A stretch of DNA of 64,000 nucleotides from Janthinobacterium silvisoli (GTDB lineage Bacteria; Pseudomonadota; Gammaproteobacteria; Burkholderiales; Burkholderiaceae_D): positions 1,178,001 through 1,242,000 of the forward strand of contig NZ_JACHCL010000002.1 in NCBI RefSeq assembly GCF_014200725.1, given 5' to 3'. This document shows, piece by piece, positions 1 to 64,000 of the stretch (position 1 is its first letter; the number at the start of each line of letters is the position of its first letter). The position numbers were made by a program, and so were the translations under genes. The notes under the pieces are model-generated. The model saw nothing but the letters and a program-made list of their open reading frames with translations. It was not told the DNA's origin and did not search any database.

Positions 1-2
1 TG

Positions 3-1136
3 TTTTCGCTCGACGCCGTGATCACGGCCGTGGGCATGGTGGAAAACCTGTACGTGATGATGGCTGCCGTGATCATTTCCATTGGCGTCATGATGATGGC
101 ATCCAAGGTGCTGACGCGTTTTGTGAACGCCCATCCGACCGTGGTCGTGCTATGCCTGAGCTTTTTGCTGATGATCGGCCTGTCGCTGATCGCCGAAGGC
201 CTGGGCTTCCACATTCCGAAAGGCTATCTGTATGCGGCCATCGGTTTCTCGGTGGTGATCGAATTTTTCAACCAGCTGGCGCGCCGCAACTTCCTCAAAT
301 TACAATCGTCGACGCCGCTGCGCGACCGCACGGCGCAAGCAGTGCTGAGCCTGCTGGGCGGCCGCAAGGGCCGCGAAGTGGTCGAAGAACATGAAGTGCA
401 GGCGCAGCTCGATACCTCGGCCTTCGGCGTGGAAGAACGCAATATGGTCAGCGGCGTGCTGACCCTGGCGGAACGCTCGATCCGCTCGGTGATGACGCCG
501 CGCGGCGATGTGTCCTGGGTGAACCTGAACGACAGCAGCGAAAAGATGCTGCAACTGCTGCGCGAAACGCCGCACAGCATGATTCCTGTCTGCAATGATG
601 ACCTGGACAACGTGGTCGGCATCGCCCGCAGCAAGGATTTGATCGAGGACCTGGTATCGCACGGCGAGATCGATCCGCTCAGCATGCGCGAAGCCATCGT
701 CATGCCGGAAGCGGCCGGCGTCTTGAAAGCCATGGAAACCCTAAAACGTTCGCGCGGCCAGCTGGTGCTGGTGGTCGATGAATTCGGCACCGTGCAAGGC
801 GTGCTCACGCCGATCGATATCCTCGAAGCGATCGCCGGCGAATTCCCCGACGAAGACGAGCAGCCGGACGTGGAAATGCTGGGCACCAATCACTGGCGCA
901 TCGACGGGGCGACGGACTTGCATTATCTGGAACAAGTGTTCGAAAAAGACACCCTGGTCAGCGAAGATGGCGAATACAACTCGCTGGCCGGCTACCTGCT
1001 GGCGCATTTTGAAAACATGCCGGCGGTGGGCGAAGTGCTGGAACTCGATGGTTTCCGCTACGAAATTCTGGAAGCGGACGAGCGCCGCATCGCCAGCGTG
1101 GACGTGCGCCGCATTCCGGTCGAAAACACGCTCTAG
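3..1136 (+). CDS. TerC-family membrane protein with CBS pair and CorC/HlyC domain (5' truncated by window)
   Basis: The reading frame is open from the first bases, so the gene starts upstream of the window. The visible part opens with membrane helices typical of TerC (the SLDAVITAVGMVENLYVMMA stretch, then two more hydrophobic segments). A CBS-domain pair follows (about residues 155-280 of the visible part, RSVMTPR to GVLTPIDILEAIAGEF), then a C-terminal CorC_HlyC transporter-associated domain (about 285-375). The architecture matches YoaE/YegH-type inner-membrane proteins. TerC members are linked to metal-ion homeostasis and stress, and the substrate here is unknown. Only about the first 130-150 residues should be missing. 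The next gene begins 81 bases downstream on the same strand. Confidence 0.9.
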   Translation, partial: FSLDAVITAVGMVENLYVMMAAVIISIGVMMMASKVLTRFVNAHPTVVVLCLSFLLMIGLSLIAEGLGFHIPKGYLYAAIGFSVVIEFFNQLARRNFLKLQSSTPLRDRTAQAVLSLLGGRKGREVVEEHEVQAQLDTSAFGVEERNMVSGVLTLAERSIRSVMTPRGDVSWVNLNDSSEKMLQLLRETPHSMIPVCNDDLDNVVGIARSKDLIEDLVSHGEIDPLSMREAIVMPEAAGVLKAMETLKRSRGQLVLVVDEFGTVQGVLTPIDILEAIAGEFPDEDEQPDVEMLGTNHWRIDGATDLHYLEQVFEKDTLVSEDGEYNSLAGYLLAHFENMPAVGEVLELDGFRYEILEADERRIASVDVRRIPVENTL

Positions 1137-1217
1137 ATCACAACTTGTAACAAAACGGCAAGCGTGCCGCGCTTGCCATACCGTATGCTGGGGGCTGCCA
1201 TTCTTTGGAGATTCCAG

Positions 1218-1766
1218 ATGCAACCATCCCCGCTACGTTTGACCTTGCTGGCCTGTGCCGTATTGGCCGGCCAGGCCCACGCCCAGACACCAGCGCCCGT
1301 CATCAAGCCGGGCCTGTGGCAAATCGATAACAAGATGAGCTCGCCCGATGCGGCCACCGACAATGCCATGGGCATGGTGCTGCAGCAACTGGGTAATTTG
1401 CCGCCCGATCAGCGCAAGCAGTTGGAAGCCATGGCTGCCAGCAACGGCGTGGCCATGCCAACGGTCGGCGCCGACGGGGCCGTGCGCGTGACAGCCTGCG
1501 TCACGCCAGCCATGGCGGCGCGCCAGCAGATTCCCACCGGCCAACCCGGAAATTGCCAGTCGAATAATGTCCCGGTAGCCGGTGGCATGAACGTGGCGTT
1601 CAGCTGCAGCAATCCAAAATCGAGCGGTACCGGCAAGGTAGTGTTCAATGGCGACCAGGCCTTCAGCATGCAATTGAACGTGACGACCAGCGCACGCGGC
1701 GCGCCGGAACAGGTGAACGTGGCCAGTACGGGCAAGTGGCTGGGCGCCAGCTGTCAGAAGCCTTAA
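1218..1766 (+). CDS. DUF3617 domain-containing exported protein
   Basis: A 182-residue protein starting at the ATG at 1218, chosen because TTGGAG lies 7 bases upstream and because the first ~23 residues form a clean signal peptide (MQPSPLRLTLLACAVLAG, cut after QAHA). The mature protein begins with the KPGLWQI motif typical of DUF3617. It contains two cysteine pairs (VTACVTP, GNCQSNN, FSCSNP, ASCQKP), which suggests disulphides in the periplasm. The molecular function of the family is unknown. It converges on the porin gene, and a folded inverted-repeat element sits between their stop codons. Confidence 0.85.
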   Translation: MQPSPLRLTLLACAVLAGQAHAQTPAPVIKPGLWQIDNKMSSPDAATDNAMGMVLQQLGNLPPDQRKQLEAMAASNGVAMPTVGADGAVRVTACVTPAMAARQQIPTGQPGNCQSNNVPVAGGMNVAFSCSNPKSSGTGKVVFNGDQAFSMQLNVTTSARGAPEQVNVASTGKWLGASCQKP

Positions 1767-1771
1767 TTTAC

Positions 1772-1892
1772 GACGCCTGACAAAACCGTCGCGAGCGGAA
1801 GGGAGAGGTGGCCGAGAAGCGCAACCGTACGATAGGTACGGTGAGCATCGCAGGCCGCCTATACCGACGCGTAGCAGGTTTGGTCAGGTGTC
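1772..1892. repeat. 121-bp nested inverted-repeat element between convergent genes
   Basis: The two ends are inverted copies (GACGCCTGACAAAACC at 1772-1787 and GGTTTGGTCAGGTGTC at 1877-1892, 14 of 16 positions complementary). Inside them lies a second stem (AGGTGGCC at 1806-1813 with GGCCGCCT at 1853-1860). At the centre is a perfect 7-bp hairpin (ACCGTAC at 1824-1830 with GTACGGT at 1836-1842, loop GATAG). The element fills the gap between the stop codons of two convergent genes and has no T-tract. It could be a REP/MITE-like dispersed repeat or a bidirectional transcript end. No second copy was seen in this window. Confidence 0.6.
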
Positions 1893-1893
1893 A

Positions 1894-2982
1894 TCAGAAG
1901 CCGTGGCGGAAGCCCATATTGAATGCAGAGTCTCCACGCCCCGCATCGCTGGCATTGCCCACAGTGTAGTGGGCGCCGTTCTTGTTGTGGATCTTGGCGT
2001 AGGACGCATAGAAATCGCTGCGTTTCGATAAGGAATACGTGAGGCCGACGGCGAACTGGGTAGCGTCGCGGTTGGCCAGGTCGCGGTCATCCTTGTGCAC
2101 ATAGGAAGCGAGCAGATTGACGCGACCGACAGGCACCGCGACACCCAGTAAAGTATCGCGGCTGTCGGTTGACGACATCGACAGGGCCAGCGAACTGTAG
2201 GCATTGCTGGGGTCCCATGGCGAACTGCCGTACCCCTTGTTGACGCCGACTGCAGCGAAAGCCGTTGCCACTCCCAGGTCGACATTGGCCGCCACCAAGG
2301 TGTTGCGCGCCGACATGTCGATCGCGGGAGCACTGCTGCTGGCCAAAATCAGGCTATTCTTGCGCTGGTGCGACACGCTGATATTCACGGCGCCGGCCGA
2401 GTAGCCGATGGTGGCGCCATAGGCGCGGTTATTCGCGCTGCTGTAGGGCGATTCTCCAAAACTGTAGATGGCTGACGCGCTGATGCCGCGCAGGGCTGGC
2501 GTGACATATTTGACAGTATTGTCGTAGCGTTTCACGCTGTAACCGGCCAGATTGCTGGCGCTGCCCGCCATGCCACCCTTGAATGGGTCGGCCACATCGG
2601 TCAGGGCCAGGTATTGCGGATTGTACTGGCGGCCCAGGGTCAAGGCGCCCAAACGGCCATCGAGGCCCACATACGCCTGGCGGCCGAACAGGCGGCCATC
2701 CTGGTCCGACTGGCCCGTATCGTTGAGCACGCCCGCTTCCAGCGTGTAGACGGCGGCCACGTCATTACCCAAGGCTTCGCGGCCCTGCACGCCCAGGCGC
2801 GAGCCGGAAGCGACACCGCCCGAGACCTTGGTGCTGGCGCAATCGCCCGTGCAACCGCGTTCGGCCACGATGCCAGCATCGAGCACCCCATAGACGGTGG
2901 TATTGGAGCCCGTCTGGGCCTGCGCCGATAGCGCACATGGCCCGAATCCCATCACAGCAAGCGCGAAATACGAAGGCTTCAT
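1894..2982 (-). CDS. Gram-negative trimeric porin (outer membrane)
   Basis: A 362-residue outer-membrane beta-barrel of the Neisseria/Burkholderia-type porin family (Porin_4), allowing passive diffusion of small solutes. The start at 2982 gives a signal peptide (MKPSYFALAVMGFGPCALSA, cut after QAQ), followed by the family hallmark NTTVYGVLDAGIVAERG. The conserved SRLGVQGREALGN and LFGRQAYVGLDG-LGALTLGRQ blocks follow, and the protein ends in the aromatic GFRHGF typical of barrel insertion. An in-frame ATG 18 codons upstream would spoil the signal peptide. An FNR-type palindrome lies 41 bases upstream of the start. Confidence 0.93.
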   Translation of the reverse strand: MKPSYFALAVMGFGPCALSAQAQTGSNTTVYGVLDAGIVAERGCTGDCASTKVSGGVASGSRLGVQGREALGNDVAAVYTLEAGVLNDTGQSDQDGRLFGRQAYVGLDGRLGALTLGRQYNPQYLALTDVADPFKGGMAGSASNLAGYSVKRYDNTVKYVTPALRGISASAIYSFGESPYSSANNRAYGATIGYSAGAVNISVSHQRKNSLILASSSAPAIDMSARNTLVAANVDLGVATAFAAVGVNKGYGSSPWDPSNAYSSLALSMSSTDSRDTLLGVAVPVGRVNLLASYVHKDDRDLANRDATQFAVGLTYSLSKRSDFYASYAKIHNKNGAHYTVGNASDAGRGDSAFNMGFRHGF

Positions 2983-3022
2983 GATAAATATCTCGGTAAC
3001 GTGAAAAGAAAACTTCCCGGTA

Positions 3023-3036
3023 TTGATCAAGATCAA
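3023..3036 (-). promoter_or_regulatory. FNR/ANR-type binding site upstream of the porin gene
   Basis: TTGATCAAGATCAA is an exact match to the FNR/ANR consensus TTGAT-N4-ATCAA and is palindromic. Its centre is about 47 bases from the porin ATG. A normal class II activator position (-41.5) would place the transcript start only about 6 bases before the ATG, so repression, or activation from a different geometry, is more likely. The role is inferred. Confidence 0.6.
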
Positions 3037-3222
3037 GCACGCTGTGCATTACGACCTTAGTGTCACGTTATCCTCTCTTTTTGGCAAGCAATCTGTGCGG
3101 TGTACAACAGAAATCCCAGCCTAGCCCCGGAACAGGCGTCGCATGCTGACAACAGACAAATAGTGACCATGATTGCGTCTTTTGCTGCAAAATAAGGAAA
3201 AAAGCAGAGCCTGTCTTCCATC

Positions 3223-5415
3223 ATGGTTCGTTGCCGAACGTTGCGTGATTTGACACAGGCGGTACACTACTGGTTTTACCGACAGCGGCTCGCCCGTTTT
3301 TCCTGCATGCTAGCTATCCTCGAACGCATTGATCCCTACACCAGCAACATCGACTTGCTGGTGGAATTATTTAACTCTCTGCGTCCCAAGCGCCCGCACG
3401 ACAGCGCCACCGCCATCGCCAATGTGCGCACCCTGCGCCAACTACTGAAAGGCAACCCCGACCAAGCCCGCGCCCTGCATGAATACGTGCTGCGCGTGCT
3501 GGCCGCGCGCCGCCACGCCAGCCTCTACACCGATATCGGCGTGCTCTCGAACAGCGGCTTTTTTACCGAATTGAAACGCCGCATCGCCTACCGTATGCTG
3601 CCGCCCGCGCTGGGCGATGAATACCTGAACGACGCGCTCGACCAGGTGCTGTACCTGAAGACCGATTACATCTGGATCAGCAATGTACCGGCCGCAGACT
3701 GGCTGGAACTGTTCGACGTGCTGACGGCGGACGAGATCGAACTGGCCGTGGGCGATGGCAATATCATGCTGCCTGGCATGCTCGATGCCATCCGCACCCT
3801 GTCTTACCGCGTCTGCGCGATGGGGCTGGAACCGGAATTGACGCGTTTCCATAATGAAATTGAAGTCTTCCAGTCGCCGTTCATGGTGCAAAATACGGAA
3901 GTGAACGCCTACCTTGATGCGTACACCAAGCTGCTGCACGGCGACCCGGAGCCGATCGAAGATGCGCGCCACTTGCTGGTGATGCTGGACCAGTGCGACG
4001 CCGTGATCGCCAAGATCCGCAAGAAAGCCTTGTACCAGGGTACCAGCATCCCCCTCACCTATCTGCTGGTGGCCCTGGCGCAAAGCATAGACCGCCTGCG
4101 CAAGCTGCTGTTCCTGGTCGATACCAGCGGCGAGCTGCCCGGCTCGCCCAATGTCGATATCGCCGCCGTCACCATTGACGCTACGCAAGACTTGCTCGAT
4201 GCGCGCCCCATCAGCCGCCGCCGCGCGGGAGCCGTCTCGCTGGCGCTGGAACTGATCAGCGCGCACAACAACAAGTACAAAGTCAGCGACCTGTTTTCCG
4301 ACAATATCAACTTGCTGGCCCGTAACGTGACGGAAAACGCCAGCCGCACGGGTGAACACTACATCGCGGAAAACCGCCGCGAGATGGGCGGCATGTTCCT
4401 CTCGTCGGCCGGCGCCGGCGTGATCATCGGCTTCATGGCCCTGTTCAAGATATTGATGTCGTATTTGCGCTCGGCGCCACTGGTCGAAGCGTTCATGTTC
4501 AGCATGAATTATTCGGTCGGCTTCATGTTCATCCACTTGCTGCACTTTACGGTGGCCACCAAGCAGCCGGCCATGACGGCCTCGCGCATCGCCGCCGGCC
4601 TGCACAGCAAGGATGGCAGGAATATCGACCTCGACAGCATGGCTGAGCTGATCACCAAGGTGTTCCGCACGCAAAACATGGCCGTGCTGGGCAACCTGGC
4701 CACGGCGATTCCCACGGCGTGGCTGATCGCGCTCGGTTACAAGGCGATCACCGGCCATCACCTGGTGTCGCCCGACAAGGCCATGCACTTGCTGCACGAT
4801 ATAGACCCTATCGGCACGCCAGCCGTGCTGTACGCCATGATCGCCGGCGTGTGCCTGTTCGTGGCCGGCTTGATTTCAGGCTATTATGACAACCAGGCCC
4901 TGTACACGCGCTGGGCCCAGCGCATCGCGCAATTGCGTGGCCTGGGCCGCGTGATCGGCCAGGAAAGGCTGCAGCGCCTGGGCCTGTATCTGGAAAACAA
5001 CCTCGGTGGCTTGATGGGTAACTTCTACTTCGGTATCTTGCTGGGCACCATAGGCACGCTGGGTTTCCTGGTCGGCCTGCCCATCGATATCCGCCACATC
5101 ACCTTTTCGGCAGCCAACTTCGCCACCGCCCTGGTAGGACTCGACCACCACATGAGCTGGCAACTGGCAGTCAAGTCGCTGTCGGGCATCTTTGCCATCG
5201 GCACGGCCAACCTGTTGGTCAGCTTCGGCCTGGCACTGTGGGTGGCACTGCGTTCGCGCCAGGTGCGCTTCAAGCATGGCGTGCAATTGCTGAAGATCCT
5301 CGGCAAACGCTTCCTGAGGTCGCCCATCACCTTCTTCTTCGGCAGTAAAAATCCGCCGCCACCGGCGCTGGCTGATGAATCGGCCGGTGCATCACCACCC
5401 AGAGGCCACAAATGA
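3223..5415 (+). CDS. SpecificRecomb-family multi-spanning membrane protein (annotated elsewhere as site-specific recombinase Gcr)
   Basis: A 730-residue protein matching the SpecificRecomb (Gcr) family in length and in blocks such as ERIDPYTSNIDLLVELFNSLRPKR. I see no serine- or tyrosine-recombinase catalytic motif. The C-terminal half instead carries at least five hydrophobic helices (starting at AGAGVIIGFMALFKI, EAFMFSMNYSVGFMF, YAMIAGVCLFVAGLI, NFYFGILLGTIGTLG and GIFAIGTANLLVSFG), so it is more plausibly an inner-membrane protein. The start is uncertain: 3223 is used, and an ATG at 3307 directly precedes the conserved region. Its stop overlaps the next gene by 4 bases (ATGA), indicating translational coupling. 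Confidence 0.8.
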   Translation: MVRCRTLRDLTQAVHYWFYRQRLARFSCMLAILERIDPYTSNIDLLVELFNSLRPKRPHDSATAIANVRTLRQLLKGNPDQARALHEYVLRVLAARRHASLYTDIGVLSNSGFFTELKRRIAYRMLPPALGDEYLNDALDQVLYLKTDYIWISNVPAADWLELFDVLTADEIELAVGDGNIMLPGMLDAIRTLSYRVCAMGLEPELTRFHNEIEVFQSPFMVQNTEVNAYLDAYTKLLHGDPEPIEDARHLLVMLDQCDAVIAKIRKKALYQGTSIPLTYLLVALAQSIDRLRKLLFLVDTSGELPGSPNVDIAAVTIDATQDLLDARPISRRRAGAVSLALELISAHNNKYKVSDLFSDNINLLARNVTENASRTGEHYIAENRREMGGMFLSSAGAGVIIGFMALFKILMSYLRSAPLVEAFMFSMNYSVGFMFIHLLHFTVATKQPAMTASRIAAGLHSKDGRNIDLDSMAELITKVFRTQNMAVLGNLATAIPTAWLIALGYKAITGHHLVSPDKAMHLLHDIDPIGTPAVLYAMIAGVCLFVAGLISGYYDNQALYTRWAQRIAQLRGLGRVIGQERLQRLGLYLENNLGGLMGNFYFGILLGTIGTLGFLVGLPIDIRHITFSAANFATALVGLDHHMSWQLAVKSLSGIFAIGTANLLVSFGLALWVALRSRQVRFKHGVQLLKILGKRFLRSPITFFFGSKNPPPPALADESAGASPPRGHK

Positions 5416-6803
5416 CAAAGAGGCGCATGCGATCTTGTTTTCCCTTGATCCTGCTGTGCTGGATCATGAGCGCATGCGCCTCCTTGCCCAATGTTAAAAA
5501 CCTCAATACCGAGCTGGAGCCGGCCGCCACGCCCAAGGTGATCACGGGCAAGGGCGCCGTGCTCAGCGTCAACAGCCGGGCCGCCCTGCTCAACAAGCGC
5601 TGGGCCAAGTCTGGCATGGATTTGAAAACCCAGGCCGCGCTGGAAGAAGCGGCCACCGGTGTGCCCTTGATCAAGGGCAACAAAGTCACCCTGCTGTTTG
5701 ACGGCCCGCAAACCATGGCGGAAATGTTCAAGGCTATCAGCGAAGCCAGGAGCAGCATCAACCTGGAAACCTATATCTTCGACCAGGACCCGCTGGGCCT
5801 GAAGTTTGCCGACATGCTGATCGAAAAGCAGCAGGCGGGCGTGACCGTCAACGTGATCTACGATAGCGTGGGCACCATTGGCGTGCCGCAAGCGTTCTTT
5901 GACCGCATGCGCGCGGCCGGCGTGCACCTGGTGGCCTTCAACCCCGTCAACCCGGCCAAGCTGCGCGGCGACGAATGGAAAATCAATAACCGCGACCACC
6001 GCAAGGTGCTGATCGTCGACGGCAAGATGGCCTTTACGGGCGGCATCAATATCAGCGACACCTACGCCAAGAGCTCGCTGTTCCGCTCCAAATCCAAGGA
6101 CAAGGACAAGAGCGACGTGGGCTGGCGCGATACCCATGTCAAAGTCGAAGGCCCGGCCGTGGCCGCCTTCCAGTGGCTGTTCATCCGCACCTGGGCCCAG
6201 CAGGATGCGGCCGACCTGCCAGACGGCAATTATTTCCCCGTGCTCTCGGAAGTGGGCGACAAGCTGGTGCGCGTGGTGGCCAGCGAACCGGGCGGCGGCT
6301 TTGAAATCTACAAGGCCTACATCCTGGCGATCCAGGAAGCGAAAAAATCGATCCACATCACCTCCGCCTATTTCGTGCCCGATGAGCAAACGGTCGCAGC
6401 CCTGATCGCCGCCGCCCAGCGGGGCGTGGATGTGAAAGTGGTGTTGCCCGGCGTATCAGACAGCGGCCTGGTGTTTCACGCCGGCCATGCCCTGTACGAC
6501 CAGCTGCTGGCCGGCGGCATCCGCATCTTTCACTTGAAACTGGCCGTGCTGCACGCCAAGACGGCCGTCATCGACGGCGCCTGGTCGACGGTCGGCTCGA
6601 CCAATATCGACATGCGCAGCTTCCTGCACAACAGCGAGCTGAACGTTGTGGTACTCGGTGACAGTTTCGGGCGCGAAATGGAAAACGCCTTTCAGGAAGA
6701 CTTGCGCGACTCGGAAGAGATTACCAAGGCGAAATGGGAAGCACGGCCGCTGTCGGACCGCATCAAGGAATGGTCGGCCCGTTTCATGAATTACTGGCTA
6801 TAG
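5412..6803 (+). CDS. Phospholipase D / cardiolipin synthase-like lipoprotein
   Basis: A 463-residue PLD-superfamily enzyme with both HxKxxxxD motifs intact: HRKVLIVDG near residue 200 and HAKTAVIDG near residue 380, each followed by the usual glycine/asparagine block (GGINISD, GSTNIDMRS). The N-terminus is a lipoprotein signal with a probable lipobox at MSACAS, so the enzyme probably sits at the membrane facing the periplasm. It resembles ClsC-type cardiolipin synthases, which condense phospholipids, but hydrolytic PLD activity is also possible. It overlaps the upstream membrane-protein gene by 4 bases and converges on the exporter gene with a 14-base gap. Confidence 0.9.
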   Translation: MTKRRMRSCFPLILLCWIMSACASLPNVKNLNTELEPAATPKVITGKGAVLSVNSRAALLNKRWAKSGMDLKTQAALEEAATGVPLIKGNKVTLLFDGPQTMAEMFKAISEARSSINLETYIFDQDPLGLKFADMLIEKQQAGVTVNVIYDSVGTIGVPQAFFDRMRAAGVHLVAFNPVNPAKLRGDEWKINNRDHRKVLIVDGKMAFTGGINISDTYAKSSLFRSKSKDKDKSDVGWRDTHVKVEGPAVAAFQWLFIRTWAQQDAADLPDGNYFPVLSEVGDKLVRVVASEPGGGFEIYKAYILAIQEAKKSIHITSAYFVPDEQTVAALIAAAQRGVDVKVVLPGVSDSGLVFHAGHALYDQLLAGGIRIFHLKLAVLHAKTAVIDGAWSTVGSTNIDMRSFLHNSELNVVVLGDSFGREMENAFQEDLRDSEEITKAKWEARPLSDRIKEWSARFMNYWL

Positions 6804-6817
6804 GCTGGCGCGATCAG

Positions 6818-8953
6818 CTACGCTGCCTCCTTCGTTTCCTGTAATACATCCTGCACCACCTTGCCCTGTTGCAGCACCACTACACGCTGCGCCATGCCAA
6901 TGGTTTCCGGGCGGTGCGCCACGATCACACGCGTCAATGGGATTTGTTGAATCGCCGCATTGACGGCTTTTTCATTCCACACATCCAGGTGGCTGGTCGC
7001 CTCGTCGAGCACCAGCAATTTCGGGTTTTTATACAGCGCGCGCGCCAGCAAGATACGCTGCTTCTGGCCACCGGACAGGCCGCTGCCGATATCGCCCACC
7101 AGGGTATTGAAGCCCATCGGCATGGCGGCGATTTCGGCCTGCACGGCGGCCAGCTGGGCGCAAGCCTGGACTTGCTGCGGGTTCGGTGAGGGGGCAAAGA
7201 AACTGATATTGTCAGCAATCGAACCGGCGAACAGGGTGTCTTCCTGCATCACCGTGCCCAGCAACTGGCGGTAGTTCGCCATGCCCAGGCTGCCTAACGG
7301 GACGCCGCCGATCAGGATCTCGCCTTCGGTAGGCTCCAGCAAACCCAGCAGCAATTTCATCAAGGTCGTTTTGCCACAGCCAGACGGGCCGGTGACGGCG
7401 ATGCACTGGCCGGCAGGAATGCTCAGGTTCAGTCCGCTCAAGATCATCGGTTCGCTATCGGCGTAGCGGAAGCCCAGGTTGCGGATCTCGATCGATGGCG
7501 TAATGTGCTCGATGTCGATTTCCACATCGTTGCCGTCCACCTCCGCCTGCGTCAGCACGATATCGGCTACCCGTTCGCCATGCAGGCGCAGCATGCGCAA
7601 CTCAAACAATTTGTCGACCAGGCTGGCCATGCGCTGGCTGAACTGGTCTTTATAGCTGATGAAAGCAAACAGCATGCCGACTGAAAAACGGTTATCCAGC
7701 ACGGCCAGGGCCGCCATCCAGATCACGATCACCCGTTCGGCACTGAACAAGAGCGTATTGGCGGTCTGGTAAGACACGGATAGTTTGGCGATGCGCAGGT
7801 CGGCATTGAACTGGTCGGCCAGCGCATTCATCCAGCTGGCGCGGCGTTCTTCGCTGCGGCCGAACAGACGGATGCTCTGGATGCCACGCACCGATTCCAG
7901 GAAATGCGTCTGTTGTTTGGCAGCATGGATAATTTGCTCGGCATTGGCTTCGCGCAAGGCCTTGAAGATGGCCCAGCGCAACAAGATGTACAGAAGAACC
8001 GCGATGCACGCCACGCCGGCCAGCAGCGGGCTGTAGAACAGCATCATGCCCAGGGTAGCCAGCACCAGCACGCCATCGATCGCACCTTCGACAAATTGCG
8101 TGGTCAGGCTGCGCTGCATGGTTTGGATGGAACTGAAGCGCGAGACGATATCGCCCGTGTGGCGCTTCTCGAAGTATGGCAGCGGCAGTTTCAGCAAGTG
8201 GGCAAAGGCATTGCCCAACCATTGCAAGTTCAGATTGGTGGCCAGCACGGTGGTAATCCAGGAACGTACGGCGCCGATCGCCGTTTGTACCAGTACCAGC
8301 AGCAAAAAGCCGCAGCCGAGTACAGTGATCAAATCGCGGTCGGCCGCCAGCAACGCCTCATCGACCAGCCACTGCATATAAAACGGCGCCACCAGCGCGC
8401 ACACCTGCAAGGCCAGACCCAGCACCAGCAATTGCAGCAAACCTCGCCTGAAGCCGACCACGCGGCCCATCAGCGACAGTAGCGAAAAATGCTGTTTTTC
8501 TTCCGCCTTTTTAAAATCGGCGGTGGGCGTCAGTTCCAGCGCCACGCCCGTAAAATGCTTGGCGACCTCGCTCAAGGGCAAGCGCCGTTCACCGACACCG
8601 GGATCGTGGATCACTGCATGGCTGCCGGAAACGGATTTCAGCACCACGAAGTGATTCAAGTTCCAATGCAAGATCGCCGGTAGTTTCAGCTCGGGCAGAT
8701 GCTGCATGTCCAGCTTCAAAGGCCGTGTGTGCAGTGCCAGGCCTTGCGCCATGGCCATCAGCCCCTTCAGGGTCACGCCTTTCAGTGACACGGAGAAACG
8801 CCGGCGCATGCTGGAAATATCGATCTGGTGGCCCCAGTAACTGGCTACCATCGACAGGCAAGCCAGGCCGCACTCGGCAGCCTCCGTTTGCAGCAGGACC
8901 GGCAGACGCTTGCTGCGCCAGAACGACAGGTGGGCGAGATCAGGAAAATGCAT
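6818..8953 (-). CDS. C39-peptidase bacteriocin ABC exporter (CvaB/SunT type)
   Basis: A 711-residue peptidase-containing ABC transporter that removes double-glycine-type leaders and exports the peptide. The N-terminal C39 domain (about 1-135) has the whole triad: Cys28 in QTEAAECGLACL, His101 in NHFVVL and Asp117 in HDPGVG. Six membrane helices follow (about 160-440), then an ATPase with Walker A GPSGCGKTTL, signature LSGGQ, Walker B LLVLDEATSHLD and switch histidine AHRPE. It lies 39 bases downstream of the HlyD-type adaptor, forming an export pair. The cargo is probably the two small peptides encoded at 10919-11275. Its base composition is host-like, unlike the AT-rich cargo genes. Confidence 0.95.
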   Translation of the reverse strand: MHFPDLAHLSFWRSKRLPVLLQTEAAECGLACLSMVASYWGHQIDISSMRRRFSVSLKGVTLKGLMAMAQGLALHTRPLKLDMQHLPELKLPAILHWNLNHFVVLKSVSGSHAVIHDPGVGERRLPLSEVAKHFTGVALELTPTADFKKAEEKQHFSLLSLMGRVVGFRRGLLQLLVLGLALQVCALVAPFYMQWLVDEALLAADRDLITVLGCGFLLLVLVQTAIGAVRSWITTVLATNLNLQWLGNAFAHLLKLPLPYFEKRHTGDIVSRFSSIQTMQRSLTTQFVEGAIDGVLVLATLGMMLFYSPLLAGVACIAVLLYILLRWAIFKALREANAEQIIHAAKQQTHFLESVRGIQSIRLFGRSEERRASWMNALADQFNADLRIAKLSVSYQTANTLLFSAERVIVIWMAALAVLDNRFSVGMLFAFISYKDQFSQRMASLVDKLFELRMLRLHGERVADIVLTQAEVDGNDVEIDIEHITPSIEIRNLGFRYADSEPMILSGLNLSIPAGQCIAVTGPSGCGKTTLMKLLLGLLEPTEGEILIGGVPLGSLGMANYRQLLGTVMQEDTLFAGSIADNISFFAPSPNPQQVQACAQLAAVQAEIAAMPMGFNTLVGDIGSGLSGGQKQRILLARALYKNPKLLVLDEATSHLDVWNEKAVNAAIQQIPLTRVIVAHRPETIGMAQRVVVLQQGKVVQDVLQETKEAA

Positions 8954-8992
8954 GGAATGCAGACGTCAGTGAGGTAAAAGTTAAGGAGACGC

Positions 8993-10300
8993 TTATAAAC
9001 GCCCGGAAATACTGAACAGCGGTTCCAGCACCCATTCATACAGGCGGCGCTGTTCCAGCAGCACGCTGGCGTCGACTTGCATGCCCGATTTGAGGGGCAA
9101 GGTTTCGCCATACGCCTGCACGCTCTGGCGCTGCAATTTCAAACGGATGCGATACAAAGGTTCGCCATTGGTGCCGCTGACGGCGCCGGGCACGGCCAGC
9201 TCTTCCGGCCGCAAGGACGTGCTGGCCACTTCGCGCACCTGGGCCGGATACTGGCCGAATTTCTGGTAAGGATAAGCCTGGTAGCGCAGCAGCACCTGCA
9301 TGCCCGGCTTGATGAAGCCGACCGAGCGCGACGGCGCATAGATTTCTGCTTCCAGCTCGGCGCCGGCCGGCAGCACAGACGCCAGGATGCTGTTGGTCCC
9401 AACTGTCTGGCCCAGCTCGGTGGTAATCGCCGTCACCATGCCATCCTGCAAGGCGCGCACCTGGATTTCGCGGCGCGCCTCGTTTTCCGTCAAATCCTGT
9501 TCGACGGCGGATACATTACGCTGCAAACCTTCCGTATCGCGCTGCGCCTGCACCTGCAAATCGCGCACGTCCGCTTCGGCGCTGGCCAGGTCGCGGCCGC
9601 TGGCCGATTGAATGCGCTGCAACTCGGCCAGCCGCTGGTGCTGGTCCAGCAATTCTGCCTGCTTGTCTTGCAGCTGCGCCGCAGAAATGTAATTGGTGGC
9701 GTTCAACTCGCTATAACGTTTGTAGGATTGCTCGGCCAGTGCGATACGCCGCTGTTGCAGCACAATTTGCCCATCCATGCGGTTTATCTCCGCCGCCAGG
9801 TCGCTGGCCCGCCGTTGCGCCGCCGCAATGCGCTGGCGCGCCTGCAAGCCCGACTGCTTCAATTCCTGGTCGTAACTATCGCGCCGACTCTTCAGCAAGT
9901 TCGACACCACTTGCTGCGGCGCCCCGGCATTGCTACTGCTGCGTTCGCCCGACAGCACGAACAGCACCTCGCCCGCCTTCACCGTCTGCCCCTCCTTCAC
10001 GCGCACCCCCGTGATCACGCCAGCCTGGCCCGGCATCACGCGGATCACACCACTGGTCGGCACCAGCACACCTTGCGACTGCGCCTTGCGGGTGGTGCTG
10101 AAGAAAATAAAGAAAGCGATGATGGCGAGCGCTATCGCCAGGAACAGCAAAGTCAGAAACAGATGGCTGACCGGCCGCGCCAGGATCACCGTGCCATATT
10201 GCTTGCTGCTCAGGTGCTCGATGGCTTGCTGGCGGAAGAGCGGCCGTACCGGAAGCGCTGGGCTTGCTGTTGATGTGGAAATTCCAGATTGATCACGCAA
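8993..10300 (-). CDS. HlyD-family membrane fusion protein (bacteriocin export adaptor)
   Basis: A 435-residue periplasmic adaptor with a cytoplasmic N-terminus (about 1-45), one membrane helix (FLTLLFLAIALAIIAFFIFF, about 48-68), a lipoyl/barrel half (GVIRVMPGQAGVITGVRVKEGQTVKAGEVLF), a long coiled coil (about 130-290) and a beta-barrel C-terminal domain. It links the C39 ABC exporter to an outer-membrane channel of the TolC type, which is not in this window. The start is taken as TTG at 10300. It is the first start after an in-frame TAA and has GAAAG 7 bases upstream, and no ATG or GTG lies in frame before the conserved part. Confidence 0.92.
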   Translation of the reverse strand: MRDQSGISTSTASPALPVRPLFRQQAIEHLSSKQYGTVILARPVSHLFLTLLFLAIALAIIAFFIFFSTTRKAQSQGVLVPTSGVIRVMPGQAGVITGVRVKEGQTVKAGEVLFVLSGERSSSNAGAPQQVVSNLLKSRRDSYDQELKQSGLQARQRIAAAQRRASDLAAEINRMDGQIVLQQRRIALAEQSYKRYSELNATNYISAAQLQDKQAELLDQHQRLAELQRIQSASGRDLASAEADVRDLQVQAQRDTEGLQRNVSAVEQDLTENEARREIQVRALQDGMVTAITTELGQTVGTNSILASVLPAGAELEAEIYAPSRSVGFIKPGMQVLLRYQAYPYQKFGQYPAQVREVASTSLRPEELAVPGAVSGTNGEPLYRIRLKLQRQSVQAYGETLPLKSGMQVDASVLLEQRRLYEWVLEPLFSISGRL

Positions 10301-10501
10301 ACTGAATTACTTTCAGAAATATGTTGCCCCTAACTGGTGAGCAAAAATGCAACCATAGAACGTAGAAAGACAATCGATATTACGATCGATGTCATGACGG
10401 GTATTCTCAAGAACAAGTACAAATCAACCCTGATCTATACTATCTAAAGCATAAAGTAAGCACTTGACAGTGTTCCTAAACCCTTTGAAATACGCACAAA
10501 T
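10301..10501. other. AT-rich gap between immunity candidate and adaptor gene
   Basis: Both strands were read here. The best small frame is a 19-codon minus-strand ORF from the ATG at 10395, with no leader motif and no convincing ribosome binding site, so no gene is called. The adaptor/exporter promoter should lie here, but I could not pick a convincing -35/-10 pair on the minus strand. Confidence 0.4.
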
Positions 10502-10849
10502 TTATTCATTATTAATTTTACGAAAAATTCCATAACAAAATAAAAACATAAGAATCATGCTAATAATATTTTGTGTGGCGACACCGATTTGAAACACGCC
10601 CAAAAATGAAAAAATAATAAAAATCAATGCCCACGCAGCATAGATGGAAGGCAGTTTTCTGCAATTAACTATCTTCCGAACAAAAAAATACAAAAACAGA
10701 AATAAAAATAAAACACCAATAATTTCAAAAAATGACAAAAAATTAATATTTTCAAAACTTCCGAATAGACCATGAAAAACTTCTGCCGATAAGGATAGGA
10801 AAAAAAATACAATAACTAAATTTACCGCAACATGAAAATATTTCATCAT
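10502..10849 (-). CDS. Small four-helix membrane protein, candidate bacteriocin immunity protein
   Basis: A 115-residue, very hydrophobic and AT-rich protein with about four membrane helices (LVIVFFFLSLSAEVF; IIGVLFLFLFLYFFVRKI; AALI-like segment YAAWALIFIIFSFLGVF; IISMILMFLFCYGIF) and a charged tail (RKINNE). I recognise no family. Its position between the peptide precursors and the export genes, its size and its topology are what is seen for immunity proteins of class II microcins/bacteriocins, so that role is inferred. A second ATG directly follows the first (10846). The only strong Shine-Dalgarno (AGGGAGG) is inside the upstream hairpin, 15 bases from the first ATG. Confidence 0.7.
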   Translation of the reverse strand: MMKYFHVAVNLVIVFFFLSLSAEVFHGLFGSFENINFLSFFEIIGVLFLFLFLYFFVRKIVNCRKLPSIYAAWALIFIIFSFLGVFQIGVATQNIISMILMFLFCYGIFRKINNE

Positions 10850-10859
10850 CGTCCAATCT

Positions 10860-10885
10860 AAAAACCTCCCTAAAAACTAGGGAGG
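10860..10885 (-). terminator. Intrinsic terminator/attenuator downstream of bacteriocin precursor genes
   Basis: On the minus strand a perfect 8-bp stem (CCTCCCTA with TAGGGAGG, 5-base loop) is followed at once by TTTTT. It lies 34 bases after the stop codon of the second precursor and 16 bases before the start of the candidate immunity gene. The 3' arm contains AGGGAGG, the best Shine-Dalgarno for the next gene, so the hairpin could both limit read-through and mask that site. Confidence 0.7.
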
Positions 10886-10918
10886 CTTGAAATTTACCAC
10901 TATTTGTAATAATTGATC

Positions 10919-11059
10919 TTACTTGTTCCAACCATTATAGAGGCCACGACCAAAATCTTCCAATTGCTCAGCACCTACGATGATAGCAATCGCCAAGGCT
11001 ACGTAAGGAAGAAAACCACCGGACACTTGTTCAACTTCGTCGAATTTCAGTTCTTGCAT
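10919..11059 (-). CDS. Double-glycine-leader bacteriocin/microcin precursor 1
   Basis: A 46-residue peptide below the usual gene-calling length. The leader MQELKFDEVEQVSGG (15 residues) fits the class II microcin/colicin V leader pattern M-x-E-L-x3-E-V-x2-V-S-G-G, cut after GG by C39 exporters. The predicted mature peptide has 31 residues: a hydrophobic helix (FLPYVALAIAIIVGAEQ) then a charged, glycine- and aromatic-rich tail (FGRGLYNGWNK). GTGAGG lies 7 bases before the ATG. The gene starts 63 bases after the other precursor ends and is followed by a terminator hairpin. The coding sequence is much more AT-rich than neighbouring host genes. Product and leader are read from sequence; bactericidal activity is inferred. 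Confidence 0.85.
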   Translation of the reverse strand: MQELKFDEVEQVSGGFLPYVALAIAIIVGAEQLEDFGRGLYNGWNK

Positions 11060-11122
11060 AATAGCCTCACTTACGATAAATAAATTTCTAAATGAATTAA
11101 TACCTGGCGCTAAGAATTTCTC

Positions 11123-11275
11123 TTATGCGTAAATTTCAGAATTCGGATGCATTCTTGGCATATTATCCCAAACCCAACGAGCAGCACTACCGATTGCCTC
11201 GCCAAGACGTTCTGAAGCTGAGCCTTCTCCTGCACCACTAACACAATCCACTTCTACCAAACTTAATTCAACCAT
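11123..11275 (-). CDS. Double-glycine-type leader bacteriocin/microcin precursor 2
   Basis: A 50-residue peptide. Its leader MVELSLVEVDCVSGA has the same pattern as its neighbour but ends in Gly-Ala, an accepted variant of the double-glycine site, and carries an unusual cysteine at residue 11. The predicted mature peptide has 35 residues, glycine/alanine-rich at first with a GxxxG motif (GEAIG) followed by small residues, then WVWDNMP and a polar tail. AGGAAAAG lies 4 bases before the ATG. Two adjacent precursors with GxxxG-like and amphipathic character suggest a two-peptide bacteriocin, though two independent toxins are also possible. It is the first gene of the AT-rich operon. Confidence 0.82.
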   Translation of the reverse strand: MVELSLVEVDCVSGAGEGSASERLGEAIGSAARWVWDNMPRMHPNSEIYA

Positions 11276-11337
11276 TTCTTTTCCTATACGATCAGAACTT
11301 CAAAAAGTAGATATTAAAAAATGCTTCCCAAGACTAT

Positions 11338-11424
11338 ATTATAGGAACAAGTATATCCATAAGAGGAGAAAATAATTTTCCTTATGGCAACTTCATTAGA
11401 CAACAAAATCAATAATTAAGTCAA
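11338..11424 (-). promoter_or_regulatory. Candidate promoters and palindromic operator of the bacteriocin operon
   Basis: On the minus strand, upstream of precursor 2, two promoter candidates flank a palindrome. P1 is TTGACT (complement of 11419-11424), an 18-base spacer, then TCTAAT (complement of 11395-11400). Its expected start is near 11388. P2 is a perfect TATAAT (complement of 11338-11343) with a poor -35. The inverted repeat CCATAAG/CTTATGG (11357-11363 and 11381-11387) covers the P2 -35 region and begins at the P1 start site. This geometry fits an operator or an early transcript hairpin. Confidence 0.45.
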
Positions 11425-11565
11425 TAGATCCCTGAAATATTTTTTACAAAAAATAAATACATCTCACATCTCTCCGATAAGATCACAGAGACACTTCCAA
11501 TGCTAAGAGACTACTTGAAAAGTCAAAATTCCCGAAATATTCACATCTCAGATTGACACCTTTAC

Positions 11566-11674
11566 ACTCATGAGCACCTCGAAAAACCTACTTTTTCAGC
11601 CTTGCCCGGCCCGTAAGCTGTTGATTCGTAACGAGGCGATTTTAAGAAACGAGGGTTATTCGAGGTGCACTCAT
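11566..11674. mobile_element. Small non-coding inverted-repeat element (MITE or IS end remnant)
   Basis: GCACCTCGAAAAACC (11574-11588) and GGTTATTCGAGGTGC (11654-11668) are inverted repeats matching at 14 of 15 positions and enclosing a 95-bp element with no ORF. ACTCAT occurs at 11566-11571 and again directly after the right end at 11669-11674, as an insertion duplication would. Two extra bases (GA) separate the left copy from the repeat. It resembles a miniature transposable element of an IS family I cannot name with certainty, and it lies at the edge of the AT-rich bacteriocin patch. Confidence 0.55.
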
Positions 11675-11808
11675 GGCCAGTTGTGGAATGTGACGATGGT
11701 AAAGCTTTACTCAATAGGACGATGGCGGTGAAAAGCAGACGATCAATTCATCAACCACGGCTTTGACTCGGAACTGAATATGATCAGACAAAACTAAACA
11801 ATTACGCT
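11675..11808. other. Intergenic remnant between repeat element and metallophosphoesterase gene
   Basis: A 134-bp stretch with no convincing start codon and ribosome site. One plus-strand frame reads through about 24 codons without resemblance to a protein I recognise. It may be leftover DNA from past insertion or deletion. Confidence 0.3.
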
Positions 11809-12627
11809 CTACAACGGTCTTTGACTGGTCCATACTCCCCCCGTGCGCTCGAACGCTTCCGTACTGACCTTTTCAAAATCGCGGCTTTCCTCGTTCCAGC
11901 CATAGCGCTCGACACGGATGTTGCCCGCTTCCACGCGCAGCACATTAAAGGAATTCGATTCTCCCCTGCCCCGCGTTGAGGTGGCCGTGCCCGCTTGCAC
12001 CATCAGGGCTGCGTAGCCGTCTATCTTGTAGCGCTCGGCCGTGTTGCCAGCCACGCTGGCGTGCAGATGACCGGCCAGCAACAAATCGACGCCGCATTCG
12101 GCGAACATGGCCAGCGCCAGCGGCGCGCGGTCGACCAGGTCCTTGGCATTGAAATTGGCGGGCAAGTCAAACGGATGGTGGGTGACGATGATGCGCGTCA
12201 AGCCTTGCGGCAATTGGCCCAGGCGCGTACGTAGCGCATCGATTTGTTCGTGGCTGATGCGGCCATCCTTGAAGGTCAGCGAGCGGGCCGTGTTGATGCC
12301 CAGCACGGCAATTTCTTCATCCACGTATTCGGGCGACAGGTCGGCCGTCACATGCTGGCGGTATTTGCGCAGCGGCGTCAAAAAGCGGCTGAACACGTTG
12401 TACAGCGGCACGTCGTGGTTGCCCGGCACGACGATCTGCGGACCAGGCAAGCTGTCGAGAAAATGCCGCGCGGCGATAAATTCAGCGCTGCGGGCGCGCT
12501 GGCTCAGGTCGCCCGAGACCACCACCACGTCTGGCTCCAGGCGCTCGACCAGCGCGCGCAGCGGTGCCAGCAGCGCAGCATCGACGCGGCCGAAGTGCAG
12601 GTCCGACAGATGCACGATGGTGCGCAT
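11809..12627 (-). CDS. Calcineurin-like metallophosphoesterase (Icc/CpdA-like)
   Basis: A 272-residue two-metal phosphoesterase with all family motifs in order: HLSDLHFGR (D-x-H, residues 6-14), GDLSQRA near 40, PGNHD near 69, THHPF near 150 and GHLH near 185. Members hydrolyse phosphodiesters such as cAMP or phospholipid head groups, and the substrate is not evident here. The ATG lies one base after the stop of the lipid kinase gene, so the two are translationally linked in an operon with the PAP2 phosphatase. That setting favours a role in phospholipid turnover. Confidence 0.88.
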   Translation of the reverse strand: MRTIVHLSDLHFGRVDAALLAPLRALVERLEPDVVVVSGDLSQRARSAEFIAARHFLDSLPGPQIVVPGNHDVPLYNVFSRFLTPLRKYRQHVTADLSPEYVDEEIAVLGINTARSLTFKDGRISHEQIDALRTRLGQLPQGLTRIIVTHHPFDLPANFNAKDLVDRAPLALAMFAECGVDLLLAGHLHASVAGNTAERYKIDGYAALMVQAGTATSTRGRGESNSFNVLRVEAGNIRVERYGWNEESRDFEKVSTEAFERTGGVWTSQRPL

Positions 12628-12628
12628 G

Positions 12629-13546
12629 TCAGACCTGCACTTTCAAGGACGAGACTGGCACGATCACCTGCAGCGCGGCAGGTCGGAGGCGATAGCGCAG
12701 CGGCGTATTCATCACCGTCACTTCGCCATCGGTGGCCACGCGCAAGCGCCGGTGATGGGTGGCAATCTCCATCTCGGTGGCCGTCAGCACATCGAAATCC
12801 TTAGCTTGCGACAACTTGCCGAACAAGGCGTGCAGCGCCAGCCTCACCAGCCCCAGGCGGCCTGGGCGCTGCGCCACGTACAGGCTCAGCCGGCCACCAT
12901 CGAGCCGTTCGCGTTCGCCGATGGTCAAGCCCTCCATCAAATATTCGTTATTGCCGATAAACACGAACGGCGTGCGCCGCGCATGCACTTCGCCATTCAG
13001 GCTCAGTTGCACGTTGAGGAAGGGATAGCGGCGCAGCGCGGCGACCAGGGCCCAGCTGAAGGCCAGCCACTTGCCCCGCCCCAGCCGGCGCTGCTGCTTT
13101 TCGCGGTCGCGCACAATGTCGGGATACAGGCCCAGGCTGGAATTATTCAAAAAGATGCGGTCGTTGACTTCGCCCACATCGACGGGCACGGCCATACCGC
13201 TGGCGATGTTGGCGATGGCGGCATCGAGGTCGAGGGGGATATTCAAGTCCTTGGCGAAATGGTTCAAGGTGCCCAGCGGCAAGACACCAAAGCGCGTGCC
13301 CTGGCCCTTCTCTACCACCACGGAGGCGACGGCGTTGATGGTGCCATCGCCGCCACCCGCCACCACGATATCGACGCCGTCTGCCAGCGCCTGATCGGCC
13401 GTAGCCATCATTTCTGCGCCACTGGTGGCCAGGGTGATGGCCGCGTCGAGTCCCACGGCCACGAATTGCTCTTCCAGCTGCTGGACCCAATCGGATGCAT
13501 AACCGCAACCGGCGGCAGCGTTGATGATGACGGCGACTGTGGACAG
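12629..13546 (-). CDS. Diacylglycerol kinase-family lipid kinase (YegS/DgkB-like), probable CTG start
   Basis: The catalytic core shows the DAGK signature VAGGGDGTINAVAS and LPLGTLNHFAKDL, followed by the C-terminal beta-sandwich. The first ATG/GTG in frame (GTG at 13462) would remove the conserved N-terminal strand and nucleotide loop, which is encoded upstream as STVAVIINAAAGCGYASDW. The frame can be extended to a CTG at 13546 preceded by AAGGAG with a 7-base spacer, giving 305 residues, the usual family length. It sits 11 bases after the PAP2 gene and 1 base before the metallophosphoesterase. It should phosphorylate diacylglycerol or a related lipid at the membrane. The start codon assignment is inferred. 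Confidence 0.85.
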   Translation of the reverse strand: MSTVAVIINAAAGCGYASDWVQQLEEQFVAVGLDAAITLATSGAEMMATADQALADGVDIVVAGGGDGTINAVASVVVEKGQGTRFGVLPLGTLNHFAKDLNIPLDLDAAIANIASGMAVPVDVGEVNDRIFLNNSSLGLYPDIVRDREKQQRRLGRGKWLAFSWALVAALRRYPFLNVQLSLNGEVHARRTPFVFIGNNEYLMEGLTIGERERLDGGRLSLYVAQRPGRLGLVRLALHALFGKLSQAKDFDVLTATEMEIATHHRRLRVATDGEVTVMNTPLRYRLRPAALQVIVPVSSLKVQV

Positions 13547-13557
13547 GATGGATCTCC

Positions 13558-14298
13558 TTATTTGGTTGGACGAATAGCCCGGCGGCGGCGCAGAGTCGAC
13601 ACGCCGGCAATACAGATGGCCAGCCAGCCGGCGCTCTCGGCCATCGCCGCCAGCACATCGCTCAAATAATGCGCACCCAGGTAAATGCGGCTGAAGCCGA
13701 CCAGCGCCGCCATCAAAAAGGCGAGCAGCGCGATGGCGGTGCGCTTACCCCAGGCGCCTGGCGCGGTGCGGCAAATCAGGTAGGCGCCCAGCACGCCATA
13801 CAGCGCCGTCGAGGTGGCCGTATGGCCACTGGGAAAGCTGTAGGACTCAAGCACCCTTTGCAGCAGTGGCTGCTCAAAGCTGGGCCGCAGGCGTCCGAAA
13901 ACCGACTTTAACAGGACGTTGAGTATCATGACGCCCGGCACGCAGATCAATAAAGTAAACAACCAGTAGCTGGCGCGCTGGCGGTAAAAATACCAAGCCA
14001 GCAAGGCCGTCAGCACCAGGGCGCCCAGCACGCCATGCAGATCGGTGTACACCAGCAGGAAAGATGTCAGCCAGGGCAGCGCATGCCGGTTGAACCAGTG
14101 CGCCACCTGCAGATCGATGACCGTGATCTGCCCGGCGCCCATCACGGCTTCGGCAATCTCGTGGAATACCACCATGGCGAGCAGCATCAGGGCCACACCT
14201 ACCGTCAGGTGCAAGCCCAGTTGACCTTCGGGCGACAGGCGCGCCGCCACGAAACGGCGCAGTCGCGAGCTCCAGCGCGTGCTCATGCTTGTACTCAT
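13558..14298 (-). CDS. PAP2-family membrane phosphatase
   Basis: A 246-residue protein with about six membrane helices and all three phosphatase motifs: KSVFGRLRP, PSGH and SRIYLGAHYLSD. It should dephosphorylate phosphatidate or undecaprenyl pyrophosphate at the membrane. An AAGGAG sits directly against the first ATG (14298), so the second ATG, four codons later (14286), has better spacing (12 bases) and may be the true start. It is the first gene of the operon with a lipid kinase and a phosphoesterase. The tandem LexA boxes lie about 80-120 bases upstream but point more naturally to the divergent gene. Confidence 0.88.
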   Translation of the reverse strand: MSTSMSTRWSSRLRRFVAARLSPEGQLGLHLTVGVALMLLAMVVFHEIAEAVMGAGQITVIDLQVAHWFNRHALPWLTSFLLVYTDLHGVLGALVLTALLAWYFYRQRASYWLFTLLICVPGVMILNVLLKSVFGRLRPSFEQPLLQRVLESYSFPSGHTATSTALYGVLGAYLICRTAPGAWGKRTAIALLAFLMAALVGFSRIYLGAHYLSDVLAAMAESAGWLAICIAGVSTLRRRRAIRPTK

Positions 14299-14378
14299 CT
14301 CCTTGTCATTCCCGTGTCATGGTGGTGGTGCAAACTGCTCATTGCCTGCTGATCGAAAAACCACAGAAATGTAAAAAC

Positions 14379-14417
14379 TACTGTTTATTCATACAGTCAC
14401 TGTGTTTTCATACAGTA
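14379..14417 (+). promoter_or_regulatory. Two tandem LexA (SOS) boxes
   Basis: Two exact CTGT-N8-ACAG motifs occur with centres 19 bp apart: TACTGTTTATTCATACAGTC (14379-14398) and CACTGTGTTTTCATACAGTA (14398-14417). Both match the proteobacterial LexA consensus TACTGT(AT-rich)ACAGTA. Possible -10 elements (TATGCT 14420-14425, TATTCT 14425-14430) directly follow, so bound LexA would cover the promoter of the gene at 14469. Confidence 0.8.
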
Positions 14418-14468
14418 GTTATGCTATTCTGATGACTCGTTCAACACATCTCCCTCAAAGGAATTGTC

Positions 14469-14693
14469 ATGGCAACATTGAATAGCGGTTTTGGCCCACG
14501 TTTCGGCCTGGAATATGCCCCAAGCTCTTTCCTGGTCCGCATGGGCAAGCGCGAAATCCTCGTCTGCCGCGACTTTCGCAAGCGCTACTACACGGTCAAT
14601 CCCCTGATCGAGTGCGGCACGGGCATCGAGCCGGGGTATGTTGAAGTGCTGCTGATGCGCCGCTGGCTCCTCATCCTGTCCAAGGCGCATTAA
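14469..14693 (+). CDS. Small SOS-regulated protein of unknown function
   Basis: A 74-residue basic protein with no family I recognise and no signal peptide. It has a hydrophobic stretch near the C-terminus (VEVLLMRRWLLIL) and a cluster of Lys/Arg in the centre (RMGKREILVCRDFRKRYY). AAAGGA lies 6 bases before the ATG. Two tandem LexA boxes 50-90 bases upstream make DNA-damage induction very likely. LexA-controlled small proteins often block cell division or modulate DNA repair, but nothing in this sequence settles which. A hairpin follows the stop. A longer minus-strand frame covers the same DNA but lacks a ribosome site. Confidence 0.75.
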   Translation: MATLNSGFGPRFGLEYAPSSFLVRMGKREILVCRDFRKRYYTVNPLIECGTGIEPGYVEVLLMRRWLLILSKAH

Positions 14694-14695
14694 GC

Positions 14696-14716
14696 GGGCT
14701 TTCATCGAGAAAGCCC
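14696..14716 (+). terminator. Hairpin after the SOS-regulated gene
   Basis: A perfect 8-bp stem (GGGCTTTC with GAAAGCCC, loop ATCGA) begins 3 bases after the stop codon. There is no T-tract after it, so it may be a weak terminator or an mRNA-stabilising structure. Confidence 0.45.
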
Positions 14717-14786
14717 CACCGCCATCCGGCCGCTTTCGCCACGCTCCAGTACCGGTCAACAGCAACAGCGCTTGGCCGACCCCTCA

Positions 14787-15911
14787 TTACTGCGTGCGTT
14801 CCGGTGCGGCCGGGCTGGCAGGTGTTTTCTGCACAGGAGCCGGTGCCAGGTCAAACACATTGGCTTCGTACCACAGGGTAACAAACAGCACCATCACTAC
14901 CGGGCCGATAAACAGGCCCACCAGGCCCAGGGTTTCCACGCCACCCAGGATACCGAACAGGACTGCCAGGAAGGGCAAGCGGGTAGCGTTGCCGATCATG
15001 CCTGGGCGCACGAAATGGTCAGCCACGAACAGCACCACCGTGCCCCAGACGGCTACGCCGATGGCGCCGCCCACGCTGCCTTGCACGAGCAGCAAGGCGG
15101 CTGCGCACAAATAGGCCAGCGGTGCGCCAAACGGAATGATGGCCAGGATGCCGGTGGCAAACGCCCATAGTACGGGCGATGGCAAGTCTGTGATCACATA
15201 GGCTACGCCGATCAGCGCGCCCTCGGCCAGACCCACCAGCACCAGGCCATTGACGGTGGCGCGGATGGCGGTCGGGACTTTTTGCGCATAGCGGCCCCAG
15301 CGCTCAGGGCGCAGGAAATGACTGCCCAAGGCAGTGATCTGGCGCGTCAGCGCTTCGCCATCCTTGTAAAAGAAGAACAGGCACAAAAAAGCCAGGCCGA
15401 AATCGACCAGGCGGTGAAACACGTCGGTGCCGAAGACGCGCAAGATATCGCGCGCCGAATGAAAACCGCCCACGGCGCCGCCCGCCAGCAGGTGGCCCAA
15501 GCCATGGGGCTGGCTCAGGGTGGCTTGCCACCAATCACTGATGGCGCTGCCGGCCAGCGGAATATTCGCCGTCCAGCCAGGCACGGGCAAACCATTCATA
15601 TTGGCATTGACGATGAAATTGGCCAGCACGGGCATTTCGCGCGCCGCTTGCGCCAGGCCCAGCAGCACGGGGATGATAAAGATGCAGGCCGACGCCAGGG
15701 TCAGCAAGGCGGCCGCGATGATGGGCCGCTGCCCCAGCGCAGCGCGCATCCGCAAGTAAAGTGGCCAGGTCGCCACGCATAAAATACCAGCCCATACCAG
15801 CGGCAGGAAAAAGCGCTGCATCACAAACGCCGTCAAGGCGATCAGGGCCAGGGAAAAGCCTGCGCTGACGATATCTCGCTGAATATCGCGCTGGGTATCG
15901 CTCATATACAT
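14787..15911 (-). CDS. AI-2E family permease (PerM/YdiK-like)
   Basis: A 374-residue inner-membrane protein with about seven to eight helices. Examples are FSLALIALTAFVMQRFFLPLVW near the N-terminus, IIAAALLTLASACIFIIPVLL, and the closely packed C-terminal helices around LPFLAVLFGILGGVETLGLVGLFIGPVVMV, a hallmark of the AI-2E exporter/permease family. Family members have been linked to autoinducer-2, ion or metabolite export, and the substrate cannot be told from sequence. The second Met (15905) is an equally good start. The C-terminus is rich in Ala/Pro and cytoplasmic. Confidence 0.88.
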   Translation of the reverse strand: MYMSDTQRDIQRDIVSAGFSLALIALTAFVMQRFFLPLVWAGILCVATWPLYLRMRAALGQRPIIAAALLTLASACIFIIPVLLGLAQAAREMPVLANFIVNANMNGLPVPGWTANIPLAGSAISDWWQATLSQPHGLGHLLAGGAVGGFHSARDILRVFGTDVFHRLVDFGLAFLCLFFFYKDGEALTRQITALGSHFLRPERWGRYAQKVPTAIRATVNGLVLVGLAEGALIGVAYVITDLPSPVLWAFATGILAIIPFGAPLAYLCAAALLLVQGSVGGAIGVAVWGTVVLFVADHFVRPGMIGNATRLPFLAVLFGILGGVETLGLVGLFIGPVVMVLFVTLWYEANVFDLAPAPVQKTPASPAAPERTQ

Positions 15912-15957
15912 CCATTCATGCCCGGCACCAAAAAGTGGCCGGCTAAAGTTAAGCTAT

Positions 15958-15984
15958 GCTACGCGACGATCGCGCAGGCGTAGC
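15958..15984. repeat. Inverted repeat upstream of the AI-2E permease gene
   Basis: GCTACGC (15958-15964) and GCGTAGC (15978-15984) form a 7-bp stem with a 13-base loop between the end of the DUF1501 gene and the permease start. There is no T-run. It may be a weak terminator for the upstream operon or a regulatory stem. Confidence 0.35.
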
Positions 15985-16005
15985 GTAACACGGGCATGAT
16001 GAAAG

Positions 16006-17196
16006 CTACACCACGCCCAGCTGCACCGGTTTGGCGCCCGCAAACACGTGGTCGAGCTGCGCCGTGCTCAGGCTGAAGGTGCGCTGCAGCAAGCCGCCCA
16101 GCACAGAGCGATACTCATTAAGCACCGGCATGTCGCGGTTCTGGAACAGGTTAGGCTGACTGATCGCTACCTGCTCGCCCGCCACCTGCTTGCCGCGTAT
16201 GCCGCCGCCCAGTACCCAGAACACGCTGCCATGGCCGTGGTCCGTACCCCGGTTGCCGTTTTCGCGGAAGGTGCGGCCAAATTCGCTGACGACGACCACC
16301 ACGGTATTGCGCCATTCGCTCCCCATTTCCTGCGAAAACGCCGCCAGGCCACGCCCCAGCTCATCGAAGCGTCCCGCCAGATAACCGGTGCCCGCGCCCT
16401 GCCCCACGTGCGTATCCCAGCCGCCCACGTCGACAAAGCCGATGTTGTACTTGTCTTTCATCAGTTTGGCGATACGCTGCGCTTCCAGTGCAAAACCCTT
16501 GGTACTGATGGCGTTGCGGTTAGCCGCCTGCATCTCGCCGCTCAACTCCTTCATCACATCGTCGCGCACCACAAAGCCTTCGCTGACGGGCTTTTGCAAG
16601 GACGTGTTCTGGTACATGGCAGAAATAATCTTGCTTTGCCGCTCATCGATACCAGACTTGCCCAGCGAGCGCAGCGCCATGTTCGGCACTTGCGCGCCGC
16701 CCTGGAAAATCAGCGGCAACTGGTCGGTAAAGGAAATGGCGCGGCTGGTCTTGTCGGCATTCAGGCTTTGCGCCAGCCGGTTCATGAAGCCCGAGCGGAA
16801 ATCGCGGCGCCCATCGAGGCTTTGCCCCAGTTCTATCGTATCCTGCGTTTCAAAGTGGCTGCGCGTCAAATCGGTCGTGCCCGCAAACGGCACAAAGGCT
16901 GCTTCGCCACTATTGAACAGCGGATAAATCGTGTCGCGCAAGGCCGGATGCAGCGCCCAGTCGGCATTCAGGGCCAGCGCGCCATTTTCTGCGCCAGGCC
17001 TGGGGATGGCGATATTGGGCCGCGCCGCATAATAAAAATCGCTGCCGATGGGCACCAGCAGGTTGTTGGCGTCATAGCCTCCCCGCAAGAAGACAAACAG
17101 CAGCTTGGCATTCGTGGCGGGCGCGGCCAGCAAATTGCCCGCATGGCTGAACAGGGGCGCGGCGGCCAGCGCTTTTAAGAGATCACGGCGTTTCAT
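16006..17196 (-). CDS. DUF1501 domain protein with Tat signal
   Basis: A 396-residue protein starting at 17196, where AAAGGA precedes the ATG and the N-terminus reads MKRRDLLKALAAAPLFSHAG, a twin-arginine signal. The mature part begins with KLLFVFLRGGYDANNLLVP and contains VDVGGWDTHVGQG, VVVVSEFGRTFREN and GTDHGHGS. These are the metal-binding blocks of the DUF1501 (sulfatase/alkaline phosphatase-fold) family. The function is unknown, and it almost always pairs with a DUF1800 gene. Here that partner lies immediately upstream, its stop 14 bases before this ATG. Confidence 0.9.
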   Translation of the reverse strand: MKRRDLLKALAAAPLFSHAGNLLAAPATNAKLLFVFLRGGYDANNLLVPIGSDFYYAARPNIAIPRPGAENGALALNADWALHPALRDTIYPLFNSGEAAFVPFAGTTDLTRSHFETQDTIELGQSLDGRRDFRSGFMNRLAQSLNADKTSRAISFTDQLPLIFQGGAQVPNMALRSLGKSGIDERQSKIISAMYQNTSLQKPVSEGFVVRDDVMKELSGEMQAANRNAISTKGFALEAQRIAKLMKDKYNIGFVDVGGWDTHVGQGAGTGYLAGRFDELGRGLAAFSQEMGSEWRNTVVVVVSEFGRTFRENGNRGTDHGHGSVFWVLGGGIRGKQVAGEQVAISQPNLFQNRDMPVLNEYRSVLGGLLQRTFSLSTAQLDHVFAGAKPVQLGVV

Positions 17197-17210
17197 GACA
17201 TTCCTTTCGA

Positions 17211-18752
17211 TTAGCGATGCATCATCTCTGGGGATGACAGCAAGAAAGTGTTCCACTCCTGCGGCGAGGCCGCCTGGTCCAGCGCCTGCCGGGTGGCCGG
17301 ACTCAGGGTAGCTTGCAGCGACTGGAAGTACAGGGCGTTCGATAATTGCGGGAAGGCCATTTTCTCTTGCGGCTGCGGGCCATCCGTCTTGAACAGGCCG
17401 GCACTGCCCGAACCGATGGTGCGGGCAATTTCAAAACGCGTATTCATTTGCCCCGGGCTGGCCCAGGCGCTTTCAATCAGCGGATAACCGTCCGGCGTCT
17501 GGCGCCCGTACAGCGGTTCGCCCATGCGCGACAGCCAGTTCAGCATCGGCCCCGCGTTCAAAATCGGCTTGTCGTCATAACTGAGGCGCACGGCCGAGAC
17601 CACATACTGCATCGGGTCCTTGAACTTGTGGCCCAGCGATTGCTGGAATTCTTTACTGGAAAACATGGTTTGCAGCACGGCTGAAATCAGGCCATCCGTG
17701 CGCTGAAAGGTTTGCGCCATCTGCTCCACCAGGATTTCGGGCGGCGTGTCGCCTACAAAATACTGGGCCAGCTTGGCGCTGATGAAATGGGCCGTGGCAG
17801 GGCTGCGGCTGAGGCGGTCCAGCGCTTCGTCCAGCTCGGCCAGGCCGCGCCCTTTCACCGTTTGCCCCAGGAATTGCTTGTCGCCATAGTCGTGGCGGTT
17901 CGGATTGAATTCAAACAAGCCCCGGCGCACATATTGCGCTTGCAGCGCCGGTTTGACCTTGGGCGTATCGGGGCCCAGATTGACGCCCACGCCCGTCAGG
18001 ATGCGGGCCAGTTCCTGAACATCCTTCTGGCTGTAGCCGCCGTTCACGCCCAGGGTATGCAGTTCCATCAGTTCACGCGCATAATTTTCATTGATGCGGT
18101 TGGCGGCATTGGCCTCATTGTCCAGATAGCGCAGCATCGCCGGATGATGGACGGTGGCCGACAGCAAATCGCGGAACTTGCCCAGCGCATGCGGCGTAAT
18201 GGCATTGGCCTCGTAATCACCTACCATGGCGCGCAGATTATGCTTGCCTTGGTGCACACTAAAATGATTGAGCCAGAACCAGCTCATCTGCTGCTGCAGC
18301 TGATTCGGTGCATACACATCGAGCAACAGCGAGCGCGTAGCCGCTTCGCGGGCCAGGCGGTTCATTTCCTGCTGATATTCCTGCTGCGCCTGCTGCTTGG
18401 CGGCATCGTCAGCCACCGCGCTGGCATCCTTGCGGCGCTGCTCGACTTGCATCACCAACTGATCGAGCGGCACCTGGCTGATGGTCATGGCATCGATCTG
18501 CGCCTGTATGCTGGCCGGCAAGACCACCTTGCCTGGATGCAATTGCTCCTGCAGGTAACGATCCCAGCCTTCACGCTGCATCTGGCGCACGCTGCTGCCA
18601 TTCACGCCCCAGCTGATACGTTCCAGCATGGCAATATTGTGCGCAGGATTATCTGGATGAACAGCCATGGCTGCCGGCGGCGGCGTGGTAGCGCAGCCGG
18701 CCAGAAAGGCCGATGAAATCAGGGTGGCGGAAAACAGGCGGGTGTTGAACAT
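17211..18752 (-). CDS. DUF1800 domain lipoprotein
   Basis: A 513-residue protein with a lipoprotein signal (MFNTRLFSATLISSAFLAGC, lipobox LAGC). The DUF1800 core is recognisable from LLDVYAPNQLQQQMSWFWLN-HFSVH, ENYARELMELHTLGVNGGYSQ and the conserved AKLAQYFVGDTPP block. The family is uncharacterised. Its fixed pairing with DUF1501 in many Gram-negative bacteria suggests a cell-envelope complex or a co-exported enzyme pair. It is the first gene of the two-gene operon. Confidence 0.9.
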   Translation of the reverse strand: MFNTRLFSATLISSAFLAGCATTPPPAAMAVHPDNPAHNIAMLERISWGVNGSSVRQMQREGWDRYLQEQLHPGKVVLPASIQAQIDAMTISQVPLDQLVMQVEQRRKDASAVADDAAKQQAQQEYQQEMNRLAREAATRSLLLDVYAPNQLQQQMSWFWLNHFSVHQGKHNLRAMVGDYEANAITPHALGKFRDLLSATVHHPAMLRYLDNEANAANRINENYARELMELHTLGVNGGYSQKDVQELARILTGVGVNLGPDTPKVKPALQAQYVRRGLFEFNPNRHDYGDKQFLGQTVKGRGLAELDEALDRLSRSPATAHFISAKLAQYFVGDTPPEILVEQMAQTFQRTDGLISAVLQTMFSSKEFQQSLGHKFKDPMQYVVSAVRLSYDDKPILNAGPMLNWLSRMGEPLYGRQTPDGYPLIESAWASPGQMNTRFEIARTIGSGSAGLFKTDGPQPQEKMAFPQLSNALYFQSLQATLSPATRQALDQAASPQEWNTFLLSSPEMMHR

Positions 18753-18862
18753 GGCGATCCTTCAAGCGGTTTCAACCAGAATGCCTGAGCGTACTCTCCG
18801 GTTGACCTGCGCATGATTGCCATTTGCAACGAGATGTAATCAATAATGCTTTTAAAGCAATA

Positions 18863-19777
18863 TTACAGCCACGGCGCAGACGCTGCAGCACACTGTTCGC
18901 GCAAGAAATCGCGCAACTGCAACACCAACGGCGTCACTTGCGCCCGGTGCGTGCAGACCAGGTGCAAGGGCGTCGGCTCACCCGCCACCTCGGGCAGCAG
19001 CAGTTGCAAGCGGCCGGCGGCCAGGTCGGCCGACAAGTCCAGCCGCGATTTATAGGCAATGCCCAGTCCCGCCACGGCCCAGCGGCGCACCAGGTCGGCA
19101 TCGTCGGCGCTGCGGTTGCCGCTCACTTGCACGGTGACTTGTTCGCGCTGCGGCAAGCGGTAAAAAGTCCAGCGGTCATGCAAGCCGTCTTCCAGTGCGA
19201 AACGCAAACAGTTGTGATGCTGCAAGTCATCCACCGACAGCAGCGGACCATGTACACGCAGATAAGCCGGGGACGCCACCAGCACCCGGTCATTGGCGGG
19301 CGCAATCGGCATGGCGACCATGCTCGAATCATCTTGCTGGCCGTAGCGCAAGGCAATATCGACTTGCTGGCGCACCATGTCGGCTACCCGGTCGCTGACG
19401 CTGAGCTGGTACTGCAGCTTGGGATGGCGCAACTGAAATGCATCGAGCCAGCCCAGCATGGTGTTGCGGCCCAGATCGGAAGGCATGGCGATTTTCAAGG
19501 TTCCGCCGAAACTGTCCTTATCGGCCAGCAAGGCGTCACGGCCCGCGCGCAGCACCCGCAGCGCTTCCCTGGCATGCTCGATATATTGCGTGCCTTCCGG
19601 CGTCAGGCTCAGCGAACGCGTGGTGCGGGCCAGCAGGCGCAGCCCCAATTCCCCTTCCAGGCGCTTGACGGCGGCACTGGCCAGGGCAGGCGAAATACCC
19701 ACCTCGCGCGCGGCCGCCGACAGGCTGCCCCGGTCGGCCGTGCACACAAATACCTGCAAGTCATCGAGTCTCAGCAA
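18863..19777 (-). CDS. LysR-family transcriptional regulator
   Basis: A 304-residue regulator with an N-terminal winged helix-turn-helix (residues 1-60: DLQVFVCTADRGSLSAAARE, then SPALASAAVKRLEGELGLRLLAR) and an inducer-binding domain (about 90-300). It is divergent from the alcohol dehydrogenase gene starting 105 bases away, the usual arrangement for a LysR protein controlling its neighbour. The shared intergenic stretch has two CTTTGAAAG motifs. The effector is unknown. Confidence 0.9.
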   Translation of the reverse strand: MLRLDDLQVFVCTADRGSLSAAAREVGISPALASAAVKRLEGELGLRLLARTTRSLSLTPEGTQYIEHAREALRVLRAGRDALLADKDSFGGTLKIAMPSDLGRNTMLGWLDAFQLRHPKLQYQLSVSDRVADMVRQQVDIALRYGQQDDSSMVAMPIAPANDRVLVASPAYLRVHGPLLSVDDLQHHNCLRFALEDGLHDRWTFYRLPQREQVTVQVSGNRSADDADLVRRWAVAGLGIAYKSRLDLSADLAAGRLQLLLPEVAGEPTPLHLVCTHRAQVTPLVLQLRDFLREQCAAASAPWL

Positions 19778-19882
19778 TTTTCAGGATTCCTTTGAAAGTG
19801 TTTCGGTACGTGCCATCTTTTTCTTTGAAAGAAAACAAACCATCATACGTCATCCACTCTTCTTTCTTATTCAAGGATCCGC

Positions 19883-20896
19883 ATGAAAGCCATTGCCTAC
19901 CATCACAGCCTGCCCATTACCGATGCCGACTCCCTGCTCGATATCGAATTGCCCACGCCCGCCGCCACGGGCCGCGACCTGCTGGTCGCCGTACACGCTA
20001 TTTCCGTCAACCCGGTCGACACCAAGGTGCGCAAGAACCGCCAGCCGAAAGATGGCCAGCCGGAAGTGCTGGGCTGGGATGCGGCCGGCGTGGTGACCGC
20101 CATCGGCCCGGACGCAAGCCTGTTCAAGGTGGGCGACAAGGTCTGGTACGCGGGCGCGATCAACCGCCCCGGCAGCAATAGCGAGTTCCAGTTGGTCGAT
20201 GAGCGCATCGTCGGCCATATGCCAGCCAGTCTCGATTTCTCAGCGGCCGCCGCGCTGCCGCTGACTGCGATTACCGCCTGGGAATTGCTGTTCGAGCGCC
20301 TGCAGATCAGCCGCGACAAAAATCTTACCGGCAAGTCCCTGCTGGTAATCGGTGCCGCTGGCGGCGTCGGCTCGGTGCTGGTGCAACTGGCGCGCCAATT
20401 GACAGGCGTCACCATCATCGGCACGGCGTCGCGCAGCGATACCTCGGCCTGGGTGAAAGAATTGGGCGCGCACCACGTGATCGACCACAGCAAACCGCTG
20501 GCCGCTGAAATCACGCGCCTGGGTTTGCCGCCCGTCGATTATGTGATTAGCCTGAACCAGACCGACAGCCATTTCGACCAGATCGTCGAGCTGATCGCTC
20601 CGCAAGGCAAGTTTGCCCTGATCGACGACCCCGAGCACATCGACGTGCGCAAGTTCAAGGGCAAGAGCGTCTCGCTACACTGGGAACTGATGTTTACTCG
20701 TTCCCTGTTCCAGACGCCAGACATGATCAAGCAGCATGAATTGCTCAATGAACTGGCGCAACTGGTCGACGCGGGCACCATCAAGACCACCGTGGCCGAA
20801 CGCTTCGGCGCCATCAACGCAGCGAACCTCAAGCGCGCGCACGCTTTGCTGGAAAGCAATACGGCCAAGGGCAAGATTGTGCTGGAAGGTTTTTAA
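19883..20896 (+). CDS. Zinc-type alcohol dehydrogenase-like oxidoreductase (MDR family)
   Basis: A 337-residue medium-chain dehydrogenase/reductase of the quinone-oxidoreductase branch. It has a GroES-like N-terminal half (VHAISVNPVDTKVRKN, GWDAAGVVTAIGPD, GDKVWYAG) and a Rossmann half with GAAGGVGSVLVQLARQL. It should reduce quinones, enones or aldehydes with NADPH. The structural-zinc cysteine cluster of classical ADHs is absent. AAGGA lies 7 bases before the ATG. It is divergent from the LysR gene and is a close paralogue of the gene at 28159-29172. Confidence 0.9.
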   Translation: MKAIAYHHSLPITDADSLLDIELPTPAATGRDLLVAVHAISVNPVDTKVRKNRQPKDGQPEVLGWDAAGVVTAIGPDASLFKVGDKVWYAGAINRPGSNSEFQLVDERIVGHMPASLDFSAAAALPLTAITAWELLFERLQISRDKNLTGKSLLVIGAAGGVGSVLVQLARQLTGVTIIGTASRSDTSAWVKELGAHHVIDHSKPLAAEITRLGLPPVDYVISLNQTDSHFDQIVELIAPQGKFALIDDPEHIDVRKFKGKSVSLHWELMFTRSLFQTPDMIKQHELLNELAQLVDAGTIKTTVAERFGAINAANLKRAHALLESNTAKGKIVLEGF

Positions 20897-20913
20897 GGCA
20901 GGGTTCTAAAGCA

Positions 20914-22173
20914 TCATCTGATCAGGATGGCCCGGAAATCGTTGACATTCGTCAATGTCGGGCCTGTGATCACGGCGTCGCCCAGCGCCTGGAAGAAGCC
21001 GTGGCCATCGTTGTCGTCCAGGCTGTCGCGCGGTTTGATACCCAGCGACCAGGCGCGCTGCAGGGTGTCTGGCGCCAGCACCGCACCAGCGATATCTTCC
21101 TGTCCATCGACGCCGTCCGTATCACCTGCCAGCGCAAATACGTTCGGCTCGCCATCGAGCGCGATGCCCAGGGCCAGCAGGAATTCCACGTTGCGCCCGC
21201 CGCGGCCATGGCCGCGCACGGTGACGGTGGTTTCGCCGCCCGACAACAAGACGCAGGGCGTAGCAAACGGCTGGCCGCGCCGCGCCACTTGCTGCGCCAT
21301 ACCCGCCATCACCTTGCCCACCTCGCGCGCTTCACCTTCCAGGCTATCGCCCAGGATATACGGCGTCACGCCAGCCGCGCGCGCCACAGCAGCGGCTGCT
21401 TCCAGCGCCATTTGCGGCGTGGCGATCAGGGTGGTGTGCGTGTTTGCCAGGCGTGGATCTTCGGGCTTGACCGATTCGCCGCGGCCGCTTTCCAGCACGG
21501 CGCGTATGCTGTCCGGCAAGCTGATGCCATAGCGGCGCACGATGGCCAGCGCATCGTCGCAGGTGGTGGCGTCGCCCACCGTGGGGCCAGAAGCGATATC
21601 GCCCAGCTTGTCGCCTGGCACGTCCGATATCGCCAGGGTCACCACTTTCGCCGGAAAACAGGCGGCCGCCAGGCGGCCACCCTTGATCGCCGACAAATGG
21701 CGGCGCACGCAATTCATTTCACCGATGCTGGCGCCCGACACCAGCAAGGCCCGGTTCAGGGCTTGCTTGTCTTCCAAGGTGACGCCATCGAGCGGCAGCG
21801 CCAGCAAGGACGAGCCGCCGCCCGAAATCAGGCACAGCACAGTATCGTCGGCACTCAAATTACTGACCAGCGCCAGGATGCGGCGCGCCGCCTCCATGCC
21901 GGCCGCGTCGGGCACCGGGTGCGCCGCTTCGGCGATTTCGATGCGCTGGCAAGGCACGGCGTAACCGTAGCGCGTGACGACCAGGCCCGATAGCGGCCCC
22001 GGCCAGTGCCGTTCCACGGCTTGCGCCATGGCGGCCGAGGCCTTGCCGGCGCCGATCACGATCAAGCGGCCCTTGGGCACGGCTGGCAAATGGGGCGGCA
22101 CGCAGTGCGACGGTTGCGCCGCCTCGATGGCGGCGCTGAACATGGCTTTCAGCAAGGCTTGTGGAGTGCTCAT
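20914..22173 (-). CDS. gckA: Glycerate 2-kinase (MOFRL family)
   Basis: A 419-residue type II glycerate kinase converting D-glycerate and ATP to 2-phosphoglycerate. The N-terminal part has VIGAGKASAAMAQAVE and LISGGGSSLLALP, and the C-terminal MOFRL part has LLSGGETTVTVRGHGRGGRN and LAGDTDGVDG. The start at 22173 is preferred because AAGGA is 7 bases upstream; the adjacent ATG at 22176 is only 4 bases away. It follows an MFS carrier gene by 22 bases in one operon, opposite a CdaR-type regulator, which fits uptake and use of glycerate or sugar diacids. Confidence 0.92.
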   Translation of the reverse strand: MSTPQALLKAMFSAAIEAAQPSHCVPPHLPAVPKGRLIVIGAGKASAAMAQAVERHWPGPLSGLVVTRYGYAVPCQRIEIAEAAHPVPDAAGMEAARRILALVSNLSADDTVLCLISGGGSSLLALPLDGVTLEDKQALNRALLVSGASIGEMNCVRRHLSAIKGGRLAAACFPAKVVTLAISDVPGDKLGDIASGPTVGDATTCDDALAIVRRYGISLPDSIRAVLESGRGESVKPEDPRLANTHTTLIATPQMALEAAAAVARAAGVTPYILGDSLEGEAREVGKVMAGMAQQVARRGQPFATPCVLLSGGETTVTVRGHGRGGRNVEFLLALGIALDGEPNVFALAGDTDGVDGQEDIAGAVLAPDTLQRAWSLGIKPRDSLDDNDGHGFFQALGDAVITGPTLTNVNDFRAILIR

Positions 22174-22195
22174 CATGAAATCCTTGCAATACTGA

Positions 22196-23512
22196 TTAAC
22201 GGTTGACGGTCTTGGCCGGCACGCGCAGCACCAGCATGGCCCCCAGCAATAATACGGCCGACAGGATATACAGGGCCACATCGGTGCTGCCCGTCGCATC
22301 CTTGATCCAGCCGACCAAAAACGGGCTGACGAAACCGGCGATCTGGCCCAGTGAATTGATCAAGGCCAGGCCGCCGGCCGCCGCTGCGCTGCCCAAAAAG
22401 GCGGTCGGCAAGGGCCAGAACATGGGCAAGCCCGACAAGACGCCCATGGTCGCCAGGGAGAGGCCGATGATGGCGATCACCACGTTGCCATGCGCTTGCG
22501 TCGCCAGCATCAAGCCGCACAGCGCCATCAGCAACGGGCCGCTCAAGTGCCAGCGGCGTTCCTTGTGGCGGTCGGCCGAACGGCCCACCCAGATCATGAA
22601 GATGCTGGCGCACAGGTAGGGAATCGCGCTGATCCAGCCCACCGTGACGGGGCTGGCGTAACCGAGCGACTTGACGATGGTGGGCAGCCAGAAGTTGATC
22701 GCATACACGCCCATCTGGATGCAGAAATACACCAGGCCCAGCATCCACACCTGGCCATTTTTCAAGACGCTGGCAAAGCTGTCGACCGTACCCACGCCAG
22801 CGCGGCGCTGGCGTTCATCGTCGTCCAGGTCAGCCAGCAGCAAGCGCTTTTCTTCCGTGCTCAGCCACTTGGCTTGAGGAATGCCGTCATTGAGCAGCAC
22901 ATACACCAGCAAGCCCAGCACGACGGTCGGTATGCCTTGCAGCAAGAACATCCATTGCCAGCCGGCCAAGCCGTGATGGTCGGCAAAGAACTCCATCATC
23001 CAGCCCGACAAGGGGCTGCCCAGCAAGCCGGAAATAGGAATCGCCGACATGAACAGGCCCATGATGCGGCCACGGCGCGAGGCCGGATACCAGTTCGTAA
23101 AATACAGCACGATGCCGGGAAAGAAACCCGCCTCGAACATACCGGTAATAAAGCGCAAGATATAAAAGGCGGACGGCGTGGTGACGAACATCAAACACGC
23201 CGAAGCAATGCCCCAGGCAATCATCAGGGTGCCGATGACCTTGCGCGCGCCCAGCTTGTGCAACAGCAAGTTGCTGGGCACACCGCTGGCGACGTAGCCG
23301 ATAAAGAAGATACCCGCGCCCAGGCCATACACGCTTTCGCTCCATTGCAAGGCATCGAGCATTTGCAGCTTGGCAAAGCCCACGTTGACACGGTCCAGGT
23401 AATTGAACAGGTAGCAAATGAAGATGAACGGTATCAGGTGCAAGGTGACCTTACGGTATGCGCCCTCGCGCACCTGGTCTGTGGCTGTGGCTGCGCCTTG
23501 AATGGGGGCCAT
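22196..23512 (-). CDS. MFS transporter, anion:cation symporter family
   Basis: A 438-residue, twelve-helix carrier of the ACS (phthalate/tartrate/glucarate) branch. It has YLFNYLDRVNVGFAKLQM after helix 1 and the conserved GMFEAGFFPGIVLYFTNWYP block near residue 120. Such carriers import organic anions with protons. The glycerate kinase immediately downstream and the CdaR-type regulator divergently upstream suggest that glycerate, tartronate or a sugar diacid is the substrate. The exact substrate is inferred from context. Confidence 0.92.
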   Translation of the reverse strand: MAPIQGAATATDQVREGAYRKVTLHLIPFIFICYLFNYLDRVNVGFAKLQMLDALQWSESVYGLGAGIFFIGYVASGVPSNLLLHKLGARKVIGTLMIAWGIASACLMFVTTPSAFYILRFITGMFEAGFFPGIVLYFTNWYPASRRGRIMGLFMSAIPISGLLGSPLSGWMMEFFADHHGLAGWQWMFLLQGIPTVVLGLLVYVLLNDGIPQAKWLSTEEKRLLLADLDDDERQRRAGVGTVDSFASVLKNGQVWMLGLVYFCIQMGVYAINFWLPTIVKSLGYASPVTVGWISAIPYLCASIFMIWVGRSADRHKERRWHLSGPLLMALCGLMLATQAHGNVVIAIIGLSLATMGVLSGLPMFWPLPTAFLGSAAAAGGLALINSLGQIAGFVSPFLVGWIKDATGSTDVALYILSAVLLLGAMLVLRVPAKTVNR

Positions 23513-23582
23513 GAGTGTCTCCGGTGTATTTTTTATGGAATCTGCTCAGGCCATCGTACAATCGCCGTCACTTATCGTCATC

Positions 23583-23640
23583 GTGCAGATGCATGAAAAA
23601 GAATATTTATAAAGATTAATTATTGTGCGGATGCATAAAA
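23583..23640. promoter_or_regulatory. Direct repeats between the MFS and CdaR-type genes, candidate CdaR operator
   Basis: GTGCAGATGCATGAAAA (23583-23599) and GTGCGGATGCATAAAA (23625-23640) are near-identical direct repeats with starts 42 bp apart, four helical turns. They lie in the divergent intergenic region just before the regulator gene. Binding by the CdaR-type regulator is inferred from position. Confidence 0.5.
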
Positions 23641-23656
23641 ATACCAAGAAAACACC

Positions 23657-24814
23657 ATGCTGACCATCGATACTTCTCTGGCACAGGACATCGTCCAGCG
23701 CACCATGCACATCATGCCCTTCAAGGTGAATGTGATCGATGTCCGTGGCGTGATCCTGGCCAGCGGCAGCCCCGAACGCATAGGCGACTTGCATCCCGGT
23801 GCGCAACTGGCGCTGGCCCGGCGGGACAGCGTGGAAATCGATGCCATTGCAGCCAGCAAGCTGCCCGGTGCCAAGCCGGGTATCAACCTGCCCCTGATGC
23901 TGCGCGGCGAGATTTGCGGCGTGGTCGGCTTGACGGGTGAACCGGAGGCCGTGCGCCAGTTCGGCGCGCTGGTACGCGTGATGGCGGAAATGATGCTGGA
24001 GCAAGCCCAGCTGGTCAGGGAGCTGCAGCATGAAAAACGTTATCGCGAGGAATTCCTGTTCCAGCTGGTCTACCGCACCGGCATCCCCGATGCCAGCATG
24101 CAAGCTTGGGCAGCGCGCCTGGCGCTGGACCTGCGTCTGGCGCGCGCCATGTTCGTGCTGGAAGTACAGGACTTCGGCGAGCGCCTGGAACAAGTGCTGG
24201 GAGAGCTGCAGCAAGTGCAGGCCGCGCTGGCGCAGCGCTGGCCCGAGCTGCTGACGGCCGTCGTCTCGCCCGGCGAACTGGTGATACTGGAAGCCTTTCC
24301 CGTTGCCGGTCCACAGCAGCCGCGCGCGGCGCTGGCACAAAAGCGGCTAGTGGAATTACAGCAGGTGGCGCAATCATCGCTGCAATCGCCATGCACCCTG
24401 GCCATGGGCGTGGCCCTGCCGGGCCTGGACGGCGCCACCGCCTCGTATCAATCGGCAAAGCAGACGGCGCGCGTAGGCCGCTCGCGCAACACTACCGGCG
24501 AACAGCAGGTGTTTTCCTACCTGGACCTGAGCTTGCCGGTGCTGCTGTCCGGCCTGCAAGACGGTTGGCAAGCCGAACAGTTGCGCCAGACGCTGTCGCG
24601 TTTATTACAGCACGACCGCAAGTCCGGCGCCCTGATGCGCACCCTGGCAGCCTGGTTCCGCAATCACAGCCACGCTACGGCCACCGCCAAGGCTTTGCAC
24701 ATCCACAGGAACACACTTGATTACCGTTTGCAAAAGATCGCCGAACTGACGGGGCTGGATCTGGACGATACGGATGACCGCCTGCTTTTATATGTCGCTT
24801 TGCAACTCAATTAA
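23657..24814 (+). CDS. cdaR: CdaR-type sugar-diacid-responsive transcriptional regulator
   Basis: A 385-residue regulator. The N-terminal domain (about 5-135) is the sugar-diacid recognition fold ([56 protein letters not shown]). A degenerate central domain follows, then a PucR-type helix-turn-helix at the C-terminus ([20 protein letters not shown]). CdaR activates glycerate/glucarate/galactarate genes in response to these acids. It is divergent from the MFS/glycerate kinase operon, its probable target. Confidence 0.9.
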
Positions 24815-24857
24815 TTACAATCACGCTCAGTCTTTTATTTTTAACAATAGGAACACG

Positions 24858-25211
24858 ATGTCAGCAACCCTGGAATGGACTTCCCTGGCCCGCACTTTCG
24901 GCCTCTTCACCGTCACGGCCGTGGCCGAACTGCTGGGCTGCTATCTGCCCATGCTGTGGCTCAACAACAAGGGCAGTGCCTGGCTGCTGTTGCCAGCCGC
25001 CCTCAGCCTGCTGGTCTTCGTCTGGCTGCTGACCCTGCATCCAGCCGCCAGCGGCCGGGTCTACGCCACCTATGGCGCCATCTACATCGCCACCGCGCTG
25101 GGCTGGCTGTGGCTGGTCGACGGCATCACGCCAGCCTGGACCGATATCGTCGGCGTGGGCCTGGCCCTGGCTGGCTCGGCTGTGATTGCCATGGGCAGCA
25201 AGACAGCCTGA
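24858..25211 (+). CDS. YnfA-family small membrane protein
   Basis: A 117-residue protein with four membrane helices matching UPF0060/YnfA ([55 protein letters not shown]). Family members are small-multidrug-resistance-like. The start at 24858 is chosen for the ATAGGA 5 bases upstream and the family's usual length; an earlier in-frame start would add an atypical extension. Its stop codon abuts the stop of the convergent TerB-like gene. Confidence 0.88.
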
Positions 25212-25625
25212 TCAACGCGTATGCCGGTGGAAATTGGTTTCAGCTGACCAGGCATTGCTGGCGCGGGTCAGCAAAACCGCTTCCCCATCGGCCAGCCAGC
25301 CGTCGGCATCGGCGATTTTCCACATCGCATGCAAGAGCTTGCGGCGCAAGTCCGGATCGGCAATCTCGGCCAGCAGGCTATCGATCACAGGGTTGCTCAG
25401 TTGTACCGCGCCGTGCAGGGTGGCGGTCGCCGTCAGCATGTCGTCGCACAGTTCTTGCAGCAAACGCTGGAACTCAGCAGCATCCATATCGATATGCTCG
25501 AGTATCTTGCTGCGCTGCAGGGCCTGCAATTCGGCACTGGCCAGGTTGCCGTCGACGATCATCATCAAGGCCAGCAGCCGTCCCGCTGCCTGTGGACTAT
25601 TTACCGCATACGTACGCATCATCAT
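25212..25625 (-). CDS. TerB-like tellurite-resistance family protein
   Basis: A 137-residue, all-helical soluble protein resembling the TerB/DjlA N-terminal fold, with acidic motifs in repeated helices (MIVDGNLASAELQAL, KIADADGWLADGEAVLL). TerB-type domains bind divalent metals and associate with TerC membrane proteins. It lies 14 bases downstream of the TerC-family gene on the same strand, forming a likely two-gene unit. There are three candidate Met starts in a row. Confidence 0.78.
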   Translation of the reverse strand: MMMRTYAVNSPQAAGRLLALMMIVDGNLASAELQALQRSKILEHIDMDAAEFQRLLQELCDDMLTATATLHGAVQLSNPVIDSLLAEIADPDLRRKLLHAMWKIADADGWLADGEAVLLTRASNAWSAETNFHRHTR

Positions 25626-25639
25626 TCCTTCAGTTAGAT

Positions 25640-26599
25640 TTACTTTTCACTGCGGCGTATCAATACGCTCGCTACACAACTTGCCGCGATCAGCACCGCC
25701 ACCACGACCAGCGAAGCTTCTACCGGCACGTGGTACCACGGCATGATCAACATCTTTGCGCCGATAAACACCAGCACCATCGCCAGGCCATACTTGAGCA
25801 GATGGAAACGGTCCGCCACGTCGACCAGCAGGAAATACAGGGCCCGCAATCCCAGGATGGCAAACAGGTTCGACGTGAACACGATGAACGGATCGGTCGT
25901 GATGGCGAAAATGGCCGGGATCGAATCGACGGCAAACACCAGGTCCGTCACCTCGATCAAAATCAGCACCAGGAACAGCGGCGTGACATACAGCAAGCCT
26001 CCCTTGCTTACCGTAAAGCGTTCGCCATGGTCACCCTCGGCCACCCGCAAATGGCGGCGGGCAAAACGCAGCACGGGGTTGTTGACAACGTCAGGCTCGG
26101 CATCGGCCGCCACCAGCATGCGCAGTCCCGTGACCAGCAAGAAGGCGCCAAACAGGTACAACACCCAGCTGAACTCGCTCACCACCCAGGCGCCCGCCAT
26201 GATCATCACGGCGCGCATCACGATCGCCCCGAATACGCCGTAAATCAACACCCGGCGCTGGTACTGCACCGGTATCTGGAAGGCGCCAAAGATCAGCAGA
26301 AACACGAACACGTTATCGACCGACAGCGCTTTTTCTATCAAATAGCCGGAAAAGAATTCCAGCGCCTTCTGATTGGCGATCTCGGGACCAGCCGTGCCAT
26401 TCAGATACCACCACAGGCCGCCGTTGAACATCAGCGCCATGCCGACCCACACCAGCGACCAGATGGCCGCCTCCTTGACACTGACCTTGTGCGCTTTGTT
26501 GCCGCCGAATACAAACAAATCCAGGACCAGCATCAGTAGCACGAAAGCGATAAAGCCGGCCCAGACGGGCGCCGTTGCAATACTCTCCAGGCCATTCAT
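25640..26599 (-). CDS. TerC/Alx-family integral membrane protein
   Basis: A 319-residue protein with about eight to nine helices and the TerC core: ALSVDNVFVFLLIFGAFQIP near residue 90, and the second-half repeat LILIEVTDLVFAVDSIPAIF near 200. Acidic residues lie inside the helices. It resembles Alx, linked to manganese and alkaline-pH response. I saw no yybP-ykoY-type leader, since only 130 bases separate it from the divergent NhaR-like gene. It is probably cotranscribed with the TerB-like gene and regulated from the shared intergenic palindromes. Confidence 0.9.
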   Translation of the reverse strand: MNGLESIATAPVWAGFIAFVLLMLVLDLFVFGGNKAHKVSVKEAAIWSLVWVGMALMFNGGLWWYLNGTAGPEIANQKALEFFSGYLIEKALSVDNVFVFLLIFGAFQIPVQYQRRVLIYGVFGAIVMRAVMIMAGAWVVSEFSWVLYLFGAFLLVTGLRMLVAADAEPDVVNNPVLRFARRHLRVAEGDHGERFTVSKGGLLYVTPLFLVLILIEVTDLVFAVDSIPAIFAITTDPFIVFTSNLFAILGLRALYFLLVDVADRFHLLKYGLAMVLVFIGAKMLIMPWYHVPVEASLVVVAVLIAASCVASVLIRRSEK

Positions 26600-26656
26600 A
26601 AACTACCTCCTCGCATGGTTTTATCTAAAGCCAGGTAACCATCATAGAAGCAAATA

Positions 26657-26710
26657 ATACATCGAACAAATCGAATATAATGAATGAATACATCGAAAAA
26701 TTCGATGTAT
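26657..26710. promoter_or_regulatory. Palindromes between terC-like and nhaR-like genes
   Basis: ATACATCGAA (26688-26697) and TTCGATGTAT (26701-26710) form a perfect 10-bp inverted repeat with a 3-base spacer. A further ATACATCGAA at 26657-26666, followed by an imperfect partner (TCGAATAT), sits 31 bp away. These are likely regulator-binding sites in the divergent promoter region, probably for the NhaR-like protein. Confidence 0.6.
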
Positions 26711-26729
26711 TGATGACCGGGAGAAGACC

Positions 26730-27629
26730 ATGTCTGCGCTTAACTTCAAGCACTTGCGTTATTTCTGGATGGTGGCCAGGACGGGCAGCATTGCCCGCGC
26801 GGCGGAACAGCTGCATTTGACGCCGCAATCGATTTCCGGGCAGTTGAGCGACTTTGCCGAGTCCCTGGGCGTGGAATTGTTTCGCCGCAACGGGCGCAAG
26901 CTGGAATTGACGGATACGGGCCGGCGCATCCTGCGCCATGCGGAAGATATTTTCAGTACCGGCGATGAGTTGCTGGAAATCGTGCGCGACCAGTCACGCA
27001 CCAGCACCACCACGTTTCGCGTCGGCTGCGCCGATTCCGTGTCGAAACTGATCGCCTGCCGCCTGGTCGAACCGGCCTTGAGCCTGGATCAACCGCTGCG
27101 CATGATTTGCCGCGAAGGCCGGCTGGCCAGCCTGCTGGCGGACCTGGCCGTGCACCGGCTGGACCTGATCATCGCCGACCGCACCATGCCGGCTCATTTG
27201 AGCGTGCGCGGCTTCAATCATTTATTGGGAGAAAGCGGCATGACCGTGTTTGGCACGGCAGCCCTGGCGGCCACCTTGCCGGGCGAGTTTCCCGCCTGCC
27301 TGGACGGCGCCCCGCTGCTGCTGCCGGGAGAAGACTATGCCATCTACGGCCGTTTGCTGCAGTGGCTGGGCGAAAACAAGCTGCATCCACGCATCGTCGG
27401 CGAGTTCGATGACAGCGCAATGATGCAGGCGTTTGGCCAGTCCGGCGCCGGCCTGTTCTTTGCCCCCACCGTGATCGCGCGCCAGGTATGCGAACAATAC
27501 GCGGTGGTGGCGCTGGGCCAGGTCGACAGCCTGGTGGAACAGGTGTATGCGATCACCACCGAGCGCCGTTTGCGCCACCCGGCCACGGTGGCCATCAGCC
27601 AGAATGCGCGGCGCGAGCTGTTTGCATAA
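26730..27629 (+). CDS. nhaR: NhaR-like LysR-family regulator
   Basis: A 299-residue LysR protein. Its N-terminus (NFKHLRYFWMVARTGSIARA, LHLTPQSISGQLSDF, FRRNGRKLELTDTGRRIL) is close to E. coli NhaR, where this spacing and the YFW-V block are characteristic. NhaR activates the Na+/H+ antiporter gene nhaA in response to sodium. No nhaA is adjacent here. The divergent gene is TerC/Alx-like, so the local target may be a pH- or metal-related membrane protein. GGGAGA lies 8 bases before the ATG. Confidence 0.88.
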   Translation: MSALNFKHLRYFWMVARTGSIARAAEQLHLTPQSISGQLSDFAESLGVELFRRNGRKLELTDTGRRILRHAEDIFSTGDELLEIVRDQSRTSTTTFRVGCADSVSKLIACRLVEPALSLDQPLRMICREGRLASLLADLAVHRLDLIIADRTMPAHLSVRGFNHLLGESGMTVFGTAALAATLPGEFPACLDGAPLLLPGEDYAIYGRLLQWLGENKLHPRIVGEFDDSAMMQAFGQSGAGLFFAPTVIARQVCEQYAVVALGQVDSLVEQVYAITTERRLRHPATVAISQNARRELFA

Positions 27630-27677
27630 GCTGTTTATATAAGCTGTTTGCAAGCAAGCCTGAATGGCTGCTGGACA

Positions 27678-28055
27678 TCATCGATTTTTTAAAATCACAG
27701 CACTCATGTATTGATGCAAATCACGAAAATCCTGCACCCGCCAGGCGTACGGCGCCAGCTTGACGCCATTCTCACGCAGGGTTTTCGGTATCAAGTCGCC
27801 ATTGGGACGCAGTATGACCGATGACACAATCACGCCCGGATAATCATGCAGCCGCTTTTTGAAAGCAGCTGTCGTCAAATCAGGGGTGGCAGGATTGCTT
27901 TTATTCGCCAATGGCCCAGTTCCCTTGATATCTATTCCATGGCACATGGCGCATCGCTGCACATAGAGTTTTTTCCCATTGGCATTATCGGCGAACGATG
28001 ATGAAGTTTGCATCATCGATAAGATTCCTAGTGTGGCGATGAATAATAGTTTCAT
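27678..28055 (-). CDS. Small c-type cytochrome
   Basis: A 125-residue exported protein with a signal peptide (MKLLFIATLGILSMMQTSSS, cut after FA) and one haem-binding CAMCH motif near residue 39 (RCAMCHGID). A methionine ligand candidate lies near the C-terminus (YMSAVI). It is a periplasmic single-haem electron carrier of the cytochrome c class. The start at 28055 gives a clean signal peptide. There is no obvious partner gene nearby. Confidence 0.87.
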   Translation of the reverse strand: MKLLFIATLGILSMMQTSSSFADNANGKKLYVQRCAMCHGIDIKGTGPLANKSNPATPDLTTAAFKKRLHDYPGVIVSSVILRPNGDLIPKTLRENGVKLAPYAWRVQDFRDLHQYMSAVILKNR

Positions 28056-28120
28056 TTTTATGTGGGCTGCTTGTCTCAATCAAATATGAATCCAGAGTAG
28101 ACCCCTCGCACCCGCGAGAG

Positions 28121-28138
28121 GCCGGCTGGCAGGCCGGC
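28121..28138. terminator. GC-rich hairpin downstream of the second MDR gene
   Basis: GCCGGC (28121-28126) and GCCGGC (28133-28138) form a 6-bp stem with a 6-base loop, 20 bases after the stop of the minus-strand dehydrogenase gene. A second small stem (CTCGC with GCGAG) lies beside it. No T-run follows. Confidence 0.35.
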
Positions 28139-28158
28139 ATTGTCCCATTAATCCCGGT

Positions 28159-29172
28159 TTAATCCTGTTCTGCCAGCACGATCTTGCCGCAACCACCACC
28201 ACGTTCGATCATGCCGTGCGCCAGCGCCATGCTGGCAGCTCCTGGCGCCAGCCGCTGCTGCAGAGTGCTGCGCAACACACCCTCTTCCAGCAAGCGCGCC
28301 ACCCGCTGCAGGATGTGATGCTGCTCGATCATGTCCGGCGTGCCATACAAGGGCCGCGTAAACACCATTTCCCAGTGCAGCGACACGCTTTTGGCTTTCA
28401 GCGGGGCCGCATCGAATTGCTGGTGGTCATCAATGACGGCCAGCTTGCCGTGCGGCGCGATAATCTCGACCAGTTCCTGGAAGTGCTGCGCCGTATTCGA
28501 CAAGGCGGCGATATGCGTCACAGCAGGAATGTTCAAGGCAGCGACCTGCGCCACCAATGGCAGGCTGTGGTCAATCACGTGATGGGCACCCATGCTGCGG
28601 CACCATGCGACGCTGTCCGGGCGTGACGCGGTGGCGATTACCGTGAAACCCGTCAACTGGCGCGCCAGCTGTATCAGCAGCGAACCCACGCCGCCCGCGC
28701 CGCCCAGCACCAGCAAGCTGCCGCGCTGCTGCAGGTCTCCCGGAGTGATGGCAAAGCGCTCGAACAGCAATTGCCAGGCCGTCAGCGCCGCCAGCGGCAC
28801 GGCAGCGGCTTGCGCAAAACTCAGATTGGCCGGCATGGCGGCCGCAATGCGCTCATCGACCAGCTGGTATTCGGCATTGCTGCCCGTACGGTCAAACGAA
28901 CCGGCGTAATACACGCGCTGACCCGGCTTGAATAAACGCACTTCAGCGCCGGCGGCTTCCACCACCCCAGCCGCATCCCAGCCGAGGGCACGCACCGTAT
29001 CAGGCACTTGCACCAGCCCCGCGCGCACCTTGGTGTCGAGCGGATTGACGCCCACGGCGTGCACGCGCACCAGCACATCGCGCGGACCGGGGACAGGTTT
29101 GTCGACTGTCGTGTCGAACAGGCAATCAGGGTTGTCCACCTTGCTGCCCAGCTTGAAAGCTATGCTTTTCAT
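28159..29172 (-). CDS. Zinc-type alcohol dehydrogenase-like oxidoreductase (paralogue of 19883-20896)
   Basis: A 337-residue MDR-family enzyme closely similar along its whole length to the gene at 19883-20896: VHAVGVNPLDTKVRAG, GWDAAGVVEAAGAE, GGAGGVGSLLIQLARQLTGF, SVSLHWEMVFTRPLYGTPDM. It probably reduces quinones or activated alkenes with NADPH. The start at 29172 has a strong GGAGG 7 bases upstream; a longer in-frame start adds non-family sequence. It is divergent from a LysR gene, as its paralogue is. Confidence 0.9.
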   Translation of the reverse strand: MKSIAFKLGSKVDNPDCLFDTTVDKPVPGPRDVLVRVHAVGVNPLDTKVRAGLVQVPDTVRALGWDAAGVVEAAGAEVRLFKPGQRVYYAGSFDRTGSNAEYQLVDERIAAAMPANLSFAQAAAVPLAALTAWQLLFERFAITPGDLQQRGSLLVLGGAGGVGSLLIQLARQLTGFTVIATASRPDSVAWCRSMGAHHVIDHSLPLVAQVAALNIPAVTHIAALSNTAQHFQELVEIIAPHGKLAVIDDHQQFDAAPLKAKSVSLHWEMVFTRPLYGTPDMIEQHHILQRVARLLEEGVLRSTLQQRLAPGAASMALAHGMIERGGGCGKIVLAEQD

Positions 29173-29265
29173 AAGACTACCTCCATGTAAAAACCCATGG
29201 TAGAGCGCTGCACAACAAAGAAAAATATGCTTCAATGCGTTTCACTACTGACCAAACTGTCATGA

Positions 29266-30183
29266 ATGAATACCACTGATAACTTATCTGGCGTGACCCT
29301 GTTCGTGCAACTGGCGCGGGCGGGCAGCTTTGTCGCAGCGGCGCGGCAAGCAGGCATTTCGCCATCGGCCGTCAGCAAGAGCCTGGCCCGGCTGGAACAG
29401 CGCCTGGGCGTGCGCCTGTTCCAGCGCAGCACGCGCCAGCTGAGCCTGACGGCGGAAGGCAAGCTATTTCTCGCACGCAGCGAGCACATCCTGGCGGAAA
29501 TGCAGGCCGCCCAGCAGGAGCTGGCTGGCCATCAAACACCGCAGGGCAAGCTGCGCCTGGGCTTGCCGGAACTGGGGCAATTCCTGTTGCCCGTGCTGGC
29601 CGACTTTGCCGAACAGCATCCTGCCATCACACTGGAGCTTGATTTCAGCGATGGGCTGGCCGACGTGGTGGGCGAAGGCTTTGACGCCGTGCTGCGCATC
29701 GGTGCGCCGCGCGACTCGCGCCTGGCCGCCCGCAAGCTGGCCCAGTTCCACTCTTGCGTGGTGGCTTCGCCGTCTTATCTGGAGCGCCATGGCACGCCAC
29801 TGACACCGGCCAATCTGCAGCACCATGCCTGCCTGCACTATCGCTTCCGTCACAGCGGCAAGATCGAAGCCTGGCATTTACTGCGGGAAGAAGATGCGCC
29901 GCCGCTGGAACTTCCCCTGTCCATGGTCTGCAACAACCTGGAAGCGCGGCTGCACTTCGCCCAACGCGGCCTGGGGCTGGCCTGGCTGCCGCACTTTCAT
30001 GTGCGTGCGGCGCTGGCCGATGGCAGCCTGCGCGAAGTGCTGGCGCCTTACGCCGTGCACGACCATCCAGCCCACAGTTGCTGGCTGTTATGGCCCTCCG
30101 GGCCGCATCTGGCGCCGAAAGTGCGGGCCTTGATCGACTTTTTCGCCGACGCGGGAAGCTTCTTGCAAAGCGTCGAAAAATAA
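29266..30183 (+). CDS. LysR-family transcriptional regulator
   Basis: A 305-residue LysR protein of the PecT/CrgA-like group (FVQLARAGSFVAAARQAGIS, SAVSKSLARLEQRLGVRLFQ, then a substrate-binding domain with VLRIGAPRDSRLAARKLAQF). It is divergent from the dehydrogenase gene 93 bases away, which it probably regulates. The DNA-binding half is similar to the LysR at 18863-19777 only at family level. Confidence 0.9.
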   Translation: MNTTDNLSGVTLFVQLARAGSFVAAARQAGISPSAVSKSLARLEQRLGVRLFQRSTRQLSLTAEGKLFLARSEHILAEMQAAQQELAGHQTPQGKLRLGLPELGQFLLPVLADFAEQHPAITLELDFSDGLADVVGEGFDAVLRIGAPRDSRLAARKLAQFHSCVVASPSYLERHGTPLTPANLQHHACLHYRFRHSGKIEAWHLLREEDAPPLELPLSMVCNNLEARLHFAQRGLGLAWLPHFHVRAALADGSLREVLAPYAVHDHPAHSCWLLWPSGPHLAPKVRALIDFFADAGSFLQSVEK

Positions 30184-30308
30184 GGCTGCTTTTCGCATGA
30201 TTATTGCCAGAGCGGATATTTCTTATGAGAAATTGTTTCCATATGATCGTATCGATGCTAGCCAGCAAGGGCTGGCGTCGTAACTGATTTGACCAACAAT
30301 GGAACTCA

Positions 30309-30755
30309 ATGATGCGCTTGATATCGAAAGCAGGAACTGCCGTCTCCCTGGCCCTTGCCGGATGGCTGTCGATGGCTTGTGCGCAGGCAAAGGACGCCGC
30401 GCCAGCCGTGCAGGTCGAGACCCTGTCGAAGACCAGCACGGCCTGGGATGGCGAGGCATACCAGGCCTACCCCACGGGCACGCCGGAAGTCACGGTATTG
30501 AAAATCACCATCCCCGCCCACTCGGAACTGCCCTGGCATACCCATCCGATGGAAAATACGGGGTACATCTTGTCCGGTGAGTTGACGCTGGAAAAAAAGG
30601 ACAATGGACAAAAAATGGTCTTCAAGCCAGGGCAAGTGGTCAATGAAACCATCGGCGAAGTCCATCGCGGATTGACCGGCGACGAGCCGGTAGTGCTGAT
30701 CGTGTTTTATGCGGGACAGAAAGGCATGCCATTGTCTGAAAAGCCGCTGCCTTGA
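30309..30755 (+). CDS. Exported cupin-domain protein
   Basis: A 148-residue protein with an N-terminal signal (GTAVSLALAGWLSMACAQA, possibly a lipobox at SMAC) and a single cupin barrel: metal ligands in PWHTHPMENTGYILSGELTL and a second histidine in GEVHRGLTG. It is probably a periplasmic small-molecule-binding protein or simple metalloenzyme; the ligand is unknown. Either of two adjacent ATGs (30309, 30312) may be the start. No operon partner. Confidence 0.85.
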   Translation: MMRLISKAGTAVSLALAGWLSMACAQAKDAAPAVQVETLSKTSTAWDGEAYQAYPTGTPEVTVLKITIPAHSELPWHTHPMENTGYILSGELTLEKKDNGQKMVFKPGQVVNETIGEVHRGLTGDEPVVLIVFYAGQKGMPLSEKPLP

Positions 30756-30890
30756 TGGCTTTGCGATAACAGCCGTGTTCCCCTAGCGCCAAGCAATAAA
30801 GTAACGCCAGCGAAATACATTTGCCCAAATATAGGTTTATAATCGCAAGTCTCCCCGACGCCCAGCGCGCCTCCTTCAGGACTTGCCGCA

Positions 30891-32216
30891 ATGAAACACC
30901 TGCACGATATCCCTTCTGCTTTCAAGCAAGAGTTTGCCAACCCGCGCCTGTGGTGGACGCGCGCCGTCGTGATCGGCATGGCCGCCATCGCCGGCCTGGT
31001 GGTGGTCGGCTTTACCTGGCTGGCCGAAGGCGCGCTCGACCTGTTTCTGCATTTCAATGCCAAGGCCTGGTGGCTGGTCCTGCTATGGACGCCTGCCCTG
31101 GCCGCCCTGATCGTCTGGCTGACGCGCCGCTACGCCGCAGGCGCGGCCGGCTCCGGCATCCCGCAAGTGATGGCCACCCTGGACCCCGCCGTCAGCCCGG
31201 CCGACCGTTCCCTGTTCGTGTCGCTGAAATTGAGCGCAGCCAAGATCGTGCTGACGGCGGGCGGCATGCTGGGCGGTTTGTCGCTGGGACGCGAAGGGCC
31301 GTCCGTGCAAATCGCCGCCGGCGTGATGCTGGCCGCGCGCCGCTTCTTGCCACGCCACACGCAAATCAGCGCGCATTCCTTGCTGGTGGCGGGCGGCGCG
31401 GCCGGTATCGCGGCCGCCTTCAACACGCCGCTGGCAGGCGTCATGTTTGCCATCGAAGAACTGTCGCGCACGCCCGAACAGCGCAATAGCGGCTTGATCG
31501 TGGCCGGCATCGTGCTGGCGGGCTTGATGGCCGTTTCCATTACCGGCAACGCCACGCATTTTGGCGTGATACACCCCGGCCCCATCGCCATGGCGCTGGC
31601 CCTGCCCGGTTTGCTGGTGACCCTGGTGGCGGGTGTGGCGGGCGGCTTGTTTTCGCGTTTGCTGCTGGCCTCGGCACGCGGCAACCCGCTGGGCAAATTA
31701 TCGGGCTGGCGCAGCCGCTACCCGGTCTTGTTTGCCGCCGTCTGCGGTTTGCTGGTGGCCGGTATCGGCATCGCCAGCCACGGCGCCACGTTTGGCAGCG
31801 GCACGGGCGCCACGCGGGCCATGCTGGCTGGCGACAGCAGCATGCCAGCTGCTTTTGTCGGCTTTAAATATGTGGCCACCTGGCTGACCGTCTGGTCAGG
31901 CGTGCCGGCCGGCATCTTTGCCCCATCGCTGGCCATCGGCGCCGGTATCGGCCATGACATCGCGCAATTATTGCAATACCCATATGCGCCGGCCCTGATC
32001 GCGCTGGGCATGGTAGGTTTCCTGGCGGCCGCCACGCAGGCGCCTCTGACGGCCTTCATCATCGTCATGGAAATGGTCGATGGCCACAGCATGGTGCTGA
32101 GCCTGATGGCTTGCGCAGTGGTTGCCAGCACCGTTTCGCGCGTGCTCAGCCCACCGCTGTATGGTGCGCTGGCGCAACTGCAATTGCAGCGATTGCCTCA
32201 AGCGCCTACATCGTAA
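30891..32216 (+). CDS. ClC-family voltage-gated chloride channel/antiporter
   Basis: A 441-residue ClC protein with the selectivity-filter motifs in order: GSGIPQVMATLD near residue 85, GREGPSVQIAAG near 132 and GIFAPSLAIGAGIGH near 343, plus about a dozen membrane helices. The gating glutamate (GREGP) is present, as in H+/Cl- exchangers used in acid resistance, but the cytoplasmic CBS domains of larger ClC proteins are absent. AGGA lies upstream of the ATG. Its last 11 bases overlap the end of the convergent MarR gene. Confidence 0.92.
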   Translation: MKHLHDIPSAFKQEFANPRLWWTRAVVIGMAAIAGLVVVGFTWLAEGALDLFLHFNAKAWWLVLLWTPALAALIVWLTRRYAAGAAGSGIPQVMATLDPAVSPADRSLFVSLKLSAAKIVLTAGGMLGGLSLGREGPSVQIAAGVMLAARRFLPRHTQISAHSLLVAGGAAGIAAAFNTPLAGVMFAIEELSRTPEQRNSGLIVAGIVLAGLMAVSITGNATHFGVIHPGPIAMALALPGLLVTLVAGVAGGLFSRLLLASARGNPLGKLSGWRSRYPVLFAAVCGLLVAGIGIASHGATFGSGTGATRAMLAGDSSMPAAFVGFKYVATWLTVWSGVPAGIFAPSLAIGAGIGHDIAQLLQYPYAPALIALGMVGFLAAATQAPLTAFIIVMEMVDGHSMVLSLMACAVVASTVSRVLSPPLYGALAQLQLQRLPQAPTS

Positions 32217-32724
32217 AGGTGAACGGCTGCATGCCGGCCTGGCGGTCATCAGGCGTGACCACGGCCAGCAAGGCCGTCAGCCCCTGGTTCAGTTGCGCCA
32301 GGCTGCTAGCGTCAAGCTGGGCCAGCGCACTGGGCAGCAAACCACGCGCGGGCTGCGGCGCATCGGCGATGACAAGCTGGCCCTGCTCCGTCAAGGTCAG
32401 GGTCACGACGCGCTGGTCGGGCTGGTCGCGCGCCTTGCGCACATACATTTTTTTCACCAGGGCATCGACCAGATTGCTGGCCGTGGTCTGGTGCAGCGAC
32501 ATTTTCGTCGCCAGTTCCCCCATGCGCAGGCCGGGCTGGTCGTGCAGCTCCTGCATCACCCATAATTGCGCACCGGACACGCCACACTGCTTCTCGATCT
32601 GCGCCGAGTGCCGCTGCGCCGCGCGCATGACAACGCGCATGTTTTGCAAGGCCAGGCTGCGCGCCCGTTCCAGCTCACCTGGCGCTACATTGACCGTTGC
32701 CGACGCTACGCGTTCTATCACCAC
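32206..32724 (-). CDS. MarR-family transcriptional regulator
   Basis: A 172-residue protein with a winged helix in the middle (CGVSGAQLWVMQELHDQPGL, MGELATKMSLHQTTASNLVDALVKKMYVRKARD) and the wing sequence QPDQRVVTLTLTEQG. MarR proteins are dimeric repressors responding to phenolic or oxidative signals. The start is GTG: two GTGs in a row follow AGGAG, and the second (32721) has better spacing. The gene tail overlaps that of the ClC gene. No divergent target is adjacent. Confidence 0.88.
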   Translation of the reverse strand: MVIERVASATVNVAPGELERARSLALQNMRVVMRAAQRHSAQIEKQCGVSGAQLWVMQELHDQPGLRMGELATKMSLHQTTASNLVDALVKKMYVRKARDQPDQRVVTLTLTEQGQLVIADAPQPARGLLPSALAQLDASSLAQLNQGLTALLAVVTPDDRQAGMQPFTFTM

Positions 32725-32808
32725 TGTCTCCTGAGATTATCCCGGCCCTTGAGTCATCCTCGACCAAGCCGCAAACCCGCATGATACCTGCAATCGCGTA
32801 TCAAGAGA

Positions 32809-33894
32809 TCATGGATTAAGGGGCACCGGCTGCCCATCCTGCCAGGCTTGCGCCATGGTCTGCTTGCCGCTTTTATCCCAACGGCGTTCCACACCCTGTT
32901 TCTGATCATGCTCATACGGCACGATCTGTTGCAAGCTGCCATCGCTGTACCAGATTTGCATCAAGCCATGACGTTGCCCATCGACAAAGGGAATCACGCT
33001 GGCGCGCACGCCGTTTTCATACCACTCGGTCACATCGCCCTGCTCGCGCCCCTGCACATCACGCTGCCAGGCAATCACGGGCTTGCCATCCGGTGCCCAT
33101 TTTTGCATGCTGAGGACTTCGCCGTGGTGGTACAGCACTTTTTGCGATACTTGCCCATTGTCATGGCTTTCAAACGACCAGCCTTCAGGCTGGCCATGCA
33201 CGAATACGGTGCGGGCGCGCAAGCTGCCGTCCGGGGCGTAATCGACAAACTCGCCTTCGCGCTTGTCATGCACGAAGCGCACGCGCTGATACAGTTGTCC
33301 ATTGGTATGAAATACTTCCGACAAGCCATGCATCTGGCCATCTTTCAGGTGGGCACGGCTGCTGACCTTGCCATTCGCCCCATACGATACATAGACACCA
33401 TCAGCTATCTTTTGACCGCGATACACGATGCGGCTCATCAACTGACCATTCTCGTGGAAACTCTCGACCAGGCGCCCATTCGGCAATGGTGTTTCGCGCT
33501 GTTTGAGCTGGCCACTCTCGTAAAACAGCTCGCCGCCGGCCAGTTCCTTGCCCTGGGCATCGAGCCTGGCTGTTTTAAACACCTGCCCATTCTCGTAATA
33601 CCATTTGCGCAGGTGCACAAACTTCGCCTGGCTCAATTTCAGATCGGTGGTGTAAGTCTCCATGGCAATTTTGCCTGGCGTTTCGGGAAACGCCAGCAAC
33701 ACATGCCAGGCGCCCAGCGCCTCGTCGCGCACGGGCGGCGTGCGCAAGGCATACATGGCGTGCGACGCATCGCTGGGCTCAAAATCTTGCGTCAGATACA
33801 TGGATTGCGCTTCTTCTGGCGCAGGCGCTTGCCGCGCATGCGCGACCAATGGCAGAGCCAGCGCCAGCCACAACATTGGCCAGGACTGCTTCAC
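32809..33894 (-). CDS. Exported MORN/YwqK-repeat protein
   Basis: A 361-residue protein with a signal peptide (MKQSWPMLWLALALPLVA, cut after HA) and about ten tandem repeats built on the pattern Y-x-N-G-Q-x6-F/Y-x-x-G (KWYYENGQVFKTARLD, ESFHENGQLMSRIVYRG, EVFHTNGQLYQRVRF, EWYENGVRASVIPFVDG and others). These are MORN_2 repeats, as in YwqK 'antitoxin family' proteins. They form beta-rich scaffolds; the antitoxin label is not supported here because no toxin gene is adjacent. Its ATG overlaps the msbA stop by 4 bases, so it is translationally coupled to lipid A export. Confidence 0.85.
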   Translation of the reverse strand: MKQSWPMLWLALALPLVAHARQAPAPEEAQSMYLTQDFEPSDASHAMYALRTPPVRDEALGAWHVLLAFPETPGKIAMETYTTDLKLSQAKFVHLRKWYYENGQVFKTARLDAQGKELAGGELFYESGQLKQRETPLPNGRLVESFHENGQLMSRIVYRGQKIADGVYVSYGANGKVSSRAHLKDGQMHGLSEVFHTNGQLYQRVRFVHDKREGEFVDYAPDGSLRARTVFVHGQPEGWSFESHDNGQVSQKVLYHHGEVLSMQKWAPDGKPVIAWQRDVQGREQGDVTEWYENGVRASVIPFVDGQRHGLMQIWYSDGSLQQIVPYEHDQKQGVERRWDKSGKQTMAQAWQDGQPVPLNP

Positions 33895-35729
33895 ACGCTG
33901 CGCGGCGCTGCCGGCTCGCGCGACAGCTGGCTGGCATGCAGGCGCGCATAGGCGCCATTGCGCTCCAGCAAGGCTGCGTGGGTGCCAGATTCCACCAGCT
34001 GGCCACCTTGCATCACGACGATACGGTCGGCGCTCTCAATGGTCGACAAACGGTGGGCGATGACGATGGTGGTACGGTCGCGCATCAGCACTTCCAGCGC
34101 CGCCTGCACTTGCCGCTCGGATTCGGTATCGAGCGCACTGGTGGCCTCGTCGAGCAGCAAGATAGGCGCATCCTTGTACAGCGCGCGGGCGATCGCCAGG
34201 CGCTGGCGTTGCCCGCCAGACAGGCGCGAACCGTTCTGGCCGGCTGGCGTCGCATAGCCTTGCGGCAATTGCTCGATGAAATCATGGGCGTAGGCGGCGC
34301 GCGCGCACGACTCGATGCGGGCCTGGTCCGGCGTCGGATCGCCATACGCGATATTGGCCGCCACCGTATCGTTGAACAGGATCACGTCCTGGCTGACCAG
34401 CGCGAACTGGCGACGCAGGGCCAGCAATTCGTAATCGCGCACATCGACCCCATCGAGCAGGATACGGCCGCTGCTCACGTCATAGAAGCGGGGCAGCAAG
34501 CCCAGCAAGGTGGTCTTGCCACCGCCGGAACCACCCACCAGCGCTACCGTCTCGCCGGCCGCGATGTCGAGCACAATATTGTTCAGCGCGGTAGGGGCAT
34601 CGGGATCGTCGCTATAGCGGAAATTCACATTCTGCAAGGACAGATTACCCTGCACCGTCGCTGGCGTCTGCGTGCCAGGGTCGGGCTCGACCGGCGTATC
34701 GATCAGGGTGAATACGGATTCGGCCGCTGCCAGGCCACGCTGCAGCGGTTCATTGATCTTGGTCAGGTTCTTGATTGGCGACTGCATGGCCATCAGCGCG
34801 CCCATGAAGGCGACGAAGGCGCCGGGCGTGATGGCGCCGCTTTGCGCGCGCAGCATGGCGAAATAAATCACCGACGACAAGGTGATACCAACGAGCATCA
34901 TGATGAAGCCGGAATTGACGGCCGAGGTGGACGCATGCTTGACGGCCAGCTGGCGGTTCAGCTTCACGACCCGCAGGAAACGTTTCTTTTCATATTGCTG
35001 GCCGCCAAAGATTTTCACCACGCGCTGCCCGCCTATGCTTTCATCGAGCACGGAGGTGAGTTCCCCTACGGCTTGCTGTGCGCTCTTGCTCAAATGGCGC
35101 ATGCGACGCCCCGCCAAGGTGACTACCAGCGCGACGATAGGCAAGGATGCCATGCAAAAGATGGCCAGCTTGACGTCTATGCTGAACAGCAAGACCAGAT
35201 AGCCGATGGTGGCCACCGAATCGCGCACCATCACGTTGAGTACGTTCAAGCCCGCCTGCGATACCTGGCTGGCATCGAAGGCCACGCGCGATTGCGTCAC
35301 GCTGGTGGTGGTGGTGTCAAAAAAGCGGCTGGGAAGGCGCATGATGGTGGCAAACATCTGCTCGCGCAAATCGGCCTGCACCCGGCTCGACAGCCACACG
35401 GAACCGTAATCGCCGGCAAAACTCGACACCATGCGCATGACGGCCAGGCCCAAAATGGTGGCCGGGATCACCCATAGTTCCGTCTGACCCGCATGCGCGG
35501 GCAGGAAGCGGTCCACCCAGCCTTGCAGCGTGGCCATCATGCCCGTCACTGGCGCGGCATGTTCGGTGGCGGTGCTGCGCATGGCGTCCACCACGTTTTG
35601 CAACTGGCGTATCAGCAGCACGTCGGTGGCAGACGCCACGCCCACGGCCAGCAAGGTGGCGGCGACAATCGCGCCGTAACGGCGAAACTGGCTGACCAGG
35701 CGGAAAAACAATCGGCGGCTTTGCTGCAT
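33891..35729 (-). CDS. msbA: Lipid A/phospholipid flippase ABC transporter MsbA
   Basis: A 612-residue half-transporter: six membrane helices (about 15-330), then an ATPase domain with Walker A GGSGGGKTTLL, Q-loop LVSQDVILFNDTV, signature LSGGQRQRLAIARAL, Walker B ILLLDEATSALD and the H-loop AHRLST. As a homodimer it flips core-lipid A across the inner membrane. Length and sequence fit MsbA rather than an exporter of peptides, since no peptidase domain is present. It is the first gene of a two-gene unit with the MORN-repeat protein. Confidence 0.92.
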   Translation of the reverse strand: MQQSRRLFFRLVSQFRRYGAIVAATLLAVGVASATDVLLIRQLQNVVDAMRSTATEHAAPVTGMMATLQGWVDRFLPAHAGQTELWVIPATILGLAVMRMVSSFAGDYGSVWLSSRVQADLREQMFATIMRLPSRFFDTTTTSVTQSRVAFDASQVSQAGLNVLNVMVRDSVATIGYLVLLFSIDVKLAIFCMASLPIVALVVTLAGRRMRHLSKSAQQAVGELTSVLDESIGGQRVVKIFGGQQYEKKRFLRVVKLNRQLAVKHASTSAVNSGFIMMLVGITLSSVIYFAMLRAQSGAITPGAFVAFMGALMAMQSPIKNLTKINEPLQRGLAAAESVFTLIDTPVEPDPGTQTPATVQGNLSLQNVNFRYSDDPDAPTALNNIVLDIAAGETVALVGGSGGGKTTLLGLLPRFYDVSSGRILLDGVDVRDYELLALRRQFALVSQDVILFNDTVAANIAYGDPTPDQARIESCARAAYAHDFIEQLPQGYATPAGQNGSRLSGGQRQRLAIARALYKDAPILLLDEATSALDTESERQVQAALEVLMRDRTTIVIAHRLSTIESADRIVVMQGGQLVESGTHAALLERNGAYARLHASQLSREPAAPRSV

Positions 35730-35850
35730 GTAGGTGAGAATGGTAAAAGGGAAAGCGTGATTTTAACGCGTGCCGGGGTTCCCTAGAAGAAACTCTCCAG
35801 GCCAGCACGGGAATCAGCCTCCCAATACAACAGCTTGGCTGCAGGACCGG

Positions 35851-36231
35851 CTAGGATTTCGCCACTTTCCAGTTTTCGCTACCGGCCTTGCACAGTTTCA
35901 ATTTCAGCGTCTGGTCCTGCCCCTTGGCCGTCAAAGCCACATGCAGGGTACGGCACACCTGGGCATCCGTCTTTTCCGTCTCGCTGGCCGTGATGTCGGC
36001 ATGGATGCGCACGGAATTGCGCAAGCCTTCATTGCTCCACTGGCTGGTTTCACCATCCTTTTTTTCATTCAGCACCTGCGTCGCGGCCTTGGTCAGGGCC
36101 GGGCTATCGTATTTATTCAGATAAGCCATCGGCGTTTCCGCCAGGAAGCCCAAGCCCACGGCGGCGGCCGTGCCGCTACAAACAACCAGCGCCAGCGCGG
36201 CGGCAATTTTTTGATATTTTTTAAAAAACAT
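35851..36231 (-). CDS. Small exported surface-antigen-like protein
   Basis: A 126-residue protein with an N-terminal signal/anchor (KIAAALALVVCSGTAAAVGLG). Its C-terminal half has two cysteines spaced as in RT0821/Lpp0805-type surface antigens (DAQVCRTLHVALTAKGQ, LKLKLCKAGSENWKVAKS) and a DGETSQWSNEG block typical of that fold. The function is unknown. A strong GGAGG precedes the ATG. Family assignment is moderate. Confidence 0.75.
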   Translation of the reverse strand: MFFKKYQKIAAALALVVCSGTAAAVGLGFLAETPMAYLNKYDSPALTKAATQVLNEKKDGETSQWSNEGLRNSVRIHADITASETEKTDAQVCRTLHVALTAKGQDQTLKLKLCKAGSENWKVAKS

Positions 36232-36550
36232 GCGTGACCTCCTCGATTAAGCATCATCAGGCATTGAACTGCGAACGGCATGCGGGCCCAGCATAGCGGA
36301 CCACGTGTCAATTCTATATTTGTTTTCGTAAAGCAAGTGCACGCTTGACTCCGCTTACCGTGCGGCTTTCAATGAACGCTCCAACACCTCGACATAAGGG
36401 ATGACCGCCATGGCACTGGTTCACACTGGATTGACGATAGCGGAACAGACACTGGCCAGCGCCTGGCAAAAGACCTGGCAGACGGGCGGCTTGAAACCCC
36501 GCGCCTGCGATTGCGGCGGCACCGTCTTCAATATCCTGTATCAGCGGGTC

Positions 36551-37930
36551 ATGGCGGACATGCGGCGGCGCCAATTTCTGGGCGGCACGGCCGCCATGCT
36601 GGCTCCCTTCCTGGGACTGTCTGCTAGCAATGCCATTGCCCAGCAGCCGCAGGCGCCCGTACGGCCATTGCTGCTGACCAATCTGCGCCTGTTCGACGGC
36701 ACGGGCAAGCCGCCACGCACGGGTGTCAATGTGCTGGTGACGGGGTCCACCATCACCGCCCTGCCATCAGCCGGCGAGAAAGTCGAAGGCGCACAAATCA
36801 TCGATTGCCAGGGCAAGCTGGTGATGCCAGGCTTGATCGACGCCCACTGGCATACCATGCTGGCCGGCATCAACCAGGCCACGGCCATGACTTCCGATGT
36901 CGGTTATTTGTACCTGGTGGCGGCGCAGGAAGCGCAGCGCACCCTGTTGCGCGGCTTTACGTCCGTGCGCGATGCGGGGGGCCCTGCGTTTGCCCTCAAG
37001 CGCGCCATCGATGAAGGCATCGTAACTGGTCCGCGCATCTTCCCATCGGGCGCCATGATTTCGCAAACCTCGGGCCATGGCGATTTCCGCCTGCGCTCGG
37101 AAGTGCCGCGCGCGGCCAATGCACCGTTGAGCGTAGTGGAATCGGTGGGCGTGGCCATGATCGCCGATGGCGAAACGGAAGTGCTGCGCCGGGTGCGCGA
37201 ACAATTGATGCTGGGCGCGACGCAAATCAAGATGCTGGCTGGCGGCGGCGTGGCCTCGCTGTACGACCCGCTCGACAGCACGCAATACTCGGAACGCGAA
37301 CTGCGAGCCGGGGTGGAAGCGGCTGCCGACTGGGGCACTTACGTGATGGCCCACGTCTATACGCCGAAAGGCATACAGCGCGCCATCCGCGCGGGCGTGC
37401 GCAGCATCGAGCATGGCCAGCTGGCCGACGACGAGAGCGCGCGCATGATGCGCGACGGCGGTGTGTGGTGGAGCTTGCAACCGTTTCTGCAAGACGAGGA
37501 CAGCAATGTGTATCCCGATGCGGCGCGCCGGGCCAGCCAGCAAATCGTTTCCGATGGCACGGTGCACGCTTATGCGCTGGCGCAAAAATACGGCATCAAG
37601 ACGGGCTGGGGCACCGATATCCTGTTCAATGCCAAGATCACGCACACGCAAGGCCGGCAACTGGCCAAACTGACGCGCTTTTACGATCCGCTCACCCTGC
37701 TGGCGCAGGCCACGGGCCAGAATGGCGAACTGCTGACTTTGTCAGGTGCACGCGCGCCCTATGCCGGTCCCTTGGGCAAGCTGGCCGTGGGCGCGCTGGC
37801 GGACTTGCTGGTAGCCGATGGCGACCCGACGAAAAATCTCGATTTCCTGGCGCAACCGGAGCAAAACTTGCTGCTGATCATGAAAAACGGCCACATCTAC
37901 AAGGACAAGCTGGGCGCACAGGCAAGTTAA
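36551..37930 (+). CDS. Exported amidohydrolase (imidazolonepropionase/Xaa-Pro dipeptidase-like)
   Basis: A 459-residue metal-dependent hydrolase. The barrel motifs are GLIDAHWHTMLAG (H-x-H), KMLAGGGVASLYDP, VMAHVYTPKG and SIEHGQLAD histidines, and GWGTDILFN with the catalytic aspartate. The N-terminus MADMRRRQFLGGTAAMLAPF is a twin-arginine signal, so export to the periplasm is likely and the start is set here (36560 is also possible). The frame is open upstream to an ATG at 36410 preceded by AAGGG, which would place the Tat signal about 50 residues in. The substrate is not determinable from sequence. Confidence 0.87.
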   Translation: MADMRRRQFLGGTAAMLAPFLGLSASNAIAQQPQAPVRPLLLTNLRLFDGTGKPPRTGVNVLVTGSTITALPSAGEKVEGAQIIDCQGKLVMPGLIDAHWHTMLAGINQATAMTSDVGYLYLVAAQEAQRTLLRGFTSVRDAGGPAFALKRAIDEGIVTGPRIFPSGAMISQTSGHGDFRLRSEVPRAANAPLSVVESVGVAMIADGETEVLRRVREQLMLGATQIKMLAGGGVASLYDPLDSTQYSERELRAGVEAAADWGTYVMAHVYTPKGIQRAIRAGVRSIEHGQLADDESARMMRDGGVWWSLQPFLQDEDSNVYPDAARRASQQIVSDGTVHAYALAQKYGIKTGWGTDILFNAKITHTQGRQLAKLTRFYDPLTLLAQATGQNGELLTLSGARAPYAGPLGKLAVGALADLLVADGDPTKNLDFLAQPEQNLLLIMKNGHIYKDKLGAQAS

Positions 37931-37970
37931 CGGATAGCCAAGCAAAGCAGCCTGCCGCATAATATGCGGC

Positions 37971-38954
37971 ATGTTCAAACTGACTTTCCTCGGCACGTCT
38001 TCGGGCGTGCCCACCCGCTACCGTAACGTCACCTCGCTGGCCGTCCAGCCCTCCACCAGCCGCGACTGGTGGATGGTCGATTGCGGCGAAGCGACCCAGC
38101 ACCGCTTGCAGCGCATACCCCTGTCCGTGCACGACCTGGCCGGCATCTGCATCACGCACGTGCATGGCGACCATAGCTACGGCTTGCCGGGCCTGCTCGC
38201 CAGCGCTTCCATGACGGGCCGCAAGCGGCCCTTGCTCCTGATCGCGCCACCCGCCATCAAAGCCTGGATCGACGCCACCTTGCTGCACACGGAACTGTTT
38301 TTGACGTATCCGCTGATCCATATCGACGTCAACAGCAGCGACATCGTACATCAGGAGACAGGGCTGATCATTACCCGCCATGCGCTGTCGCACCGCGCCG
38401 ACAGCGTGGCGTTCCGCTTCGCGCTGGAAAGCAGCAAGTGGAAACTGGACAAGGCCGCCCTGCAAGCACGCGGCGTACCGTCCGGCCCGGCCTGGGGCCA
38501 ATTACATGCAGGCAATGACGTGCAGCTGGAAGACGGCAGTCTGCTGGCAGCTGCCGACTTCCGCATCACGAAAACAGACCAGGCGACCATCGTCATCGGC
38601 GGCGACAACGACACGCCGTCCCTGCTGGCAGACGCCTGCGCCGGTGCGCAATTGCTGGTGCATGAAGCCACCTACACGGAAGCCATGCTGCAAAAAGTCG
38701 GCCCCGGCCCCACCCACAGCTCCGTGCAGCGGGTGGCGCAATTTGCCGCCGCCAGCCAGTTGCCGAATTTGATACTCACGCACTTTAGCGCGCGCTACCA
38801 TCACGCGGCCGGTATGGCGGAACTGGAAGCGGAAGCCAGGCAGCACTATGCCGGCAGCTTGTTCCTGGCGCGCGATTTTGATACCTATGAACTCGATGCG
38901 GCTGGCGTACTGAACAAGCTGCCTCCCCCTGAACACCAGACCAAAGGAGAATAG
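37971..38954 (+). CDS. rnz: Ribonuclease Z-like metallo-beta-lactamase-fold hydrolase
   Basis: A 327-residue MBL-fold protein. The N-terminus MFKLTFLGTSSGVPTRYRNV and the motifs VDCGEATQHRL, THVHGDHSYGLPG (HxHxDH), LVHEATY and LTHFSARY match RNase Z, the tRNA 3'-end endonuclease, in order and spacing. The substrate-binding arm region (about 150-190) is somewhat divergent, so an RNase Z-like hydrolase of other specificity is possible. It starts a small cluster with a 59-residue coiled-coil gene and a GNAT gene spaced 3 and 6 bases apart. Confidence 0.85.
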   Translation: MFKLTFLGTSSGVPTRYRNVTSLAVQPSTSRDWWMVDCGEATQHRLQRIPLSVHDLAGICITHVHGDHSYGLPGLLASASMTGRKRPLLLIAPPAIKAWIDATLLHTELFLTYPLIHIDVNSSDIVHQETGLIITRHALSHRADSVAFRFALESSKWKLDKAALQARGVPSGPAWGQLHAGNDVQLEDGSLLAAADFRITKTDQATIVIGGDNDTPSLLADACAGAQLLVHEATYTEAMLQKVGPGPTHSSVQRVAQFAAASQLPNLILTHFSARYHHAAGMAELEAEARQHYAGSLFLARDFDTYELDAAGVLNKLPPPEHQTKGE

Positions 38955-38957
38955 CAA

Positions 38958-39137
38958 GTGGACAAACACATGATAGAGCAGCGCCTGAGCGAACTGAAAC
39001 GCAACCAGGCACAAGGCGAACAACAGCTGCTGACACTGGACGCGCAAAAACGCGAGCTGCAAGCCACGCTACAACGCATCAGCGGCGCCATTACGGTGCT
39101 GGAAGAATTGCTGGCCTCCCCCGATACGCCTGACTGA
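38958..39137 (+). CDS. 59-residue coiled-coil protein
   Basis: A short gene starting with GTG at 38958, preceded by AAAGGAGA with a 7-base spacer, and ending at TGA 39135-39137. The product (start MDKHMIEQRLSELKRN) is almost entirely one heptad-patterned helix with Leu/Ile at a/d positions and many Gln/Glu/Lys/Arg, then a short Pro/Asp tail. It lies 3 bases after the RNase Z-like gene and 6 bases before the GNAT gene, so it is very likely translated in the same transcript. I recognise no family. Confidence 0.75.
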   Translation: MDKHMIEQRLSELKRNQAQGEQQLLTLDAQKRELQATLQRISGAITVLEELLASPDTPD

Positions 39138-39143
39138 GAACCC

Positions 39144-39611
39144 ATGAGCCTTCAAAAGACATCGATTACCTTCAGCCCCGGCCGCGCCGGCGACACGCCA
39201 GCGTATATCGCACTGCGCGGCAAGACCCGGCAAAATGCCATCGGCCAGGAGCGCCTGGCCGAACTGGGTATCACGGCAGAGTCGTGGGCGGAAATGATAG
39301 AGTCCGGCAATCTGCCAGGGCAAGTTTGCCATCAGGATGGCCAACTGATCGGCTATTGCTTTGGCGACAGGGAAAGCGGCGAGATCGTCGTGCTGGCGCT
39401 GTTGCCGGAAGCCGAGGGACTCGGTATCGGCAAGGCTTTGCTGGACAGGGTGATGGCTGAACTGAGCGCAGCAGGCCATGCTCGATTGTTCCTCGGCTGC
39501 TCCAGCGACCCGCAATCACGCTCCTATGGCTTTTATCGCCATCTGGGCTGGAAATCGACGGGCGAAACGGACCAGTACGGCGATGAAGTACTGGAATACC
39601 TGTTCACATAA
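39144..39611 (+). CDS. GNAT-family N-acetyltransferase
   Basis: A 155-residue acetyltransferase. Acetyl-CoA-binding motif A is VLALLPEAEGLGIGKALLDRV (Q/RxxGxG/A type, here EGLGIG), followed by LFLGCSSDPQSRSYGFYRHLGW, typical of the GNAT C-terminal half. The acceptor is unknown. It is the third gene of the rnz cluster, 6 bases after the coiled-coil gene. Confidence 0.88.
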   Translation: MSLQKTSITFSPGRAGDTPAYIALRGKTRQNAIGQERLAELGITAESWAEMIESGNLPGQVCHQDGQLIGYCFGDRESGEIVVLALLPEAEGLGIGKALLDRVMAELSAAGHARLFLGCSSDPQSRSYGFYRHLGWKSTGETDQYGDEVLEYLFT

Positions 39612-39659
39612 TGCGCCTGGCCTGATACCAGGCAGGCATCAGGCAGAGCACAATAGGAC

Positions 39660-40439
39660 TTACAGGCCAGCCGCTTTTTCAATCAGGGCAGCAATTTCCT
39701 GTGGATGGGAAATCAGCGCCAAGTGGCTGCCTTTGACTTCGATGGTTTGCGCATGCATGCGCTGGGCCATGAAGCGCTCGAAGTCAGGATTGATGGTGCG
39801 GTCTTCCGTCGAGACAGCGTAATAGCTGGGCTTGACTTTCCAGGCGGCCTGGGTAGTGCGGGCCGAAAAGATCGCTTGCGAGGCTTGGCCTTGCACCGCA
39901 TACAGGGTGCGCGCCTTGGCGGTATCGAGATCGCCCGCAAAGTCATGCAGGAAAGCCTGTTCGCTCAGCTGGGCATAACCGTCCGGCGTCTTGATCAGGC
40001 CAGCGCTGGCAGGTGCTGCCGGGAACTTGGCCGCCAGCGCGCCGTAATCTTCACCGGCATCGGGGCCACGCGCCGCCACGTACACCAGCGCCGACACTTT
40101 CGGATCGGTACCGGCTTCGGAAATCACCATGCCGCCATACGAGTGCGCCACCAGCACAGTCGGGCCATCCTGCAGCGCCAGCACGCGGCGCGTTGCTTCG
40201 GCATCGTCAGCCAGCGAGCGCAATGGATTTTGCACGGCAGTCACGTGCAAGCCCGCTTTTTGCAGCAGTGGAATTACTTCCGACCAGCTCGACGCATCGG
40301 CATACAGGCCGTGCACCAGCACCACATTCTTGGCGACAACAGGATTGGCGGTCGGCGCCGCACTTTGCGCCATGGCGCCGGTGGAAGCGAAAAGAAAGGT
40401 AGCGCTGGCGATCGCGGCGGAAATAAGACGAGCTTGCAT
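39660..40439 (-). CDS. Exported alpha/beta-hydrolase (EstC-like esterase)
   Basis: A 259-residue hydrolase starting at 40439 with a signal peptide (MQARLISAAIASATFLFAST, cut after AMAQ). The fold is clear from NVVLVHGLYADASSWSEVIP (oxyanion HG) and VLVAHSYGGMVISEAG (nucleophile Ser in AHSYGG rather than GxSxG). Catalytic His is probably in SHLALISHP near the C-terminus. It resembles EstC-type/salicylate-esterase-like secreted hydrolases; the substrate is unknown. AAGGA lies about 8 bases upstream of the ATG. Confidence 0.87.
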   Translation of the reverse strand: MQARLISAAIASATFLFASTGAMAQSAAPTANPVVAKNVVLVHGLYADASSWSEVIPLLQKAGLHVTAVQNPLRSLADDAEATRRVLALQDGPTVLVAHSYGGMVISEAGTDPKVSALVYVAARGPDAGEDYGALAAKFPAAPASAGLIKTPDGYAQLSEQAFLHDFAGDLDTAKARTLYAVQGQASQAIFSARTTQAAWKVKPSYYAVSTEDRTINPDFERFMAQRMHAQTIEVKGSHLALISHPQEIAALIEKAAGL

Positions 40440-40565
40440 GATATGGTCCTTGGAGTGGGTTGGGGAAACAGTAAGGACAGTATGCAAGCGTGCCTGCAAC
40501 AGCAACATGACACGCTTATGACAAAATAATGACAAGAAGAACTCAAAGACCAGGATGAACCGTGC

Positions 40566-41648
40566 CTAGTAGCGTGTGCTGCTCGCCGTCAGCCACGGCA
40601 GCGCCGTGGTTTGCCGGCCATCGACCGTGGCGCCAGCAAACGCCAGCATCGGCGCCAGGTGTTCGTTGACGTCGGCCGGGAAATTGAGCGCCGGTTTGGT
40701 GACCTGGTCCAGCCTGGCGATCTCTTCCTGCGTGAGCTTGAGCGTCAATGAACTGAGGTTGTCCTGCAACTGGTCCAACCGGCGCGCGCCGATCAGGGTA
40801 GAGACTACGCCCGCGCGGCCTTGCACCCAGGCCAGCGCCACTGCGGCCGGGCTGGCCTGGCGTTCGGCGGCGATGGCCTTGACGACATCGATCACCAGGA
40901 ATTCCTGTTCCGACGGCGAAGCGCCCACCAGCTTGGAACGCTCGGACTGGCTGATGCCGGCATTTTCACGCGTATATTTGCCGGACAGCCAGCCGCCCTT
41001 GAGCGGACTCCAGGGCATGGCGCCCAAATGCAGTTCACGCGCCATCGGCATCAATTCGCCTTCCACCGTGCGCTGCAGCAAGGAATATTCCAACTGCAGC
41101 GCGATCAGCGGCGCCCAGCCGCGAAATTGTGCGATGGTTTGCGCCTGCGCGGTTTTCCAGGCCGGTGCATCGGAAATGCCGATATAGCGGATCTTGCCAG
41201 CCCGCACCAGATCGTCCAGGGTGCGCATGGTTTCCTCGATCGGCGTGCTCGGTTCCCAGTTATGTATCCAGTACAGGTCGATATAGTCCGTCTGCAGCCG
41301 GCGCAGTGACGCTTCGCACTGCTCGATGATAGCCTTGCGGCCATTGCCGCCACCGTTCGGGTCGCCCGCATGCAGGTTGCCAAAGAACTTGGTGGCGATC
41401 ACGCTGCGGTCGCGGCCTTTACGCCGCGCAAAGAAGTCTCCGATGATTTTTTCCGAATGCCCATTCGTGTACAGATTGGCCGTATCGATAAAGTTGCCGC
41501 CCTGCTCCAGGTAGGCGCTGAGGATAGCTTCCGAGTCGGCCGGGCTGGAACCCCAGCCCCAATCTTCGCCGAAAGTCATGGTGCCCAGGCACAGAGGGCT
41601 GACATGCAGGCCGGAATGGCCAAGGGTGATATAGGAATCGAGCGACAT
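40566..41648 (-). CDS. Aldo/keto reductase
   Basis: A 360-residue NADPH-dependent reductase. The catalytic tetrad is visible: Asp and Tyr in NFIDTANLYTNG, Lys in VIATKFFGN and His in DLYWIHNWEP. The cofactor loop is GWLSGKYTREN and the C-terminal VSTLIGARRLDQLQDNL is typical. AGGAG lies 6 bases before the ATG at 41648; the frame is open further upstream but without family similarity. It is divergent from an AraC regulator 159 bases away, its likely controller. Confidence 0.92.
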   Translation of the reverse strand: MSLDSYITLGHSGLHVSPLCLGTMTFGEDWGWGSSPADSEAILSAYLEQGGNFIDTANLYTNGHSEKIIGDFFARRKGRDRSVIATKFFGNLHAGDPNGGGNGRKAIIEQCEASLRRLQTDYIDLYWIHNWEPSTPIEETMRTLDDLVRAGKIRYIGISDAPAWKTAQAQTIAQFRGWAPLIALQLEYSLLQRTVEGELMPMARELHLGAMPWSPLKGGWLSGKYTRENAGISQSERSKLVGASPSEQEFLVIDVVKAIAAERQASPAAVALAWVQGRAGVVSTLIGARRLDQLQDNLSSLTLKLTQEEIARLDQVTKPALNFPADVNEHLAPMLAFAGATVDGRQTTALPWLTASSTRY

Positions 41649-41807
41649 GGTGTACTCCTGATGGTGGTGGTGAAGCCTCCATCTAACCACCGCCCAGCCT
41701 GCGCACACTAGCCGATAAGGCGCAGAGTCTTGCACGATCCGCTCAATCCTGCGTCCGCAAGCTGTTTGCGCTTGCGAACAATCCCAGCCTGGGGCTACCA
41801 TCAAAGC

Positions 41808-42695
41808 ATGGATAAACTGATGGAAATCTGTGCCCTGATCCGCCGCCAGGCCCATGACTGGCCAGCGCAACTGGCCGTGGACGGCGTGCGCGTATATGCC
41901 TCGCAGGACGCCACGCCGCCAGCCCAGCATATCAGCGAGCCGATGTTTGCGCTGGTGGCGCAAGGGGCCAAGCAAACGATATTGGGCGAACGCACCTATG
42001 ACTATGGCGCCGGGCAATATCTGGTGGTGTCCGTCGATTTGCCGATGTGCGGCTGCATTACCGAGGCCAGCGCGGAAGCGCCCTTCCTGGCTGTCGGCCT
42101 GACCCTGAAACCGGCCATCATCGCCTCCTTGCTGCTGGACATGCCGCACAGCACAGTGACGGCAGCGACCAGCGTTTCTGGCATGCACGTCAGCAATGCC
42201 AGACCCGAGCTGCTGGACGCCGTGCTGCGCTTGCTGCGCCTGCCCGACCAGCCTGGCGATATCGCCGTGCTGGCGCCGATGCTGGAACGTGAAATCCATT
42301 GGCGGCTCTTGTCTGGCGAACAAGGTGTGGCAATACGGCAGATCGGCATGGCCGATAGCCGGCTGTCGCATATCGGCCGGGCCATCCGCTGGATACGCGA
42401 ACATTATGCCGAGTTGCTGCGCAGCGAGGATCTGGCCCGGCTGGCGGCCATGAGCGTGTCATCGTTCCACCGCCATTTCCGCGCCGTGACCGCCATGAGT
42501 CCCTTGCAATACCAAAAGCAAATCCGCTTGCAGCAGGCGCGCGTGCGGCTGATGCAGGAGCCTGGCGACGTGGCGGCCATCGGCTACAGCGTCGGCTACG
42601 ATAGCCCTTCGCAATTCAGCCGCGAATACAGCCGTTTATTTGGCGCGCCACCGGGCCGCGACAGCGTCCAGCTACGCACCAGCAGCATCTTGTAG
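41808..42695 (+). CDS. AraC-family transcriptional regulator (AraC_N type)
   Basis: A 295-residue regulator with an AraC_N effector domain (about 15-165: PMFALVAQGAKQTILGERTY, GQYLVVSVDLPMCGCI) and a C-terminal double helix-turn-helix (about 190-290: LAAMSVSSFHRHFRAVTAMS, VAAIGYSVGYDSPSQFSREY). This type typically activates a neighbouring aldo/keto reductase or dehydrogenase, and it is divergent from one here. Its last 24 bases overlap the tail of the convergent MFS gene. Confidence 0.9.
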   Translation: MDKLMEICALIRRQAHDWPAQLAVDGVRVYASQDATPPAQHISEPMFALVAQGAKQTILGERTYDYGAGQYLVVSVDLPMCGCITEASAEAPFLAVGLTLKPAIIASLLLDMPHSTVTAATSVSGMHVSNARPELLDAVLRLLRLPDQPGDIAVLAPMLEREIHWRLLSGEQGVAIRQIGMADSRLSHIGRAIRWIREHYAELLRSEDLARLAAMSVSSFHRHFRAVTAMSPLQYQKQIRLQQARVRLMQEPGDVAAIGYSVGYDSPSQFSREYSRLFGAPPGRDSVQLRTSSIL

Positions 42696-43868
42696 CGGAC
42701 AAGCGGCCAGATGTGATGCACGCGCGCTGCGCGACCAGCCCAGCGCCCCGAACGCCAGCGCAATCATGGCGATCGATACCAGCGGCAAGGCGTCCAGGCC
42801 CCACACCGGCGCCACCTTGCCGGCCGTCGAGGAGCCGAGCGCCATGCCGATGAACAGGCACGAGGAATTGAGCGCCAGCACCAGGCCGCGCCACTGCGGC
42901 GCCAGCTCCACCATGCGCCGCTGCTGGGCCGGCAAGAAAATATCGACTGCCAGCGCCCACAGCACCAGGGTGGCCAGCGCCACCACCAGCCAGCCTGGCG
43001 TGACAGCCAGCACCACGAAGGCCACGCCCATCATCAGCAGCGACATCGTCAGCGAACGTTCGGCCGACCATAGCATCGCCAGCTTGCGCGCCACCTGGTT
43101 GCCGGCGATGCCCGCCAGGCCATAGATCAGCAAGGCGATGGACACCATTTGCGGACCGGCGCCGAATTTATCGTGCAAGATGGGCGTGATCATGGTGTAG
43201 CTGGCAAACAAGCCACCCAGGCCCAGCACCATCACCGCCAGCGCGCTGGCCAGATCGCGCCGGCACAGCACGGTCAACAAATCGCGCAGCTGCACTTTCT
43301 GCCCTGCCGAACGGTCCTGCAGCATCAAGGCCAGCAACACGCCGGAAATGACGGACAGCAAGGCGATCAAGCCAAACATCGCCCGCCAGCCCAGCGTGTG
43401 GGCGATCCAGGCCGACAAGGGCACGCCCACCACCGACGCTACCGTCATGCCCGTAAACACGATGGCCAGCGCCTGGCCCTGGCGCTCGGGCGGCACCATG
43501 GTCGAACCGAGCGAAGAACCGACCGGCGTCACGGCCGCCATGCCCAGTCCCGTCACGATGCGCGCCAGCACCAGCACCGTGTAATTGGGCGCCAGCGCGC
43601 AACCGGCCGCCCCCAGCGCCACGGTGGCCAGGCCGGCCAGCAGCAAGCTGCGGCGCGGCAAGTGGCCGGCAAATACCTGGATCAGCGGCGCGCTGATGGC
43701 AAAGGTGACGGCAAACACTGCCACCAGCATCGCCACCGCGCTGCGCGGCATGGCCAGCGAGGTGGCGATTTCCTGCAAGGCGCCCACCACCGACAGCGAG
43801 GCCGTGCCGGTGGCGAAAAAGGAAAAGCTCAGCAATCTGAGGATAAGGCTGGTGGAACGCTTGCTCAT
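42672..43868 (-). CDS. MFS transporter (drug/arabinose efflux type, DHA1-like)
   Basis: A 398-residue twelve-helix carrier starting at 43868 (MSKRSTSLILRLLSFSFFAT). The signature motif between helices 2 and 3 is AGHLPRRSLLLAGL, and motif C-like glycines follow in GLGMAAVTPVGSSLGSTMVP. The family exports drugs or sugars by proton antiport. The frame runs on upstream beyond the divergent LysR gene start, but that extension is a shadow. It is divergent from the LysR gene by 88 bases, so it is likely regulated by it. Confidence 0.9.
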   Translation of the reverse strand: MSKRSTSLILRLLSFSFFATGTASLSVVGALQEIATSLAMPRSAVAMLVAVFAVTFAISAPLIQVFAGHLPRRSLLLAGLATVALGAAGCALAPNYTVLVLARIVTGLGMAAVTPVGSSLGSTMVPPERQGQALAIVFTGMTVASVVGVPLSAWIAHTLGWRAMFGLIALLSVISGVLLALMLQDRSAGQKVQLRDLLTVLCRRDLASALAVMVLGLGGLFASYTMITPILHDKFGAGPQMVSIALLIYGLAGIAGNQVARKLAMLWSAERSLTMSLLMMGVAFVVLAVTPGWLVVALATLVLWALAVDIFLPAQQRRMVELAPQWRGLVLALNSSCLFIGMALGSSTAGKVAPVWGLDALPLVSIAMIALAFGALGWSRSARASHLAACPLQDAAGA

Positions 43869-43956
43869 GATGGTCTCGAAGGGAATACGCGATACCGGCA
43901 TGATGGCCCCATCACTGGTATATTTGAAATCGATTGTTAATATTCGAGGTATAACT

Positions 43957-44862
43957 ATGATCGATATGAAAGGCGCTGACCTGGCCTTGCTGGTGTCGCT
44001 CGACGTCTTGCTGGAAGAAGCCAACGTCACCAGGGCAGCCGTGCGTCTGAACATCAGCCAGCCCGCCCTGTCGGCGCAACTGGTCCGCCTGCGCGACTTG
44101 CTGGGAGACCCGCTGCTGTTGCCATCCGAGACCGGGCGCGGCATGGTGGCCACTGAGCGCGCCCTGCAATTGCGCGCGCCACTGCGCGAGGCGCTGCTGG
44201 GCCTGGAAAAAACCGTGCGCGAGCCAGCCGTGTTTGATCCGGCCAGCGCCCAGCGCAGCTTCACCGTGGCGGCCAACGACAATGCCACCGCGATACTGGG
44301 CCTGGGCCTGGCGCGCACGTTCGAGGCACAGCATAACGCCAGCCTGCGCCTGGCGTTTCGCAACGCAGATCCGGAACAGGTGGTCGGCCAGATGGAAAGG
44401 GGAGAAATTGACGTGCTGATCGCCGGCTCGCGCTTCCTGCCGCCCGCCTTGAAAAGCCGTGAACTGATCAGCGACGTTTTCATGCTGGCCCAGCGCAAGG
44501 GCCACCCGCGCGGCACGGTCCCGCCCGACCTGGCCAGCTATTGCGCGCTGCAGCACGTGATCGTCTCGAACAGCGGCGGCTTCCATGGCTTCATCGAAGA
44601 GCATCTGGCCGCGCTGGGCATGCAGCGCCAGGTGGTTTTATCCGTGTCCAGCTACAACCTGGTACCGCTGATGCTGGCCAGCACCGACTACGTCTGCGCC
44701 CTGCCCCTGTGCCTGCTGAACCGCTTTAGCGACACGCTCGATATCTTCCCCCTGCCGCTGGCCAAGCTGGGCTTCACCCTGTCGATGGCCTGGCATCCGC
44801 GCAGCGACAATGATGCAGGGCACCGGTGGTTAAGGGAGCGGCTGATGGACGAGGCAAAGTAA
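43957..44862 (+). CDS. LysR-family transcriptional regulator
   Basis: A 301-residue LysR protein (LLVSLDVLLEEANVTRAAVR, LNISQPALSAQLVRLRDLLG; substrate-binding domain from about residue 95 with FTVAANDNATAILGLGLART). The start at 43957 has GAGG 8 bases upstream and matches the family N-terminus. It is divergent from the MFS efflux gene, a common arrangement in which the regulator controls the pump. The effector is unknown. Confidence 0.9.
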   Translation: MIDMKGADLALLVSLDVLLEEANVTRAAVRLNISQPALSAQLVRLRDLLGDPLLLPSETGRGMVATERALQLRAPLREALLGLEKTVREPAVFDPASAQRSFTVAANDNATAILGLGLARTFEAQHNASLRLAFRNADPEQVVGQMERGEIDVLIAGSRFLPPALKSRELISDVFMLAQRKGHPRGTVPPDLASYCALQHVIVSNSGGFHGFIEEHLAALGMQRQVVLSVSSYNLVPLMLASTDYVCALPLCLLNRFSDTLDIFPLPLAKLGFTLSMAWHPRSDNDAGHRWLRERLMDEAK

Positions 44863-44870
44863 GAGAACGC

Positions 44871-45491
44871 CTATCGCGGCCGGTACATCTGAAACAGGGA
44901 CTCCTGGCTCACTTCGAAATAGTCTGCAGGCCCGCCACCACGCAGTATAGGATGGGCGCCCGCCGTATCGTAGCTGCCGTTTTTCAGCAAAGCCTGGTCG
45001 ATATGCACGCCGATCACTTCGCCCAGCACCAGCCAGGTGGCAATTTCATCACCATCAGCGCTGGCCAATTGCAGTATCTGGCTACAGCGGCACTCGAATG
45101 CCACCGGGCTTTCTGCAACGCGCGGCACCTTGACCATACGCCCGGGGACAGGCGTGAGGCCGGCCAGTTCAAACTCGTTGATGTCCGGCGGGGCCGCCAC
45201 GGAACTCAGATTCATGGCCTCGGCCAGGGGGCGGGTTGCCAGATTCCAGACAAATTCACCGGTTTGCTCGATATTGTTCAAGCTGTCTTTACGGCCGACG
45301 CTGGCAAAACCGATGATGGGTGGGGTGTAGTTAAAGGCGTTGAAGAAACTGTAGGGCGCGAGGTTGAGCACACCGCTGGCTGAATGCGATGCGATCCAGC
45401 CGATCGGGCGCGGCCCCACGATGGCGTTGAAGGGGTCATGCGCCAATCCATGTCCTTTGGACGGCTCGTAAAAATGCTTGTTCTCTGTCAT
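44871..45491 (-). CDS. Flavin reductase-like FMN-binding protein
   Basis: A 206-residue protein of the flavin reductase-like domain family. It is recognised by NAIVGPRPIGWIASHSASGVLNLAPYSFFNAF, split here as NAIVGPRPIGWIAS and NLAPYSFFNAFNYTPPIIGF, and by GEFVWNLATRPLAEAMN. Such proteins bind FMN and either reduce flavin for a partner oxygenase or act as oxidoreductases. No oxygenase gene is adjacent. It converges with the LysR gene 8 bases away. Confidence 0.88.
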   Translation of the reverse strand: MTENKHFYEPSKGHGLAHDPFNAIVGPRPIGWIASHSASGVLNLAPYSFFNAFNYTPPIIGFASVGRKDSLNNIEQTGEFVWNLATRPLAEAMNLSSVAAPPDINEFELAGLTPVPGRMVKVPRVAESPVAFECRCSQILQLASADGDEIATWLVLGEVIGVHIDQALLKNGSYDTAGAHPILRGGGPADYFEVSQESLFQMYRPR

Positions 45492-45523
45492 GTTTTTTCT
45501 ACCCTATCAATTACATCATCAAC

Positions 45524-46375
45524 TCAGCGCACCTGCGATGGCGAGCATCCGAAACGCTCGCGGAAACGCAGGGAGAAGCGTGCACTGGCGCGGTATCCGC
45601 ACGCTTCAGAGATATGCTGAAGATTCCAGCCGGTGGTCTGCAGCAAGGTCATCGCGTGGTGCATGCGTATATCCAATAGCAAAGTTTCAAAGCGTAAATT
45701 TTCGGCCGCCAGCCTGCGCCTTAAGGTCGCTTCGCTCATGGCAAGCTCCCGGCCAGCCTTGGCCGTCGTCCATGGATGCGCGGGTGCATCCGCAAGAATA
45801 CGCTTGAGGCGGTCAGCAATATGTTGCGTCGATGGCCGCGAAAAATGGCAGCCGCGCTCAGCCAGCGCCAGCAGCAAGCCGACCAGCCTGTGCATTTGCT
45901 CGCGCTCGCTGATGTTGCTTGAAGAGATGCCGCGCACGCAATGCTCCAGGGTATCGGCCAGGTCCGCGTCGAGCACCATCTGGCGGCCATGTGCGACTGC
46001 TGGCGATGTCAGCATGTCATCCGCATGACGCCGGTGAAATTCCAGCATCACTTCCGGTGCAAACGCCAGCAGCAAAGATTGAAACGTCTGCTGCTCGCCA
46101 CCAGGGATTTTCTGGATATCGGCACACGCGTTTTGCGCCATTGCCACCAGCGTCAATGGACCATCCAAGGTCATGGAAGTTTCCCCATTGTCGATGATCA
46201 TCTGGCCTGACTTCACCAGCAGCAAGGTGGCGTCAAAAAACCTGAAACCCTGGGCGTGCTGTGGTCGGCGCAAGCACGGCTGGACCAGCGTGCACAAGCC
46301 CCCGCGAGTGACGAGATTGCCAGATGGCAAAGACAATATCGCTACTCCCTTGCCGCTATCTGCCATCGTTTTCAT
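45524..46375 (-). CDS. AraC-family transcriptional regulator
   Basis: A 283-residue regulator with a cupin-like N-terminal domain (about 30-130) and a C-terminal AraC DNA-binding domain (about 185-280: AGRELAMSEATLRRRLAAEN, LQHISEACGYRASARFSLRF, RFGCSPSQVR). Start at 46375 or 46366. It is upstream of the flavin reductase gene on the same strand, 32 bases apart, suggesting a functional link. The inducer is unknown. Confidence 0.88.
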   Translation of the reverse strand: MKTMADSGKGVAILSLPSGNLVTRGGLCTLVQPCLRRPQHAQGFRFFDATLLLVKSGQMIIDNGETSMTLDGPLTLVAMAQNACADIQKIPGGEQQTFQSLLLAFAPEVMLEFHRRHADDMLTSPAVAHGRQMVLDADLADTLEHCVRGISSSNISEREQMHRLVGLLLALAERGCHFSRPSTQHIADRLKRILADAPAHPWTTAKAGRELAMSEATLRRRLAAENLRFETLLLDIRMHHAMTLLQTTGWNLQHISEACGYRASARFSLRFRERFGCSPSQVR

Positions 46376-46390
46376 GTGCCTGCAACTATC

Positions 46391-47023
46391 TCACTTTTGT
46401 TGCAAATCGGGATTCAGGGTATAGGTGCCAGTGAGACTGGCTTGCGCAAGCACGTGACCGGCGAGCGCGTCCCGCACATTAGCGCCAGTCAAGGGAGCAT
46501 TGACGGCGATATGCGGCAAATCGAGTGCGTACAAGGTGAATACATAACGGTGTACCAGCGTATCGTTCCAAGGCGGACATGGACCATCGTAGCCGTGATA
46601 GTCACCCGCCATTTGCGCATCGCCCGCAAACCAGTTGGTATAGTCATTGATGCCGTGACGCAAACCATCGGGTGCTGCGGGACCGGCTTTGCCGCGCGCC
46701 AGCACGCCATCACTATGGCTGCCGGCAGCGATCTCACGCGCAACCGCAGGAATATCGAGCAAGAGCCAGTGGAAGAAATCGACGCGGGGCAGCGATGCTG
46801 GCACTTCCCGCCCTTCCTGGTTGACGTCCTCGCCACTGCTTGGTACGTCAGGATCGTGACAAATCAAGGCGAACGATTGTGTACCGGCAGGCACATCGCT
46901 CCAGGCCAGGTGTGGATTGCGGTTGCTGGACAAGGCCACGTGGGTCACTGGATCAATGACCGCAAAGGCAAATTCGCCTGGAATGATGGCGTTATCGGAA
47001 AAGCTTAGGCTGCTCAATTTCAT
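46391..47023 (-). CDS. YbhB/YbcL-family PEBP-like protein
   Basis: A 210-residue phosphatidylethanolamine-binding-protein fold: NPHLAWSDVPAGTQSFALIC, CHDPDVPSS and the family block YDGPCPPWNDTLVHRYVFTL. It is larger than E. coli YbhB through an inserted segment (about residues 60-130) with a short hydrophobic helix (FFHWLLLDIPAV). No signal peptide. The cellular role of the family is unclear despite the 'Raf kinase inhibitor-like' name. Start taken at 47023; an upstream ATG (47056) adds 11 residues. It shares orientation with the AraC gene, 15 bases away. Confidence 0.88.
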   Translation of the reverse strand: MKLSSLSFSDNAIIPGEFAFAVIDPVTHVALSSNRNPHLAWSDVPAGTQSFALICHDPDVPSSGEDVNQEGREVPASLPRVDFFHWLLLDIPAVAREIAAGSHSDGVLARGKAGPAAPDGLRHGINDYTNWFAGDAQMAGDYHGYDGPCPPWNDTLVHRYVFTLYALDLPHIAVNAPLTGANVRDALAGHVLAQASLTGTYTLNPDLQQK

Positions 47024-47147
47024 GGGGGCTGGCTCGCTATGTTGTGGAGGGAACAAACAAAATTATAAGCAACATCAAGCAGAATAAATGAACCATTCCG
47101 ATCAAAATAGTGGCATTGGCAGTCAATTTGATTGGATTTGATGCACT

Positions 47148-48065
47148 TTACCACTGCCGTACAAAACGTGACGCCAGCCACGCATGGCAGCTGACGCAGA
47201 CAATGCCGGCCACGACGAACAATGCGCCGACCATGAATCCCGGGTTGATTTTCTCGTTTAACAGCCATGCGCCCAGCGCTACGCCGAACAGCGGCGTGAG
47301 GAAGGAAAACGCGCCTAGCCCGGAGGCCAGATAGCGGCGCAGCAAGGAAAACCATAGCAGCAGGCTGAGGAACGAGACGATCACCGACTGGAACAGCAGG
47401 TTGGCAATCAGCAAGGGCGTGGCGTGGAAGGTGGTTTGCCCCGTGAGCACGGCAAAACCCAGCAAGACTATAAACGCCACTGACAGCTGGAAGATGGCGG
47501 TTTGCGATGCAGACACCTTGGCCAGCCCCGAACATCGCACCAGCACGGTAGTCGCGCCCCAGGCGGCGCCCGACAGCAGGCACAGCGCATCACCGAACAG
47601 GCTGCTGGCATCGCTAGACTGCTGTCCGCTGGACGGCGTAAAAAAAGTGATGGCGACGCCGGCAAAAGCCAGCACGATGCCCAGCCATTGCACGGGCTTC
47701 AAGCGCTCGGAACGCAAGCTGAAATGCAGGCCGACGGCGGCAAACAGTGGCGCCGTGTACAGGAACACCACGCCGTGCGCGGCGCTGGTGAAACGCAGGC
47801 CCGTACCCAGCAGCAGATACTCCAGGGCAAATAAGAGACCGGCGCCCAACCCCGCGCGCCATGGCAGGGAGGCAAGGCTGGGCTTCTCACGCCGGTACAG
47901 CATGAAGAGGGCAACCAGCACTGCGCCTATGCCGGAGCGCAAGGCGATCTGCAGGATGGGGCTGGCGTCATGCGCCGTCGCCTTCAGCCCGATCTGCTGC
48001 ATGCTCCACACCAGGCACAACATGATCATCGCGGCGACCGCCTGCCGGTCGATATTCTTGTACAT
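47148..48065 (-). CDS. EamA/DMT-superfamily transporter
   Basis: A 305-residue ten-helix protein made of two EamA repeats: MIMLCLVWSMQQIGLKATAH to LGIVLAFAGVAITFF, then LFGDALCLLSGAAWGATTVL to GALFVVAGIVCVS. Members export amino acids or metabolites, and the substrate is unknown. The start at 48065 follows AAAGG; an earlier frame start lacks support. Divergent from the AraC gene at 48190. Confidence 0.9.
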   Translation of the reverse strand: MYKNIDRQAVAAMIMLCLVWSMQQIGLKATAHDASPILQIALRSGIGAVLVALFMLYRREKPSLASLPWRAGLGAGLLFALEYLLLGTGLRFTSAAHGVVFLYTAPLFAAVGLHFSLRSERLKPVQWLGIVLAFAGVAITFFTPSSGQQSSDASSLFGDALCLLSGAAWGATTVLVRCSGLAKVSASQTAIFQLSVAFIVLLGFAVLTGQTTFHATPLLIANLLFQSVIVSFLSLLLWFSLLRRYLASGLGAFSFLTPLFGVALGAWLLNEKINPGFMVGALFVVAGIVCVSCHAWLASRFVRQW

Positions 48066-48189
48066 GACCGATACCTTTCCTGAATAAAACCCATTATGTG
48101 ACAGGCAGATTTTCTTGATATAGTGAATATCCGCCAAGGCATCGCTGTTTCCGGTCAACCTCAACACTGCCAAAAATGGGAGAGTATTC

Positions 48190-48990
48190 GTGCAAAAGAA
48201 GACCCGGCAAATCCTGCTCGCCCCCTACACACAGGAACTTCCTGGCGCCATCTATTTCCGCAGCGCCCCCATGCCGGCAGACGGTTTTTATCCCCCGCAT
48301 CATCATCCCTGGGGCGAATTCGTCTCGGCAGTCAGCGGCGTGGTGGAAGTGCAATATGCAGGAGGGCACTATGTGGTGCCACCCCAGTACGGTATCTGGC
48401 TACCGCCCCATACCGAACACCTGGCGCAGAACCGCAGGGAAGCCTGGCATAGCTCGGTGTATATCAGCGTGGCGGAATGCGCGGACCTGCCCACGCAAGT
48501 GACGGCCTTGACGGTCAGTCCCTTGCTACGCGCGATGCTGGAACATCTGCACCGGCAGCCGCCAGGCATACCGCCAAGTGCAGCAGAAGCGCGCTTCCTG
48601 AAGGTACTGGTCGACCTGCTGGCGACAGCCGAACGGGCCGGCAGTTACCTGCCCAGCTCGGACGATCCGCTGGTGCAAAAAGTATTGAACATGCTGCAGC
48701 ATGAGCCGGGCGATAGCCGCTCCGTGGCCGAACTGGCGGCGCATGTCCATACCAGTGAGCGCACCTTGATGCGCCGCTGCCAGCGCGACCTGGGCATGAC
48801 CCTGGCGGAATGGCGGCAACGGTTGAGGGTCGTCAAGGCCATGTCCCTGCTGGCGCAAGGCCGCACGGTGGAAAGCATCGCCCTGGAACTGGGCTACGCC
48901 AGTTCCTCGGCCTTCATCACGATGTTTCGCCGCCTGACGCAGGAAACGCCGGACGAATACCGAAAACGCACGGTGGGACTGGAGCGCTGA
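48190..48990 (+). CDS. AraC-family regulator with cupin sensor domain
   Basis: A 266-residue protein: N-terminal cupin (PHHHPWGEFVSAVSGVVEV, YGIWLPPHTEHLAQN) and C-terminal helix-turn-helix pair (VAELAAHVHTSERTLMRRCQ, VESIALELGYASSSAFITMF). The start is GTG at 48190 with GGGAGA 7 bases upstream. It is divergent from the DMT transporter, which it probably regulates. A strong hairpin follows the stop. Confidence 0.9.
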   Translation: MQKKTRQILLAPYTQELPGAIYFRSAPMPADGFYPPHHHPWGEFVSAVSGVVEVQYAGGHYVVPPQYGIWLPPHTEHLAQNRREAWHSSVYISVAECADLPTQVTALTVSPLLRAMLEHLHRQPPGIPPSAAEARFLKVLVDLLATAERAGSYLPSSDDPLVQKVLNMLQHEPGDSRSVAELAAHVHTSERTLMRRCQRDLGMTLAEWRQRLRVVKAMSLLAQGRTVESIALELGYASSSAFITMFRRLTQETPDEYRKRTVGLER

Positions 48991-49021
48991 AGTCAAGCCA
49001 AAGCCAGCTAAGCACTAGCCG

Positions 49022-49056
49022 AAAAAAAAGGCCGCGGCGTCAACCACGCCGCGGCC
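49022..49056 (-). terminator. Bidirectional terminator between AraC gene and the GH2/GH64 gene
   Basis: A perfect 11-bp GC-rich stem (49030-49040 with 49046-49056, loop CAACC). On the minus strand it is followed by eight T residues, so it is a textbook intrinsic terminator for the large enzyme gene ending at 49108. On the plus strand only TTCT follows, a weaker terminator for the AraC gene. Confidence 0.85.
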
Positions 49057-49107
49057 TTCTCACTGTTGACTAGCGTTGTTCTGCTTGTCTCCAGATGACT
49101 TCATGAC

Positions 49108-52100
49108 TTACCAGCCTATGCCCAGCACCAGGTGTTCCGGTTTAGGGCCGATGACGCTCGAGCTTTGGCCCGATACGTCGTCATAGGCAAAACCGTAAGC
49201 CTTGGCGCCGACACTATGGTCATGCCAGAACTTCGCATAGTAGTTCGCTGGCGACGCCGCATACCACGCGGCGGTCGGAGCGCCCCACAAGGAGGTGTCT
49301 TCCATGATATGGCGGTTCAAGGCGGCGGCGATTTGTGCTTCCAGTGCCAATTCAATGGAAATCACTGCACCGTCGGTTTCGCCAGCCAGCGGACTGGCCA
49401 GCACGCCTTTGGCTTCCAGCATGTCCTGGGTGCTAGGCTTGCCTGGCACCGTGTACACAGTGCTGCCAAGCACGCCATTACCCTTGTCGATTTCATGGAA
49501 TACGACGGTATCATCGGCAGCGACCTGACCGACGAAACGGCGCGAATTATCGTACATATCTACGACCAGTGGCTTGGTGCGGTACAGATTCCACATGTCG
49601 TTAATATATGCATCGAAATACGCAGCGTTGACACGGCCGGAATCGAAGCTGCTCTTGCCTGGCGCCAGGATACGGCGAGGCTGCACTGCGTCTACCAGAA
49701 ACTCTTTCGGCATTTCTTTCTGGTAAGCCGCAAGGATGCTGTCGCGCGTTTCGGAAATACCGACTTGCTGGTGGAAATTATGGCTATCGCCATACACGTC
49801 CATCAACAGCGGGAAACCAAATTGGTCCACCTGGGTCGGGTTCATGTACAAGTTGTCGTTGAGCGTGAACTCGTACCAGTCAAAGTAGATATCGATGTTC
49901 GGATCATTATGGTTATTCAGATCCGGACCGGCGAAACCAGTTTGATGATTAATATCCTCATTAATCTTGATGAACAGCGGCGAGCCCATCGAAACAAAGA
50001 TACGGCCCGAATCCATCTTCGGCAACTTCAAGTTCTTGGCTTGCGCCAGGGTGAAGAAGTAATTGCTGAAGTTCTCGCCGTTTTTCGTCAAATGACCTGG
50101 TGCATCATTATCAGACAACAACATTGGCAAGATCGTGCCGTCCGCCTGGAGGTAGGCGAAGTTGTCCTTGTTGTTAGGATCACGGCCAATCACGGCCACG
50201 TAGATCTGATCATCAGTCCATTTACCATTGGTATTGTTTTTCAGATCGACCGTGACGAAACCCGGAACTACCGGATAGTCGGGATTGGTACCGCCGTTGT
50301 TACCACCGCTGTTACCACCATTACCGCCAGTATTACCAGTGCCACCATTATTACCGGTGCCACCGTTGCCGTTGTCGACCGGATTCACGGTCAGCTTGGC
50401 GCCGGTCGATACTGCACCGATGCCGTTGGCATTGGTGACGCTGACGCTAAATACCGCACCGTTGTCGCTGCTCTGCACCGCTGCAATATCGTAGCTGGCA
50501 GAGGTCGCGCCTGGGATCAGGTCGGTATTGCGGTTCCATTGATACGTAAAGGAACCGTTGCCGGCAACGCTGGCCTCGAAGTGGGCGCTCTGGCCTGCGG
50601 TCACTGTAACAGCAGCCGGCTGTGCCGAGAATTGCGGTGCAGGGCCCGGGTTAGCCGGACCGTACACTTCGAACTCGTACAGCGAATAGCCGTATGGCGT
50701 GGCGCGGACAAAGCCTTGCAGGCGCACATAACGGGCAGAGACCGTCGGGAACGTAATCTGTTCCACGCCGCCCTTGCCGCCGGTGATGTGCTTGACTGGC
50801 ACCCAGGTATTTTTATCATTCGATACCTGGATTTCATACTCGCTGCCATAGGCATTTTCCCATTGCAAAGTCACTTGCGAGATCAGGGTAGGCGCGTACA
50901 GATCAATCGCCATCCATGCCTTGTCGTCGAACGCCGACGACCAGCGGCTGTCGCGGCTGACGATACCGTCAATCGCCAGGTTGGCAGTGGTGCCCTGCGG
51001 ATTTTCGACAGGGCTGGAAAACGCGGTCTTGCCGAGTGCCAGATTGCTGCCCAGTACCACATCGCTACCGCCGCCAACGCCATTAGCGGCGCCACTCGCG
51101 GCACCCGTGCCGTTGTTCGCGCTATTAATGGTATTGGTATCGCTGCCACTACCGGCGCTGATGCTTTGCGGTACGCCCACGGTCAACACTGCGCCATCGC
51201 TAGGCAGTTTGCTACCGTTCGAGCTTTCCACCACGACACTGTAAATCGCGCCGTTGTCATCGCTGGTCACTGCTGGCGTATCGTAGGACGGTACGTCGGT
51301 GCTTGCCACCAACACGCCCTGCTTGAGCCATTGGTAAGTCAGCGTGCCCGGACCCACTGCGTCCACCGTGAAGTGGGCCGACTGGCCGACCGCCACAGTT
51401 TGCGCTGCAGGCTGGGTACGGATGGTCAGTGCAGGTGCGTACACTTGCATCTCATACAGGGAATAACCATATTGCGTGCCGCGTTTCACACCGTGCATGC
51501 GCACATACTGTGCCTTGGTGATGGCGAACAACAGATTTTCTACACGGCCTTGCCCGCTGTTCTGGGTATAGACTGGCGTCCAGACTTGATTGTCTACCGA
51601 GGTCTCGATAATGTATTTCGAGCCAAACGCAGTTTGCCAATCGAGCACCACCTGGTTGATCTCTTGCACGGAGCCGAGATCGATGCTGACCCATTGGTTG
51701 TCCGAGGTAGCGTCGTCGCCCTGGAATACAAACGATGCCCAACGGGTACCTTCCAGGCCATTGTCGGCGCGCACCCTGCCAAAACCATCATTGACATACT
51801 GAGGGCCAAAGTAGTCGGCACTCTCCGTGGAGCTGGAGCTTGGCGTGCCTTTCAACGCCAGGTTGGCGGCATCGGACGGTACGCCGTCGATGACCAGCAA
51901 GTTGGCGTCGTTGCTGCTGGTCACTGCACCGTTGGCCGGATTGGTGACATCGACCCGGAACCGTTCGCCGTTGTCGGCCAGTGTCACAGGCGACGTGGCA
52001 AAGCTGCTGCTGGTGGCGCCAACGATCAGCTGATCGTTGCGGAACCATTGGTAAGTAAAGCTGTCGGCGCCGCTGGCGACAACGCTGAACTTGGCCGTCT

Positions 52101-55100
52101 GGCCTGGAACCAATGACTGGTTAAACGGCTGCGACACGATGGCAGGCGCTTGCTGCTGCGGTGGCTGATTGCCGCCACCAGTACCATTGTCGTTTGCCGC
52201 GACGATGGTCAGGACAGCTGGATCGCTGGTGATGCTGTTGCCACGGCTATTGCTGATGATCACCTTGTACTTGGCGCCATCGTCGCTTTTCGTCACGACC
52301 GGGCTGTAGACCGGGTTGAGCGAAGAAGCCACTTGCACATCATTACGGAACCAGGTGTAGGTCAGAGGACCGGTACCTGTGGCGACGGCGGCAAAATACG
52401 CTTGCTTGTCACCGCTGGCCGACAATTTGACCGACTGGGTCAAAGGCTGGGCAACGATGGCTGGTGCCGCAAACTGCAGCGTACCACTGACGCACAGCAC
52501 GTCGTTCGGGAAGTTGTTGAACAACTGGGTCGTAACATCGCCGTTGGACGACACCACGTAGGCACGGGTCGCATCGGTTTCCGAGATGTTCGAGGTCCAG
52601 GTGCTCCAGCCGCCCGGGAAGGCATCGACGTTAAAGCTGTCGCCAGCGATCGACAATGCTTCTTCCCTGGTCGGCAAACGGCTGCCGATGGTGGAGCAAT
52701 ACTGGCCAGCCAACACCTGGGTGAACTGGGCGATGCCATTCTTGGTCGGTACGCGGCTCCACAGCAAACTGGTGCTGTTGTCGGTGACGACGTTGTTGTT
52801 GCCTGGTACCAAGGTGTAACGCTCGGGAGCGCTGCCGTCCTTGGACAGATGGGCAACGTTATACACTTCCAGCTCGTCCAGCGAATAACCGTAGTCAGGG
52901 CTACCGCGCAGGGTGCCGGTCATGCGCACATAACGGCCGTTGACGAGAGGGAAAGAGGTATCTTCCACGCCGCCATTGCCTTTATCTTGCGAATAAGCCT
53001 TGGTCCAGGTTTTATTATCGTTCGATACTTCAACGATATATTGCTTGGCATACGCCGGATCCCAACGCAGGATCATGCGGTTCATGTCCATCGGCGAACC
53101 CAGGTCGACCGTCAGTTCAGCCGTCGGGTTGAAAGCCGAACCCCAGCGCGAATTGATGTCGCCATCAACTGCCTTGCTTGCTGCCAGGCCGATCGCATCC
53201 TGGGTGGTGTCTGCCGTCGCCGTGCGGGCGCGTGCCAGATTGACGCCAGGAGCGGCTTGCAACAGCGAAACAGGATCGCTGGTCTGGTCGCCGGCGGCAT
53301 TGTGCACGAGTACCGTGTAGCTGCCGAAATCGCCAGCCTGCATTGCCGGGAAGTCCAAGGTGGCGCTGGTGCCGACGATGCGCTGGTTCTTGTCGAACCA
53401 GGTGTAGGTCATCGGTTGGGAACCCGTTGCCTGCACCACCAGAGTGGCATGGCTGTTCAGCGCTGCCACCTGATTGGCTGGCTGCGTGAAGTGCGGTCCG
53501 GTCGCAGCGCCCACGGTCAGGGTGACCGGTGTCGATTGCACGCTATTGACCAGATTGCTTGCCACTACGTAGAACGAGGCATTGTTATCACCCAATACGA
53601 CAGCGGGGATGGTATAGCTGTTCGACGTTGCGCCATCAATCTTCTGATTGTCGCGATACCACTGGTAGGCCGGTGGCGGCGCACCATTTGCAACGATCTG
53701 GAAGGTAGCGGTCTGGCCTTCTACCAGGCTCAGTGCCACAGGAGCGCTGACGATGACTGGCGCTTGCGGCGCAACTACTGTCTCGACGGCGTCGCTGCTG
53801 GTCTGGTCGCCAAAGCTGTTTTTCACCTTGACAGTGTAGACAGCGTTATTGTCGCCATTGACCGCCAGGGCGGTGTCGTAGCTGCTGCCTTTGGCGCCAA
53901 CGATTTCAACGCCATTGCGGTACCAGGTGAAGTCCAGCGGTGCGGCACCCGACACGACTGCTTCGAAATGCGCAGACTGGCCTACGCTGACGGTCAGCGA
54001 TTGCGGTTGCGCCACGAATGCTGGCGGCAACTGGCTGGCGTCGGCAGGTTGCGGTACTGGCACGACTTCAAAGCTGGCAACATTGCTTTGCAGCGTGCCA
54101 TCGGAAGAAGCTGCCGTCACCGTCACGGTACCCGGTTCGAACTTGCTGCGCACCGCGATACGCACCAGGCCGCCTTCGGCTGCCAGTTCATGGTCGCCAG
54201 GCGCGTGGTAGCTGGTCGGCTTGTCTTGCGACACGGCATTGTTCCAGCCGCCACGATAATTGCCGTTGCTGCTGACCGTAAACGTGATGTTGGTGCTATC
54301 TTCAGGCAACAGGATATTGTTCGCGTCAACCACTTTAGCGGTGATGAACGCGGCATCGCTGCCGTTGGCCGTGATCTGGAAGGTGCTGCCGTCAGGCTTT
54401 TTCAAGCCAGGCTCGGTGCTCAGGATGATGTGGTCGGCCTTGCCGGCGGTAGCACGCTGGTCTTGTACAACCTGGCCATTGTATTGCACCACATTACCGA
54501 TTTCATCGAGACATTGGGCCGTGACGGTACCAGCTTGCCATTGAACATTGTCCCAGTGCGCCTGATGCGGCAGACCGGTGGTGTCCTGGGTCAAGTCGGT
54601 ATTTTCAAAGTCCAGCGGATTCGGCGTCTGATCGTCGCCCTGCTTCACGCCATTGACCAGCAAACGTACCGCCGGGCAATTACTGAAGGTATTGACGCGC
54701 ACGATGCCGGAACGGTTCCAGTGATGCGCCAGGTTGACTACCGGACGCGTCTTGTAATCGACCCAGGCTGCCTGGTACGCGTAATACATCAGTTTAGGCA
54801 AGCGGCTACCGTCCATCATCGATGAACCCAGCGAGCGCACTTCATTCTTGCGCAAATCAGGCGGATTCGGATTGTCGGCGGTAGGCACAGGCACCGGACC
54901 GGTCGAGGACAGGAACACATTGTTTTCACCCGGCGTTTCAGCCAGGTACCATTGCACCATACCAAAGGTTTTCGCTGCCACGCCACGGCGCCAGTTGTTC
55001 AGGAACTCGGCGGTCAGTTCGATCTCGTGATCGTATTTATAGCGGTAATCACCTTTGCCCCAGTACTCGGCGCCCCAGGCAGGCGAATTCGGGAATTCCG

Positions 55101-56706
55101 ACTTCACGCCCAGTTCGCAGCCGTTCAGGGTACATCCAAGCACGGTGCCGTTCTTGTCGTTCGGGGTACGGTCGGTTGCCACGCGGGTATTGACCGGATC
55201 CCAGGTGTTGTTTACCGCTTTCAACACTTGCGCGTAATTGGTATCCATCGGACCGTTATTCGATTCCCACGACAGGATCGAAGGATTATTACGGTCGCGC
55301 ACGATCATCTCGGTATGGATTTCCGTTTTCAAGGCAAACTTATCGAGTTCGCTTTGGGTACAGCTATCGCTCAAGGCCGCGTTGTAGCATTTATCGAAAG
55401 CGCCTTCGCCTTCGCCGCTAGGCTGGATGATGAAGATACCGAGCGCATCGGCGGCTTCGACGAATTCCTTGCTCGACGACGAATGGCCCGGACGGTACAA
55501 GCTGCCGCCTGCATCGGCCAGCAACTTCAGGTCGCGCCATTGCTGCTCTTCCGGCACGGCGCTGCCCAGTGCCGGATAGTCGTAGCGGCCGGAAGCGCCC
55601 CACAGATGATGGGCAAAACCGTTAATGATCGGGAAATCGTTATTCCAGGTAATGGTGCGGATGCCGAGCGGGCTTTCGACCGTATCGACCACCGCGCCAT
55701 CGACGCTGACGATATGCACCACGCGGTACATATAAGGCGTACCGTGGCTGCTGTTGTTCGGGAACCACAGCGTAGGTTTGTCGACCGTCAGGTTTTGCAC
55801 AAACTTGTTGGTCGTCAAGCCCGGACCTGCGTTCGGCTGCAAGACGCGCGCGTCCTGCGCCTGGGCCACCAGGGTGCCGCTGGCATCGTAAATGCGGGTC
55901 GTCAGCGTGACGTTTTTCTGCACGCTGTCTTCGTTCAGCACATTGGTCTCGACCTGGATCGCAGCCGACGAGTTGTCGCCTGCAATGCTGACGGTGGACA
56001 CATGCGTGCCCCAGGTCTTCAGGATGGCGTAGACGTTTTCAGGAATATGCACCTTATCGGTGATATGCATGTACACCGGACGGAACAGGCCTGAATCGCC
56101 CTGTCCAAAACGGGCGTCACCGGCGAAATGCGGGTCTTCGAAACCGTTCTTGGTGATCTTCACCGCCAGCACGTTGTCGCTGCCGAGGTTGACCATATTG
56201 GTCACGTCGACAATGAACGGCACAAAGCCGATGACATGGGTATAGGTAGGGTTCAAGGCGCTGGTGCCTTGCACTTGCACGCCATTGATGAACACTTGGG
56301 CGCCAGTATGCGCGCCTTCGAATTCGATCAGTATCTTGCGGCCCGCATAGGCGGTCGACAAGGGCAGATGCTTGCGGTACCAGACAGTACCGTAAGGCAT
56401 GCCGGCCAGGCCCGACGTATTGTTGACGAACATATCCTGTTCGTTGACAGAGTGCGGTACGCCAACGGAAGTCCAGCCGCTATCGTCATAAGCGATATCG
56501 GTTACTTTGGGATCGCCGATGAAACGATCATCGTTGGTATATTTCCACGGAGTCGCGCCGAGATTGATCTTCAGGCGTTCCGATGGCGGCGCCAGCGCGG
56601 ACAAGTCTGCCGCCCTGGCATTGGGTGGCCGGTACAGACTGGCCAGCAGGCATAGTACAAGGAACAGCCAAAAACTTGGCCGTATTGCAGGTCTACTATT
56701 TTTCAT
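49108..56706 (-). CDS. Secreted 2,532-residue GH2-Ig-F5/8C-GH64 multidomain glycoside hydrolase
   Basis: Signal peptide (about 1-32), then a glycoside hydrolase family 2 module (sugar-binding domain ~45-235, Ig-like sandwich ~240-370, TIM barrel ~375-720, C-terminal sandwich ~740-890). Next come three Ig-like domains (~899-1150), an F5/8-type C domain (~1152-1285), a DUF1566/Lcl-like domain (~1299-1409), two Ig domains, F5/8C (~1609-1755), Ig, F5/8C (~1885-2015), Ig, a glycine/asparagine linker (~2105-2142) and a full GH64 beta-1,3-glucanase domain (~2143-2532). GH64 enzymes cut beta-1,3-glucans (fungal walls, callose, laminarin); the Ig and F5/8C repeats probably bind polysaccharide. In the GH2 barrel the usual W-S-x-G-N-E acid/base site reads WESNNG. 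Secreted; the monocistronic gene ends at a strong terminator. Confidence 0.9.
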   Translation of the reverse strand: MKNSRPAIRPSFWLFLVLCLLASLYRPPNARAADLSALAPPSERLKINLGATPWKYTNDDRFIGDPKVTDIAYDDSGWTSVGVPHSVNEQDMFVNNTSGLAGMPYGTVWYRKHLPLSTAYAGRKILIEFEGAHTGAQVFINGVQVQGTSALNPTYTHVIGFVPFIVDVTNMVNLGSDNVLAVKITKNGFEDPHFAGDARFGQGDSGLFRPVYMHITDKVHIPENVYAILKTWGTHVSTVSIAGDNSSAAIQVETNVLNEDSVQKNVTLTTRIYDASGTLVAQAQDARVLQPNAGPGLTTNKFVQNLTVDKPTLWFPNNSSHGTPYMYRVVHIVSVDGAVVDTVESPLGIRTITWNNDFPIINGFAHHLWGASGRYDYPALGSAVPEEQQWRDLKLLADAGGSLYRPGHSSSSKEFVEAADALGIFIIQPSGEGEGAFDKCYNAALSDSCTQSELDKFALKTEIHTEMIVRDRNNPSILSWESNNGPMDTNYAQVLKAVNNTWDPVNTRVATDRTPNDKNGTVLGCTLNGCELGVKSEFPNSPAWGAEYWGKGDYRYKYDHEIELTAEFLNNWRRGVAAKTFGMVQWYLAETPGENNVFLSSTGPVPVPTADNPNPPDLRKNEVRSLGSSMMDGSRLPKLMYYAYQAAWVDYKTRPVVNLAHHWNRSGIVRVNTFSNCPAVRLLVNGVKQGDDQTPNPLDFENTDLTQDTTGLPHQAHWDNVQWQAGTVTAQCLDEIGNVVQYNGQVVQDQRATAGKADHIILSTEPGLKKPDGSTFQITANGSDAAFITAKVVDANNILLPEDSTNITFTVSSNGNYRGGWNNAVSQDKPTSYHAPGDHELAAEGGLVRIAVRSKFEPGTVTVTAASSDGTLQSNVASFEVVPVPQPADASQLPPAFVAQPQSLTVSVGQSAHFEAVVSGAAPLDFTWYRNGVEIVGAKGSSYDTALAVNGDNNAVYTVKVKNSFGDQTSSDAVETVVAPQAPVIVSAPVALSLVEGQTATFQIVANGAPPPAYQWYRDNQKIDGATSNSYTIPAVVLGDNNASFYVVASNLVNSVQSTPVTLTVGAATGPHFTQPANQVAALNSHATLVVQATGSQPMTYTWFDKNQRIVGTSATLDFPAMQAGDFGSYTVLVHNAAGDQTSDPVSLLQAAPGVNLARARTATADTTQDAIGLAASKAVDGDINSRWGSAFNPTAELTVDLGSPMDMNRMILRWDPAYAKQYIVEVSNDNKTWTKAYSQDKGNGGVEDTSFPLVNGRYVRMTGTLRGSPDYGYSLDELEVYNVAHLSKDGSAPERYTLVPGNNNVVTDNSTSLLWSRVPTKNGIAQFTQVLAGQYCSTIGSRLPTREEALSIAGDSFNVDAFPGGWSTWTSNISETDATRAYVVSSNGDVTTQLFNNFPNDVLCVSGTLQFAAPAIVAQPLTQSVKLSASGDKQAYFAAVATGTGPLTYTWFRNDVQVASSLNPVYSPVVTKSDDGAKYKVIISNSRGNSITSDPAVLTIVAANDNGTGGGNQPPQQQAPAIVSQPFNQSLVPGQTAKFSVVASGADSFTYQWFRNDQLIVGATSSSFATSPVTLADNGERFRVDVTNPANGAVTSSNDANLLVIDGVPSDAANLALKGTPSSSSTESADYFGPQYVNDGFGRVRADNGLEGTRWASFVFQGDDATSDNQWVSIDLGSVQEINQVVLDWQTAFGSKYIIETSVDNQVWTPVYTQNSGQGRVENLLFAITKAQYVRMHGVKRGTQYGYSLYEMQVYAPALTIRTQPAAQTVAVGQSAHFTVDAVGPGTLTYQWLKQGVLVASTDVPSYDTPAVTSDDNGAIYSVVVESSNGSKLPSDGAVLTVGVPQSISAGSGSDTNTINSANNGTGAASGAANGVGGGSDVVLGSNLALGKTAFSSPVENPQGTTANLAIDGIVSRDSRWSSAFDDKAWMAIDLYAPTLISQVTLQWENAYGSEYEIQVSNDKNTWVPVKHITGGKGGVEQITFPTVSARYVRLQGFVRATPYGYSLYEFEVYGPANPGPAPQFSAQPAAVTVTAGQSAHFEASVAGNGSFTYQWNRNTDLIPGATSASYDIAAVQSSDNGAVFSVSVTNANGIGAVSTGAKLTVNPVDNGNGGTGNNGGTGNTGGNGGNSGGNNGGTNPDYPVVPGFVTVDLKNNTNGKWTDDQIYVAVIGRDPNNKDNFAYLQADGTILPMLLSDNDAPGHLTKNGENFSNYFFTLAQAKNLKLPKMDSGRIFVSMGSPLFIKINEDINHQTGFAGPDLNNHNDPNIDIYFDWYEFTLNDNLYMNPTQVDQFGFPLLMDVYGDSHNFHQQVGISETRDSILAAYQKEMPKEFLVDAVQPRRILAPGKSSFDSGRVNAAYFDAYINDMWNLYRTKPLVVDMYDNSRRFVGQVAADDTVVFHEIDKGNGVLGSTVYTVPGKPSTQDMLEAKGVLASPLAGETDGAVISIELALEAQIAAALNRHIMEDTSLWGAPTAAWYAASPANYYAKFWHDHSVGAKAYGFAYDDVSGQSSSVIGPKPEHLVLGIGW

Positions 56707-57242
56707 TAGTCACCATAGAGAAATGAACCACGCCGCGTGCAGGGTTGCAGCGCGTGGCGTGGCACCAGGCACTTGCACGTCACGCCCCTGCACTCACCAA
56801 CATCGTCAGTGCAAAGCCGCCCCGTCAAGCATGTTTAACGCCTTTAAGACACGTTAAATGTTTCCACAGGGCATTATTATCTGAATAGTTTCCTAGTGCA
56901 ACAGATTTCCATAAGGCAACAAAAGAATACTGAAAACAATAGTAAATAAGATTACTTAATTTGATACTTTTAACATAAAAGAAGGCCTATCGCGCAAATG
57001 ACAGAATTATCGATATTAATTTAAAAAAACACCGTTATATATTATTTCGCCGATTACATAGACTTGACGACGACAGCGTCGCGTATGCCTTGCGACAAGA
57101 CATAGCCACATCTGGCTCAGGCCACCATGCTGCACAGGCGTGCAAGCCAATTAAAGAGTGGTTTGTTTGTCTTCGTTTAAGATGCTGGCCGCCAATCGGA
57201 CTTACCTTGAAATCCTTGCCCCTTTACCTGAGGAGACACGGC
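56707..57242. other. Intergenic region upstream of the megaenzyme and BPSL0067 genes
   Basis: A 536-bp divergent intergenic region. 56880-57060 is clearly AT-rich, unlike its surroundings, and should hold both promoters. No ORF with a ribosome site and no RNA gene could be supported. A GACGACGACAGCGTCG stretch near 57064-57079 is locally palindromic (CGACG/CGTCG). Confidence 0.4.
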
Positions 57243-57623
57243 ATGGCCTACATTTACGCCAAGGCTGCAGGATTGAAGAACCAGCCCATCGTCGGCAGCC
57301 ACCATGGCGCGGCGCTGGTACAGGAATATGCCGGTGCTCCCACCACCGCCCACTGGCGCCAGGGCGCTGCGGTAGCCGGCAATACGGCGCTCAAACCCGG
57401 CACGGCTATTGCCACCTTTGCCGGCGGGCGTCATAGCAGCCATGGCCACCATGCCGCTTTTTATGTCAGGCAAGGCATCAATGGCATCGTCATCGTGGAC
57501 CAATGGAAGGCGGCTAGCAAAAGCAAGATTTCCCTGCGCCTGATCCAGTCGCAGGGTAAGGACCAGCCGGGTAATTACCTGCAATTCCGGGACAATGCCG
57601 ACGCATTTTTTGTGATTGAGTGA
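57243..57623 (+). CDS. BPSL0067-family protein lacking cysteine
   Basis: A 126-residue protein with the BPSL0067-type layout: an N-terminal GSHHGAALVQEYAGAP block, GTAIATFAGGR, HHAAFYVRQGINGIVIVDQW and a C-terminal strand pair. These families relate to NlpC/P60-like amidases and T6SS-type amidase effectors, where the first block normally carries a catalytic cysteine. Here that position is Ala and the whole protein has no Cys, so cysteine-peptidase activity is not possible. The start at 57243 has GAGGAGA 7 bases upstream. No signal peptide. It may be a non-enzymatic homologue or an immunity/binding protein. Confidence 0.75.
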   Translation: MAYIYAKAAGLKNQPIVGSHHGAALVQEYAGAPTTAHWRQGAAVAGNTALKPGTAIATFAGGRHSSHGHHAAFYVRQGINGIVIVDQWKAASKSKISLRLIQSQGKDQPGNYLQFRDNADAFFVIE

Positions 57624-57717
57624 AATCGCGAGGGAAAGATGCGGGTAGCAATGATACGGTAGAGCTGATGTGGACCGGGGTGGCAATTCACCTCACTACT
57701 ACCCCGGTCTGGCGTTT

Positions 57718-58026
57718 TCAGTGGCTTGCCTGGGCCTCAGCCTGTTGCTTGACCACCGTGGTGCGCCCGGCAATCACCGGCGCGCCGCTGCTGCGGCGCG
57801 GCAGACCCTGGTAGACCACCTGGTATTGGCCGGGGACCAGCTTGGCAGCCTCAAAATGACCTTCGCCATCGGCCACCGCACCGCTGATGGCGCCGGTTTT
57901 GTCATTGATGATGACAATTTGTTCCCTGGGTTTGGCCTGGCCTTCGATACGGCCAGTCTCTGCGGCGCTCGCCGTTTGGGCAGCCAGGGCAAAGCACAGC
58001 AAGCTACTGATTTTACGGAGTGCCAT
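57718..58026 (-). CDS. Small exported carboxypeptidase-regulatory-like domain protein
   Basis: A 102-residue protein with a signal peptide (MALRKISSLLCFALAAQTAS, cut after AA) and a single beta-sandwich resembling the carboxypeptidase regulatory-like (CarboxypepD_reg/SdrD-B-type) fold: GRIEGQAKPREQIVIINDKTG, GAVADGEGHFEAAKLVPGQY. The function is unknown; such domains often bind surfaces or receptor plugs. The start at 58026 is chosen for the signal peptide; a longer frame upstream lacks similarity. Confidence 0.75.
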   Translation of the reverse strand: MALRKISSLLCFALAAQTASAAETGRIEGQAKPREQIVIINDKTGAISGAVADGEGHFEAAKLVPGQYQVVYQGLPRRSSGAPVIAGRTTVVKQQAEAQASH

Positions 58027-58157
58027 AAATAATCTGGAATGAGTGAGAAAACAAAAACATAGCATCGGCCTTGAACGGCGGCTAAACCCATGCGATGGAT
58101 GGACATATTCGCCGATGGAACAGTGCATGCATGCGATGAATGGATGCACTGCATTGC

Positions 58158-59225
58158 TCACTGAAACAAGACCACCCACTCCAGGCCATTCATCCACAAC
58201 TTGCCATTGGCAATCACTTGTCCGCCATCGGCATTCGGGAATTGACGCTGCAGCAAGGTGAAGTAAGCGGCGTTGTTTACGCCATTCAAGTGGCCGCCAT
58301 TGCTTTGATAATAGGGAAACGTCTCGGGGTGCAAGGTCCAGGCGGCTGCTTTTCGGTACGCAGCCGACAACTTGTTGCCCTGTGGGCTATGCCAGACCGC
58401 CTGCCCCTGCAGGTCGAGGATACGCGCAGCAGCGGTGGTCGGCAGCAAGGTGTAATGGGTATAGCTGAGCCCATTGATGCCCTTGCGGTCGCCGCTGCAA
58501 TAGGCGGTGCTGTCGCTGCGGCAAATTTCCAGCGGCAGCGATCCGTCCGCGGCGACTTCGCTATCCATCAGTTCCAGCCAACGGGTCCTGCTACTTGCCA
58601 GCAACGCAGCATCGCCGGTATAGGCCGCGATCGATGCATTGAGCAAGACGCCCCAGTTGGCGTGGTTGTTCTTGCGGTCGCTGTGCGATAGTGGCAGGGC
58701 GATGCGCGTAATCAGTCGCCGGAACGATGCATCATTCCAGCGGTTGGCATTGCGCACCATCGATGCAGCGATCACATAGGCGGGCAAGTCGAAATTGATG
58801 TCCGATGCGCCCTGTTCGGAGGGCACGGACTGCAAGGTATCGGCCCAGGCGGAAATGATGGCTTGCGCATGCTGCGCGTAGCGTGGGTCTTGCGACACGG
58901 CATAGCACAGCCCTGCACGGTAGGCGAGCTCGCCATCACTGGCAAAGCGCTTGCCCATCGCGTTTTCGACGACGCCCGTCTTGCTGTAATGCGCAGGCGG
59001 CGCAAACACGGCAACCGGCGCCGCTTGCGTATCGATCTCCTTGTCACAGCGCTGCATCAGCGCGGCCGTCCTGGCGGGCTCGCTGCGCAGCAAGCCGATG
59101 TCTGCATTGGTCAGCCAGATGTTGCTGGACGCCATGACTGCAGGTGCGGATATCAGCCCCGCTACCGTCAGGGCGAACAGGGCGCATCTGCGTGCGAGCC
59201 GGTGCAAAAGGTGGTTTGTTGCCAT
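58158..59225 (-). CDS. Alginate-lyase-family (PL5-like) exported protein
   Basis: A 355-residue protein starting at 59225 with AGGAG upstream and a signal peptide (LARRCALFALTVAGLISAPA). The alpha/alpha-barrel alginate lyase family is indicated by the catalytic block NNHANWGVLLNASIAAYTGD near residue 180 and by SYTHYTLLPTTAAARIL with a further histidine near 265. It should cleave mannuronate-rich uronic-acid polymers in the periplasm or outside. The NNHANW signature replaces the more usual NNHSYW, so the substrate may not be alginate. Divergent from the glycosyltransferase. Confidence 0.87.
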   Translation of the reverse strand: MATNHLLHRLARRCALFALTVAGLISAPAVMASSNIWLTNADIGLLRSEPARTAALMQRCDKEIDTQAAPVAVFAPPAHYSKTGVVENAMGKRFASDGELAYRAGLCYAVSQDPRYAQHAQAIISAWADTLQSVPSEQGASDINFDLPAYVIAASMVRNANRWNDASFRRLITRIALPLSHSDRKNNHANWGVLLNASIAAYTGDAALLASSRTRWLELMDSEVAADGSLPLEICRSDSTAYCSGDRKGINGLSYTHYTLLPTTAAARILDLQGQAVWHSPQGNKLSAAYRKAAAWTLHPETFPYYQSNGGHLNGVNNAAYFTLLQRQFPNADGGQVIANGKLWMNGLEWVVLFQ

Positions 59226-59261
59226 GGGTATGACTCCTGCGTTCAGATACGATGTCGCCAT

Positions 59262-59620
59262 TAAACAACGTGGCAGATGACGATGACATTACAAGATATC
59301 CATGTAGCCAGAAACGAGCATTGGTGCGGGATACAAGCCCATTGACTGCCATTCAGACACGATTCCAACATTGGAAAAATATCAGATTGGAACCATTTAG
59401 CACGATTTTCATATAGTACCAACAATCAATTCCTCTCATTCACGCTGCGCCTGCATGACATGCCTGGCAGCGGACCGGTCAGCTGTAAAGAATACTGGCA
59501 TATTCTTGCTTCAGTCCCTGGCTGCGTGACAGACCAAGCGCTGCATACGCCACGGCATTCAACAAACTCCCGTGACCATCCAACACCGCCCGCAAGCGGT
59601 CTTAGTAGAAGAGGAATAGC
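59262..59620. promoter_or_regulatory. Divergent intergenic region with palindromic operator
   Basis: This 359-bp gap separates the alginate-lyase-family gene from the glycosyltransferase gene. TTCCAACATTGGAA (59363-59376) is a perfect palindrome, and a third half-site TTGGAA lies at 59387-59392, 16 bases after the preceding one. No gene was found in the stretch; the plus-strand frames lack ribosome sites. Confidence 0.45.
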
Positions 59621-60901
59621 ATGACCCAGGTAATTATTGGCGCCACCGACGCCCAAGGCCACACCTCGCCGATGCTGTTCATCGCGGCCGAACTGGTGCG
59701 CCGTGGCCACCAGGTGACGTTCATCACCGGCACACAATTCAAGGCGGCCGTGGAAAAGACCGGCGCCACTTTCGCCGGTTTCAGCGGCGCCGCCGAAATC
59801 GATAAAGCGCTGCTGGTCTCGCCTGAGCGCCTGGCGCTGCAAGGGTTGGAGCAAGTGAAATATGACTTGAAACACCTGGTGATCGATACCATCGCCGACC
59901 AGTACGCCACCCTGCAGCGGGTGCTGGCGCAATACGGCCACGACCAGGCCGTGGTCTTGACTGAATCAGGCTTTTACGGCGTGGCGCCGGCATTGCACGG
60001 CGCACCCGGCGTGCGCGCCAAAGGCTATATCGTGGTGGGCACCGTACCGCTGATGCTCAGCAGCATCGATACGGCGCCGGGTGGCATGGGCTTGCCGCCT
60101 GACAGCTCGCCGGAAGGACGGATCCGCAACGCGGCGCAAACCGCCTTTTTCAAGCAGACGCTGTTCGGCGACACGCAAGCACTGTATGCGCAAGAACTGG
60201 CACGCCTGGGCGCAACGGAAGCGGCCTCGTTCATCTTTGAAACCATGGCCGTGCACGCCGACAAATATCTGCAATTGTCAGTCGAGGAACTGAGCTATAA
60301 ACGTTCGGACTTGCCTGCCCATATCGACTTTATCGGCGCCCTGCCCTCGCCGCCATCCGACGCCGCGCTGCCCGACTGGTGGCAAGATGTGCTCGACGCC
60401 GAACAGGTGGTGGTGGTCACGCAAGGCACCGTCGCCAACAGCGACTTCAGCCACCTGATCGCGCCGACGCTGGAGGCGCTGGCGGACCTGCCGGTGCTGG
60501 TGGTGGCAGCTACCGGCAGCACGACGGTGCCGGACCATGTCCCCGCCAATGCGCGGGTAGCCAAATTCGTGCCTTTCGTCGACTTGTTGCCGCATACCAG
60601 CATCCTGGTCAGCAATGGCGGTTATGCAGGCACCCAGCAAGCGCTGAGCTTTGGCGTGCCGATGGTATTGGCTGGCGAAACCGAAGACAAGATCGAAGGC
60701 AATGCGCGCACCGCCCACACAGGCGCCGCGATCAACCTGAAGACCCAGCGTCCGACGGTAGCCGCGATCCGGGAAGCCGTGCAGCAGATTCTGGCGACGA
60801 CGAGCTACCGCCAGAACGCACAGCGGCTGCAGGCCGAATATGCCCAACTCGATCCATATGCCAGCATCGCCGACACCATCGTGCAATTTGACCGCAAGTA
60901 A
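59621..60901 (+). CDS. GT1-type (MGT/UGT-like) glycosyltransferase
   Basis: A 426-residue GT-B fold enzyme. The acceptor half starts ATDAQGHTSPMLFIAAELVR-RGHQVTFITG; the donor half has VVVTQGTVANSDFSHLIAPT and a UDP-sugar binding block LPHTSILVSNGGYAGTQQAL followed by GVPMVLAGETEDKIEGNART. Members glycosylate small molecules (macrolides, sterols, flavonoids) or lipids. AGAGGA lies 6 bases before the ATG. It is divergent from the alginate-lyase-family gene; no biosynthetic cluster is attached, so the acceptor is unknown. Confidence 0.9.
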   Translation: MTQVIIGATDAQGHTSPMLFIAAELVRRGHQVTFITGTQFKAAVEKTGATFAGFSGAAEIDKALLVSPERLALQGLEQVKYDLKHLVIDTIADQYATLQRVLAQYGHDQAVVLTESGFYGVAPALHGAPGVRAKGYIVVGTVPLMLSSIDTAPGGMGLPPDSSPEGRIRNAAQTAFFKQTLFGDTQALYAQELARLGATEAASFIFETMAVHADKYLQLSVEELSYKRSDLPAHIDFIGALPSPPSDAALPDWWQDVLDAEQVVVVTQGTVANSDFSHLIAPTLEALADLPVLVVAATGSTTVPDHVPANARVAKFVPFVDLLPHTSILVSNGGYAGTQQALSFGVPMVLAGETEDKIEGNARTAHTGAAINLKTQRPTVAAIREAVQQILATTSYRQNAQRLQAEYAQLDPYASIADTIVQFDRK

Positions 60902-61173
60902 TCCGGCACGACGCCAGCCATACCATCGCTGACACCAATGGCGCGCATCGCGACGGTGCGCGCCCACAATAGGTGGGCTGATGGTGGGCTGATGCGTAAC
61001 AAGCGTTAATCCTCATTATGGTCTTGGCGAACATCAGCTAGCCATCACATCTGGTTCAGACCACACTTTTACTTTATTGGGTAAGATATAAGCAAAGCAT
61101 CCCTGACCATGCAGGTTTTCAGGGAAGCCGCAGACGTACTTCAGTCCCCACGTCACTCTTGAAAGGTCTTGCC

Positions 61174-61566
61174 ATGCCATTAGTCAGGCTCAATATCAGC
61201 AAGGATGCCTCCTCGGAACAAGTCAGCGCTATCAGCGACGTCATCTACGACGCCTTGGTCAATATCGCCAATGTACCCGTGCACGACAAGTTCCAGATCA
61301 TTACGCGCCATGCCGCCGATGAACTGGTGTACCCGCAGGCAGGCTATCTGGGCGTCGACTACACACCAGGCATCGTGTTTATCCAGATAACCTGGAATCT
61401 CGGCCGCACCATCGAAATCAAACGGGCCTTGTACAAGGCGATTGCAGAAGGCATTCATCTGAAGGCAGGGCTGCGCCTCCAGGACGTATGGATCAGCCTG
61501 GTTGAAGTGCCGCGCGAGAACTGGTCTTTCGGCAATGGGGATATGCAGTATGCGCCATTGCCCTGA
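61174..61566 (+). CDS. Tautomerase (4-oxalocrotonate tautomerase/MIF superfamily)
   Basis: A 130-residue protein starting MPLVRLNISK, with proline as second residue, the catalytic base after Met removal. Its length corresponds to a double-length tautomerase of the malonate-semialdehyde-decarboxylase/CaaD-like group (RLQDVWISLVEVPRENWSFG near the C-terminus). The start at 61174 is required to place Pro second; an ATG 15 bases earlier would bury it. GAAAGG lies upstream. Substrate unknown. Confidence 0.88.
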   Translation: MPLVRLNISKDASSEQVSAISDVIYDALVNIANVPVHDKFQIITRHAADELVYPQAGYLGVDYTPGIVFIQITWNLGRTIEIKRALYKAIAEGIHLKAGLRLQDVWISLVEVPRENWSFGNGDMQYAPLP

Positions 61567-61620
61567 GGATGCGGCCGTGCACCCTGTCAAGACTGCTCTG
61601 GCCGTAAGCCGCATACCGCG

Positions 61621-62754
61621 CTAGGCAGCAACAGATCTACGGGGCAAGGAAATGGTGAAAATGCAGCCCACTTCAGGAACATTGTGAACGCTGAGATTGC
61701 CACCGCTTGCCACCACACTTTGCTTTGCAATGGTGAGCCCCAGGCCGGCGCCAGTCCTGTTTTTTCCGCTCTGGGAAAATGGCAAGAACATGGACTGCTC
61801 GGCTCCCGGCGGCAAGCCACCGCAATGATCCGTCACGTCTATCCGTATCCGATCAGCAGAAGCGTAGGCACTGAGCACAACCTCAGTATCCGCCTGGGTA
61901 AATTTGAACGCATTTTGTAAAATGTTCGCCAATGCAGCGAGCAGCAATGGCCGATTGCCGGAAATCTGCAGATCGGTATCGACGGCTTGCACTTTGAACT
62001 TGCAGCCTGATTTTTCAGCTGACAACTCTGCCGACGCCTGCGCTTCTTCAATAAATGCAGACAAGGAAAAAGAGAGTAGTTCGCCCTCCCTGCGCCCTAT
62101 TTCCTTGATGTCGTCCAGGGAGGTGTCGATCAACTTGCTTAGATTAAAAATACTTTTCTCAAGTATTGTTCCCGTCGCTCCCGACAAATTCAAGTTGCCG
62201 ACTTTTGCCGCAGTAAATGCCAATGCCGTCGTACCAAGCAGATTGCGCAGTTCATGAACAAAGTACCCCAGGCGTTCATTATTGTCTTTTGCCAGCTTGG
62301 CCGCCGCAACGGAATCGCGCTGATAGCTGAATTCTGTCACCGCGTCCGCAATCGCATTGTCCAGGCAGCGGTTCAAGGTACGGAACTCATCGATTTGAAA
62401 AGGCGCATCGCGCTCGATGGCAAGGTCCGTGATTGCCTGGCAAAGATCGCCATAATCATGGACGACCTGGTCGACGGAAAATCCCAGCGCCAGCAGTTCC
62501 CGGCCATGTTCAGCGGCCGATATGCCCATTTCCGACAGCGCCAGGCCACCGCCCGCAGGGCCTGAGATACTGCGGCTTTCCATCGGGGTCGAGGTACGCT
62601 CGATTGCCAACGTCCTGATCAATTGATCCAGGAACATCGGCACGCCATTGCGTAGTTGCGCCTCGGAAGCGATACGCCCGGGGCGAAGGGCCACTTTTTC
62701 CCGGCAACGCACTGCTAAATCCGTGCGGTTATTAATCAAGAACTCGTACATCAT
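61621..62754 (-). CDS. Soluble sensor histidine kinase with RsbRD-like N-terminal domain
   Basis: A 377-residue kinase without membrane helices. The N-terminal half (about 10-150) resembles the RsbRD/globin-like sensor part seen in such kinases (FSVDQVVHDYGDLCQAITDL). The HisKA helix carries FVHELRNLLGTTAL with the phosphorylated His, and the catalytic part has ANILQNAFKFTQ (N), VTDHCGGLPPG (G1) and GAGLGLTIAKQSVVASGGNL (G2). No response-regulator gene is adjacent, so the partner is unknown. Cytoplasmic. Confidence 0.88.
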   Translation of the reverse strand: MMYEFLINNRTDLAVRCREKVALRPGRIASEAQLRNGVPMFLDQLIRTLAIERTSTPMESRSISGPAGGGLALSEMGISAAEHGRELLALGFSVDQVVHDYGDLCQAITDLAIERDAPFQIDEFRTLNRCLDNAIADAVTEFSYQRDSVAAAKLAKDNNERLGYFVHELRNLLGTTALAFTAAKVGNLNLSGATGTILEKSIFNLSKLIDTSLDDIKEIGRREGELLSFSLSAFIEEAQASAELSAEKSGCKFKVQAVDTDLQISGNRPLLLAALANILQNAFKFTQADTEVVLSAYASADRIRIDVTDHCGGLPPGAEQSMFLPFSQSGKNRTGAGLGLTIAKQSVVASGGNLSVHNVPEVGCIFTISLPRRSVAA

Positions 62755-63031
62755 GGTGTGATCCTATGGGCATCGGCTGATACCATCAGCCTGATGCTGG
62801 GGAAGCACCACAGCCCTGATTCATATTAGCACCCATTACAAAAAAGACATTTTCAGTTACAAATTGGGGTGTCTACGTCGTAAAGTGCCATGGCAAGCCA
62901 ACACTTTCGTGGTCCCAAGATTTTCTGGATGAATCGAGAACAGAAGCGGATTCGATCACTGCCCCGCCAGAGTAGCGCCTTCGGTTTCCGCGACTTTATG
63001 GACGGCTGAACAAAGAATCCAGGCATAAGAA
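62755..63031. other. Intergenic region upstream of decayed hicB
   Basis: A 277-bp stretch. It was inspected for a hicA toxin gene, normally just upstream of hicB, but no frame resembling HicA remains. It appears to hold only the kinase promoter region and sequence of unknown origin. Confidence 0.35.
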
Positions 63032-63376
63032 ATGTTAGAAATGGATATCCCCGTTGTAATTTTTAAAGATGAGACCATCACCAGCCACATCGAGACCTTG
63101 CTGGATCTGGGCGAGCCTGTATAGATCGCTCAAAGCAAGAACGCAGCCCTTCAGGAGCACCCTGAATATGCCGGAGGTATTTGGGCCTTGGTCGAAATCG
63201 ACCTTGATAAGATCGATAGCAAGCCTGAACGCATCAATATCAGCCTGCCGCGCTTTATCCTGAACAAGATTGACCGCTATGCTGATGCACGCCATGAAAC
63301 GCGCAGCGGTTTTATATCGCACGCCACTGTGAAGCTCATTACGAGTGAATCCAAGCCTGTCGAGACGGCTGGCTGA
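63032..63376 (+). pseudogene. hicB: Decayed hicB antitoxin gene (internal deletion and in-frame amber)
   Basis: The frame from the ATG at 63032 reads MLEMDIPVVIFKDETITSHI and continues through LLDLGEPV to an in-frame TAG at 63122-63124. It then goes on in the same frame with HPEYAGGIWALVEIDLDKID, the RINISLPRFILNKIDRYADA ribbon-helix-helix part and an ETRSGF motif, to TGA at 63374. Intact HicB proteins of this type have about 40 more residues between the VVI-KD start and the GHIE-LLDLGEPV segment, so the front half has an internal deletion. No hicA is left. Read-through of TAG would restore only a shortened protein. Confidence 0.7.
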
Positions 63377-63441
63377 CAAGTGCGGGGCTATGCTGAACAG
63401 CATACGCCCCGCAGGATACCTCTCACCGTCCTGGCAATCTC

Positions 63442-64000
63442 CTAGACAGCGGCTACCGGATAATCCGTATAACCATGTTCCCCGGCGGAATAAAAGGTTG
63501 CCGGATCGACTGGATGCAGTGGCGCGCCCAGCGCAAATCTGCGTGGCAAGTCAGGGTTGGCGATAAAAGGACGGCCAAACGCGATCGCATCGACCTGCAT
63601 ATCCGCTAGCGCCGATGCAGCGCCTTCCCGGTCGAATTCTCCAGCGGCGATGATCTTGCCGCTGAAATGGCGCCGCAATTGACTCAAGGCGATACCATCG
63701 CCCGCGCCTTGCTGCCGGTCTTCCGGGCTGACCCGGGTCAAGTGAACATAGGACAGCGCGCGGCGGTCCAGTTCTTCCAGCAAGCGCCCGAAGGTGGCCA
63801 AACCATCCGGATCGGCCGCGCCATTGACGGGAGCGCTCGGCGACAAGCGGATACCCACCCTGCCCGGCCCCCACACCGCGATCGCCGCATCGACAATCTC
63901 CAAGGTCAACCGCAAACGGTTCTCGATCAGGCCGCCATACTGATCGCTGCGGGCATTGCTGCCGGGCCGTAGAAAACGGTCCAGCAAAAAGCCATTGCCG
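63442..64000 (-). CDS. Old yellow enzyme-family alkene reductase (C-terminal part, truncated by window)
   Basis: The frame stays open to the window edge, so this is the C-terminal half of a larger gene. FLRPGSNARSDQYGGLIENR, GRVGIRLSPSAPVNG, IIAAGEFDREGAASALADMQ and DAIAFGRPFIANPDLPRRF are the FMN-binding and barrel motifs of the OYE/NemA family. It should reduce activated C=C bonds or nitro compounds with NADPH. The last residues (YTDYPVAAV) match the family end, so the stop at 63442 is the true one. Confidence 0.9.
   Translation of the reverse strand, partial: GNGFLLDRFLRPGSNARSDQYGGLIENRLRLTLEIVDAAIAVWGPGRVGIRLSPSAPVNGAADPDGLATFGRLLEELDRRALSYVHLTRVSPEDRQQGAGDGIALSQLRRHFSGKIIAAGEFDREGAASALADMQVDAIAFGRPFIANPDLPRRFALGAPLHPVDPATFYSAGEHGYTDYPVAAV

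Follow-up and report, generated by a model that had tools for sequence, protein, structure and literature searches.

The 64-kb stretch of Janthinobacterium DNA analysed here (the window) includes a five-gene block that probably, at a rough estimate of 60%, directs production of a Gram-negative bacteriocin of class IIb type consisting of two unmodified peptides, the antibacterial action being predicted from gene content. The two-peptide layout is known from Gram-positive bacteria. If this reading is true, two-peptide pore-forming bacteriocins extend beyond Gram-positive bacteria. Janthinobacterium is described as shielding amphibians against fungi (PMC12618000).

The block has genes for two small precursors on the minus strand. 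Precursor 2 (pep2, alpha-like; 11123-11275, 50 codons) consists of a 15-aa leader, MVELSLVEVDCVSGA, and a 35-aa mature peptide, and precursor 1 (pep1, beta-like; 10919-11059, 46 codons) of a 15-aa leader, MQELKFDEVEQVSGG, and a 31-aa mature peptide. In a six-frame scan of the window these were the sole ORFs with the leader pattern, and 200 dinucleotide shuffles of the window gave a mean of 0.04 such ORFs (0 for the tight pattern). Thus, the leaders of pep1 and pep2 are not due to chance. Two different adjacent peptides with leaders of the double-glycine type (GG/GA) are therefore found, as expected of class IIb. Each mature peptide contains one GxxxG motif (GLYNG in pep1 and GEAIG in pep2), and such a motif, or one like it, in each helical peptide is a class IIb feature (PMC8538875). 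The calculated average masses of the mature peptides are 3438.9 and 3846.2 Da (3.44 and 3.85 kDa). Both are acidic (charges -1.2 and -2.1), and their C termini, ...NSEIYA and ...NGWNK, lack a Ser/Gly-rich region. A preliminary description of this DNA had given the same two ORFs, with identical coordinates, strand, codon counts and leaders, and had claimed both the double-glycine pattern and the GxxxG motifs; all of this was recovered. Searches of the PDB with both mature peptides gave one chance-level match (E 0.93) for one and none for the other, and a plasmid search with pep2 gave four weak matches, all at E of at least 3.

The same strand carries genes for a C39-peptidase ABC exporter (6818-8953; PF03412 at 7.5e-36) and an HlyD-type periplasmic adaptor (8993-10300; PF13437 at 3.4e-13). 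The exporter includes Walker A, Walker B and LSGGQ motifs, and its C39 triad was located by position as Cys28/His101/Asp117, presumably the catalytic residues of the peptidase. Both the exporter with its intact triad and the adaptor agree with the preliminary description. One TolC-family gene scoring above the TIGR01844 cut-off is located in the host genome outside the block. The gene set of class II microcins, i.e. GG/GA leader, C39 ABC exporter, HlyD-type adaptor and TolC, is therefore present as far as genes can tell. The three larger genes of the block encode the exporter, the adaptor and a four-TM protein, and the family search found no modifying enzyme among them.

The four-TM protein (10502-10849, minus strand) comprises 115 aa with four hydrophobic segments, and AlphaFold2 modelled it as four helices at a mean pLDDT of only 55.7, too poor for a fold search but in line with the four-helix immunity candidate proposed earlier. 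A family search gave nothing at a meaningful E-value, and a search of 39 other genomes of the genus yielded no relative at E≤0.01. Between pep1 and this gene, a hairpin followed by a T run (10862-10888, minus strand; -16.7 kcal/mol, z -3.66) is possibly an intrinsic terminator or attenuator. In a scan for promoter and terminator consensus sequences, sites were no more frequent than in shuffles, this hairpin was unlisted, and no consensus promoter was listed upstream of the precursors on their strand.

The block occupies 6804-11808 (no strand assigned; right-hand edge approximate) between convergent genes for a PLD-family protein (5412-6803) on the left and a metallophosphoesterase (11809-12627) on the right. 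In 26 relatives these flanking genes are 55-661 bp apart; hence, the block is an insertion. The cargo cassette within it, consisting of the precursor and four-TM genes (10502-11275, minus strand), is AT-rich, with a G+C content of 0.344 versus 0.599 in the exporter and adaptor genes. An inverted repeat at 11574-11668 was considered as a mobile-element remnant and rejected; it is present nowhere else in 40 genus genomes, and therefore no mobility claim rests on it.

Both mature peptides recur in Janthinobacterium fluminis, paired in the same order and followed by a four-TM gene. Class IIb systems are expected to encode one membrane-associated immunity protein next to the peptides, and a candidate for it, the four-TM gene, is in place in both species. 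The pep1 homologue lies at L067:7983-8147 (minus strand) and the pep2 homologue at L115 from 8001; no exporter was found within the 16 kb examined. Comparison of the mature parts gave shuffle z values of 7.3 for pep1 and 12.3 for pep2, and the cross-pairs were null. Codon mismatches between the two species are biased to third positions (27/58 in pep2 and 25/56 in pep1). The J. fluminis pair has charges of +0.8 and +1.8, as compared with the acidic window pair. GxxxG is present in 4/4 mature peptides of the two species (chance product 7e-4), a count confined to the four pair peptides, with the control peptides, many of them Gly-rich, outside it.

A search with pep1 found the pair in 2/37 genus genomes, and a contig scan with the pep2 pair covered 137 stretches and yielded one relative, the host genome's records perhaps lying outside that scan. 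Across the order, the J. fluminis pep2 matched 209/399 genomes at E≤1. Of the 29 non-host loci, 10 were read and none contained, in the frame of the match, a small ORF with a leader; these matches were treated as noise rather than as true relatives. J. fluminis itself is absent from this sample of 399, since pep2 gave no self-match there.

Orthologous exporters elsewhere in the genus have different GG-peptide cargo, and about ten cargo sets were distinguished by eye. The preliminary description had named the absence of conserved precursors with the same leader beside this exporter in related genomes as grounds for refutation. Precursors with GG leaders do adjoin orthologous exporters at 14/17 loci; the same pair was found in just one other genome, and there the adjacent exporter is absent. 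Eight of the 17 exporter loci, the window included, were examined for small TM-protein ORFs, and in these eight such ORFs lie between the GG precursors and HlyD, an observation given without a chance control. The HlyD adaptor and C39 exporter thus resemble a platform for export whose AT-rich cargo can be swapped. On a further reading, judged less likely than not, the genus harbours a mobile export platform with an exchangeable slot, filled here by a lactococcin-G/enterocin-1071-like two-peptide bacteriocin that acts across the Gram-negative envelope and in sister species by 13-14-aa peptides in arrays that adjoin a Ser/Thr-kinase-TPR gene. Searches found no prior description of such a two-peptide bacteriocin acting across a Gram-negative envelope. 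The sister-species arrays are possibly a Gram-negative multi-allele peptide signal.

Those arrays look unlike pore formers and raise the question of whether the window peptides are weapons at all. The window peptides could instead be signals for export or effectors of autolysis or biofilm formation, comparable to the GG peptides from the nap island of Neisseria. There is precedent in the Nap mature peptides, which are reported to mediate autolysis and not to inhibit growth of the strains tested (PMC11798529), and roles for GG peptides in communication or biofilms have been noted (PMC10233263). However, the window has two different GxxxG peptides and one four-TM gene that recur as an exporter-less three-gene set, and the family search of the five block genes revealed neither a regulator nor a receptor. 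Cargo also differs from species to species even at loci with common flanks, which is more weapon-like than expected of a shared signal. A signalling or autolytic role is therefore considered unlikely. Class II microcins act singly, and single GG precursors are found at other exporter loci (e.g. G008, G019 and G021), as would suit two independent single-peptide bacteriocins or microcins with a common exporter and no two-component pore; that arrangement is improbable given the recurrence of both peptides together, in order and with one four-TM gene, in J. fluminis and the diagonal alpha/beta similarity described below. Finally, an acquired cassette that has lost expression or function would suit the patchy distribution, the high AT content, the missing consensus promoter and the truncated exporter in G021, but is very improbable, as all five window ORFs are open, the peptidase and ATPase motifs are present, and the window and J. 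fluminis precursors differ with a third-position bias.

In class IIb bacteriocins, activity depends on both peptides at about 1:1. For the preferred two-peptide bacteriocin, the following pathway can be proposed. The two small precursors would be translated from one short AT-rich cassette, and the C39 domain of the exporter would cut each after GG or GA at residue 15. The 35-aa and 31-aa peptides would then leave the cell through the exporter, its HlyD adaptor and an outer membrane channel of the TolC type encoded elsewhere. Their alpha-like and beta-like helices would pair, probably by way of the GxxxG faces, and make the inner membrane of related bacteria permeable, with the producer shielded by the 115-aa four-TM protein. 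The block is an inserted module, and the cargo behind the exporter varies among species. If so, one exporter with exchangeable toxin/immunity cassettes amounts to a natural test of outer-membrane crossing and target recognition, and the cargo sets behind it could be compared directly.

Among known systems, class II microcins such as microcin V share with the window the GG/GA leader, C39 ABC exporter, adaptor and TolC (PMC10233263). They are single peptides of 5-10 kDa (PMC10233263), whereas the window encodes two short ones of 3.4 and 3.8 kDa, and the siderophore-type class IIb microcins have the Ser/Gly-rich tail that the window peptides lack. Residues 1-29 of the J. fluminis pep2 matched the MccV family PF17508 weakly (E 0.0024) and below cut-off. 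The two-component design put forward in the preliminary description, with its precursor pair, leaders, exporter, adaptor and four-TM candidate, is thus retained, and its label of microcin is replaced, because the masses make a class IIb-type two-peptide bacteriocin the better fit.

The betaproteobacterial nap island (NapABC, NapP, NapI) is similar in being AT-rich and in encoding a C39 peptidase together with GG peptides, which measure 36, 16 and 31 aa. It also includes a small immunity-like protein, the LagC-like NapI, said to have 30% in common with a LagC domain; napP and napF have a host-like G+C content (PMC11798529). As described, it is set apart by three cationic peptides, holin-like and FapF-like genes, phase variation and the autolysis role.

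Pep1 scored 25.0 bits against TIGR03949 (class IIb bacteriocin, lactobin A/cerein 7B family; cut-off 21.5), which was passed by pep1 in both species and had no match to pep2. G009 and G007 have unrelated cargo peptides that pass as well; hence, this model mostly certifies the leader and is not specific to the pair. The lactococcin G models, both with a cut-off of 37 bits, gave at best 15.7 bits for beta (NF038034, window pep1) and 14.6 bits for alpha (NF038035, J. fluminis pep2). In genome searches, for which control genomes also fell below cut-off and so gave no positive control, NF038034 exceeded it in none of 369 class-level genomes, 14 of which had matches at E≤0.1, and NF038035 in 0/40 of the genus (7 weak at E≤1), the host genome having none in either. 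These results count against formal membership of the lactococcin G/enterocin 1071 family.

The preliminary description had found no nameable bacteriocin that the mature peptides resemble. They do resemble enterocin 1071/lactococcin G in a diagonal manner: pep2 matches the alpha peptides (z 6.9, 0/4000 shuffles) and pep1 the beta peptides (z 3.55, p 0.004), with cross terms at z -0.3 and -0.4. Under shuffles that keep the hydrophobic/polar/Gly-Pro pattern, pep2-alpha proved robust (p 0.002) and pep1-beta did not (p 0.10), and the unrelated cargo peptide G009b reached z 4.2 against alpha. Taken singly, the comparisons are weak, with p 0.065 for the J. fluminis pep2 against lactococcin G alpha and p 0.11 for the window pep1 against enterocin 1071B. 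The four-TM proteins of the window, J. fluminis and enterocin 1071 are no more similar than their composition; the 115-aa protein and the pEF1071 ORF (z 1.15, p 0.14) are alike in topology and not in sequence. LagC likewise has four TM domains, and the lactococcin G receptor is UppP (PMC8538875). The window system differs in its Gram-negative host, HlyD adaptor and outer membrane channel, and in its acidic peptides, those of lactococcin G being +3.8 each. It shares with enterocin 1071/lactococcin G the GxxxG motif and with pEF1071 the order alpha, beta, then a four-TM ORF (~110 aa from an internal ATG on the plasmid, 115 aa here), and genes for a C39-type exporter and accessory protein adjoin the peptides on pEF1071 too, though divergently.

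In minus-strand reading, the block begins with the gene for the alpha-like precursor pep2 (11275-11123), which is followed by the gene for the beta-like precursor pep1 (11059-10919). A hairpin and its T run (10888-10862) separate these from the gene for a candidate immunity protein of 115 aa with four TM segments (10849-10502); HlyD (10300-8993) and the C39 ABC exporter (8953-6818) come last. The two precursors were the sole matches to the leader pattern in the window; the shuffled window gave a mean of 0.04 (200 runs). The exporter includes the peptidase residues Cys28, His101 and Asp117 as well as the ATPase motifs. Pep1 was assigned to class IIb bacteriocins by TIGR03949 (NCBIfam; 25.0 bits, cut-off 21.5). 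This match certifies mainly the leader, because both cargo peptides of another Janthinobacterium genome, G009, and one peptide of G007 also pass. The G+C content of the cargo is 0.344 (AT-rich) versus 0.599 for the exporter, and a similar contrast is reported for the nap island in the available text of PMC11798529.

Elsewhere in the same genome, a second C39-type exporter (L066; G000:C3:351234-353327), 38% identical, lies with an HlyD match, and the leader pattern revealed no convincing double-glycine (GG) precursor in that stretch.

The metallophosphoesterase gene flanking the block is present in 40 of 40 genus genomes searched. At 26 of the 30 loci examined it lies beside the PLD-family gene with a gap of 55-661 bp (alignment ends), hence there is no room for an exporter. 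The other four include the present locus, where the flanking genes are 5005 bp apart, and L117, which is cut short, apparently at a contig end; no PLD match was found within the loci L123 and L128. Similarity to relatives stops right past the PLD stop codon, at 6799-6805 and once at 6815, and 11276-11808 did not match the gaps of relatives outside the phosphoesterase end. Judged by these alignments, the block is an insertion. Its intergenic end carries an imperfect 22-nt inverted repeat with arms 51 nt apart (11574-11668), a stretch found in one of 40 genomes searched, its own.

Of the 40 genomes, 15 besides the present one carry orthologous full-length exporters (83-94% identity). In G021 the exporter match (92%) is confined to residues 1-204 (L083:6001-6606); a GG precursor and a small TM ORF are open there despite the partial match. 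The 17 exporter loci fall into ten flank-similarity groups, four common to two to four genomes and six single; G008 and G011 join theirs through the upstream flank alone. GG precursors were found at 14 of the 17. The window, G009, G007 and G063 have two each and G003 has three; a single precursor is present in G008, in G019, in G021, in G025 (on the opposite strand) and in G016 (downstream of C39), and G020, G011, G006 and G002 carry arrays. Three loci (G030, G035 and G001) showed none, G001 being covered by just 1.1 kb upstream. Cargo is unlike between species in two flank groups (G009 versus G003, and G007 versus G008). Small TM-protein ORFs accompany the precursors in the eight ordinary-cargo loci examined, window included, a count made without chance control; some of the TM-like ORFs, a few in the flanks, are probably chance calls. 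One such ORF in G063 encodes a CPBP/Abi-type intramembrane protease (PF02517, 2.8e-19), a type tied to bacteriocin self-immunity in the available text of PMC8538875.

Exporters about 55% identical are found at L051 (J. fluminis) and L052 (G001). The precursors there (L051:1368-5267 and L052:5057-5287, both minus strand) combine MHPFSL...SGG leaders with repeats of TTLAIGEEGG-like units, in which TTxxxxEE is a graspetide/plesiocin core motif.

In the four array loci, L070 (G020), L073 (G011), L076 (G006) and L078 (G002), tiny GG-leader precursors lie on both sides of the exporter. They are mostly 27-29 aa long, with mature parts of ~13-14 aa showing the pattern xxPE[SAG]S[VI]G and a variable tail. 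At E<=1.2e-5 they gave 29 matches in four of the 40 genomes, with 7-8 in each. All four loci have two further genes upstream: one of 744-746 aa, identified in its L078 copy (the sole copy tested) as a TPR-repeat Ser/Thr kinase, and one of 189-201 aa, which gave no family match in its L078 copy. The array peptides appear to be a family of peptide signals or substrates. The L078 array also contains, at L078:5578-5984, fragments that match HlyD (residues 60-150) and C39 (residues 686-711) and are perhaps left over from a further exporter copy.

When 34 stretches were scanned for leaders, 33 of them surrounding exporters and one an orphan match, the pep1/pep2 pair turned up again in J. fluminis hw3 (G023), in a cassette (L115:8001-8771 = L067:7545-8315, minus strand) with the window's order of pep2-like, pep1-like and four-TM (122 aa) genes and a G+C of 0.36 within a 0.62 stretch. 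Mature parts of the two species scored far above shuffles (z 7.3 for pep1 and 12.3 for pep2), and the cross-pairs did not. Codon mismatches at positions 1, 2 and 3 number 17, 14 and 27 in pep2 and 15, 16 and 25 in pep1. J. fluminis pep1 likewise exceeds the TIGR03949 cut-off (23.5 bits). The 28% global identity of the four-TM proteins is not taken as homology, since their local score was not over shuffles (z -0.8). No exporter or adaptor match lies beside the J. fluminis pair within the 16-kb stretch. Six matches to the window exporter at E<=1e-60 occur elsewhere in that genome, thus export in trans is possible.

According to the available text of PMC10233263, C39 exporters cleave after GG or GA and act together with an adaptor and TolC. 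Pep1 and pep2 would be cut and exported in this manner through a TolC-type channel; one TIGR01844 (TolC-type) gene over cut-off lies outside the block in the same genome. The mature peptides may then permeabilise membranes as a class IIb-type pair, as such pairs do in the available text of PMC8538875.

Among the matches listed (titles and abstract openings, with subscription literature mostly outside coverage), there was no two-peptide unmodified bacteriocin of a Gram-negative producer, and the searches worded most directly for these gave at most lanthipeptide work. A screen of Gram-negative GG peptides was reportedly made by Dirix et al., 2004, a study cited in PMC11798529.

Weak family matches of window pep1 to NF038034 (E 0.013), J. 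fluminis pep2 to NF038035 (E 0.026) and window pep2 to PF08129 (E 0.24) led to a shuffle test of the mature sequences against lactococcin G and enterocin 1071. J. fluminis pep2 residues 1-29 also matched PF17508 MccV below cut-off (E 0.0024). As the hypothesis was picked after the family matches were known, the values from this comparison do not amount to independent testing: pep2 of both species against two alpha sequences gave z 6.88 (0 of 4000 shuffles) and pep1 against beta z 3.55 (p 0.004), single comparisons ranging from 0 of 3000 (window pep2-enterocin 1071A) to 0.11 (window pep1-enterocin 1071B). The cross comparisons were null (pep2 versus beta z -0.31, pep1 versus alpha z -0.40). When shuffles kept the hydrophobic, Gly/Pro and polar pattern, p was 0.002 for pep2-alpha and only 0.10 for pep1-beta. 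Among 22 peptides, including 18 controls (14 other genus cargo peptides and four plantaricin peptides), the two pep1s took ranks one and two for beta, and for alpha the two pep2s ranked first and third. The second, G009b (L069:11093-11242, minus strand), gave z 4.2 against alpha in its mature part; its partner peptide had no score against beta.

In the enterocin 1071 plasmid pEF1071, alpha and beta are followed by an ORF with four TM-like segments (125 aa if translated from the first ATG and 110 aa if started at an internal one) that is missing from the PLSDB gene table, itself incomplete; LagC has four TM domains in the available text of PMC8538875. Curated models of the lactococcin G/enterocin 1071 family stay below cut-off for the window and J. 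fluminis peptides, and no genome exceeded the cut-off among 40 searched with NF038035 or 369 searched with NF038034. The window pair is therefore filed as one that would work like a two-peptide bacteriocin and resembles lactococcin G/enterocin 1071, but is not classed within that family. Unlike lactococcin G, the window pair is acidic, with mature charges of -1.2 and -2.1.
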